A stretch of DNA of 41,961 nt. It comes from Bartonella tribocorum (lineage in GTDB: Bacteria; Pseudomonadota; Alphaproteobacteria; Rhizobiales; Rhizobiaceae). Positions within the stretch are counted from its first letter, which is position 1. Every line of letters starts with the position of its first letter. The notes beneath the pieces are model-generated. The model saw only the letters and a list, made by a program, of their open reading frames with translations, ran no database searches and was not told the origin of the DNA. This document shows, piece after piece, positions 1-41,961 of this stretch. The translations under genes were made by a program, and so were the position numbers. The stretch covers positions 16,938 to 58,898 of the forward strand of contig NZ_NJPP01000007.1 of the NCBI RefSeq assembly GCF_002778015.1, read 5' to 3'.

Positions 1-1181
1 GCTCGTAGAGGATATTTTCTTGGCTTGTTTTGTGTGATGGTTCGAGTGGTATATTCGTTGTTGCGAATAAAACTGATCTGGATTGATTGTTTTTTGTTTT
101 GTATTTTTTTGTTTAGCTTCTATTGGCGTGTGGGAAAATATCTTGAGTTTATGACAGAGAGGGGCATTGATTTCGAATTATAGCATAGGATAGGGGGGAG
201 CTTGTGGGAATAGGTTTTAGTTTATTGTTGCTGGAATGCTTTCTTTTGATATCGTGTGATTTTGTTTTGGCTATGAGGATGACTAGGCTATGCCGAATAT
301 GAACCGAGCTCTTGGATATCAATTTATCCTATTCTATCTTAAAGGATTGTCGTTTAAAGTGGAGATGTAAGGCATATAACTGTGATGGATTAAGTATTTA
401 AAATTACAGTGTGTATGTGTTGAAGATAGGGCTTATCCCTAGCGCTTATGACGTCAATCACATAGATTGTCAGAAGTAAGGGGTATCAGCAGTGAGAAGC
501 CACCGAGAGGTGTTGTTTTTTTATGAAATAACAATGCGGGTAGGGATCTTCGCCCTTTAAGATGTGGTGAGAAGGGAAAGCTCTATAATTGATGCTTCAT
601 AAAATTACTGGAAAGCGTGTGTTGTTAATGAACGCCTATCATCAAGAATGAATACCCAAACAGAATATACTTGTGTTACAATCTGCGTAGCTTGTTTGAA
701 AGAAATCTCTACGGTAGATTTCCCCCATGAAGTGTAAAATATCCTCTAAAGTGTATAAAATATATTGTGCATCCCCATCTTTATCGTCCATAAAAGAGTA
801 AAACAGCTCCATCAATACTTTGTCAATCTCTCGTGTTGTTCCACGGCTTGACAGTTAAGAAGGTTCATCATAGGATAATTTGAGAGAAGTATGCTCTTTA
901 TTGGACAGTTTCGCTCTACGTGGCTTGTGCGGTTGTAATGTGCAAGTTGTAATGAGCAAGGGAGTGGTTTTTTTGATACAACCTAAAACAGATTTGGAAT
1001 GAAGGAATCTTTCGATATTTGGATTCTCATTCGATATAGATAATGCGAGGTTATGATTATAAATCAATGTGTTGTCTTGTGGTAATGATGTGTTGTTTTG
1101 TTATTTGGTTTCTCTCACTTTTAGTGGAAAGCATTCTCTTCCCATAAAATAAACACTCAAATAAATTGTCATACTCATACA

Positions 1182-1213
1182 ATGCCTTATAGGGGCAATG
1201 CCTTATAGGGGCA
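1182..1213. repeat. Two-copy 16-bp tandem repeat
   Basis: The unit aatgccttataggggc occurs twice back to back, followed by a degenerate third copy (agtgttctatagggct). It is a short minisatellite in non-coding DNA with no visible function. Confidence 0.8.
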
Positions 1214-1424
1214 GTGTTCTATAGGGCTCTATGGAATATTCCAAGGGGTCCATGTTGTTCATGCAATGTCCTTTATTAAATGTTATTATGTTGTGATGGT
1301 TATGTTAAAAAAATACCTCTCAATGTTTGTTCGCAATCATAGCATGCGTTTATAAATGGGTGGGGTATGACGAAAAAGACCCCGTGAAATATATACCATC
1401 CATAAAAGGAGCGTCTTTACATTT

Positions 1425-1472
1425 ATAAAGTACGGATCCTATAAAATATGGCTCCTATAAAGTATGGTTCCT
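1425..1472. repeat. Three-copy 16-bp tandem repeat
   Basis: Three adjacent 16-bp units read ataaagtacggatcct, ataaaatatggctcct and ataaagtatggttcct. They differ at a few positions only. They lie about 280 bp upstream of ruvC in otherwise non-coding DNA. Confidence 0.8.
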
Positions 1473-1753
1473 CTCTTTGTTTTCTTATGATGGTTTAATC
1501 GTTATGATATTGGAGTGGATATCGAAGGGGGAGATATGAGATAGAAGGAAAACTTTTATGCTTTGCTTTCTTGTGAGGGGGAAAGTTTTTTGATTGTACT
1601 TTGTGTCTTACATAAAGCTGTTGTGTGTTGCGCGTTATCATCTATAAATTCATGATGCATGATCCTCTTTTTACTGGTTTTGTCCTTTGCTGATGCTTTC
1701 TTTACGGCTTAAGCCTTTATTCAAAAGAGGGAAAAGTGTATAAACTGAAAGCT

Positions 1754-2269
1754 ATGGCAGAGACGATTCGTATTATAGGCATTGATCCCGGATTACGGTA
1801 TACTGGATGGGGCGTTATCGATCTTGCGGGCAATCGTCTTCAGTTTGTCGCTGCAGGGACGGTTTCTTCTAATGTACGGTGTGATCTGGCTTCTAGATTA
1901 TGTCAAATCCATAAAGGTCTTTCAAAGATTGTGCATCAGTTTATGCCCCATGAAGCTGCGGTGGAGCATGTTTTTGTCAATAAAGATGCTACAGCAACTT
2001 TAAAACTTGGGCAAGCGCGTGCGATTGCGCTGTTGGTTCCTGCGCAAGCAAATCTTCCTGTTTTTGAATATGCACCCAACAAAGTGAAAAAATCAGTTAT
2101 TGGTGTTGGGCATGGCGCTAAAGAACAAATTCATATGATGGTAAAGGTGCTTCTCCCACGGGCTGAATTTGATAGCAATGATGCGGCAGATGCTCTTGCT
2201 CTTGCTCTTTGTCATAGCATGCATCGTAAGAGAATTGATCAATCTTATCAGGCAAGGATAGCGATATGA
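1754..2269 (+). CDS. ruvC: Holliday junction endodeoxyribonuclease RuvC
   Basis: RuvC cleaves Holliday junctions symmetrically and works with the RuvAB branch-migration motor encoded just downstream. The acidic catalytic residues are visible: Asp in IIGIDPG near the N-terminus (residue 11), Glu in AAVEHVF (about 71), and two Asp in SNDAADALA (about 143 and 146). The length of 171 residues is typical. I chose the ATG at 1754 because family members begin [17 protein letters not shown]; an in-frame GTG at 1736, preceded by a GAGGG ribosome-binding sequence, would add six residues and cannot be excluded. The stop overlaps the ruvA start (ATGA), implying translational coupling. Confidence 0.96.
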
Positions 2270-2880
2270 TTGGCAAGTTAAAGGGTATTCTTGAACATGT
2301 CTTTGAGGATTATGTCGTTCTTGATGTTCATGGTGTGGGGTATGTTGTTTTTATCTCAAATCGCTTGCGTTCTTCTTTGCCCTCTGTGGGAGAGGCATTA
2401 AGTTTCTTTATTGAAACGCATGTTCGCGAAGAGGCAATCCGCCTTTTTGGTTTTGCGACTAGAGCTGAACAGGAGTGGTTTTGTATGCTCCAAAATGTTC
2501 CAGGCGTAGGGGCAAAGGTTGCTTTGGCAATCTTGGGGGCTTTATCACCCGATGAACTTGCACAAGCTATTGCTTTAAACGATGTGGCGATGATTAGTCG
2601 AGCGCCGGGCGTTGGTAAAAAAGTCAGTGAAAGAATTGTGGGTGAGTTGAAAAGTAAAACGCTCCCCTTTGAACAGGCGGTCAAGACTATTTCAGTTCCT
2701 CAGCGCGAGATAACTAATCGACCTGCGCATGATGCACTTTCCGCATTGATGAAGCTAGGGTTTGAACGGGAGCAAGCCGCCCGTGCTCTTGCTCTTGCGA
2801 TGAATGCTCTTGAGGGGGAGGCTGTGTCTTCTGCCTTGCTGATCCGCCATAGTCTGAAATTGCTTTCTTCTCCTACTTAA
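2266..2880 (+). CDS. ruvA: Holliday junction branch migration protein RuvA
   Basis: RuvA binds four-way junctions as a tetramer and loads the RuvB motor. The 204-residue product begins MIGKLKG with the N-terminal OB-fold region (about 1-65). It then shows two helix-hairpin-helix motifs, seen as VPGVGAKVA (about 78-86) and [12 protein letters not shown] (about 113-124). The C-terminal domain III, which contacts RuvB, follows from about residue 155 ([11 protein letters not shown]). The start codon overlaps the ruvC stop by four bases, and ruvB follows 13 bp later, so the three genes form one operon. Confidence 0.97.
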
Positions 2881-2893
2881 ATAAAAGGTAACA

Positions 2894-3985
2894 ATGCATA
2901 AAGATGAAGATCAACGCCTTCTGGATTCCGCATCCCTTCCTAACGATCCTGATCGTTCCTTAAGACCACAAATTCTTGATGACTTTATTGGTCAAGAAGC
3001 GGCACGGGCTAATTTAAAAATATTTATTGAAGCCGCAAAAACGCGGCAAGAGGCGTTGGATCACGTTTTGTTTGTAGGCCCCCCAGGACTGGGAAAAACA
3101 ACGCTTTCACAGATTATGGCAAAAGAATTAGGCGTTAATTTTCGCTCTACTTCAGGACCCGTCATTGCTAAAGCAGGAGATTTAGCCGCTCTTTTGACCA
3201 ATCTTGAAGAACGCGATGTCTTGTTTATTGATGAAATTCATCGCTTAAATCCAGCGATTGAGGAAATTCTTTATCCAGCCATGGAAGATTATCAACTTGA
3301 TTTGATCATTGGGGAGGGGCCGGCCGCACGCTCAGTTAAAATTGATCTGGCTAAATTTACTTTGGTGGCAGCAACCACACGGTTGGGACTTTTGACGACA
3401 CCGCTGAGAGACCGTTTTGGTATTCCCATTCGTCTCAATTTTTATACGATAGAAGAATTGGAATATATTGTGCAGCGTAATGCACGGCTTTTTGCTGTCA
3501 AGATCAGTGATGATGGTGCGCATGAAATTGCACGCCGAGCACGGGGGACCCCGCGCATTGCGGGAAGGCTTTTACGGCGCGTTTGTGATTTTGCTTTGGT
3601 GAAACAAGCAAAACAAATTGATCAAAAAATTGCTGATGAAGCGCTTTCGCGCCTTGAGGTGGATCATCTTGGGCTTGATCCGCTCGACCGGCGTTATTTG
3701 CTCCTGATTGCAGAAACTTTTTTAGGAGGACCGGTGGGGATTGAAACCATTGCGGCTGCTTTATCAGAACCACGCGATGCTATTGAAGATATCGTGGAGC
3801 CGTATCTTCTCCAACAAGGTTTTATTCAAAGAACGGCTCGTGGACGCATTCTCACTGAAAAGGCTTGGAATCATTTAGGACTTCCTGCTCCTGCCTCAAC
3901 GTCTATACAAAGGCGCGCTCAACTTTCTGATGCTCAAGACAGTGCAGCACTTCAGAAAACTTTATGGGATGAGGAAGATGATTGA
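2894..3985 (+). CDS. ruvB: Holliday junction branch migration ATPase RuvB
   Basis: RuvB is the AAA+ hexameric motor that drives branch migration on RuvA-bound junctions. In the 363-residue protein the Walker A motif is GPPGLGKT (62-69), Walker B is FIDEIH (111-116), sensor 1 is ATTR (160-163), and the arginine-finger region is LRDRF (171-175). The C-terminal winged-helix DNA-binding domain carries the family pattern [13 protein letters not shown] and ends around the [14 protein letters not shown] stretch. A ribosome-binding site AAAGGTAA precedes the ATG. It is the last gene of ruvCAB; about 210 bp separate it from ybgC. Confidence 0.98.
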
Positions 3986-4196
3986 GGCATTTTTTAAAAA
4001 AAATTGTGCAGATGGTTTATCGCAAACTCTTATAAGGACAAAAGACATTCTTCTTATACTGGGTTTTGACCGAAAAATTTGGGACGATGGAAGATTTTAT
4101 ACTTTGGCTTTTCACAACTTCAACACAAAAATGTGCTGAATCTTTTGAGTGATAAATAATTTTCTATCTTAAATAATTTTATGGGACATGAAAGCA

Positions 4197-4637
4197 ATGA
4201 CAGAAGTAAAACCTTTTAAGAGCGATCATAAAAATGCTTTTCATAATTTTCAGGTGCGCGTTTATGTGGCTGATACAGATTTTTCCGGTGTGGTTTATCA
4301 TGCGCGTTATCTGGAATTTTTTGAACGGGGGCGGTCAGAGTTTTTACGGGATACCGGTTTTAATAATAAGATGTTAGCAGCAGGGTCTGAGGGGGAAAAA
4401 CTTTTTTTTGTTGTGCGCCATATGGAAATTAGTTTTTTGCGACCAGCCAAAATTGATCATCTTTTAGTTGTTAAAACACGTGTTGATCATATCCAAGGAG
4501 CACGCTTTTTTATGGAGCAAGCTATTGTGCATGAGGCGACTACGTTGGTTACAGCGAAAGTTGAAATTGCTCTGATTAATGAGGAGGCAAAACCACGACG
4601 TTTACCCAAAGAGCTTTTTGCAAAAATGCTTGCTTAA
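4197..4637 (+). CDS. ybgC: YbgC-type acyl-CoA thioesterase (hotdog fold)
   Basis: This is a 146-residue 4-hydroxybenzoyl-CoA-thioesterase-like protein that hydrolyses acyl-CoA in the cytoplasm and is classically encoded beside tolQ. The signature is DTDFSGVVYHARYLEFFERG, where the second Asp is the expected catalytic residue and the Tyr-His pair follows. The remaining hotdog strands (FFVVRHMEISFLRPA, ARFFMEQAI) are recognisable. An earlier in-frame ATG lies at 4188, but GGGA at 4183-4186 is better spaced for 4197. Unusually, about 1.2 kb of non-coding sequence separates it from tolQ, whereas in many proteobacteria the genes are adjacent. Confidence 0.93.
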   Translation: MTEVKPFKSDHKNAFHNFQVRVYVADTDFSGVVYHARYLEFFERGRSEFLRDTGFNNKMLAAGSEGEKLFFVVRHMEISFLRPAKIDHLLVVKTRVDHIQGARFFMEQAIVHEATTLVTAKVEIALINEEAKPRRLPKELFAKMLA

Positions 4638-5808
4638 AACTGTTGTGCATTGAATCTATAATATATTAATTTATAAAAAAATAGAGCGTTCTTCAATTTG
4701 GATGCGAACTTTGGGTGTCGTTAAATTTTCTTATTTCAAATCTTTTCTATGTCGAAATAATGATTTTGAAACAATTAAAGTCATTCGCTTATACATTTAT
4801 AAGAGAGTAGTATATAAGTCATTGAAAAATATGTAATAATTTATGTATCCTCTTTAATGCTATCGTGGTTAAAGATCGCACGTGAGCCAATAGAATGAAG
4901 GGGTGGTTTTTATAAAGTCAAAGAGGATGAAAAGGCTTTTTGCATGCCATGGAAGCTTTGAGGCTATACAATGGTGTGATAGCAGACGATGCCCATTGAA
5001 AGGGGCTATAGCACAAGCTAATTCATAGAATAACGAGATTGCATGAGATTTACACGCGATTATAGAAGACTTATGTGGGAACATGAGCGAGGGACGTGGG
5101 GTGCGGGACATTGGACGAGGGGCATGGGGTGCGGCATTCTATGGTGGTTTATTTTTGGTTTTTTTGTGTGTCTGAGGGGCAATGCTGTTAAACTTAAGGA
5201 AAAATGAGAGAAATAATAACCTGAGAACAATGCATAATCTTTCATGATGGACTTCTATTGATTGATCATGATCATTCATGGCATTGTCACTTTTAAAGAA
5301 GGCTTGTGAGACTTTCTTTTTTCAAGCTTTTTTATGAATTCACCAAAATTATTTTCCTGCCTGTCACATTTTTTACCTGCTACATTTTTAACCTGTTACT
5401 GGTGGGGTTGGTGAGTGGAGACAAAACTGTGGGGAAGAAATAAAATTGCCTTTTATAAAGCTGGAGAGTTATCGCAAACATTTTGGGCTGGGAATGCGCA
5501 TGAGGGTCTAGCGTTTTTTCATAAATGTAAAGATGGGATGTATAATAGATTTTATATCATGCTTTATGTTATTTATGGAGGGGAGGTTTTATGGTTATTT
5601 TTTATAAATATGCCGTTGTGAAATGGGGATGAGGTGTATTGAGAGGTGCTTCTTATGATCACTTTTTAAAGAAATTAAAAAAACAGGTCTTGTTTTAGCC
5701 CATGAATTTATGTGACACTGAAGTTTTTTATTTAGATTTAGAAACTATAAAATAATCTGTTTTATAAAGTTTTAATCAAGGCACCTTTCATTTAGAGGGA
5801 CAAAAATT
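4638..5808. other. Non-coding region between ybgC and tolQ
   Basis: The small ORFs here (for example 4869-5111 minus and 5415-5621 plus) have no motif, no convincing ribosome-binding site and skewed composition, so I do not call them. Two imperfect short repeats occur: a G-rich duplication at about 5094-5136 (ggggtgcgg motif twice) and three degenerate cctgNNacattttt-like units at about 5357-5400. The tolQ promoter is expected in the A/T-rich last 100 bp. The gap interrupts the usual ybgC-tolQ linkage. Confidence 0.5.
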
Positions 5809-6522
5809 ATGCCGCATGTAGAACTAACGAATCCGGAAACAATGAGCATGTTGCATTTATTTATGCAAGCGGGTTTCGTCGTTAAAGCTGTTATGGTTTT
5901 ATTGCTGCTCGCTTCCGTCTGGAGTTGGACCATTATTTTTGATAAAATTTTTACATATCGAAGAATACGGCGTGAAATAAAGCAATTTGAACGTATATTT
6001 TGGTCAGGAAAAGCATTAGAAGATCTTTATGCATCATGTAAAAGTCAACGCACCAATAGCATATCGGCCGTTTTTATGGCGGCAATGGGTGAATGGAAAA
6101 AATCTCTTGAAAAAGGGACCCATACATCGACAAGTTTGCAGAGTAGAATTGATAAGGCTATGGATTTGGCATTGGGACGTGAAAGTGAAAAAATAGAATC
6201 AAAATTAAGTTTTCTTGCAACACTTGGATCCGCGGGACCCTTTATCGGTCTTTTTGGAACCGTAATTGGTATTATGGAATCTTTTCTTTCTATTTCAGCT
6301 TCTCAAAATACTTCTCTTGCCATTGTTGCGCCAGGAATTGCAGAAGCGCTTTTGGCAACGGCTATTGGTTTGTTTGCGGCAATTCCAGCCGTTATTGCCT
6401 ATAATAAGTTGACCTATGAAAGTGTGCGCATCATTGCACAAATAGAAAATTTTTCTGATGAATTTTCAACAATTGTCTCGCGGCGTATTGATGAAACACG
6501 CTCAGCACCTTCGTCTTTATAA
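5809..6522 (+). CDS. tolQ: Tol-Pal system inner-membrane proton channel TolQ
   Basis: TolQ is the MotA/ExbB-family subunit that, with TolR, uses proton-motive force to energise TolA during outer-membrane constriction at division. The 237-residue protein has a first membrane helix at about 18-42 (VVKAVMVLLLLASVWSWTII). Two further helices lie in the conserved C-terminal MotA/TolQ/ExbB domain, with ATLGSAGPFIGLFGTVIGIM and VAPGIAEALLATAIGLFAAIPA. A GGGA ribosome-binding sequence precedes the ATG. tolR begins 14 bp after the stop. A second family member (ExbB) is encoded at 28938-29813. Confidence 0.96.
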   Translation: MPHVELTNPETMSMLHLFMQAGFVVKAVMVLLLLASVWSWTIIFDKIFTYRRIRREIKQFERIFWSGKALEDLYASCKSQRTNSISAVFMAAMGEWKKSLEKGTHTSTSLQSRIDKAMDLALGRESEKIESKLSFLATLGSAGPFIGLFGTVIGIMESFLSISASQNTSLAIVAPGIAEALLATAIGLFAAIPAVIAYNKLTYESVRIIAQIENFSDEFSTIVSRRIDETRSAPSSL

Positions 6523-6536
6523 AAAGGAGCTTGTCT

Positions 6537-6989
6537 ATGGGCGTTTCTGTTGCTTCTTCTTCTCAAAAAAAAACACGTAGGTGGCATCATTCACGAAGCC
6601 AGCTGATGAGTGAGATCAATGTTACCCCTTTTGTGGATGTGATGCTGGTGTTGCTCATTATTTTTATGGTCTCTGCGCCTCTTTTGGTGAACGGTGTTCC
6701 TTTGGATTTGCCGCGCAGTCAAGCGGGGCTAGTCCGCGCGCAAAAAACACCCCTTACGGTTTCACTTGATGCGCAGGGGCGCTTTGCCATTAATCAAGAT
6801 TATTATGAAACCTCACAAGCGCTGATTGCACAGCTTAAAACGCTTCTGGAAGCCGATGCGACACAAAAAAATCAACGGGTTTTTGTGCGGGTTGCTAAAA
6901 CTGTTGAATATCAACAAGTCTTAAAGTTACTCGCAGATATTCAAAAAGCCGGGTTTTCTCAAGTGGCTTTAGCAAGTTTAGCGCAATAA
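6537..6989 (+). CDS. tolR: Tol-Pal system protein TolR
   Basis: TolR is the ExbD-family partner of TolQ. It has a single N-terminal membrane helix, with the proton-pathway Asp in FVDVMLVLLIIFMVSAP (Asp34), and a periplasmic domain of about 95 residues. The preceding MSEINVTPF motif is the family signature. The ATG at 6537 lies seven bases after AAGGAG and is preferred over an in-frame TTG at 6531. tolQ ends 14 bp upstream and tolA follows after 114 bp, within the same apparent operon. Confidence 0.95.
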   Translation: MGVSVASSSQKKTRRWHHSRSQLMSEINVTPFVDVMLVLLIIFMVSAPLLVNGVPLDLPRSQAGLVRAQKTPLTVSLDAQGRFAINQDYYETSQALIAQLKTLLEADATQKNQRVFVRVAKTVEYQQVLKLLADIQKAGFSQVALASLAQ

Positions 6990-7103
6990 ATAATAAAATT
7001 TGTAAATAATAAAATGTACTTAACTAATTGCTTTTAAATTTTTTCAAAAGAGAACCGTGTGATTAAAAGTGAAAAAAACAAGGTATAAATTAAGGCATAA
7101 AAA

Positions 7104-8375
7104 ATGAACAGAGACTCTTATCATAGCATGAAACGAGGCTTGGCTTTATCCCTTGTGGCCCATGTTATTTTTCTTAGTTGGGGTGCTGTTCAATTTACAC
7201 AGTCTGTCTCTTTGCCTCAACCATTGGAAGCAATTCCCATCACTCTTGCGCCTTTGATGGAAGAGTTCTCCTCTCAACAAGGAGCCGTGAAGGCTCCTAT
7301 CCGTGCAATCCCTGCTGTTAAACCAACCACTAACCCCCAAGAGAAAGAAGAGGCACGCCATATTGGAGAGGGACAATTCGATAGTCTTGCACCCTTTCAA
7401 CCAAAGGAGAAGCCGCGCTCCACTGAGACAACACCGCCGCCGCCAAGCAATTCGCCAGAAATATCCAAACTTACAGAACCAGTAGAGGAAAAAACAGAAG
7501 AGATTTCAAAAACACCAGAGGAGGCGCCAAAGCTTGCGCCTGAGACGCCTCTAGCACCAGAGGAGGCGCCAAAGCTTGCACCTGAGACGCCTCTAGCACC
7601 AGAAGAGGCGCCAAAGCTTGCACCTGAGATGCCTTTGGAAGCGGCAGAGGAGGCGCCGAAGGTTGCGCCTGAGATGCCTTTGGAAGCATCAGAGGGGGCG
7701 TCTAAGCTTGCGCACAAAAATGAAGAGATGAGATCACTGAAAGAATTGACTTCAACGGTACAAAAGGCACCAGCAGAGCAGGTTGTTCAGCAAGCGCTCA
7801 AAATTGCACTTCCAGAAAAACCTCTTCTTCCGCAGTTTAAACCAAAATTTGACGAAGAATTTCCAATAAAAAAAGAGGAGGTATTGAATCAAAAGACACT
7901 AAAACTTAACAAGAAAAATAAAGAAAAACAGACCATTGAAGATATTTTGGCCATGGAGGAAAATAATTTGCTCAATCGTGCACGGTCACAAGGTGGCGGG
8001 GCAAAAAGTTCTCATACACCAGAAGCTTTGGGGGCAAGAAAAAATATTAATGATACCACAAAAATGGCACAAACTTTGGTCAACATTGCAGGGGGATGTA
8101 TTCAACAGAAGCTTAAACTTGTGGCGCTTGGTGGCGATTTAAAAAACCGTCCCATTGTGCGCTTGCGATTTTACTTAGACCGTGAAGGGAGGGTTGTGGG
8201 CGATCCTATTATTGATCCCGTAAGTGGTCTTGAGAGTCAACAAGCGATTATGATAAGGCAGGTGTATGCGGCTGTCTTTTCATGCCAACCTTATGCAGAT
8301 CTTCCCCGTGATCAATATGACCTGTGGGGGCAGGGTTTTGACTTTAATGTTGATCCCCTCCAAGAAATAAGGTGA
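7104..8375 (+). CDS. tolA: Cell envelope integrity protein TolA with in-frame tandem repeat
   Basis: TolA spans the periplasm and links TolQR to TolB/Pal. The 423-residue product has an N-terminal membrane helix (about 12-30, [20 protein letters not shown]) and a long charged, Pro/Glu/Ala/Lys-rich domain II. Its C-terminal domain III is recognisable by the [15 protein letters not shown] stretch and [12 protein letters not shown], with a Cys pair as in the family. Domain II holds four to five copies of a 14-15 residue unit ([14 protein letters not shown]) at residues 139-204. The stop overlaps an alternative upstream tolB start. The C-terminal domain is what assigns it to TolA rather than TonB. 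Confidence 0.93.
7518..7715 (+). repeat. In-frame 42/45-bp tandem repeat in tolA
   Basis: The DNA encodes [14 protein letters not shown] twice almost identically, then 15-residue variants ending PLEAA and PLEAS. The units are multiples of three, so copy-number change preserves the frame. The array lies in the extended periplasmic domain II, where length variation should be tolerated. Confidence 0.9.
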
Positions 8376-8413
8376 TAGATGAGAAAAAATCGTTTAACGA
8401 AAGGATATATTCC

Positions 8414-9739
8414 ATGATGACTATAAGGCGATATAACGTTTTTGCTTGGTTTATTGTCACTTGTGGTTGGTGGCTTTCAAGTCTTTCATCTGTTTATGCG
8501 CAGTTAAAAGGGACGATTTCAAGCGCTGATTTTAATCCCATTCCTATTGCCATTACAGATTTTATTTCCGATGATTCGATAGGGGTGAAAATATCTGCTG
8601 TGGTGACAAACGATCTTGAACGGTCGGGGCTTTTTTTACCGCTTGATAAGGAAAACTTTTTTGAAAAAATTTTAAATCCGAATAAACAACCGAATTTTGC
8701 TTCGTGGCAAAAAATAAAAGCGCAAGGTTTGGTGACGGGGCAAGTCATAAGAGAAACTGACGGGCGTTTGAGGGTCGATTTTCGTTTATGGGATGTTTTT
8801 GGACAGAGACAATTGAAAGGACGGCGTTTTTATACCGCGACAGAACATTGGCGGCGTGTGGCCCATATAATCGCAGATGAGATCTACAGTGAGATGACAG
8901 GGGAAAGTGGTTATTTTGATACAAGAATTGTTTTTATCGATGAAACAGGTCCCCAGAATGCACGCATTAAACGTTTAGCAATGATGGATCAAGATGGCGC
9001 AAATTTGGTTTATATGTCTGATGGAAGTGAATTGGTGCTTACACCGCGTTTTTCACCCAAAAAACAAGAAATAACTTATATGGCTTATGAGGATAATCAA
9101 GTGCCTCATGTTTATCTCCAACAACTTGAAATGGGACAAAGAGAGTTGATCGGAACGTTTCATAACATGACAATTGCGCCACGTTTTTCTTCTGATGGAC
9201 AAAAGGTCATCATGAGTTTGTTGCAAAATGATGGCAGTGCAAATCTTTACACCATGGATTTACAGACCCGTACGATGAAGAGGCTTACAACAAGCTCTGC
9301 TATTGATACATCTGCTTCCTATTCACCGGATGGGACACAAATCGTCTTTTCTTCAGATCGTAGCGGAAAGCCACAAATCTATAAAATGAATGAGGATGGG
9401 AGTGATATTCAGCGGATTTCTTTAAATGAGGGGAGTTATTCGACTCCTATTTGGTCACCACGGGGAGACTATATCGCTTTTACAAAACAATTAGACGGAC
9501 AATTTTCTATCGGGGTTATGCGTCCTGATGGACAAGGAGAACGAATTTTAACCACAGGGTTTCATAATGAAGGACCAACTTGGGCCCCCAATGGACGTGT
9601 GCTGATGTTCTTTCGCAAAAATCCCGGTATGGGGCCAAAAATCTATACCATTGACATTACGGGACGCAATGAGCGCCAACTCCCCACGCTCAATGATGCT
9701 TCTGATCCAGCATGGTCACCTTTGCTCAATATGCAATAA
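8414..9739 (+). CDS. tolB: Tol-Pal system beta-propeller protein TolB
   Basis: TolB is a periplasmic protein that binds Pal and TolA. A signal peptide ([11 protein letters not shown]... to VYAQ) is followed by the N-terminal alpha/beta domain and a C-terminal six-bladed propeller. The blades are visible as repeated motifs: [38 protein letters not shown] and [13 protein letters not shown] placed the start at the ATG at 8414 (another ATG at 8417), six bases or more after AAAGGA. A GTG at 8372 would add 14 residues before the signal peptide and overlap tolA. Downstream, the usual partner pal is not adjacent but 3.4 kb away. Confidence 0.95.
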
Positions 9740-10067
9740 AAAATGCTTAAAAATAGAACGTAGAAAGAATGCTGTTTATACAGTCTCAAGTCTATGCAAT
9801 CTCAATGGTTTTTAATTACTTAAAAGAAGAGATAATAAAAGAAGGGACTTGTGATAGGGGGTATGGGTGGTTATATCGATTTCATCCACACCCACTGTCG
9901 TTTGTCGATGGTGAAATTTGCTTGGGGATAATGCTTTTAAAAAAATATTCCTTGAAAATAGAGCTGTTTTGAGGGTTTCAGGTTGCCTTTATTCTTCAAA
10001 CTATTGCTATAGATGTTTTTGACTTTCTTTTTGATCTGGTTTGCGCAGAGTTTAGACCACCCAAAAT

Positions 10068-10222
10068 AAATATGCTACAGTATGAGGTGAAATAATCGAA
10101 TAGATCCTTTATAAGACAATTCATCTTAAAGGTAAGGACAGCTTCGTTGAGGATCATTCCAAGAGAGATCCTTTGTCGTTGAGAAAAAAGCACGCGAATA
10201 TAATCTCATGGCGAAATGGTTT
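10068..10222. repeat. Dispersed ~155-bp repeat, copy 1
   Basis: This segment matches 11960-12121 in the same orientation at an estimated 80-85 percent by eye. Shared blocks include tcatcttaaaggtaa, attccaagagagatc and aatctcatggc. The two copies flank the doubtful ORF, the orphan terminator and yebC. No inverted termini or transposase are visible, so it looks like an intergenic repeat family rather than an insertion sequence. Confidence 0.8.
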
Positions 10223-10299
10223 TTGCTATGCCTCTTCTTGTCAAGCAGGTTTTCTCTGCTGCTTTCTTGGTGTGTTTTTCTTAAACTAAAGGAAACTTT

Positions 10300-10692
10300 A
10301 TGGGCAAGTCCTCTCTTAAGACTATGGATCACATCTTTAAAAAAATCTTGAATGTTTCCAAAAGTTTTTTATGCTTTATAAAAGTGCAAGCCGGCATCAT
10401 ACAAGCCCCCAATGTTGCAACAGCCCTATGGCTTTTGAGACAAGTTCATAAGGGGTATTTTTCTCCTTTAAATTTTACGTCACACGGGCTTTTTCTATTT
10501 AATAATGTGCAAAAGCGCATAATTTTGATTGATGCACTATACACACAGATTTGCCCCGCAGATTTGACCCATAGATTCGAAATGAGTGAATTTGACGCTA
10601 TTTGGGGGAGCTCATTTAAATTAAATAACGCTAAACTCTCTTTATATAAATCCTCAACTCTCCTTATATCAATCAATGGGATACGTGTTTAG
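10300..10692 (+). CDS. Doubtful hypothetical ORF
   Basis: The 130-codon frame starts with ATG about eight bases after AAAGGAA, which is a good ribosome-binding sequence. The product (begins MGKSSLKTMDH) has no motif I recognise, no signal peptide and no clear domain. Part of it, around 10380-10400, resembles a short sequence (gcaagccggcatcat) also found in decayed form near 31020 and 35270, which suggests it is built partly from repeat-derived DNA. It may be chance or a relic. Confidence 0.2.
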   Translation: MGKSSLKTMDHIFKKILNVSKSFLCFIKVQAGIIQAPNVATALWLLRQVHKGYFSPLNFTSHGLFLFNNVQKRIILIDALYTQICPADLTHRFEMSEFDAIWGSSFKLNNAKLSLYKSSTLLISINGIRV

Positions 10693-11027
10693 AGGGGGGT
10701 GCTTTCAGTTTCGAGTGAATTTTCATGTGTGATGAGAGGAATGCACCTAAAAAATCCCAATTGTTTACAGATCAGATTAGGGCAAAATCTTCATTACTTG
10801 AGGAGGGTGGCGGAAAGGTTAATCTTAAAGAACAAAGAGAGAGGGGCTATAGGGGTTATTCTTAGAATATAGAAGAAAAGTGTGAAACGATAGAGTTTTG
10901 TAGGCTTTTATCATCAAAATTATTTGAGCGTTCAAGGGTATCTGCTTTATGATTTTTTTCTTCAAGCAGCTTTTTTATGCAATTTATTGCAATTGATTGT
11001 GGTTTTCTTGGTCGTTATAAATGATTG

Positions 11028-11053
11028 ACCCCGCTCTTGAAGCGGGGTTTTTA
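11028..11053 (+). terminator. Intrinsic terminator, orphan
   Basis: A perfect 8-bp stem ACCCCGCT / AGCGGGGT encloses the loop CTTGA and is followed by TTTTTA on the plus strand. The T-run orientation fits plus-strand transcription, yet the nearest plausible plus-strand gene end is at 10692. It may end an unannotated small RNA or a lost gene. It could also slow yebC read-through from the other side, but that strand lacks a T-run. Confidence 0.75.
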
Positions 11054-11129
11054 TAGTGCGGGTAAAGAGAAGAGGTGACAGATGCTTTTTCAGTCCCCCA
11101 TAGGTGAAGAGAGGGCGAAAAGGTAGGAA

Positions 11130-11876
11130 TTATACGGACAATTTTGCCAAAATCTCATCGCTAACATCAAAATTAGCATAAACATTTTGCACATCATCAT
11201 CTTCTTCTAATGTTGAAATCAGTCGTAAAACGGATAAAGCTTTTTCTTCATCGATTGGAGCAAGGGTGGTGGCTTTCCAAATCGTTTTAATTGATTCTGC
11301 TTCACCAAGTTTTGCTTCGAGTGTTTTTGAAACTTCACCAATATCTTCAAATGCGCAGGTAATATGATGTCCGGTTTCTTCGGATTGTACATCTTCGGCA
11401 CCCGCTTCAATTGCGGCATCCATGATGCTGTCTGCTGTTCCTGCTTCTGGTTTATAAATTATTTCTCCAATCCGATTAAACATGAAACTTACAGAGCCTG
11501 TTTCCCCTAGTGCTCCTCCTGATTTGGTGAAGGCCGCGCGCACGTTTGAAGCGGTGCGGTTGCGGTTGTCTGTTAACGCTTCAACAATGACGGCAACACC
11601 GCCTGGTCCATAGCCTTCATAGCGGACTTCATCATAATTTTCGACATCGGTTCCTGAAGCTTTTTTAATTGCGCGTTCAATATTATCTTTCGGCATTGAC
11701 TGTGCTTTGGCATTTTGAACCGCCAGCCTTAAACGTGGATTCATGGCGGGATCAGGAGCACCTTGTTTTGCTGCGACGGTAATTTCGCGTGCAAGCTTGG
11801 AAAATATTTTCGAGCGCATTGCATCTTGACGCCCTTTACGATGCATAATATTTTTAAATTGTGAATGGCCTGCCAT
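11130..11876 (-). CDS. yebC: YebC/PmpR family regulatory protein
   Basis: The 248-residue protein begins [15 protein letters not shown], the hallmark of the YebC/PmpR family. Members have been described as DNA-binding regulators and, more recently, some as ribosome-associated factors relieving stalling at proline stretches. Family landmarks include the [13 protein letters not shown] segment, the [15 protein letters not shown] segment and [17 protein letters not shown] strong minus-strand ribosome-binding sequence (AGGAAGG) precedes the ATG. In many proteobacteria yebC sits next to ruvC. Here it lies on the opposite strand between tolB and pal, which suggests relocation. Confidence 0.95.
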
Positions 11877-11959
11877 AGTTTTCCTTCCTATTTGAGGGCT
11901 GTCCTTCCGGTTGGGTGCTTTGTTAGAATTTAAGGCGATAAAGCACGCATTTCACCAGA

Positions 11960-12121
11960 ACAAATGTGCCACAGTATGGGATAAAATAACCGAATAAATC
12001 CTTTATAAGAAAATTCATCTTAAAGGTAAAGACATCTTCGTTGAAGAGCATTCCAAGAGAGATCTCTTGTCGTTGAGCAAAAATCACGCTATAACAGAAT
12101 AATCTCATGGCAAAATGGTTT
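11960..12121. repeat. Dispersed ~155-bp repeat, copy 2
   Basis: This is the second copy of the repeat at 10068-10222, in direct orientation, lying just upstream of yebC on its 5' side and upstream of trcR. Parallel minus-strand frames in both copies read QRQxISLGMxxNE and FKMNxLIKDLF. This could be remnant coding sequence or simply the result of high identity. Confidence 0.8.
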
Positions 12122-12245
12122 ATTCCATATCTCGCTTTATTTATAAGGGTGGGTGGAAAAACAGGCATATGATAAAAAGTTTCAGTGCTCTTGAGTGGGC
12201 GGTAACCTGCCTCATAGAAGAGGCAAAAAAGAGGATTTATAAAAA

Positions 12246-12941
12246 ATGGCAACGCAACTTTTGATGCCCAAAGCGACAGCTGTTTGGTTGGTTGATAATA
12301 CAGCTCTTTCTTTTGATCAGATTGCAGAATTTTGTAAATTGCATGTCTTGGAGGTGAAAGCTATTGCCGATGGGGAGGCGGCTTATGGTATTAAAGGTTT
12401 AGACCCGATAAGCTCTGGACAATTGACACGCAGTGAAATTGCACGGGTGGAGGCAGACCAAAATGCACGCTTGAAAATTTCTCAATCGAGGGTACACATT
12501 CCGGAAAAAAAACGTAAAGGCGCACGCTATATCCCTCTTTCTCGACGTCAAGATCGTCCCAATGGTATCTTATGGTTGGTCATTAACCATCCCGAGTTGA
12601 AAGATGCACAAATTGCACGGTTAATTGGGACAACAAAAGCAACAATTGAACAGATCCGCATGAGAACGCATTGGAATAGCGCGAATTTGTCTCCTCTTGA
12701 TCCTGTAGGACTTGGCTTGTGTTCGCAAATCGATTTAGATTTTGAAGTCCAGCGTGCGGCAAAAGGCCGCCCTGTTGCCACAGAAGAAGACAGGTCATTG
12801 CTTCCTGCCTCTGTGACGGAAAACGCTGCTTTTGATGAAAATGAGGGTGAAGAAAATCTACACAAGACTTTCGATGCTGATAAAGTTTTTGCAAAATTGA
12901 ACGCGATGCAAAAAAATCCTCAAGATCAAGAGGATATATAA
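12246..12941 (+). CDS. trcR: TrcR-like cell-cycle transcriptional regulator (DUF1013)
   Basis: The 231-residue protein matches the alphaproteobacterial DUF1013 family, known as the cell-cycle regulator TrcR. Two helix-turn-helix-like segments are visible: FDQIAEFCKLHVLEVKAIAD (about 26-45) and ELKDAQIARLIGTTKATIEQ (about 117-136). Between them lies a basic stretch RVHIPEKKRKGARYIPLSRR, and the motif RTHWNSANLSPLDPVGLGLC follows. The C-terminal 50 residues are acidic and low-complexity. It is divergent from yebC and upstream of pal, with about 200 bp between. The role in transcription is from family knowledge only. Confidence 0.85.
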   Translation: MATQLLMPKATAVWLVDNTALSFDQIAEFCKLHVLEVKAIADGEAAYGIKGLDPISSGQLTRSEIARVEADQNARLKISQSRVHIPEKKRKGARYIPLSRRQDRPNGILWLVINHPELKDAQIARLIGTTKATIEQIRMRTHWNSANLSPLDPVGLGLCSQIDLDFEVQRAAKGRPVATEEDRSLLPASVTENAAFDENEGEENLHKTFDADKVFAKLNAMQKNPQDQEDI

Positions 12942-13138
12942 ACAGCGTGACGTATAAGCGCAATATTTCTCAATTTTTCTTGAAGTGTTAGAGGAATAGC
13001 GGGAGGAAAAATTGGCAGAGACTGAAAAATGATAATGAAAAAACAGAAAGATTTCGTCTTCATTAGGAATTAAAGGTTATTTTTAAAAATATTTTTAAGA
13101 ATTGACCCTTCTTTACGAAATTCAAGGAGAAACAAACC

Positions 13139-13657
13139 ATGCACTCTACCAAAAATACTCTCTACCATTCCTTAGCTGTTCTCTTTTTTTTCTCACTGTT
13201 CTTGGGTGGGTGTGATAAAAAAAATATCGGTGCATTTAATGGGATGAATGGCACTTATATGAATAATGCTGGTTTGAATCAGGGTCAAGGTTCAGGACGA
13301 GAGTTTACGGTTAATGTGGGGGATCGCGTTTTTTTTAGTCTCGATTCTTCTTCATTGGATGCGGATGCTGAACGTATTTTAACGCGTCAAGCAGAATGGT
13401 TGCTTCATTATCCTTATTATTCTATTATGATCGAAGGTCACGCTGATGAGCGGGGAACACGTGAATATAACTTGGCACTTGGACAGCGCCGTGCTGTTTC
13501 TGTGCGAAATTATTTGGTGTCTCTTGGTGTGTCTGCGCAACGGATTCAAACAATTTCTTACGGAAAAGAAAGGCCTGTAGCAGTATGTGATGACATTTCC
13601 TGTTGGAATCAAAATCGACGTGCTGTGACAACATTGCGTGACATGAATAGTCGTTAA
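13139..13657 (+). CDS. pal: Peptidoglycan-associated lipoprotein Pal
   Basis: Pal is an outer-membrane lipoprotein that binds peptidoglycan and TolB. The 172-residue precursor has a hydrophobic signal ending in the lipobox LGGC (Cys about residue 25). It then has a linker and an OmpA-like peptidoglycan-binding domain: VFFSLDSSSLDADAERIL, IEGHADERGTREYNLALGQRRA and the C-terminal NRRAV. AAGGAG lies nine bases before the ATG. tolB normally precedes it directly; here yebC and trcR intervene. cpoB follows after 75 bp. Confidence 0.97.
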   Translation: MHSTKNTLYHSLAVLFFFSLFLGGCDKKNIGAFNGMNGTYMNNAGLNQGQGSGREFTVNVGDRVFFSLDSSSLDADAERILTRQAEWLLHYPYYSIMIEGHADERGTREYNLALGQRRAVSVRNYLVSLGVSAQRIQTISYGKERPVAVCDDISCWNQNRRAVTTLRDMNSR

Positions 13658-13732
13658 ATGTGACATGAACAGTCGTTAAAAAAGCAAATTGTTTGTTTAA
13701 ATTATTCAATCAGCTCTTAAGGGGAGAAAAGA

Positions 13733-15265
13733 ATGCGTCGTAAAATGAATTGGAAAACACTCTTTTATATGGCGGTTTTCATCGCTTGTTCTACTTCATT
13801 TGCTGAAAGTATGGCACGAAAGACTTCTGAATATCCAGCACATGATACGGATAAAGTTGATGCTGCTGATAAAGCTGCGTCCGATGTTGTGGAAAAAGCA
13901 CCTGATGCTGCCGATAAGGCGGCTTCCGATGTGGTGGAGAAAGCCACAGATGCTGCCGATAAAGCGGCTTCCGATGTGGTGGAGAAAGCCACAGATGCTG
14001 CTGATAAGGCTGCGTCCGATGTGGTGGAGAAAGCCACAGATGCTGCTGATAAGGCGGCGTCCGGTGCGGAGAAGAGTGCCACTGATGCTGCCGATAAGGC
14101 GGCTTCTGATGCAGTGGAAAAAGCACCTGATGCTGCTGATAAGGCTGCGTCCGATGCAGTTGTGGTGGAGAAAGCCACAGATGCTGCTGATAAGGCTGCG
14201 CCCGATGTGGTGGAGAAAGCCACAGATGCTGCTGATAAGGCGGCGTCCGGTGCGGAGAAGAGTGCCACTGATGCTGCCGATAAGGCGGCTTCTGATGCAG
14301 TGGAAAAAGCACCTGATGCTGCGGATAAAGCTGCGTCTGATGTTATGGAAAAAGCCACAGATGCTGCTGATAAGGCTGCGTCCGATGTGGTGGAGAAAGC
14401 CACAGATGCTGCTGATAAAGCTGCGTCTGATGCGGTGGAGAAAGTCACTGAGGCTGTTGATAAGGCTGCGTCTGATGCGGTGGAGAAAGCCACTGATGTT
14501 GCTGATAAAGCTGCGTCCGAGAAGATAGAGAAAGCTTCGGATACTGCGGAGCATAAAGGGATTATTTTGGAAAATCAGCAAGTCTTATTTAAAGATTATG
14601 ATTTAGATAAGCTTTTACATAAGATCCGGATGGTGCTTGAACATAACAATTTGAAAAATGTTCAAAAGCAATTTCACCGGCTTTTTGATAAAAAAGATTC
14701 TTCTGTTTATTCTTGTTCCTTTGAAAATGCCGCTTTGGATGAAAAGTCTCAGAGTGTAAAAGAAGAAATGGTGCAGGAGCTTAACGCAGGTGATCAGACG
14801 AAAATTGCTGATGTGAAAGATCATGATACGGAGCAAACGGGGGATCATTTAAAAAAAGCGCATGAGGTAAGTGCCCGTAGTGAAGCACATCAGAGTAATC
14901 CCCTTTCTTCTGCTAAAGCTTTGTATAAGGAAGGTTATGATTTTATTCGTTCTGCCAACTATGTTGATGCTGAAAAAAGCTTTTGTGCTTTTCAAAATCG
15001 TTACAAAAAAGATCCTTTGAATGATGATGCTTTGTTTTGGTTGGCTGAATCTTTGTTGGGACAAAAACGCTATCATGAAGCAGCACAGGTTTATCTCACT
15101 GCATGGTATGCCGATAAAAAGAAGCTCTATACCTCTGAGATTTTGCTAAAATTAGCAAGAAGTATGATTGCTCTTGAGAAAAATGAAAAGGATTGCGCTC
15201 TTTTTGCAAAGAACTCAAAACATCATCAAATGTTAGAGTCTGTTTTTTGTAAACCCACAAAATAA
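13733..15265 (+). CDS. cpoB: Tol-Pal coordinator CpoB/YbgF with expanded repeat domain
   Basis: CpoB (YbgF) is a periplasmic TPR protein that coordinates peptidoglycan synthesis with Tol-Pal constriction. A signal peptide (about 1-24, ending TSFA) is followed by about 15 copies of a 15-residue unit (DAADKAASDVVEKAT), residues 43-270. The C-terminal TPR region begins around SSAKALYKEGYDFIRSANYVDA and contains FWLAESLLGQKRYHEAAQVYLTAWY. At 510 residues it is much longer than usual (about 250-350) because of the repeats. GGGGAG precedes the ATG, and tilS begins 18 bp after the stop. The Ala/Lys/Asp heptad-like pattern suggests an elongated helical or coiled-coil domain (inference). Confidence 0.88.
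   Translation: MRRKMNWKTLFYMAVFIACSTSFAESMARKTSEYPAHDTDKVDAADKAASDVVEKAPDAADKAASDVVEKATDAADKAASDVVEKATDAADKAASDVVEKATDAADKAASGAEKSATDAADKAASDAVEKAPDAADKAASDAVVVEKATDAADKAAPDVVEKATDAADKAASGAEKSATDAADKAASDAVEKAPDAADKAASDVMEKATDAADKAASDVVEKATDAADKAASDAVEKVTEAVDKAASDAVEKATDVADKAASEKIEKASDTAEHKGIILENQQVLFKDYDLDKLLHKIRMVLEHNNLKNVQKQFHRLFDKKDSSVYSCSFENAALDEKSQSVKEEMVQELNAGDQTKIADVKDHDTEQTGDHLKKAHEVSARSEAHQSNPLSSAKALYKEGYDFIRSANYVDAEKSFCAFQNRYKKDPLNDDALFWLAESLLGQKRYHEAAQVYLTAWYADKKKLYTSEILLKLARSMIALEKNEKDCALFAKNSKHHQMLESVFCKPTK
13859..14542 (+). repeat. 45-bp tandem repeat array in cpoB
   Basis: About 15 units of 45 bp encode DAADKAASDVVEKAT and variants (SGAEKSAT, SDAVEKAP, SDAVVVEKAT). A higher-order duplication is visible: the block from about 14029 to 14145 is repeated nearly identically at about 14209-14325. 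All length changes are multiples of three. The array leaves long open frames on the opposite strand too; these are artefacts of the repeat. Confidence 0.95.
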
Positions 15266-15283
15266 GCAGCGAGGTCGTTTTTG

Positions 15284-16951
15284 GTGTATGTTAGACTGGC
15301 AAAAAATCTCTTTAAAACATCGGATTTTGTTCGCTGTCGAAAAGTGATTCTTGCCGTATCAGGGGGGAGTGATTCTTTGGCTTTGATGTTTTTGGTCAAA
15401 GAGTATTTCGAAACGCTCTCAATTCCTCCGGAAATGATTGTTGTTACTGTTGATCATCAATTGCGTAAAGAATCCGCGCGTGAAGCAGAAACTGTTGCGG
15501 AAATTTGTCGTACCCATCATATTAAACATATTACTGTGCGGTGGGAAGGCAAAAAACCAAAGACGCATCTTGCTTCCAGTGCTCGTGTTGCACGCTATGA
15601 TCTCTTGGTTAAAGAAGCCAAAAAACAAGGCGCATCCCTTATTATGACGGGTCATACCCTCAATGATCAGATTGAGACCTATCATATGCGGTATCAACGT
15701 CTCCAAAAGAGTAGAAGTGCGTTGCACGATGACGTTGATGCTGTACATGAGGGTGTTCCTGCGGGCGGTTTTGCTGGTGCGTTGCACGGTGACGTTTCTG
15801 CTATGCGTGAGGGTGTTCCTGCGGGCGATTTTGCTGGTGCGTTGCACGGTGACGTTGATGCTGTGCGTGAGGGTGTTCCTGCGGGCGGTTTTGCTGGTGC
15901 GTTGCACGGTGACGTTTCTGCTATGCGTGAGGGTGTTCCTGCGGGCGGTTTTGCTGAACCGTTGCATGGTGAAGCTGGTGCTATGCGTGATGAATCTTAT
16001 GCCAAAGAAACGAGAAAAAATATTGCTGAAAAAAACGATGGAGTCCTCTATGAGCGTGGTTTATCCTGTATTCCGCGTGAAGCTTTATTGCATAGAAAAG
16101 TACGTTTGATTCGGCCACTCCTTGGTGTAAAACGCCAAACATTACGGAATTATTTACGCTTACAAGGAAAAACATGGATTGATGATCCAACCAATGAAGA
16201 TCGCAATTTTGAACGTGTGCGTGTGCGCCAATCTCTTTCTGCGAAAAAGCTTGTCGATATTGCTAAAAAAATAAATAAAGCCGCATGGCAGCGTCGTCAA
16301 CAAGCACAAAATATTGCCGATTTGATCTTAGCTCTGGATATTACAGTTCAATATGGGCGTTGTTTTATTGTGAAACCTTCTCCATTTTTACAGAAACATT
16401 CTTGTTTTCCTTTTGTTGTAGGGCTCTTTGCAGTGTTGATGGGAGGGGGATTTTATTTGCTTTCCAATCAAAAATTAAGCACGCTTGTTCAAAAACTCTG
16501 TCTTAATTCTCCAGAAAAGAAGCGTTTTACTTGTGCTGGCTGTGTTATTGAATATAACAAAGGGGGAATTGCTTTGTGGCGTGAAGGGCGAAATATGAAA
16601 GAGGTTCTTGTGAAACCAGATGAAACGCTTATATGGGATGGGCGCTATCACATTACAAATCATGGATCTGAGGCTATAAAGGTTGGAGCAGCAAATTTAG
16701 AACAGCTGAAATCTTTATTGCAAAACAGCGATTTTGATCTTGAAAAGCCTCATTTTCCCTCTTTACAATCGCTGCTGATGATTTCAAATGATAAAGGGTA
16801 TGATATTCCAGAGTTGATTTTTCAAGCGATTATTCATAAAAATGTTATTATCAAGCGGATTATGGCGCCTTTTGATTGGCTTTCCTCACGCGAAGATGCT
16901 GCGCTGGTAAATGTTGTGGAACCTTTTTTTAATTTTGAGGTAAAAAGATAA
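15284..16951 (+). CDS. tilS: tRNA(Ile)-lysidine synthase TilS with repeat insertion
   Basis: TilS modifies the wobble cytidine of tRNA-Ile(CAU) to lysidine, which is essential for decoding AUA. The N-terminal PP-loop motif SGGSDS is at about residues 26-31 and is followed by DHQLRKESAREAE and the GHTLNDQIET motif. The second conserved block (RPLLGVKRQTLRNYL, DDPTNEDRNFERVRVR) appears only after an insertion of roughly 90 residues made of 20-residue repeats. The C-terminal domain follows. The total of 555 residues is longer than typical (about 430-470). The start is GTG 15284 (or TTG 15281), after GAGG at 15271-15274. It is placed 18 bp after cpoB. Confidence 0.92.
   Translation: MYVRLAKNLFKTSDFVRCRKVILAVSGGSDSLALMFLVKEYFETLSIPPEMIVVTVDHQLRKESAREAETVAEICRTHHIKHITVRWEGKKPKTHLASSARVARYDLLVKEAKKQGASLIMTGHTLNDQIETYHMRYQRLQKSRSALHDDVDAVHEGVPAGGFAGALHGDVSAMREGVPAGDFAGALHGDVDAVREGVPAGGFAGALHGDVSAMREGVPAGGFAEPLHGEAGAMRDESYAKETRKNIAEKNDGVLYERGLSCIPREALLHRKVRLIRPLLGVKRQTLRNYLRLQGKTWIDDPTNEDRNFERVRVRQSLSAKKLVDIAKKINKAAWQRRQQAQNIADLILALDITVQYGRCFIVKPSPFLQKHSCFPFVVGLFAVLMGGGFYLLSNQKLSTLVQKLCLNSPEKKRFTCAGCVIEYNKGGIALWREGRNMKEVLVKPDETLIWDGRYHITNHGSEAIKVGAANLEQLKSLLQNSDFDLEKPHFPSLQSLLMISNDKGYDIPELIFQAIIHKNVIIKRIMAPFDWLSSREDAALVNVVEPFFNFEVKR
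15719..15991 (+). repeat. 60-bp tandem repeat inside tilS
   Basis: Four near-identical 60-bp units and a partial fifth encode ALHGDVSAMREGVPAGGFAG and variants. The units start at about 15719, 15779, 15839, 15899 and 15959. The array sits directly after the GHTLNDQIETYHMR segment of the catalytic domain. It is in frame throughout, so copy-number change would not break the gene. Confidence 0.95.
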
Positions 16952-17065
16952 AGAAAAGTAACTCTAAAAGAGAATAAACCTTCTCTCCTCTCTTGGCAAG
17001 GGGCTGACAAGGTTATATGTTAAGGGGAACTGTTTGAAATCTATATTTGATTAAGTGGGCTGAAT

Positions 17066-19234
17066 ATGAATTCCAATTATCGCTCTCTCCTCATTTGGGG
17101 AGTTATTGCCTTGATTTTGATTGTGTCGTTTTCTTTCTTTAATGGAGATAGTCAACGTTCTGGTGGTGGAGAAGTCTCCTATTCTGAATTTTTGAAAAAA
17201 GTTGAGAATAGTGAAGTGAAATCGGTGACCATTCAAGGTCAAAAATTAACAGGACAAACTGTCGAACATCGAACTATTTCAACTTTTGCGCCACGTGATC
17301 CAGGTTTGATACAAAAATTGGAAAGCAAAAACGTGAATGTTAAAGCTATTCCGGAAAGTTCTGGAAATAGTATCTTCCTCAATCTTCTTTTTTCTCTGTT
17401 GCCTGTTATTATTATTGTTGGGGCGTGGGTTTTTTTTATGCGACAAATGCAAAATGGATCACGCGGCGCAATGGGATTTGGAAAATCAAAAGCAAGATTG
17501 CTTAATGAAGCTCAAGGACGTATTACCTTTAAAGATGTTGCTGGTGTTGAAGAAGCAAAACAAGATCTCCAAGAAATCGTTGAATTTTTACGCGAACCAC
17601 AAAAATTTCAACGCTTAGGGGGGCGTATTCCACGCGGTGTTTTGCTTGTTGGTCCTCCAGGAACCGGTAAAACTTTGTTAGCGCGTTCTGTCGCCGGTGA
17701 AGCCAATGTGCCATTCTTCACTATTTCAGGGTCTGATTTTGTTGAAATGTTTGTTGGGGTTGGGGCAAGCCGTGTGCGTGATATGTTTGAACAGGCTAAA
17801 AAAAACGCCCCTTGTATTATCTTTATAGATGAAATCGATGCGGTTGGACGCCATCGCGGGGCTGGACTTGGTGGTGGAAATGATGAACGCGAGCAGACCT
17901 TAAATCAGTTGCTTGTCGAAATGGATGGGTTTGAGCCCAATGAAAGTATTATTCTGATTGCTGCAACAAACCGCCCAGATGTGCTTGATCCTGCTTTATT
18001 GAGACCAGGGCGTTTTGACCGACAAGTTGTTGTGCCAAACCCTGATGTTTCGGGGCGTGAGCAAATCTTGAAAGTGCATGTGCGCAATGTGCCTTTAGCC
18101 CCGAATGTTGATTTGAAAGTTTTGGCAAGGGGAACACCAGGATTTTCCGGTGCAGACTTGATGAATCTCGTCAATGAAGCTGCTCTTATGGCCGCGAGCC
18201 GTAATAAAAGAGTCGTGACAATGCAAGAATTCGAAGATGCAAAAGATAAGGTGATGATGGGCGCTGAACGTCGTTCAACCGCTATGACACAAGAGGAAAA
18301 AGAACTCACTGCTTATCACGAAGCTGGACACGCTATCGTAGCTCTTAATGTGCCAGTTGCTGATCCCGTCCACAAAGCTACAATCGTTCCAAGGGGAAGG
18401 GCCTTGGGAATGGTGATGCAATTGCCTGAAGGTGATCGCTATTCTATGAGTTATCGGTGGATGATTTCGCGTTTGGCTATCATGATGGGGGGGCGTGTGG
18501 CTGAAGAATTGAAGTTTGGTAAGGAAAATATCACATCGGGAGCTTCTTCTGATATTGAGCAGGCAACTAAATTGGCCCGTGCCATGATCACACGGTGGGG
18601 GTTTTCTGATCTGCTTGGAAATGTTGCTTATGGCGATAACCAAGATGAAGTCTTTTTAGGCCATTCTGTTGCGCGAACACAAAATGTTTCTGAAGAAACA
18701 GCACGCATGATTGATATGGAAGTGCGTAAGCTTATTGATGATGCTTATAAAAGTGCGACCAATATTTTGAAAACAAAAAGAAAAGAATGGTTTGCTTTAG
18801 CACAAGGTTTGTTGGAATATGAAACTTTAACGGGCGCTGAAATTAACGAGGTCATTGCAGGAAAGCCTCCTTCACGCACACAGAAGGATGAGGGTGATGC
18901 GCCGCGGACTTCTTCTGTTCCAAAAACTGGAACAGTGAAGGTCGAGGACTCTGTGGTCGATGAAAAAGATGCTAAAACAGCGCTTAAAACAGCGCCCCAT
19001 AAAGAAGAGACCGTTAAAGATGTGGCAGGCAAAGCAGAGGGCGCTGTTGGGAAGAAAACAGTAAAGTCCAGCAATTCTCAATACAAGGATACTGAGTCTA
19101 AAAAAGCGCAATCGGATAAGGATGAGAAAAAGACACCAGGTGCAAAAGGTTCCACAAAATCAGACAATCCTTCTCAAAGTAAAAGGAGTGCTGAAAAAAA
19201 GTCCAAACCTGCGGGATCTGATAAAGGAAAATAA
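17066..19234 (+). CDS. ftsH: ATP-dependent zinc metalloprotease FtsH
   Basis: FtsH is a membrane-anchored AAA+ protease that degrades misfolded membrane proteins and short-lived regulators. The 722-residue protein has membrane helices at about 8-26 and 103-124 flanking a periplasmic domain. Walker A is GPPGTGKT (196-203), Walker B is IIFIDEID (251-258), the second region of homology lies around [20 protein letters not shown] (300-319), and the zinc-binding motif is HEAGH (418-422). The last 100 residues are a Lys/Ser/Asp-rich tail, longer than usual. It follows tilS by 114 bp and is followed by a GC-rich hairpin. Confidence 0.98.
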
Positions 19235-19290
19235 GAGCCTTAACGCTTAAATGACTCTGTTTTAGGAAAACTTCTAAATTTTTTGAGAAG

Positions 19291-19314
19291 GGCGCGAGTT
19301 TTGCTCGCGCCTTT
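19291..19314 (+). terminator. Probable ftsH terminator
   Basis: A perfect 8-bp stem GGCGCGAG / CTCGCGCC with a five-base loop (TTTTG) is followed by TTT, 57 bp after the ftsH stop. The T-run is short, so efficiency may be moderate. Confidence 0.7.
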
Positions 19315-19667
19315 GATGTAAACTTTGCCAAAATATAGAAGCAAAAAATTAAGTAAGGCTGTTGTATTATAGTGTTTTTAGCAGGGAATAAGGTGGTTTA
19401 TTGCTTTGTGGATTTTGGTCTAGGCTTGAGAGGTTTGATGATGGGCTACCTTGCAAGTTTGGAAAGGGTGTGAGGTTAGGTGATGGGTTGCCTTGCGGTT
19501 TTGGTTTAGGCTTGAGAAGTTTGTTCGCGTTTTTGATGTAAAGTGTGCCAAACTATTGAAGCAAAAAATTAATTAAAGCTGTTGTATCATAGCGGCTTTA
19601 GCAGGGAATAAGGTGGTTTATTGCTTTGTGGATTTTGGTCTAGGTTTGAGAGATTTGATGATGGGGG
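19308..19667. repeat. 220-bp-period tandem duplication upstream of glmM
   Basis: A ~140-bp block at about 19308-19446 recurs at about 19526-19667 with an offset of 220 bp. Shared stretches include gcaaaaaatta, tagcagggaataaggtgg and ttgctttgtggattttggtc. The intervening ~80 bp contain a further partial echo (ttggtttaggcttgaga). The first copy begins within the ftsH terminator 3' arm. No ORF is carried. Confidence 0.85.
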
Positions 19668-19933
19668 GCTTTGTGGGTTTTTGTCGAGGGTGTGTAAAGC
19701 CGTTTTAGAAGATAATGTTGCTTTGTGGGTGAGGTGTACAAACACCATTGGTTGAAAGTGGTTTAGATGTGTAGATGGTGAATAGGGTTTTGATTGTCTA
19801 AAAAGATGAGGGGCGAGTCCAATGGTTTCATTTATAGGGTGAGAGGATCTATGGTGAAGGGGGCTATTGTACCAAGGGGATACTGCTAGAGTTTTAAAGA
19901 AAAGCCCAAGGAAAGAAAATAAAGGAAAGAGTC

Positions 19934-21292
19934 ATGGTGCAAAAATATTTTGGTACAGATGGAATTCGGGGGAAAGCCAATTCATTTCCCATGACACCCG
20001 ATTTTGCTATGAAAGTGGGGATGGCTGTAGGGGTTTTATTCCGTTCACAACATCAATCGCGTCGTGTGGTGATTGGCAAGGATACTCGATTATCTGGCTA
20101 TATGTTGGAAAATGCTTTGGTTTCAGGATTGACGGCTGCGGGGATGGAAGTTTTTTTATTGGGGCCAGTCCCAACACCTGCTGTTGCTATGCTTTGTCGC
20201 TCTTTGCGCGCGGATCTTGGGGTGATGATTTCTGCTTCTCATAATCCTTTCTATGATAATGGAATTAAACTTTTTGGTCCTGATGGTTTTAAACTTTCAG
20301 ATGAGATGGAAGCAAGAATTGAACAATTGATCGATACAGATCTTTCAAAATCTTTAGCAAGTTCTGCTGAAATTGGTTCTGCAAAACGGGTTGAGGGGGA
20401 TATTTATCGTTATATTGAATATGCTAAACGAACGTTGCCCCGTGACGTTCGCTTGGATGCTGTGCGTATTGTTGTGGATTGTGCCAATGGGGCTGCTTAT
20501 AAAGCCGCTCCCCGTGCTTTATGGGAATTGGGGGCTGAGGTTTTTGCTATTCATGATGAACCCAATGGGACCAATATTAATCAAAAATGTGGTTCAACCG
20601 ATTTAAGCTCTTTAAAACGCAAAGTACATGAAGTGCGTGCTGATGTAGGGATTGCTCTTGATGGAGATGGTGATCGTGTTCTCATTGTTGATGAAAAAGC
20701 ACAAACGGTTGATGGGGATCAGTTAATTGCTGTGATTGCTGAAAATTGGCATAAAATGGGACGATTACGGTGCAATGGGGTTGTCACAACGATTATGTCT
20801 AATCTGGGACTGGAGCGGTTTTTGAACGGCAAAGGGCTGGAACTGATCAGGACAAAAGTTGGAGATCGTTATGTTGTCGATGCCATGCGTCAAAAGGGAT
20901 ATAATGTTGGAGGTGAGGCTTCTGGGCATATCGTGCTTAGTGATTTTGGAACAACCGGTGATGGGTTGGTGGCGGCTTTGCAGATTTTAGCTTGTATGAA
21001 GGAAAGTCAAAGCACTATGAGCCAATTGTGTAAACGGTTTGAACCTGTCCCGCAAATTTTAAAAAATGTAACAATTAAAAATAAAAATGTTCTGAAAAAA
21101 AATCCCGTCAAAACGGCTATTGATCAAGCAGAAAAGCGATTGGGAAAAGAAGCACGGCTGGTGATCCGTGCTTCTGGAACTGAGCCGGTTATCCGCCTTA
21201 TGGCTGAAGGTGATGCACGAGAAGTGTTGGACACGGTTGTGACAGAGTTAATGGATGTTATTACTCATCATGATACGCTTGTAAGTGCTTGA
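19934..21292 (+). CDS. glmM: Phosphoglucosamine mutase GlmM
   Basis: GlmM converts glucosamine-6-phosphate to glucosamine-1-phosphate, feeding UDP-GlcNAc for peptidoglycan and LPS. In the 452-residue protein the phosphorylated active-site serine is Ser102 within [14 protein letters not shown]. The Mg2+-binding loop is DGDGDR (243-248), the sugar-binding motif is GGEASGH, and the phosphate-binding loop [12 protein letters not shown] is near the C-terminus. The N-terminus [13 protein letters not shown] is the family hallmark. AAAGGAAAG precedes the ATG. The position downstream of ftsH is the common alphaproteobacterial order. Confidence 0.98.
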
Positions 21293-22052
21293 GCTTTAAG
21301 GAATCTTGAATGCTGTACGGATAAGCGATCAGGTCATCTGTTGAAAAACAAAAGGGAGTTTTTGAAATGATTTGTTGGAGGAATGTTCATTGAAGAAAAG
21401 CGGTTGGCCTTTGGGGAATGTTTTCTATGATAATGAGGGGGGCTTAAGAGAAGGTCTGTATGTGCTAGAAGGTCTTTCTTGAGTGAGAGGTTGCAATTCT
21501 TGAGTTATAGCGGAGGAAGAGCAGGTAAGCAGCCAGTTAGAGCGGTAATCGAGCCGCTAAAGAAGCGGTTGGTGAAAGAGTTTTTGCCTTCCTGTGATGG
21601 TGGAATTTTATCCTTTGTACATTTAATATAAAGGGGGTGTATAAAAAGGGATTGGCGGTTTATATGAGTGAAAGCGATGTCGTTTTGTGGTTCCATCTTT
21701 AATTTTGTTTTGGGAACGCATTTTATTTTTTGAGCAAATTCGTATGTAAGAAAAGAAAAAATATCCCGACAATCCTTGGGGCATTGGGGAGTGTTTGTTT
21801 TTTAATATAGATTTTACCTTGACATGCTTTTTTAAAGCTATGAGTCACTTTCAAAATGAGGAAAAAACAATGGCAAAAAAAATAAAAACCCAACTGCGTT
21901 AACAGAAGGGTTTCTAAAATACCTATGCGGCGAATTAAAAATTCTAAGTAATTCTCATTTTAATTTATCGCGATATATTCTGCAAGAGAAATTTTGTAGA
22001 AAAGGAGTATTTTTTACTTTTTTTTGCCTCTGACAGAGAGGTTAAAACAATT
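21293..22052. other. Junction region between glmM and the repC island
   Basis: No clear gene is visible. Near the right end a short ATG frame at 21870 (MAKKIKTQLR, then stop) becomes a 50-codon open stretch if one A is added to the run of eight A's, ending at about 22034. This could be a decayed small gene but I do not recognise it. A TTGACA at 21819-21824 has no good -10 partner. In RepABC plasmids the stretch before repC carries an antisense RNA; I see no clear hairpin-plus-T-run to support one here. Confidence 0.4.
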
Positions 22053-23427
22053 ATGGTTAAAAAAACATTCGGAAGAAAGTTAAGTGCACATCATATAGAA
22101 TTTAGAAAATTAGCTGAAACTGCTAAAATGGGGGTTGTAAGTCGAGGACAATTAATTGGATTGGCTAGAAAATTAGAGATAGCTGGTTTTATACGAGAGA
22201 CAGAAGCAAAACTTCTCTTAGTTTTATTGAATACAGCTTCGACGTCTTCATTTGAAAAAGGTGGAGTTCCTATCGTTTTTAAAAGCAATTACTGTCTTGG
22301 TAATGAAATTTGCCGTAGTGAATCACGCGTGAGTATATTGCTTTCACGCCTTTATGATTGTGGTCTTGTTGTCATGCAGGATTCTGGTAATTTTAAACGC
22401 TATTCATCGCGAAGCCGTAGTCATGGAATTATAACAGCTTGTGGGATTGATTTACGTATTCTTGTGTCTCAATACCATGAACTTAAACAAAAAATTGATG
22501 AAGTTTTAGAGGCTCAGAGAAGACAAAAGGATGCTTTGCATTGTTTTCAGGGGTTAGTGCGACAAATTAAAGCTTCTTATGCATCAATTGAAGCGACACC
22601 ATTTACATCTTTGCTTTTTTCGAGAATGCAAAAAATCCTTCACATTATTGGTCGGCCAGCCAAAGCTTCGGTGGAAACAATTGCATAAAGCAATTGGTCT
22701 TTTTCAGTGGATTTTACAGCGTTTTTTTACGCAAAAAACATCAAAAACAAGATACACGTATTGTGCTGACAAGATACACATAGAATATACAACCCCTAAT
22801 CTAATTAGTAATTGTAACGAAAGAGAAAATTCAAACCTTAACGAAAATAACCAAAACCTAGAGACAACCGACAACTGTACAAAAAATGCTTATGAAAATA
22901 TAGAGAAAGGCAAAACTGAATCCACCTTACCTTCAAAAAACAGCAAATCGCTTCAAATCAAACCAGAACTTTTAACGCAAGCATTGCCTAATGTTGCTAT
23001 GTTTATGAAACATGGATTGCAATCTGAAAGAGATTTAATTGGGTCTATGGAGTTTTTAGCTAAAATGAAGGGGATTTCTTCTCATGCTGTTGAAGACGCT
23101 AAAAAAACTATGGGAATTAAAAAAGCTGCTCTAGCCATTGCTATCATTTTCGAAAAACATTGCAAAGAATTAATTAAATCATCTGGAGGATATTTGCGCG
23201 GCATGATTGCCAAAGAAAATCGAGGAGAGCTCTATCTAGAACGTTCTTTCTATGCCCTACTCAATGAAGCTTCTGAAGAAAAGCTGAATAATTGGTGCGG
23301 GCAAAAAACAGAGAAAAATGAGTCATCAAAATTAACAGATCAAAAAATTTCTTTATTCAAATCAGAATTAAATGAAGTTCTTAAAACTTTAAACATGCAA
23401 ACAAATTCAAAGAAAATTGCACCATAA
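22053..23427 (+). pseudogene. repC: Plasmid replication initiator RepC, frameshifted and orphan
   Basis: The first frame (22053-22688, 211 codons) matches the N-terminal domain of RepABC-type RepC: GLARKLEIAGFIRETEAKLLLVLL, then FKSNYCLGNEICRSESRVSILLSRLYDCGLV and HGIITACGIDLRILV. The second part continues in the +1 frame to 23427 with the RepC C-terminal pattern: VAMFMKHGLQSERDL, AKMKGISSHAVEDAKKTMG and SSGGYLRGMIAKENRGELYLE. The frames join near 22684-22690, where removing one base links VETIA to KAIGLFQ. No repA or repB lies upstream. It is probably a plasmid remnant in the chromosome, unless the shift is a sequencing error or programmed. Confidence 0.8.
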
Positions 23428-23670
23428 GTTTGATAAAAACTAAAAAAGGAGAAAAAATGTCTAACGAAACAGATAAAATGAAGTTCTTCTGATTGAATGG
23501 AGAAAGAGATTTACTATAACAACCCTGCGGGGGATATCATGTAGGGGTCCCTCCCTCCGAAAAAGAGATATATACAAGACATTTTCATTTAGCAATTACT
23601 TTTTTAGTTTTTTATACTTTTTAAAGAAACATGAAAAATATAAATATTTTCAGTTAATCCTTATTTTTAA

Positions 23671-23691
23671 TGAGAGGCTATCCGCCTCTCA
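23671..23691. repeat. Perfect 8-bp hairpin
   Basis: TGAGAGGC and GCCTCTCA flank the loop TATCC. It is the first of a series of hairpins downstream of repC. There is no downstream T-run, so it is not a typical terminator. Confidence 0.85.
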
Positions 23692-23747
23692 AACTCTCCG
23701 TACGCTCACCAAAATCATGAGATCAGACCCGCGTTTATCGAAGGACT

Positions 23748-23828
23748 AACAATCCTAGGTTCTTAAGGTCAAGGAAACCCCTTTGGGGCGCCTAACGGCG
23801 TCCTTGACAAAGAACCAAACGGATTGTT
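23748..23828. repeat. Long branched palindrome
   Basis: Three nested arm pairs are separated by short bulges. They are AACAATCC (23748-23755) with GGATTGTT (23821-23828), GGTTCT (23758-23763) with AGAACC (23811-23816), and GTCAAGGA (23768-23775) with TCCTTGAC (23801-23808). Inside lie two small hairpins, CCCCTTTGGGG (23778-23788) and CGCCTAACGGCG (23789-23800). The predicted shape is a long stem crowned by two stem-loops. Function is unknown: plasmid origin element, transfer origin or structured RNA are options. Confidence 0.8.
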
Positions 23829-23832
23829 TTAT

Positions 23833-23867
23833 CCTTCTCACGCGGCTCCGAAATCATGATGAGAAGG
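23833..23867. repeat. Inverted repeat beside the branched palindrome
   Basis: CCTTCTCA (23833-23840) pairs with TGAGAAGG (23860-23867) across a 19-base loop. It directly follows the 81-bp branched palindrome and seems part of the same structured block. Confidence 0.75.
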
Positions 23868-23977
23868 AGAGCTTATAGGGGCGCCTGCTTTCAGAGAGCA
23901 ATGTAAAAACAAAGGTATTAAAATTTCCATTAAACTCAATAAAACATGGAACATAATTAAAATTATAGGTGTTGGTA

Positions 23978-24127
23978 ATGCTCAATCATGATGATATCGA
24001 AAGTGTTGAATTTTATTTTACTGTAAATGGTAAAAAAATAAAATTTGATAAAGAGACTAATGATAAATTAAAGGAAAATATAGATTGGGAGAAATTTTTA
24101 TCGCAATTATTCGTTGATAAAAAATAA
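23978..24127 (+). CDS. Small hypothetical protein upstream of TIR-like gene
   Basis: A 49-codon frame begins MLNHDDIESVEFYFTVNG and ends LSQLFVDKK. It is highly charged (Lys/Asp/Glu-rich) with no membrane segment or signal peptide. Codon use is A/T-rich, as in the TIR-like gene that starts 45 bp downstream in the same direction. The ribosome-binding sequence is weak (AGGTG, about seven bases upstream). It may be an accessory or immunity partner of the TIR-like gene, or unrelated. I recognise no family. Confidence 0.45.
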   Translation: MLNHDDIESVEFYFTVNGKKIKFDKETNDKLKENIDWEKFLSQLFVDKK

Positions 24128-24172
24128 TAAGCCCTCTGGGATAAATGCATATATTTTATAGGGGATATAAAA

Positions 24173-24628
24173 ATGCCAAAAATTTTTATTGTATATAATG
24201 ATCATACTACTTTAGAACAAACTGAACGTGTTCTTTTTAAGCTTGGATTGGAACCATACGTTCTGAAATTTGGTAGTGATAATTTAACTACTATTGAGGA
24301 TTTTAAACAAGAAATTAGTATGCAAATTAATTCTCCAAAATTTGGTATTGTGCTACTTACTCCCGATGAGATTGGATATGAAAAATCTGCTGATAAAAAA
24401 GACGCAAAACCGCGCGCTAATCAAAATGTTATTTTTAAAATGGGTATGTTAATTCCTAAAATTTCTTGCAGAAATATTGCTATTTTAAAAAAACGAGATG
24501 TTGAAGTGCCTTTAGATTATGAAGGGATTAATTACATTCCTTTTAATGAACACGTAAAAGAGACGATCCAAAAACTTGTTGAACTATTAAACACAGCCGG
24601 ATTCAATTTAGATACAGTTAACTACTGA
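24173..24628 (+). CDS. TIR-like (Cap12/PF10137-type) nucleotide-binding protein, catalytic Glu replaced
   Basis: The 151-residue protein fits the CAP12/Pycsar-effector TIR family. It shows KIFIVYNDHTTLEQTERVLFKLGLEP (3-28), FGIVLLTPDEIGYEK (57-71), PRANQNVIFKMG (80-91) and DVEVPLDYEGINYIPF (109-124). Members hydrolyse NAD+ in antiphage defence when coupled to a sensor such as a STING or cyclic-nucleotide-binding domain. Here the domain stands alone. The family motif usually reads RQNVIFELG; this protein has Lys89 (AAA) where the catalytic Glu (GAA) is expected, so it may be enzymatically inactive. AGGGGAT lies about seven bases before the ATG. Neighbours are a 49-codon ORF and hipBA. Confidence 0.85.
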   Translation: MPKIFIVYNDHTTLEQTERVLFKLGLEPYVLKFGSDNLTTIEDFKQEISMQINSPKFGIVLLTPDEIGYEKSADKKDAKPRANQNVIFKMGMLIPKISCRNIAILKKRDVEVPLDYEGINYIPFNEHVKETIQKLVELLNTAGFNLDTVNY

Positions 24629-24702
24629 AGTTTTTTTTTGCATGAAGTATACGCAAAATATGCACTCTTCTTTGTTCTTCGGATAAGGCTTTAAGAGTAT
24701 AT

Positions 24703-24776
24703 GGGATAAAAACGTCCCGTACAGGTTTATTTTCTTGTAATAAAAGCATAAAATGATAAAATAATCCCGAAAGGGA
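24703..24776 (+). promoter_or_regulatory. hipBA promoter and candidate operators
   Basis: A promoter-like pair TTGTAA (24735-24740) and TAAAAT (24757-24762) is spaced by 16 bp. Two inverted repeats flank it: GGGA-N8-TCCC at 24703-24718 and TCCC-GAAA-GGGA at 24765-24776. The second overlaps the hipB ribosome-binding site. The N8 spacing recalls the TATCC-N8-GGATA operators of E. coli HipB, so autorepression is plausible, but the half-sites differ. Confidence 0.45.
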
Positions 24777-24781
24777 CGATT

Positions 24782-24997
24782 ATGATTGAAAGCAGAATGA
24801 AAATATTGGGTTTTATTGTTAGAAATACACGTAAAAAACAAGGATTAACACAAGAACAGTTAGCAGCTACATCAGGGGTTGGTGTGCGTTTTATCCGTGA
24901 TTTAGAAAGAGGCAAAGAGTCTTGTCATGTTGGAAAAACCATACATGTGCTTTCAATGCTTGGTCTTGATATTCAGATTGAAAATGAAAAATTATGA
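24782..24997 (+). CDS. hipB: HipB-like antitoxin (XRE helix-turn-helix)
   Basis: The 71-residue protein carries an XRE-type helix-turn-helix: GFIVRNTRKKQGLTQEQLAA then SGVGVRFIRDLERGK. It ends with the usual short strand LDIQIENEKL. AAAGGGA is five bases before the ATG and lies inside a palindrome. Its stop overlaps the hipA start (ATGA), so antitoxin and toxin are translationally coupled. HipB neutralises the HipA kinase and represses the operon. It is not preceded by another gene in the same operon. Confidence 0.9.
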   Translation: MIESRMKILGFIVRNTRKKQGLTQEQLAATSGVGVRFIRDLERGKESCHVGKTIHVLSMLGLDIQIENEKL

Positions 24998-26232
24998 CCC
25001 GTACACTTGATGTTTATTTACACGCAAAATTAGTAGGTCAATTACAACAACAAAAAAGTGGAGATCTCACGTTTCTCTACGATACTGATTATTTGTATAA
25101 AGATTTACAGGGCATCTCTGTCTCTCTACCTCCTCGTGTTGAAGCTTATAAAGGTCAAGCAGTAAAAGCCTTTTTTTCCGGTCTCTTACCCGATGATAAT
25201 GTAAGATATCGTTTAGCAACTTATTTAGGTCTTTCTGAACGAAATGCTTTTGCTTTGCTTGAAGTTGTTGGGGGAGATTGTGCTGGTGCTCTCGCTTTAT
25301 ATCCACATGGACAAGTTCCAAATTTGCCAACTGATGATGTAGAAACTCTTGATGATACTCAATTGAAAGAAATTCTTGAGTGTATTAAACGTCGTCCAAT
25401 GCTTGCTGGTGGAGATGGCTACAGATTGTCTCTTGCGGGTGCACAAGATAAATTAGCGGTTGGCTTTAAAGATAACCGTGTTCAACTCATTAAAGGGGGT
25501 GCACCGACCACGCATATTTTGAAACTTCTCATTGAACATATTAATGACAGTGCGCATAATGAGCTTTTTTGTATGAAATTGGCAAAACTCGTAGGTATTA
25601 ATGTGCCGGAAGTGTATTTACATTTTGTGAATAATACACCTTATTGTCTTATCACTCGATATGACCGTCAAATATCTTCTAACGGAACAATTTTGCGTAT
25701 TCATCAAGAGGATTTTTGTCAAGCACTTAGTATAGCTCCAGAATTTAAATATGAATGTGAAGGAGGACCTAGTATTGCTGCGTGTCAAACCGTTATTTTC
25801 CAGCATACATTGCGTCCTGCTGTTGATCAACTGAATTTCCTTAATATAATTATTTTTAATTATTTAATTGGTAATGCCGATGCGCATGGCAAAAACTTTT
25901 CACTACTTTACCAACAGAAAAAACCAGAACTTGCTCCTGCATATGATTTGTTAAGCACAGCTATTTATTCAGATTTATCTCAAAAAATGGCTATGAAAAT
26001 AGGAGGAGAATATATACCTAAAAATACATATTTGCGTCATTTTTATAAAATAGTCGCGGATACTAAAGCTTCTCAATTGTCCTTAAAAAAGCAAATAAAA
26101 AGAATGACTGATTCAATCAATGATAAGGCAATAAAATTAAAGAAAGAACTCGAGAGTGAAGGTTTGCGTTCTGAAGTTTTTGATGCAATCATTAATATTA
26201 TTCAACAGCGTTCTCAACATTTAAAAATTTAA
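24994..26232 (+). CDS. hipA: HipA-like serine/threonine kinase toxin
   Basis: HipA toxins phosphorylate glutamyl-tRNA synthetase and halt translation, producing dormancy. This 412-residue protein has the N-terminal HipA domain (VYLHAKLVGQLQ) and the SLAGAQDKLAVG loop (146-157), which includes the region of the regulatory autophosphorylated serine. The kinase core NYLIGNADAHGKNFSL (289-304) has the catalytic Asp296 and Mg-binding Asn301, and the Asp of AYDLL (318) is also present. All key residues look intact, and the length is near that of E. coli HipA (440). Coupled to hipB by a four-base overlap. Confidence 0.92.
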   Translation: MTRTLDVYLHAKLVGQLQQQKSGDLTFLYDTDYLYKDLQGISVSLPPRVEAYKGQAVKAFFSGLLPDDNVRYRLATYLGLSERNAFALLEVVGGDCAGALALYPHGQVPNLPTDDVETLDDTQLKEILECIKRRPMLAGGDGYRLSLAGAQDKLAVGFKDNRVQLIKGGAPTTHILKLLIEHINDSAHNELFCMKLAKLVGINVPEVYLHFVNNTPYCLITRYDRQISSNGTILRIHQEDFCQALSIAPEFKYECEGGPSIAACQTVIFQHTLRPAVDQLNFLNIIIFNYLIGNADAHGKNFSLLYQQKKPELAPAYDLLSTAIYSDLSQKMAMKIGGEYIPKNTYLRHFYKIVADTKASQLSLKKQIKRMTDSINDKAIKLKKELESEGLRSEVFDAIINIIQQRSQHLKI

Positions 26233-26340
26233 TTTTATTGCTTATCTTTCCGTTTTAAATGATGATATTTTTAATATACTGAGTAATATTATATCAGCAA
26301 AAACGATCATTTCTTCTGATGCAAAAATATATATTTATTT

Positions 26341-26391
26341 GACGTTTTTTTAAATGAAAATATATCAGTTTAAATGTAAACTGACGTTTTT
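26341..26391. promoter_or_regulatory. Inverted/direct repeats before the recombinase gene (possible res-like or operator site)
   Basis: TCAGTTTA-AATG-TAAACTGA (26365-26384) is a perfect 8-bp inverted repeat. The 9-mer gacgttttt occurs on both sides (26341-26349 and 26383-26391). The cluster lies just before the recombinase start at 26399, a common location for resolvase binding sites or autoregulatory operators. No full three-subsite res structure is demonstrated. Confidence 0.35.
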
Positions 26392-26398
26392 ACTGAAT

Positions 26399-26968
26399 AT
26401 GACAAAATTTTATGCTTACTTACGTGTTTCTCGTGATGGACAAGATACAGAAAATCAAAAATTTGGTTTGTTAGAATATGCTAACAAACATGGCTTTGCT
26501 CCACTCCATATTGAAGAAGAAATTGCAAGTAGAGGGAAAGATTGGCGCAAGCGTAAGCTTGGTGCTTTAATTGAAAAAGCAGAACGAGGAGATGTATTAT
26601 TAACTCCTGAATTTTCTCGTATAGCTGGTTCTTCTCTTGCTGTCCTAGAAATTCTCAAAGCCGCTAGTGAACGTGGTTTAATTTTTCACGTGACGAAACA
26701 AAACCTTATCATGGATGGGAGTTTACAAAGTGATATCATCGCGACTGTATTAGGTATGGTAGCGCAGATTGAGAGACATTTAATTCAAACACGTACAAAA
26801 GAAGCGTTAAGTGTTGCTCGTCAACGTGGTATAAAACGAGGACGCCCAACTGCAAATATATATAATTTGGCAAATATAATGATGAGGCCGGCTTGTTACT
26901 TCATAGATCGTGAAAACATGGGGGCGATGTGCAAGGAATTTAAGCGGATCCACAGAATTTTGAGTTAA
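26399..26968 (+). CDS. Serine recombinase (resolvase/invertase family)
   Basis: The N-terminal catalytic domain is clear: FYAYLRVSRDGQDTENQ with the nucleophilic serine at about residue 10, then RGDVLLTPEFSRIAGS, and the long E-helix GMVAQIERHLIQTRTKEAL. The start at 26399 gives the usual short N-terminus; an in-frame ATG at 26354 would add 15 hydrophobic residues. After RGIKRGRP the C-terminal helix-turn-helix expected in this family is not recognisable (it reads TANIYNLANIMMRPACYF...), so the end may have been replaced or truncated. It lies at the right edge of the island, directly before a repC-like fragment. Confidence 0.85.
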   Translation: MTKFYAYLRVSRDGQDTENQKFGLLEYANKHGFAPLHIEEEIASRGKDWRKRKLGALIEKAERGDVLLTPEFSRIAGSSLAVLEILKAASERGLIFHVTKQNLIMDGSLQSDIIATVLGMVAQIERHLIQTRTKEALSVARQRGIKRGRPTANIYNLANIMMRPACYFIDRENMGAMCKEFKRIHRILS

Positions 26969-27020
26969 AATGAAAGGGATTTCTTCTCAAAAGCTTGGAA
27001 AAGCTAAAAAGATAGCGAAA
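26969..27020 (+). repeat. Second short repC-like fragment
   Basis: The sequence from taaaatgaaagggatttcttctca resembles 23063-23115 within repC. In protein terms it reads MKGISSxKLGKAKK against MKGISSHAVEDAKK. It is a direct repeat about 3.9 kb from the first and lies immediately after the recombinase stop. It is probably a relic of another repC copy or a duplication end point. Confidence 0.55.
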
Positions 27021-27022
27021 AT

Positions 27023-27058
27023 AAAAAGGTATTTTCTCTCCAAAGGAAAGAAAATACC
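27023..27058 (-). terminator. Terminator of the DUF883/YqjE-like operon
   Basis: On the minus strand a perfect 10-bp inverted repeat (GGTATTTTCT / AGAAAATACC, 27058 to 27028) is followed by TTTTT at 27027-27023. It lies about 28 bp beyond the stop of the minus-strand gene at 27086. A run of nine G's (27060-27068) sits between them. Confidence 0.75.
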
Positions 27059-27085
27059 CGGGGGGGGGAGAATTTGATAGTAGTT

Positions 27086-27538
27086 TTACATATTTTTATT
27101 TGAAAAGCGATCTTTTTTATCTTTTTTCCACAGAAAATAAGTTGCAAGTCCCAAAATGGGGACACTCAATTTAGCAAAAGGGAGATGTTGGCTGAGAACA
27201 GCTAGGCTGGAAACAGTTGCATCTGTCATCAGTTTGTGGCGTTGTTCTTCGGTCTTTTTTTGTTGATCATAGCGTTGATAAGCCTTAAGAATCCGACTGA
27301 TCATAAGACTTAAAGCTCCAAGAAAAAACCAAATTAAAAACATGATACTGGCAGCGGTAAGAGGCTTTACAACAGTACATAACGCAAGAAAACCAACGAT
27401 ACATAAAAAAAGCAAAGCCATAAAAAATGAAATGCCAATAATCCCACAGCAAATGGCTTGAAGGCGCACTTGCTTGACTGTGCTTTTAAGCCCTCCACCG
27501 ACAAGATGGTTTAAAAGAGGTGCGATAAACTTATGCAT
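27086..27538 (-). CDS. YqjE/holin-X-like small inner-membrane protein
   Basis: The 150-residue protein begins MHKFIAPLLNHLVGG and has two adjacent strong hydrophobic segments, at about 30-55 (CCGIIGISFFMALLFLCIVGF) and 60-85 (AASIMFLIWFFLGALSLMI). A charged helix and a third weaker hydrophobic stretch (KLSVPILGLATYFLW) follow. This matches small YqjE-like (holin superfamily III-like) proteins that are commonly paired with a DUF883 protein. It starts three bases after the upstream DUF883 gene. Function is unknown beyond membrane association. Confidence 0.7.
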   Translation of the reverse strand: MHKFIAPLLNHLVGGGLKSTVKQVRLQAICCGIIGISFFMALLFLCIVGFLALCTVVKPLTAASIMFLIWFFLGALSLMISRILKAYQRYDQQKKTEEQRHKLMTDATVSSLAVLSQHLPFAKLSVPILGLATYFLWKKDKKDRFSNKNM

Positions 27539-27541
27539 TGT

Positions 27542-27880
27542 TTAACGACGTAGTAATTGAGCAAGAATAAAACCAACGCCTGCGGCAAACAAAACGCTTT
27601 TGCCAGGATTTTTGCGAATGCATTGATTCATGGTTTGTTCAAGTTCACTGATTTTGTCTTTTGCTTGAGACATGATGTCTTCACCACTTTCTTTCGCTGA
27701 GTGATACAGTTTTTCTGCTTTGTCTTTGGCGGCATTGAATTTTTTTGCACCAAGATCTGTTAATGTTGAGGTCATCCCTGAAATTTCATGGCGTAACGTT
27801 TCTAACTGTCCTTGGAGCTCGTTTTGTAGGTCTTTTTCTGCGGCTGTTTTATTGGTTTGTGTTGTTTTATTCTTGGCCAT
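27542..27880 (-). CDS. DUF883 (ElaB/YqjD/YgaM-like) membrane-anchored protein
   Basis: The 112-residue protein has a long amphipathic charged helix (about 15-85, including GAKKFNAAKDKAEKLYHSAKESGEDIMSQAKDKI). It ends with a C-terminal glycine-rich hydrophobic anchor, NPGKSVLFAAGVGFILAQLLRR, the hallmark of the DUF883 family. Family members in E. coli (YqjD, ElaB) are inner-membrane proteins that bind ribosomes in stationary phase. GAGAGGGA precedes the ATG. It is first in a two-gene operon with the YqjE-like gene. Confidence 0.85.
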   Translation of the reverse strand: MAKNKTTQTNKTAAEKDLQNELQGQLETLRHEISGMTSTLTDLGAKKFNAAKDKAEKLYHSAKESGEDIMSQAKDKISELEQTMNQCIRKNPGKSVLFAAGVGFILAQLLRR

Positions 27881-28937
27881 GATGTTTTTCCCTCTCTTGT
27901 ATATTGTTAGTTTATATTTGTGTTGGTGTGTTCATCGTAATCATTTGCATTGGAGTGAAAATTTTTACTGCTTGGATAACGCAAAAAGTTTTTTTTAGTT
28001 CCCTTCATTTTGTCGAATTTGAAATTGTTTTTGATAAAATAAATCTCGCTTATAATGCGGACTATAAGATGGGCTCTGTCCCTAAAGCTTCCCATCTGTT
28101 GAAATTATCTTATGTTTTTGAAAGGAAGTTAGCATCATTCTCTAGCATCTTATGGTGTCGTTTTTTAAAGAAGCACGTTGGAACTTGTTTTTTTAAGACT
28201 TGGTATAGGGTAAAAATATGATTGTGGTGATTTTGCAGGAAAAATTTTGCAAATTTTAAGGCTTTTGAAGCAGAGAAGAAAAAATAATGTTGCTTACTCT
28301 TTTGTCTCTTATGCATTGAGGGGGTAAATGAACACCCTTCATTATATTCTAAGAGTGCACCCGTCCTTTTTTTAGAGATTTATGGCATATTTTTAATGGT
28401 AAGAAGAGGATTTTAGAAGAATTGATTTTTTTAAGAGGTAAAAATCCTTTTTTCTTCAAGTGTGTTATCTTTACTGTTTATCCCGTATAAATTATCCCAT
28501 ACAAGGAAATGTTTTGTTGGGTTGATAAAAGCCGTTGAAATGAGAAAAGCTTGCAATATAAGAGACTTATGCAACAGAGGGATGGTAAATTATTCTTAAT
28601 AAGCCAATGTGTTGTCAGTAGAAATATGATGCGTTATCTTTATAAACTAAATATTGTATGGGATATTTCTTACAAGTCTATCATTTTGCCAAATTTATAG
28701 AGTAAATTTATTGGATAAGATAAACGGGTTGAAGGGTTATAAAAAAGTTTCTTGAATGATTTCTCTAGAATAAGAGAGAATTTAGGAAATAAAACTATAC
28801 TTTATTTATCAAGTTTTTTCTTAAGAGGAAGGCGAACGTGACGTTTGAAGGGAAGGGGTATTGTGGAACAGTGATGCTGTGCAGGATGAGGATTGAGCGC
28901 ATAAAAAAGATTAAGACTATAAGAATGTGAGAGAGAA
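27881..28937. other. Non-coding region between the DUF883 operon and exbB
   Basis: Small ORFs here (27904-28221 plus, 28110-28316 minus) show no motif and low-complexity composition; I see no supported gene. The region must contain divergent promoters for the DUF883 operon and exbBD. A partial Irr-box-like half site (TTTAGAAGAATT) occurs at about 28412-28423, but its second half is poor. An imperfect TTCTCT/AGAGAA inverted repeat is at about 28761-28780. Confidence 0.45.
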
Positions 28938-29813
28938 ATGGAATCTGAGACAGTCCCTTTAGAAAGTCATTCTGCTGTATTGGCCATGCATGATTTTTCT
29001 CCTTTTTCTATGTTTATGGCTGCTGATTGGGTGGTAAAAGCTGTTATCATTCTTTTGTTGCTTGCTTCTTTGATGTCTTGGACAATTGCTTTTGTAAAAA
29101 TTGTTGAGATCACTTTGGCAAAACGACGTGTGCGTCATGAACTTCGATTGGTTCTTAATGCTCAGACTCTTACACGTTTGGCTGCGAGTTTGAAAGACAG
29201 CAAAGGTGCTGGGGTATTTTTTCTCAAAGAAGTTCTTAAAGAGGTCTATCTTTCTACACAACAGGTTCATTTTATGGCTCCTGAAGGGACAAGCGAAAGC
29301 TCTGGTGAAAGAGCAAGTTCAAAGAAGAGTGCACAAATGCTTAAAGATCTTCTCTTTTATGAGGAAAATAATCAATATGGCGATGTTTCTCGTGATGGTT
29401 ATGTCCGCGATGTTCATGAAGGTTTAAAAGAAAGAGTTCATTCGCTTTTGTCGCGCTGCTTGCTGGCGGCAACACGGCGTGTTGCGTGTGGGAACGCTGT
29501 TCTTGCAACCATTGGCGCCATTGCACCCTTTGTTGGTCTTTTTGCAACGGTTTGGGGAATTATGAATTCTTTTATTGGGATTGCTCAATCGCAAACAACG
29601 CGGCTTGATGTGGTGGCGCCTGGAATTGCTGAGGCCTTATTTGCAACGGCAGTTGGGCTTTTTGTCGCTATTCCTGCCGTTGTTATGTATAATAGCCTTA
29701 TGCGTGCTTTGAATGGTTATCGCAGTGATTTAGGAGATATTTCTGCTGCTCTTGAAAGACTCTTGAGCCGTGAACTGGATCGACAAAAACAACAGAAAAG
29801 TCATACAAAATGA
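28938..29813 (+). CDS. exbB: TonB-system proton channel ExbB (TolQ/ExbB family)
   Basis: ExbB with ExbD energises TonB-dependent uptake, in Bartonella mainly heme. The 291-residue protein has a first membrane helix, VVKAVIILLLLASLMSWTIAF (about 31-51). The C-terminal MotA/TolQ/ExbB domain carries ATIGAIAPFVGLFATVWGIMNSFI and VAPGIAEALFATAVGLFVAIPA. The cytoplasmic loop is longer than in TolQ, with a Ser/Glu/Lys-rich insertion around residues 113-150. Its stop overlaps the exbD start by four bases. The assignment to ExbB rather than a second TolQ rests on the pairing with exbD and the absence of tolA/tolB nearby; no tonB is present in the window. Confidence 0.85.
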   Translation: MESETVPLESHSAVLAMHDFSPFSMFMAADWVVKAVIILLLLASLMSWTIAFVKIVEITLAKRRVRHELRLVLNAQTLTRLAASLKDSKGAGVFFLKEVLKEVYLSTQQVHFMAPEGTSESSGERASSKKSAQMLKDLLFYEENNQYGDVSRDGYVRDVHEGLKERVHSLLSRCLLAATRRVACGNAVLATIGAIAPFVGLFATVWGIMNSFIGIAQSQTTRLDVVAPGIAEALFATAVGLFVAIPAVVMYNSLMRALNGYRSDLGDISAALERLLSRELDRQKQQKSHTK

Positions 29814-30406
29814 AAGCAAGCTTTAATGATGACTGGGAAATAGATGACAGTGGGTTGCACAGCGAAATTAATGTGACGCCCTTTATTGATGTTGTGTTGG
29901 TGTTGCTGATTGTTTTTATGGTTGCTGCACCATTGGCAACATCTGTTATTCCTGTTCAACTTCCTTCTATGACTCAAGTGCCTGCAATGGTTCAACCTGA
30001 TGAACCTTTATATGTTACTTTGCAAAAAGATCGTTCTCTTTATATTGCGGATCATTTGATACAACAAGCAGCCTTGAGAGAAACTTTGTTAAGGGAAACC
30101 AAGCAAAATTTAGAAACAAAAATTTTAATCAAAGCGGATAGTGAAATTGATTATGGCGTTGTAATCGATTTGTTAAACCAAATACGCATGGCTGGATATC
30201 GTAAAATCGGTCTTGTCGGATTGCAAAATTCTCCCAATTTTGCTGCAAGAGGGGAGGGCAATCAGCAAACAGCTGCTGGGACAGAGGGAGCTGTTGTGAC
30301 AGACGGTGCTATTGAGCGAGGGGGTGCTAATGGGGTTGGTCATGAGGCAGCAACAATGAGTGATGATGTAAATGCGCATATTTCTGGAACGGCTTTTAAC
30401 CCATGA
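29810..30406 (+). CDS. exbD: TonB-system protein ExbD with C-terminal extension
   Basis: ExbD is the single-helix partner of ExbB. The 198-residue protein has the signature SEINVTPFIDVVLVLLIVFMVAAPLA with the proton-pathway Asp, then the periplasmic domain through AGYRKIGLVGL (about residue 138). About 60 further residues rich in Gly/Ala/Asn extend beyond the normal end. DNA encoding this tail, with its downstream terminator-like palindrome, is duplicated in tandem after the gene. The start overlaps the exbB stop. Confidence 0.88.
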   Translation: MKASFNDDWEIDDSGLHSEINVTPFIDVVLVLLIVFMVAAPLATSVIPVQLPSMTQVPAMVQPDEPLYVTLQKDRSLYIADHLIQQAALRETLLRETKQNLETKILIKADSEIDYGVVIDLLNQIRMAGYRKIGLVGLQNSPNFAARGEGNQQTAAGTEGAVVTDGAIERGGANGVGHEAATMSDDVNAHISGTAFNP

Positions 30407-30890
30407 TAAAAATAGCCTTTTTAAAAAGGCAATAAAGCAGCTTCATTAAAGTGATAGAGTGAAATTGATGAGAGGACTGTTGTTCATTGATTAGACCACG
30501 CGTGAGCTGGATATCGTAAAATTAAGTCTTGTTGGATTACAAAATTCTCCCAATTTTGCTGCAAGAGGGGAGGGCAATCAGCAAACAGCTGCTGGGACAG
30601 AGGGAGCTGTTGTGACAGACGGTGCTATTGAGCGAGGGGGTGCTAATGGGGTTGGTCATGAGGCAGCAACAATGAGTGATGATGTAAATGCGCATATTTC
30701 TGGAACGGCTTTTGACCCATGATAAAAATAGCCTTTTTAAAAAGGCAATAAAGCAGCTTCATTAAAGTGATAGAGTGAAATTGATGAGAGGACTGTTGTT
30801 CATTGATTAGATCACGCGTGAGCTGGATATCGTAAAATTAAGTTTTGTTGGATTGCAAAATTCTCCCAACTTTTCTGCAAGAGGGGAGGT
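30191..30890 (+). repeat. ~316-bp tandem duplication of exbD 3' end
   Basis: Unit 1 starts at 30191 inside exbD, unit 2 at 30507 and a truncated unit 3 at 30822 (about 70 bp). Units 1 and 2 are nearly identical and include the last ~70 codons of exbD plus about 100 bp downstream. Each full unit contains the perfect palindrome GCCTTTTTAAAAAGGC (30415-30430 and 30731-30746). Near the start, unit 2 has one extra base relative to unit 1. Units 2 and 3 have no start codon context and are pseudogene fragments. Confidence 0.95.
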
Positions 30891-30919
30891 ATAAGAAACT
30901 GTTGTTCTTTGTGTCTTCA

Positions 30920-31400
30920 TGCATCTAAAGCTTTTGCAACGGCATCTATGAAGGATGTTCTCATAAAATAATCATTAAAAAATTGCTTGGAATCTTCATC
31001 TTGATGCTTCAAAAAAGAGCAAGCGGGTATCATTATACGTTTTGCCTCTTTTCTTAAAAGCATTCATGGCAAACTCTTTTAAGGAATGTAGATTATGCAT
31101 TACTTTACGCTTTTGTTTGTCGCGTTTTTTAATAGGATTATGACTTTCATGTCAAACAGAGCGCCATCCAGTAGCACATTCACGGGCTGGTTTTAAAGAA
31201 ACATCTCTTAAAGAGCACTTAAGCCCGTTTCACGACGGCACTTGTGAAGGGTATAATGGTCAATCCATTGAGCCCCACCATCTTTATATTTTTGGAGAAG
31301 TAGCACCATCACACACTTTGCCGGCGCGTGGGTGTTGCTGCGCGGACCAACCCTTAGTACTGAGAGCGTTCATAAGAGCCATTTTTAATCCTTGTCTGTA
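30920..31400 (-). pseudogene. Decayed coding remnant of unknown identity
   Basis: Read on the minus strand, short frames such as MALMNALSTKGWSAQQ, QKYKDGGAQWIDHYTLHKCRRETGL and SLKEFAMNAFKKRGK look protein-like but are broken by stops and frameshifts. A related but further decayed copy lies at about 35230-35360 (MALMNALKCQGLV..., then YESAGLLFYAA). I do not recognise the parent family. The short range of each intact piece prevents a functional call. Confidence 0.4.
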
Positions 31401-31560
31401 CAGTTTTTATCCACACGCTTATCTTGCTCTATGGCGTGCAAGCGAACAGTTTTGCTTGATTCAAAATAAATTGGAATGAGAAAATCTCATGGCATTCGGG
31501 ACTCTTTCTCAACATGCAAAACAATGAATTGTTATTATAAATCAATTTATTGTGCAAGAC
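31340..31560. repeat. Dispersed repeat, copy B
   Basis: This copy runs from ggaccaacccttagtactgag through ttgtctgtacag, then gaatgagaaaatctcatggc, to attataaatcaat. It is matched by copy C at about 35310-35545 and in part by sequences at about 985-1075, 31585-31720 and 37705-37790. No transposase or inverted termini are seen. The copies B and C are in direct orientation on either side of the dut/mbfA region. Confidence 0.75.
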
Positions 31561-31794
31561 TGTGACAGTCTTTGGCACATGGGTTAAAAGGAAGAATTTT
31601 TCCAATTTTTATCTCCTTTTTATCTACACGGGCCAGCAGTGCTTGTAAGGGATTTGTAACGGATAAGAGACTTGGCTTTGATGGGTGCACAAACAGATTG
31701 GGAATGAGAAAGTCTCATGGCATTTGGCTCTGTTATTTTACCAGACAATGCATTATTCTTAATCCAATCGAGCAGTTAAGATGATGCGTCTTCT

Positions 31795-32075
31795 GGGGCA
31801 TTATCGTCAATCGTTCTTGGGGTGTTAGAAACATGGAAGGGTGTGGGCTGCGTGAGAAGTGTGGGCATGCTGTGCTTTAAAAGCCCCTATGGATCACAAT
31901 GAAAGGGATCAATGAAAGACGTGTTGGAACAAGCGCATTGTCTCATGTGCCAAGGTTTTTTCTTCGGTTTTTTTCTTCTCTAGGAGGCTGTATGTCAATC
32001 AAGACCCGCAAAACCAGTTGTAATGAGGAAGTTTCATTGTTTCACACGCAAGACGGTTGAATTGATAAAGGTATG
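31795..32075 (-). pseudogene. Decayed copy of dut
   Basis: Compared with intact dut on the same strand, shared stretches are cgtcaatcgttcttggggtg (motif III region), gttggaacaag followed by tcttcttctccaagg-like sequence, the motif I region atcaagacc, gtgaggaagtt, and a 5' region gcaagacg. Order and orientation are conserved, with internal deletions and frameshifts. It lies left of the intact gene, next to a decayed mbfA piece, as expected for a decayed tandem duplicate. Confidence 0.65.
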
Positions 32076-32165
32076 CGATTGTAAAGCTTGAAGAAGAGAT
32101 AGGAAAAAAAGGACGCTGCTTTAGGGGCGTGTTTAGCGAAAGAGTTTTGGGCATAAACGCGCCGT

Positions 32166-32285
32166 ATGCTCCTACGCTTTAACGCCCAAAGAGCCCCAAA
32201 AAAATCAAGGAAACTAGAAGTGCCAGAAGAGCTAGAAGTGCCAAAAGTTCCAGAAGTGCCAGAGGTAGAAGAGTCGTTGGAATGA
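32166..32285 (+). other. Short open frame with VPE repeats
   Basis: A 39-codon frame begins MLLRFNAQRAPKKSRK and continues LEVPEELEVPKVPEVPEVEE. The DNA repeats gaagtgcca four times. It has no clear ribosome-binding sequence and could be chance or a fragment of a larger repeat protein. Confidence 0.2.
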
Positions 32286-32310
32286 GCCTATGTTTCTTTA
32301 AAAGCTGTCA

Positions 32311-32650
32311 TCATGGGCTGGTTCTGTGAAACCCATTGAAAGTCCTGCACCAATGGAATATGGGGTATGTGTTTTTTAAAATATTCCCGATAATAATTCC
32401 TGTGGCAAAAACCAGAGCCCTTCCAATGATGACCTGTAAAGAGGCACGCCAAAAAGGGGTCGACATGTATTTGTTCTGAATCCAGACAATGGCACCTCGT
32501 GCGAAAAAAAACAATGATAAAGGCAATCACTGTTGCAAGGTAAAAAGAGTGGATCAAATAGGGAAGAGTATGACCTCATCCCCCTCATGTTGTCATAATG
32601 GTGCTGGCAAGACCTCTGTTCAATGGAGAACCAAGCCCTGATAATTTTTC
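32311..32650 (-). pseudogene. Decayed mbfA 3' fragment, left copy
   Basis: The sequence matches the last ~100 codons of the intact minus-strand gene at 33910-34719 (for example gtggcaaaaaccagagccc, tggtgctggcaagacctct). It ends at about 32650, directly beside the dut stop. At 32311-32375 a mid-gene piece (ending caccaatgg) is joined to sequence from beyond the gene end (gggtatgtgttttttaaa), the same junction as in the copy at 33841-33910. Confidence 0.8.
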
Positions 32651-32653
32651 GCT

Positions 32654-33193
32654 TTAAGTATGCCCTGTTGAACCAAAACCGCCTGTTCCACGGCTTTGGT
32701 TATAGTTTTGGTTGTCTTGTTGTTCTGGTTCAATGGCGCAAACGTTGACTTGGGATACGGGAGCGATGACTGTTTGAGCAATTCGCATTCCCCGTTTTAT
32801 AGAGAAGTCTTCTTGGCCCAAATTGATGAGAAGGACTTTGACTTCACCACGGTAATCACTATCAATCGTTCCTGGGGTGTTGAGACATGTGATGCCGTGT
32901 TTTAAAGCTAAGCCAGAGCGTGGACGTATTTGTGCTTCAAGCCCAAGTGATAAATGAAAAATGAGACCCGTTGGAACAAGGGCACGCTGCCCTGGTGCAA
33001 GGACCAGCGTTTCTTCTTCTCCAAGGGCTGCACGCAGATCAAGACCGGCAGAACCTGCTGTCGCGTAGTGAGGAAGTTCTAAACCTTCTCCGTGTGCAAG
33101 ACGTTGAACAAATAAAGTCACAGAATGTGAAGAGTGAGAAGAAACACCATTTTCTTGGTTGTTTAGAGGGGCGTTGGTTTCAGTATGCGTCAT
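32654..33193 (-). CDS. dut: Deoxyuridine 5'-triphosphate nucleotidohydrolase (dUTPase)
   Basis: Dut hydrolyses dUTP to dUMP, limiting uracil in DNA and feeding dTMP synthesis. All five trimeric-dUTPase motifs are present in the 179-residue protein. They are [10 protein letters not shown] (I), [12 protein letters not shown] (II), [19 protein letters not shown] (III), [10 protein letters not shown] (IV) and [11 protein letters not shown] (V). The ATG at 33193 is preferred; an in-frame TTG at 33199 would add two residues. The N-terminal ~30 residues are longer and more Ser/His/Asn-rich than usual. It is sandwiched between decayed mbfA copies. Confidence 0.97.
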
Positions 33194-33199
33194 GATCAA

Positions 33200-33529
33200 G
33201 GTATTTCCAAAATATGCGTTCTAGAAAAAAGAACACTTTAACAAAAGATATCCATAAAACAAGTCGATAAAGGTTTTTGATATAGGTTGTCCCCAGAGCT
33301 TGGTTATCATCTCTTGTTGATCCATAAGACTCCAAAGCACGTGAAATTTTTAAGAATAGCATGATCAATGATGATGCCTATGAAGAAACATGGGCTTATT
33401 TGAGTTCTCAATGATTTGTTCGGCAAGATTTTTTAAATACTACAGAAATATTAAAGCATCATAAGAGCACCTAAGGGCATTGTCTAAAATGATTTGATGC
33501 TTTCTTAAAAGAAACCGCCGTATGCAAGA
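33200..33529. other. Non-coding spacer upstream of dut
   Basis: No gene is supported; the minus-strand frame at 33180-33368 has no recognisable features. The dut promoter should lie here. The segment has no clear counterpart in the shorter spacer (about 32080-32310) of the decayed duplicate. Confidence 0.4.
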
Positions 33530-33909
33530 TCGAAATTATCGGGTCTGTGTTTTTTAAATACTCCCGATAATAATCCCTGTGGCAAAAACCAGAGCCCCTC
33601 CAATGATGACCTGTAAAGTGATGACCTGTAAAGAGGCACGCCAAAAAGGGGTCGATTTGTTCTGCATCCAGACAATGGCACCTCGTTTGAAAAAAAAACA
33701 ATGATAAAGGCAATCACTGTTGCGAGGTAAAAAGAGTGGATCAAATAGGGCAGCCTATAACCTCATCCCCTCTCATGTTGTCATAATGGTGCTGGAAAGA
33801 CCTCTTTTCAATGGTGAACCACGTCCTGATAATTTTCCATCAATCATGGGCTGCTTCTATGAAACCCATTGAAAGTCCTGCACCAATGGAATATCGGGTA
33901 TGTGTTTTT
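33530..33909 (-). pseudogene. Decayed mbfA 3' fragment, right copy
   Basis: A tandem copy of the mbfA segment from about Gly165 (IGAGLSMGF) to about 25 bp past the stop, offset 342 bp from the intact gene. Frameshifts and an extra 13-bp duplication (gtaaagtgatgac) around 33610-33630 disrupt it. The right junction caccaatgg/aatatcggg joins mid-gene sequence to the sequence that follows the intact gene's stop. Confidence 0.85.
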
Positions 33910-34719
33910 TTAAATACTCCCGATAATAATCCCTGTGGCAAAAACCAGAGCCCCCCCAATGATGACTTGTAAAGAGGCGCGCCAAAAAGGGGTCGACATG
34001 TATTTGTTCTGAATCCAGACAATGGCGCCTAGTTCGAAAAAAACGATGATAAAGGCAATCACTGTTGCGAGGTAAAAAGAGTGGATTAAATAGGGCAGCG
34101 TATGGCCTAATCCCCCTAATGTTGTCATAATGCCGCTGGCAAGACCTCTTTTCAATGGTGAACCACGTCCTGATAATTTTCCATCATCATGGGCTGCTTC
34201 TGTGAAACCCATTGAAAGTCCCGCACCAATGGAAGCTGAGAGCCCTATCAAAAAAGTTTGATGCGTTTCTCCTGTGGCAAAAGCTGCAGCAAAAATGGGA
34301 GCAAGGGTGGAGACAGAGCCGTCCATTAATCCCGCAAGACCTGGTTGAATCCATGTCAAAAGTGTTTGTTTTTGCGCTTTCGAAGGCTTTTTTATGGTGT
34401 GATTTGCTGCTGTTTTTTTCTGTGAAGCTTGGCTCCTCTTGTTTTGTACAAAAGAAGTTCGGCGGCACAGTTCATCAGCAGTGTGTGCGCGATTATGGCA
34501 AGAAAGACACAAAAGTTGCTTATAATTTTCAAGCTCTTGAAGCCCCATGGCGGTAAAAACCGCAGCTTCCTTAGAGGAATAATGTTCTAGAGCTTTGGCA
34601 TATTTTAAATAAAGCGCGGCATGTTGTTCTTTTGCTTTGAGCGCTTGAAGCAACCTTTTTTGTGTTGAACGAAAGAACAGAGCTTTACGCTGTACAAATG
34701 AAAAAAACGATTTCAACAT
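33910..34719 (-). CDS. mbfA: MbfA-like VIT1/CCC1 family iron exporter
   Basis: The 269-residue protein combines an N-terminal ferritin-like region (about 20-70) with a C-terminal VIT1/CCC1 membrane domain (125-269). Visible motifs are QPGLAGLMDGSVSTLAPIFAAA, then IGAGLSMGFTEAAHDDG, then GGLGHTLPYLI. This is the architecture of rhizobial MbfA, an inner-membrane iron exporter protecting against iron and peroxide stress. The ferritin-like part is short and poorly conserved: a Tyr stands in QELENYKQLL where a His ligand is expected. AAAGGAA precedes the ATG. A perfect Irr-box-like palindrome lies 18 bp upstream. Confidence 0.85.
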   Translation of the reverse strand: MLKSFFSFVQRKALFFRSTQKRLLQALKAKEQHAALYLKYAKALEHYSSKEAAVFTAMGLQELENYKQLLCLSCHNRAHTADELCRRTSFVQNKRSQASQKKTAANHTIKKPSKAQKQTLLTWIQPGLAGLMDGSVSTLAPIFAAAFATGETHQTFLIGLSASIGAGLSMGFTEAAHDDGKLSGRGSPLKRGLASGIMTTLGGLGHTLPYLIHSFYLATVIAFIIVFFELGAIVWIQNKYMSTPFWRASLQVIIGGALVFATGIIIGSI

Positions 34720-34736
34720 TTTCTGTTCCTTTGCAC

Positions 34737-34753
34737 TTTAGAATAATTCTAAA
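34737..34753 (-). promoter_or_regulatory. Irr-box (ICE)-like palindrome upstream of mbfA
   Basis: TTTAGAATAATTCTAAA is a perfect 17-bp palindrome (TTTAGAA-N3-TTCTAAA) beginning 18 bp before the mbfA start. It matches the form of the iron-control element bound by Irr in rhizobia, where mbfA is a known Irr target. Irr would repress under iron limitation and release when iron and heme are plentiful. Confidence 0.7.
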
Positions 34754-34873
34754 ACATAAAAAAAATAAACTGAAAGTCAAGCTAAAAGTTAAAAACTACA
34801 AAACTGCAAAAAGGTTACGCTGAAAAAAAGTTTTGGGATGTCATGAAAGTAAAGCTGGAAAATAAAGGAAGTT

Positions 34874-34928
34874 CAGGGGTATTTATTAGGTGGGGGTATT
34901 TATTAGGTGGGGAGATTTATTAAGTGGA
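34874..34928. repeat. 18-bp tandem repeat, three units
   Basis: The unit ggggtatttattaggtgg occurs twice, followed by a variant ggggagatttattaagtgg. It lies in non-coding sequence upstream of mbfA. Confidence 0.8.
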
Positions 34929-34975
34929 GTCGAGAGGGGGCGTGAAAGCCGTGTGAAAGCATTGAGAGAGAAAAT

Positions 34976-35245
34976 ATGCTTTATTTTATAAAGGGGTGTT
35001 TTCGATGGCGTATTTTTAATGTCTTGATGCTCGAGAATATAGGGAAAGAAGAGGCTTATGTCATTATTCATTTGAGGGGTTTAAAAGACGATAACAACTT
35101 TTGCAATTTAAGGTCATTCTTTAAAGGAGACTTTTTTCAAGAGAAAAAAGCCTATTTTGCAAGGGTTCTCGTGAAGAGTATATGTGAAGAATATAAGAAG
35201 AGTAGAGCGGCAAAATCTCCATACAATAATAAAAAATTCCATTGA
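34976..35245 (+). CDS. Doubtful hypothetical ORF
   Basis: An 89-codon frame beginning MLYFIKGCFRWRIF follows a GAGAGAG sequence. No family motif is visible. Its last third runs into the decayed remnant shared with 30.9-31.4 kb. It may be chance. Confidence 0.2.
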   Translation: MLYFIKGCFRWRIFNVLMLENIGKEEAYVIIHLRGLKDDNNFCNLRSFFKGDFFQEKKAYFARVLVKSICEEYKKSRAAKSPYNNKKFH

Positions 35246-35309
35246 GTCTTCTTACTTTCAAGCTGCATAAAAGAGCAAGCCGGCACTCTCATACTTTTTT
35301 GCTCCCATG

Positions 35310-35545
35310 TTGCGGACCAACCCTTGGCACTTGAGAGCATTCATAAGAGCCATTTTGATTTCTTGTCTATACAGTTTTACCCACATGTTTACCCACATGG
35401 GCCCACCCGCTTATGATGTGCAAGCAGGTGATATTAATTGATCATATCTGAGAGGGGTTGGAGTGAGAAAATCTTGTGATATCCGAGACTCTCATTCAAT
35501 ATGCAAAACAGTGAATGATCATTATAGATCACGGTATTGAATAAA
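35310..35545. repeat. Dispersed repeat, copy C
   Basis: This is a second copy of the repeat at 31340-31560 in the same orientation, with shared blocks ggaccaaccctt, cattcataagagccatttt, cttgtctatacagtttt, gagtgagaaaatctt and catgcaaaaca-like sequence. Together the two copies bracket the dut/mbfA region. Confidence 0.75.
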
Positions 35546-35898
35546 TAATATTGCTAAATAATGTTGTGTGTGAGGGGAGAGGCTCGTGAAAAATTCTTGC
35601 TATAAGACAAGCTGTGAGGGGATGAGAAAAAAGATGTTAGGGCCTTGTAGGCAGCTGTGGTGAGGGAATTGTTGCTGCAGAACGCTATCAGTATTGTTGA
35701 AAGGAGAGAGGATTGGGAAAATGTGGTGTGTTGGTGGCGTGGGGGAAGAAATGTATGGAGCTGCGCTATAGAGGCTTGTGCTTTGGGCCCCTTATGTTTT
35801 GGGGTCATTGTGCTCTGGAGGCTTGGTGATGGAGGTTTTTGCTTGTGGAGACCCCATACGCTATAAGGTGTTTTTTAAGAGTAAAAATTGCTCTATTG
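35546..35898. other. Non-coding region downstream of dsbB
   Basis: The sequence is G/T-rich on the plus strand with only motif-free small ORFs (35554-35808 minus, 35657-35866 plus). I see no terminator with a clear T-run for dsbB. Confidence 0.4.
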
Positions 35899-36471
35899 TT
35901 ATGGCTTTTTGTGGCATGAAAGAATGCCTTTTGAAGCAATGTAGAGGCTCATAAGGGTGAATAATAGGCTTGAGACAACATTCCAACCAGCAAATGACAG
36001 AAAAAGAAAACGGGCGGATGCTTCAGAACAAGAAGGAGGGTGAATGTTGTTTAATTGGTTAAGAAGTTGGTTAATGCTTGTGGTTTTGCGCACAACTTTT
36101 AAACCACAACTAAGGGGAGCGGTCCAAAAGCCATATTCAACACCTGCATGATAAACGGCTAAAACAAGGCTGATGCTCATTAAAACAAAAACACATAAAA
36201 ATAAAAGTTGTATCCAAGAAGACATGCGAAAAAACCATGCACCAAAACCTGCTAAGAGCAAAAATGGGATAGCACTGTAATAGGGTAAGCGCTCGATAAA
36301 ACATAAATCGCAAGGAATATACCCTCCAATATGTTCAAAACCAAGGGCAAGACCTATTGTGGAAGACAAGCAAAAAGCAAGAAAAAAAGCCCATAAACTT
36401 TGTTCTTTTCTGCTGGGTTCAAGATGAAGGTGCTTCTTTAAAAGTAGATGGGAAGACAAAGCACATGCCAT
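35899..36471 (-). CDS. dsbB: Disulfide bond formation protein B (DsbB family)
   Basis: DsbB reoxidises periplasmic DsbA and passes electrons to quinones. The 190-residue protein has about four membrane helices. The first redox pair is Cys54 and Cys57 in IPCDLCFIERLPYY; the second loop cysteines are Cys122 (APLSCGLK) and Cys148 (PPSCSEASARF). The YHAGVEYGFW segment and the C-terminal FLSFAGWN match alphaproteobacterial DsbB. It starts 11 bp downstream of the yqaA-like stop on the same strand, implying co-transcription. Confidence 0.92.
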   Translation of the reverse strand: MACALSSHLLLKKHLHLEPSRKEQSLWAFFLAFCLSSTIGLALGFEHIGGYIPCDLCFIERLPYYSAIPFLLLAGFGAWFFRMSSWIQLLFLCVFVLMSISLVLAVYHAGVEYGFWTAPLSCGLKVVRKTTSINQLLNQLNNIHPPSCSEASARFLFLSFAGWNVVSSLLFTLMSLYIASKGILSCHKKP

Positions 36472-36482
36472 TGGGCTGTTCC

Positions 36483-37148
36483 TTATAAAAGCTGCTTGTT
36501 AAAAAAAACAATAAAAATTCCAAAAATCAAAAGGATGCTAACACACCCTGTGAGGATAATCCATTTGAAATGCTGTATGAGAAAATTCATTGCTTTTTGT
36601 CCAAAATGTTTAATCAGCCACGCGAGAAGATAAAAACGGGCACCTCTGGACAAAATACAAATAAGAATGAAAAGTTCAAGAGGTACACACATTACGCCGG
36701 CCAAAATTGTGACAATCTTGATGGGCGGAAGATGAAAAAAGCCTGATGTTATCAGCAAAATAATTAGAAATTGCAGGGTTGCACTGTTTTTTAAAGCTTC
36801 AAAATTTTCAACTTTACCGTAAAATTCTAAAATGGGTTTGGCAAGGGTGTCATAGGCAAAATGTCCGATAAACCAACCGGCAATGCCTCCTAAAACAGAA
36901 CAGATCGTCGCAATTAAAGCATAGCGATAAACCCGCTTTTTACGGATAAGGAGCAGCGGGATATATAAAACGTCTATGGGAATTGGAAAAACAGAACTTT
37001 CAATAAAGGCAATGAAACCAAGCCAGTGTGGCGCTGTACGCCGATTTGCTAAAGAAATTGTCCAAAGCTTTAATTTGTTTAAGATCATAAGGTTTTTTAT
37101 AAATTTAAGAGGTAAAAACTTTACAAATGAGATTGCTATAAATCCCAT
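36483..37148 (-). CDS. YqaA family (DedA-like) membrane protein
   Basis: The 221-residue protein fits the YqaA branch of the DedA/SNARE-associated family. It shows WTISLANRRTAPHWLGFIAF, the ESSVFPIPIDVLYIPLLL segment, the GGIAGWFIGHFAYDTLAKP segment and the re-entrant-like GFFHLPPIKIVTILAGVM. DedA-family proteins are linked to lipid flipping and envelope homeostasis. Family alignments suggest the true start may be the ATG at 37088 (MILNKLKLW), 20 codons later; neither start has a strong ribosome-binding sequence. It is the upstream gene of the dsbB operon. Confidence 0.82.
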   Translation of the reverse strand: MGFIAISFVKFLPLKFIKNLMILNKLKLWTISLANRRTAPHWLGFIAFIESSVFPIPIDVLYIPLLLIRKKRVYRYALIATICSVLGGIAGWFIGHFAYDTLAKPILEFYGKVENFEALKNSATLQFLIILLITSGFFHLPPIKIVTILAGVMCVPLELFILICILSRGARFYLLAWLIKHFGQKAMNFLIQHFKWIILTGCVSILLIFGIFIVFFNKQLL

Positions 37149-37300
37149 AAAGAAAATATTTCATAAAACAAATAAGAAAATGATAAGAATTCTTAAAAAA
37201 TAAGAAGTCTTCTGTTGACGAATCTATTCTTCTTCATGTAGTGCAAAGGAATAATCGATAAGGCTGTCTTTTATAACAGATTTGTCTTTTATCATACAGT

Positions 37301-37385
37301 GCGGGTGTGGTGGAACTGGTAGACGCGCCAGACTCAAAATCTGGTTCCGAAAGGAGTGTCGGTTCGAGTCCGACCACCCGCACCA
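37301..37385 (+). tRNA. tRNA-Leu (anticodon CAA)
   Basis: The acceptor stem GCGGGTG (37301-37307) pairs with CACCCGC (37375-37381), followed by discriminator A and an encoded CCA. The anticodon arm CCAGA-CTCAAAA-TCTGG gives anticodon CAA, reading UUG. A long variable arm, as in class II tRNAs, and the GGTTCGAGTCC T-arm are present. The D-arm contains TGGTAGACGCG. The total length is 85 nt including CCA. Confidence 0.97.
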
Positions 37386-38458
37386 CTTAATCGATCTCAT
37401 GCGCTGTCACGTGATTTCGTTGTTCATCTTGTTTCATTCATAACGCGTTATTTCTATTCAATTATTTTACCATTTGTGGGCGGTCTTGATATCTGGTGAA
37501 TTTGTCAAAAATGCAATGCAAAAGGTGGTTTAAAAAGTCAGTAGGAAAACAAGAACACGTGATAGATTATCTGCCTTTTTTATAAAAAATTTGCCTAAAG
37601 GTAAATATGCGGATAGAGCCGGATTATGGCTTATCAAAACCGTACCACTTTAGGCCTATTTTCCTTGATCCTGTTGTGTTACATCATATTAATTGAAAAA
37701 TACTGGAATTTTAAAAGAAAGAATCCTAGGCTATTCGTAGTTTCTCATTCAAGATGATAAATTATCATTATAAAATCAATTTGTTAACAATAAATTATAG
37801 CAACACAGATAGCTGATCTCTATGCATCACTCTGCCATTAAAACAGTTGTAAAACATGGTCATTTGAAGTGTGGTGATATAAGGCTAGTCTCCTTGAAAT
37901 GTTCCAGTGTTTTTTCCGTGTATTTAAGTATTTAGGTCAGCTTAAATATTTAGAGCAGGGTTTGTGCATAGTATTTTAAGTTTTAAGTGAAACCCATGAA
38001 ATGGGAAGCCTAGAGGGAAAGTTAGGAGGAATTCACTGAAGCGTTGTTGTTTTTTTAGAAATAAGTGCTTTCCATACTTCGTTTTGGTATTAAAACAGTT
38101 GTAAAATGCTGTTTTTAAAGGCGTTTAGGGCCATGTCGTTACAGAATAAGTAAACGCAAAGGCAGGTGTTGTTATGGCTGTTTTTTGGCAAATCGTTTTG
38201 TAAAAAGCTGGAATATTGCTCCAATTTATCGCGACTCTATGAGCGATTTTATGATTTTGTTGGCCTAACAAAGCTTGTATTTGATGCATGTAAAGTAATA
38301 TCCAACTAGCGAATACATTGGCAGGGTTAAGACACCACATTGAGACAGATGAACCCTATTCGCTGTTGCTTCTTTTGTGTGCTGATTTTGTATGCTAAAT
38401 GGAAGGCATGCGTGTTACATCTCTCTTTAATTGAACCAAGAGCCGGCTTGGGCTAAAA

Positions 38459-38558
38459 GCTGAAAGAGGGACTGGTGCTTAAAGATAGAAAGTTATTGGC
38501 AATTTTAAAGAGAGCATATAGGGCATTTAAGCTTGTGTGGAAATGAATGAGGGCGCCA
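38459..38558. repeat. ~100-bp direct repeat flanking hbp-like gene, left copy
   Basis: The sequence gctgaaagaggg through gagagcatatagggcattt to gaatgagggcgcca recurs at 40516-40614 at about 90 percent identity by eye, in the same orientation. The pair brackets the hbp-like gene and the small ORF at 39987. Confidence 0.9.
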
Positions 38559-38714
38559 ATGGTGTAATGGTAAAGCTCTTATATTTCAAATGCGTTCTAT
38601 AAAAGGGTGAGAGGATAGAAACTTGCTAGAAGCTGGATTGTTGCACAATCCTTTGTTGACAGTTGAGCGCTTGTTTTTAAAAAACTTCGTCTTTTTAAGG
38701 GGAAGAGAGACACA

Positions 38715-38740
38715 AAAAACCCTGTTTTTACAGGGTTTTT
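38715..38740 (-). terminator. Intrinsic terminator of the hbp-like gene
   Basis: AAAAACCCTG and CAGGGTTTTT form a 10-bp stem around TTTTTA. Read on the minus strand it is followed by T's (38719-38714), 28 bp beyond the hbp-like stop. The A/T flanks make it potentially bidirectional. Confidence 0.85.
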
Positions 38741-38767
38741 AAACGTTTAATTTTCTCTTAGAAGATA

Positions 38768-39658
38768 TTAGAACTTATAAGCGATGCCAAGGCGAAAATT
38801 ATGCGTTTTTGTGCCTATTTTAAGGTCATCATTTTCAAATTTCTGTTTTAAAAAATCTGTATAACGATATTCTGTACGCATGATAATGTTGTTTGTCATG
38901 GCAAGATCAAAGCCACCACCAACAGTATAACCAATCATTTTTTTTGTTTTATCGAACACATTGCCAGAAGCTAGTATTGTCGAATCTTTTTGTGATTTTG
39001 TTGAAAGTGATAGGATATATTGCGTCTGTGTGTAAGCGATGCCCCCTGCAATATAAGGCATAAGACGATGGTAAGAAAAACCAATCCGCGCACGTGTTGC
39101 ACCTGTCCATTTTTCTTTCAACGTTACACTGCTTTCAATAATATCACCATAATTAGAGGACGGTTCACCCAGAGTGGCAGGTTTTATCGTAGAAATTCCA
39201 GCTTCTTTAAAGACCGCATTAATGGTGTCTGATTTATCTAGAATTTGCTTTCCGGCGCCCGTTTGGATATTTTTTTTCCAAGACCAGACCATATCCATAT
39301 CAAGACCGATAATAAAGTTATGTCCTAGATCAATATTAGAACCTGCATAAATCCCCCCAGCAAATTCCGATGGCTTTGGTGATAAATCTCTATCAACCCA
39401 AGCCCATTTTCCCTCTTTTGCTTCTGATGCGTAATCTAAAGTGTGTTTACCAGAAATATATCCAATTTGTGCACCAAAATAAGAACCAGTCCAAGAAAAA
39501 GGCGCAGAAACAGTAACCGGTGAAATCCGTGACGATAAATCACTTGGTGCTGAAATACCCAGCCTTGATTGCTGAGAGATTACCGTATCAGCTGCTTGCG
39601 CTGTTAAAGTGGTCATGAAAGTGAAAAGAGATAGTGTAATTAAACGTTTTGTATTCAT
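38768..39658 (-). CDS. Outer-membrane beta-barrel protein, hemin-binding (Hbp/Omp25-31) type
   Basis: The 296-residue precursor has a signal peptide of about 22 residues (cleavage after TAQA), then a variable segment leading into APFSWTGSYFGAQIGY, the start typical of Bartonella Hbp/Pap31 and Brucella Omp25/31 barrels. Alternating strands follow (ARIGFSYHRLMPYIAGGIAY, YTVGGGFDLAMTNNIIMRTEYRY) and the protein ends FRLGIAYKF with the C-terminal Phe used for barrel insertion. Hbp proteins bind heme at the cell surface. Which paralogue (HbpA-E) this is cannot be said. The promoter lies in the A/T-rich region upstream; no clear Irr box is visible. Confidence 0.85.
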   Translation of the reverse strand: MNTKRLITLSLFTFMTTLTAQAADTVISQQSRLGISAPSDLSSRISPVTVSAPFSWTGSYFGAQIGYISGKHTLDYASEAKEGKWAWVDRDLSPKPSEFAGGIYAGSNIDLGHNFIIGLDMDMVWSWKKNIQTGAGKQILDKSDTINAVFKEAGISTIKPATLGEPSSNYGDIIESSVTLKEKWTGATRARIGFSYHRLMPYIAGGIAYTQTQYILSLSTKSQKDSTILASGNVFDKTKKMIGYTVGGGFDLAMTNNIIMRTEYRYTDFLKQKFENDDLKIGTKTHNFRLGIAYKF

Positions 39659-39986
39659 AAAAGATCCCTAATTTATTTAAAATTGCAAATCGCACTATAC
39701 ATAAATTGTTTAATTAAATCTACATTTAATATCATTATGAATACAAAATACTGTGAAGATCTATTGTCATTTCATAATTAAGCGTTTTTTTGAAACGGGT
39801 TTGTCTTGCTGCACTCCCATATAAACCTTAGTTTTAAGGATTTTTTTGGGGGGATATATTTCCTTCATTTTTTTCTCTGTTTAAAAAAATATTTTGTAGA
39901 TAAAAAATAATTTTATTATTTAGTGATCAATGTATTATCCATAACGGTTATTATGTTGATGCTTAATAATATAAATATATTACAAT

Positions 39987-40169
39987 ATGGATGTGCCTTG
40001 TGTTAAAAAAGTGCATGGTGGTTGCTCATATTCTTTGTCAGTCTTCAATATTGTGCGTGCCTTTGTATGGCGAATACTTTTATATGCCGATAGCCTTGAG
40101 GATGTGAGGAAAAGAGCAATTTTTTTTATTTTAAATTATTTTTTATCGATAGGCTATGTTTGCTTGTGA
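39987..40169 (+). CDS. Possible small hypothetical protein
   Basis: A 60-codon frame begins MDVPCVKKVHGGCSYSLSVF, has a hydrophobic C-terminal half (FFILNYFLSIGYVCL) and ends one base before a perfect 10-bp hairpin. It is divergent from the hbp-like gene. No ribosome-binding sequence or family is evident; the hairpin placement is the main support. Confidence 0.3.
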   Translation: MDVPCVKKVHGGCSYSLSVFNIVRAFVWRILLYADSLEDVRKRAIFFILNYFLSIGYVCL

Positions 40170-40170
40170 T

Positions 40171-40193
40171 AATCCAAGCGCATCGCTTGGATT
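40171..40193. terminator. Perfect 10-bp hairpin, possible terminator
   Basis: AATCCAAGCG and CGCTTGGATT flank the triloop CAT, one base after the stop of the 60-codon ORF. There is no strong T-run after it (GATTTGA), so it could be a weak terminator or an mRNA-stabilising hairpin. Confidence 0.5.
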
Positions 40194-40515
40194 GATTTGA
40201 TGACATATAAAAAATGAGAAGAGGCAATATGAAGAATAAAAAGGGGTGAAGGGGAAGAGCATTATTCTATGAGGTTTTTTCATTGATATAAAACGATAAA
40301 CGATTGTAAAACGTTGTAGCCAATAACAGGTTTAGCAACGTTTGGTTCAAAATGTCCTTGGCTTGTGAAAAATGTTACGTTGGTATGATTGCCAAAAACT
40401 TGGGTTGCAACTAGGGTCATGGCTTTACATGGGATAGGGTTAAGTTTGTCAAAAATATTTGCTGGGCATAATAGAAAACCCCAGGTTTATTTTCAGGCAA
40501 GGTGAATTTCCTTAA

Positions 40516-40614
40516 GCTGAAAGGGGGAGAGGGGCTTAAAGATCAAAGGTTATTGGCAATTTTAGAGAGAGCATATAGGGCATTTAAGCTTGTGTGGAAA
40601 TGAATGAGGGTGCC
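40516..40614. repeat. ~100-bp direct repeat flanking hbp-like gene, right copy
   Basis: This matches 38459-38558 in direct orientation. It lies in non-coding DNA with no associated ORF. Confidence 0.9.
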
Positions 40615-41706
40615 ATGATGGGTGGGCCAATGTTGGTTGGGTCATGTTAGATGGATGAACAAGTGCTTAAAATTTATTGTGCACTTTATTTATTGCGCGC
40701 TGTTTTAAAGGGTATTCTTGTGAGGGGGCTGGTTGTTTTTAGCAAAGGAAACTTCAAAGCTTTGCGGGGTGTTGCGTTTTATTTTAACAGCCGTTTCTCC
40801 ATTGAACTTAAAAGAGTGCGTTGAGACTTGTTTTTTGATGAATAAGATGCTGCTCTTTCAAGCTTTTGCATAAAAAATCAATCTTTGCTTTGTTAAATAG
40901 CTTTTGTATCGATGTGTAGAGTTCGATAATTTTGATGAGCCGGTCTTATCTCTCTTCTGTTGGGATAATTTTTGAAAGTGGGAACGCCATTTGAGACGCT
41001 TAAATGAAGAAGCTTAAAGATAAAAAACAATTTTCTACTCATCATTTTTTATTTGATACGCTAATCCCGTAAATTGGGGCCAAGTGATCTTTCTTTGCTA
41101 TGAAAGGGGTTGAGATATGAGGGAGTGAATGCGAGGAATTTAGATATAGGCGTGTGGATGTGTGGGTGTAAATGTGGGGATTTGACATTAGTCGGTGGTT
41201 GTGGTTCTCAAGAAGGTGGGGGAAAGCATTGTTTACAGAGCAGTGCAGGGGGGCGTTTATTATTTTCTGTAAAAATATAAAAGCGTAAAAATGGTGATCT
41301 GTAAAACAAGAATAGGAAGGTCGTAGAGGCTTTATGTGTTGTGGAGGCTTTGGGGTGTGTTGGATTTTTATCATGGCATGAAATGGCGTGAGAGGAATTT
41401 GGGAGAATAAGTCTTGTGAATAATGGGCTGGTTGGGATGAAGAGGCGGGTGTGGATGTGGAGGGTGTGCATGCGAGGGGAGTGGATGTGAGGGTGTGGAT
41501 ACAAGAGATTGTGATACGCAATGCAACCTTTATTGGAAAGTTTAGACACCAGCAATCAACAGCTATCCTAAAAGCAACTAAGCTCCGAACCACCGTCTTC
41601 ACGACAACTACACAAGTTCCCCATCAACAATGATATCGGTAACAATCCGTCACACCACCCCCTCATACCATAGACACCATAGCTCAAATTAACAATACAA
41701 CCCGCA

Positions 41707-41961
41707 ATGGACCTTATCGTGCATCAGCCCAACAGCTGCCGCACAAACAAGATTTCATCAAAAAAACAGTACAAGGTCTTAAAACCAAACCATTTGCCAA
41801 GAGGAAACATCACTTCAAACAATCCGCTTTCTCTTGCAAAACAACTTATTCTTTTGCCCCATTGCTTCTTTTCTCAAAAGAAGAAAAGAATTATGACACA
41901 AGGGGAGGCAGACAAGGGGGAGGCAGATAAGGGGGAGGCAGATAAGGGGGAGGCAGACAAG
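41707..41961 (+). CDS. Partial open frame ending in GEADK repeats, runs off window
   Basis: An ATG at 41707 opens a frame that is uninterrupted to the window end (85 codons so far). An in-frame ATG at 41893 starts MTQGEADKGEADK. The first 60 residues (MDLIVHQPNSCRTNK...) have no recognised motif; the last 20 are pentapeptide repeats GEADK. No strong ribosome-binding sequence is seen before either ATG. It is possibly the N-terminus of a repeat protein; the product is unknown. Confidence 0.35.
   Translation, partial: MDLIVHQPNSCRTNKISSKKQYKVLKPNHLPRGNITSNNPLSLAKQLILLPHCFFSQKKKRIMTQGEADKGEADKGEADKGEADK
41900..41961 (+). repeat. 15-bp tandem repeat at the window edge
   Basis: Four units of ggggaggcagayaag follow each other and continue to the last base, so the array is probably longer than seen. 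In frame they encode GEADK. Confidence 0.9.

Follow-up and report, generated by a model that had tools for sequence, protein, structure and literature searches.

The window, a stretch of 41,961 nucleotides from Bartonella tribocorum that is chromosomal by gene content, carries at 24173..24628 on the plus strand a gene for a 151-residue TIR protein. As judged from its sequence, this protein is a stand-alone, truncated offshoot of the PDC-S35 family, whose members combine an N-terminal domain with a TIR domain and are about 250 residues long. We propose that the product is a TIR pseudoenzyme which acts by hetero-assembly, poisoning or, less likely, licensing the NADase assemblies of full-length TIR proteins and in this way protecting an incoming plasmid. 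We put the probability of this reading at roughly one in three.

The open reading frames are arranged as the preliminary description had stated: a frame of 49 codons (23978..24127, plus strand) precedes the TIR frame of 151 residues (24173-24628), and hipB and hipA follow. The spacer between the two frames (24128..24172, plus strand) is 45 nt long, has the same length in six copies, and contains a Shine-Dalgarno-like AGGGG (24160-24164, plus strand) 8 nt ahead of the TIR start. Profile PF10137 matched the product with 78.6 bits (cut-off 24.7; E 4.9e-22), aligning residues 3-125 with positions 1-118 of its 119, and by this match the 151-residue protein has a TIR-like fold. The nearest family by profile score was PDC-S35 of PADLOC (184 bits, positions 90-237 of 245). 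The match starts at profile position 90, and the N-terminal domain (positions about 1-90) is absent. Over the TIR part the protein is 46-58% identical to the Bartonella matches of the full-length type (fragments left out). The similarity to PDC-S35 consists in this score and this identity; the window protein differs in having no N-terminal domain, no HGHD loop and no catalytic Glu, in its usual position beside the 49-codon frame and in its location on plasmids. The label of a Cap12-type protein, given in the preliminary description, has to be withdrawn, because the NCBIfam Cap12 equivalog reached 31.4 and 24.1 bits where its cut-off demands 450. The accompanying observation that no STING or sensor domain lies nearby was correct: the seven proteins scanned at 22.0-27.0 kb of the window contained no STING, sensor or cyclase domain. 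Unlike Cap12/TIR-STING proteins (SfSTING, 7un8), the window protein therefore has neither a STING domain nor a cyclase among the neighbors scanned, and its equivalent of E84 is a Lys. The stand-alone gene is not a chance open reading frame, since six DNA copies of it are intact, with 86-100% protein identity to the window.

Codon 89 (AAA, Lys; 24437..24439, plus strand) occupies the position of the catalytic Glu, as had been proposed. Lys89 stands opposite the Glu of 'NVVFEFG' in the solved Cap12/SfSTING chain 7un8_A, both in a direct alignment (E 0.011, weak alone) and in a profile search (E 1.5e-4). In SfSTING the catalytic residue is E84, the polar pocket residues are R78, N80 and S10, of which R78 and N80 coordinate phosphodiester and ribose, and D110 of the opposite protomer completes the active site, i.e. 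it is supplied in trans to the dimer mate, according to the available part of PMC9402430. By a hand count along the 7un8_A alignment, R78, N80, E84 and D110 have their counterparts in R81, N85, K89 and D115 of the window protein. The model of the TIR protein is weak in parts, with confidences of 61 and 57 for blocks 31-40 and 71-80 and values below 50 for residues 68-71; the place of Lys89 is taken from the sequence alignments and the fold match.

The exchange is a general property of the stand-alone proteins. An alignment of 77 rows (the window, five further stand-alone proteins and 71 longer relatives, drawn from 76 of the 92 database hits) showed Glu in the catalytic column of 71/71 longer relatives, and Lys in five and Arg in one of the six stand-alone rows including the window. 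Among all 92 hits the nine stand-alone Bartonella clusters carry Lys (eight) or Arg (one) and never Glu; thus Lys89 is not a recent error, and the outcome that orthologues all carry Glu, which had been named as a possible refutation, did not occur. The remaining 83 hits have Glu in 82 cases (76 by pattern, P0040 and P0092 by eye, P0055, P0066, P0068 and P0090 by alignment) and Ala in P0091. The window protein lacks the catalytic Glu that characterizes a TIR NADase.

The first account of the active site was right about Lys89 and incomplete in that the HGHD loop is lost as well. Residues 8-11 (YNDH; 24194..24205, plus strand) replace this loop with deletion of the Gly, and in the longer relatives the first His is found in 68/71, the Gly in 71/71 and the second His in 71/71. 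Altogether, of 71 positions at which 90% or more of the longer relatives agree, 17 are changed in the stand-alone proteins, including both His residues of HGHD, G37, E45, R83, E89 and R99; the deleted Gly comes in addition. The changes are denser in the N-terminal half (10/23) than in the C-terminal half (7/48; p 0.015). Residues 33-40, the BB loop by position, which in SfSTING is needed for NADase function, are also altered. R81, N85 and D115 are retained in 6/6 stand-alone rows; codon 115 (GAT, Asp; 24515..24517, plus strand) is the one aligned with SfSTING D110. Where SfSTING has its alpha-C interface, hydrophobic residues are likewise kept: M90 is present in 6/6 rows, and position 92 is Met in the six aligned rows and Ile in the copies of genome G011 and plasmid pTT0105. 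The conservation of these hydrophobic residues and of the in-trans Asp makes assembly with active full-length TIR proteins plausible.

The same pocket residues can be read differently. Since R81 and N85, the counterparts of SfSTING R78 and N80, are kept, the protein might be a ligand sponge or sensor that binds NAD+ or an ADP-ribose product uncleaved and either sequesters it or signals by means of it to hipBA or to plasmid functions. We regard this as unlikely, because loss of the HGHD loop and of G37 should disturb the pocket and the linkage to hipBA is not obligate.

To place the loss in time we used a maximum-likelihood tree of 49 rows, from which P0048 was left out. All six stand-alone proteins fell into a single clade (support 100/100), whose stem of 0.57 exceeds every other branch in length and whose tips measure at most 0.07. 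Its neighbors are 21 full-length rows from Bartonella together with P0032, and the remaining 21 rows lie apart from them. As far as sequences can tell, the catalytic residues were lost once, in the part of the tree occupied by Bartonella.

Selection was analyzed with seven DNA copies; the stop codon of pTT0105 was masked for this purpose, and the set contained neither the frameshifted genes of G032 and G081 nor the G024 fragment. The dN/dS of the stand-alone clade was 0.40 under GY+F3X4, and a ratio of 1 caused a likelihood drop of 5.01 with tree and kappa fixed (p 0.0015). With the simpler codon-frequency model F1X4 the same copies gave 0.54, and the p value belongs to F3X4 alone. Pairwise values within the group formed by the window, G001, G011, pBGR3 and pTT0105 were 0.70-1.42 where defined, those from this group across to G034 and G065 were 0.34-0.48, and G034 against G065 gave 0.30. 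The constraint on the stand-alone TIR is therefore moderate and is seen mainly on the deeper branches. For comparison, the TIR segments of 22 Bartonella genes of the full-length type, some of them frameshifted elsewhere, had a dN/dS of 0.47, and the neighboring hipA and hipB had 0.14 and 0.13.

Ten DNA copies of the stand-alone TIR were found. Six are intact (window, G001, G011, G034, G065 and pBGR3), and four are damaged by a premature stop (pTT0105), by frameshifts (G032, G081) or by reduction to a fragment (G024), which indicates that part of the population is losing the gene. At the protein level there are four stand-alone clusters of 151-159 residues with 37 member sequences in total, and the shortened clusters P0005, P0006, P0007, P0021 and P0070; clusters P0001, P0003 and P0004 comprise 36 sequences. 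The damage, the shortened clusters, the pairwise ratios of 0.70-1.42, the value of 0.54 under the simpler model and the decay of the host plasmid piece itself would suit slow decay, i.e. a defunct defence effector that is carried on a plasmid without present function. We consider this somewhat unlikely: the clade ratio is significantly below 1 under F3X4 and falls to 0.30 between G034 and G065, all nine clusters share Lys or Arg, the clade shows a long stem and then short tips, the four clusters of full size hold 37 sequences, and the small frame and its spacing are retained in six copies. Of the functions listed in the preliminary description, a binding protein or a dominant-negative or decoy TIR fits better than a dead effector, because the clade dN/dS is below 1 and the in-trans active-site residue and the alpha-C hydrophobic residues are kept; decay of the dead-effector kind keeps some probability through the 4/10 damaged copies.

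The gene lies in a plasmid-derived segment of the chromosome (21794..26849) that was recognized by its similarity to pTT0105, with 97% identity in one stretch at 22883-26849 and 75% at 21794-22403. Within this segment a repC remnant (22053..23427, plus strand) is split between two frames (22053-22688 and 22579-23427), so the segment represents a replicon remnant in the chromosome. Downstream of the TIR gene follow the toxin-antitoxin module of hipB (24782-24997) and hipA (24994-26232), together 24782..26232 on the plus strand, and the serine recombinase of the plasmid (26354..26968, plus strand), inside which the plasmid match stops at 26849. In G081 the remnant adjoins the same chromosomal neighbors on one side, a tolQ-like gene and the gene at 27086. 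The part of PMC5675462 at hand describes chromosomal islands that are relatives of pVbh and pBGR3 and whose machinery is decaying, and it characterizes pVbh as a mobile parasite equipped with numerous toxin-antitoxin modules as well as four orphan antitoxins; TIR does not occur in the main texts of PMC5675462 and of the B. grahamii genome paper.

The complete plasmids pTT0105 (truncated TIR) and pBGR3 (intact TIR) are both typed as conjugative, and the presence of the TIR gene on them is the mobile setting one looks for in an anti-defence protein. The order in pTT0105 is repC, small frame, TIR, and then hipBA and the recombinase; in pBGR3 the recombinase alone follows the TIR gene. Gene order and similarity indicate that the TIR gene and the small frame belong to conjugative plasmids of the pBGR3/pTT0105 type. 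A link to hipBA, implied in the preliminary description, is not general: hipBA accompanies the stand-alone TIR in 8/10 copies (hipA is partial in G034 and split in G024) and is missing beside it in pBGR3 and in G065 (B. doshiae), so that it is not obligate. The identical place after repC in both complete plasmids could also point to a plasmid housekeeping protein that serves replication, copy number or transfer control together with the small frame and has no relation to immunity. This is very unlikely in our estimate, as domain searches with the protein gave nothing of the replication or partition kind and its ancestry is a candidate defence family.

The 49-codon frame upstream is a conserved neighbor gene with an ATG start at 23978 (a GTG start at 23969 is open as well) and is annotated as a coding sequence in pTT0105 and pBGR3. 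It was detected in 5/71 Bartonella genomes, intact in the genome of the window (G000), G001, G011 and G034 and broken in G032, in each case directly upstream of the TIR gene; both plasmids have it too. In none of the 71 genomes was it detected without the TIR gene, and it is intact beside 6/10 TIR copies. The question of co-occurrence raised in the preliminary description is thereby answered, since the small frame is present with most TIR copies and a lack of co-occurrence was not observed. Beside the TIR copies of G065, G081 and G024 it was not detected, although a strongly diverged copy could escape the search. In G065 the region ahead of the TIR gene (locus L023, 4600-5000) reads by eye like the end of what we take to be an IS200/IS605-type TnpB, which would fit loss of the small frame through an insertion.

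A protein search with the small product gave three clusters with 15 member sequences, one cluster being from Bartonella birtlesii, and no match was obtained in Pfam, PADLOC, NCBIfam or PHROGs. Its dN/dS of 0.36 is not distinguishable from 1 (p 0.13). We also considered that the small product is the split-off N-terminal domain of the full-length family, as helix and strand look alike by eye. This idea was rejected: the hhalign score of 10.4 was also reached by 69/200 column shuffles, and the hmmsearch scores of 1.0-1.7 bits were below those of at least 12 of 1000 shuffles; the small-frame alignment used here is shallow (four rows), and a remote link could escape it. From its co-occurrence the small product is a possible partner or regulator of the TIR protein.

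The tight two-gene layout with the small gene first recalls a toxin-antitoxin-like pair, in which the small product neutralizes the TIR protein or is neutralized by it and which would serve plasmid maintenance. The related plasmid pVbh is rich in such modules, as stated in the part of PMC5675462 available. We judge this most improbable, because the presumed toxin has no catalytic residues and strict pairing fails in both directions: G065 has an intact TIR gene without a detected small frame, and pTT0105 has an intact small frame beside a truncated TIR gene.

If the protein enters the assemblies of other TIR proteins, chromosomal full-length relatives of PDC-S35 would be the natural candidate targets. 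Such relatives form one long open frame in 20/71 Bartonella genomes and are broken in nine more; a copy was called intact if its open frame had at least 240 codons. The status of G081 and G092 was judged from the genome search table alone, and G010 and G094 have a long frame, yet no match of the N-terminal domain to P0014. The window's own genome contains another PF10137 gene, which belongs to the full-length PDC-S35 type (locus L051, 5039-5775; contig C67 of G000, 13,038-13,774); HGHD and Glu are present in it, and it is frameshifted where the N-terminal domain meets the TIR domain.

Of the five genomes with an intact stand-alone gene, G001 has an intact full-length relative, the genome of the window, G011 and G034 have a frameshifted one, and in G065 it is absent but for a match of 27 residues. 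Any copy of the full-length type occurs in 4/5 of these genomes against 25/66 others (p 0.15), and an intact copy in 1/5 against 19/66 (p 1.0), i.e. without enrichment. Broken copies occur in 3/5 against 6/66 (p 0.013), a post hoc comparison between related genomes. This excess speaks plainly neither for nor against a decoy: in the three genomes concerned the integrated stand-alone copy could have outlived its target, or the decoy idea could be wrong.

The N-terminal domain of the full-length relatives has the predicted fold alpha-beta4-alpha and may be TBP-like. Weak Pfam hints stayed below the cut-off (RnlA_toxin, 20.0 bits against 27, for P0045; DUF3378, 15.3 bits against 27, for P0008). 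Structure searches with the whole full-length model returned TIR proteins as best rows, and the VIA rows span residues 100-253. The letters PDC presumably stand for phage-defence candidate, and PDC-S35 itself is only a candidate defence family.

Taken together, the pseudoenzyme reading describes the following course. The sequences show that a protein of the PDC-S35 type, with a small N-terminal domain and a PF10137 TIR domain, was once stripped of this first domain, of the HGHD loop and of the catalytic Glu, and that the resulting gene became a component of conjugative plasmids of the pBGR3/pTT0105 type, usually with the 49-codon frame in front. Its product would act by protein-protein contact with other TIR proteins. 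In mixed assemblies the NADase of the full-length protein may be poisoned or, less likely, licensed, and a block of the TIR defence of the recipient would protect the plasmid on arrival. In the genome of the window the unit sits in a decaying chromosomal remnant of such a plasmid. Several results count against this reading: 4/10 DNA copies are damaged, dN/dS rises to 0.54 with the simpler codon-frequency model and to 0.70-1.42 within the group of the window, the BB-loop stretch (residues 33-40) is altered, and the defence role of PDC-S35 is that of a candidate. Moreover, with an intact full-length relative in one of the five genomes that have an intact stand-alone gene, a resident target is not generally present there. 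A more specific version, which we hold to be doubtful, is that conjugative plasmids of Bartonella have tamed a TIR defence protein of the host and made it a catalytically dead decoy without N-terminal domain, which enters TIR assemblies through the dimer face and the in-trans Asp and which together with the 49-residue partner shuts off or gates the PDC-S35-type defence of the chromosome while the plasmid becomes established.

Discussion of bacterial TIR domains mostly treats them as NADases with a killing or signaling role, and TIR folds that are kept for binding alone are known from animal adaptor TIRs. If the pseudoenzyme reading is true, the existence of such a naturally conserved protein in bacteria, encoded by a conjugative plasmid, would demonstrate that the TIR fold can be kept for binding alone. 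It would also provide a compact example in which a plasmid has converted an effector of defence into an inhibitor of it, an anti-defence factor derived from the defence's own effector. The stand-alone TIR would also offer an entry point to the candidate defence family PDC-S35. Two known systems are comparable. Nip is a phage inhibitor of the TIR NADase SpbK and is described as SH3-like and HU-like in the accessible part of PMC11984713; it is likewise a mobile-element protein acting on a TIR defence protein, which has been shown for Nip and is only proposed for the window protein, and it differs in that Nip is not a TIR protein, whereas the window protein is a dead relative of its proposed target. 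The orphan antitoxins of pVbh, for which the same part of PMC5675462 proposes an anti-addiction role, are similar as plasmid genes proposed to neutralize a related system on another replicon and differ as antitoxins of toxin-antitoxin modules that are not TIR proteins. A search of the open-access full text of PubMed Central (open licences) for the name PDC-S35 gave no paper, and among the matches listed there for inactive or pseudoenzyme bacterial TIRs and for Bartonella TIR proteins we recognized no description of the window protein in titles and abstract openings.

Just upstream of the small frame lies a repeated hairpin element (23637..23886, minus strand). It is 220-250 nt long, has a z value of -7.5 when folded as DNA of the plus strand, and occurs in 42/71 Bartonella genomes, with up to ten matches counted in one genome (at most 11 candidates were scored per genome) and three copies in each of the plasmids pTT0105 and pBGR3. 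Two of the pBGR3 copies (2614-2829 and 22942-23157, locus L063) form a fully complementary inverted pair over 216 nt and may have arisen by recent copying or by recombination inside this plasmid. Judged by length, fold, copy number and gene neighborhood, the element resembles and may be a Brt-type Bartonella RNA on the opposite strand. Brt RNAs are about 200 nt long, strongly folded and multicopy in Bartonella and have an HTH gene (Trp) downstream on the same strand, according to the part of PMC5387305 at hand. An HTH-type frame on the opposite strand lies at most 900 nt from 10/19 unique hairpin copies (the first two frames per side were listed); for the window copy, which is divergent from the small frame, none of the first two frames listed within 900 nt on the minus strand was of the HTH (Trp) type.

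The strong fold and a TTGACA-17-TTTTAT pattern on the plus strand, with both boxes in the stem, had suggested a single-stranded-DNA promoter resembling Frpo upstream of the small frame; Frpo promoters drive anti-defence genes of leading regions, as described in the portion of PMC11541004 available. This candidate was dropped. The TTGACA pattern is present in ten of the 19 unique copies and absent in nine, and in eight of those ten the -10 hexamer is TTTCGT or TTTGGT. The frequent HTH-type frame on the opposite strand, as in the Brt/Trp RNA family in the consulted part of PMC5387305, also disfavors it.

Two further observations concern other parts of the window. Between glmM and the repC remnant (21931-22045, minus strand) Rfam Ysr100 gave a match below threshold (38.9 bits, gathering 47; E 1.1e-4). 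Two chromosomal frames at 13733-15265 and 15281-16951 contain internal tandem repeats that were recognized by eye in the translations.
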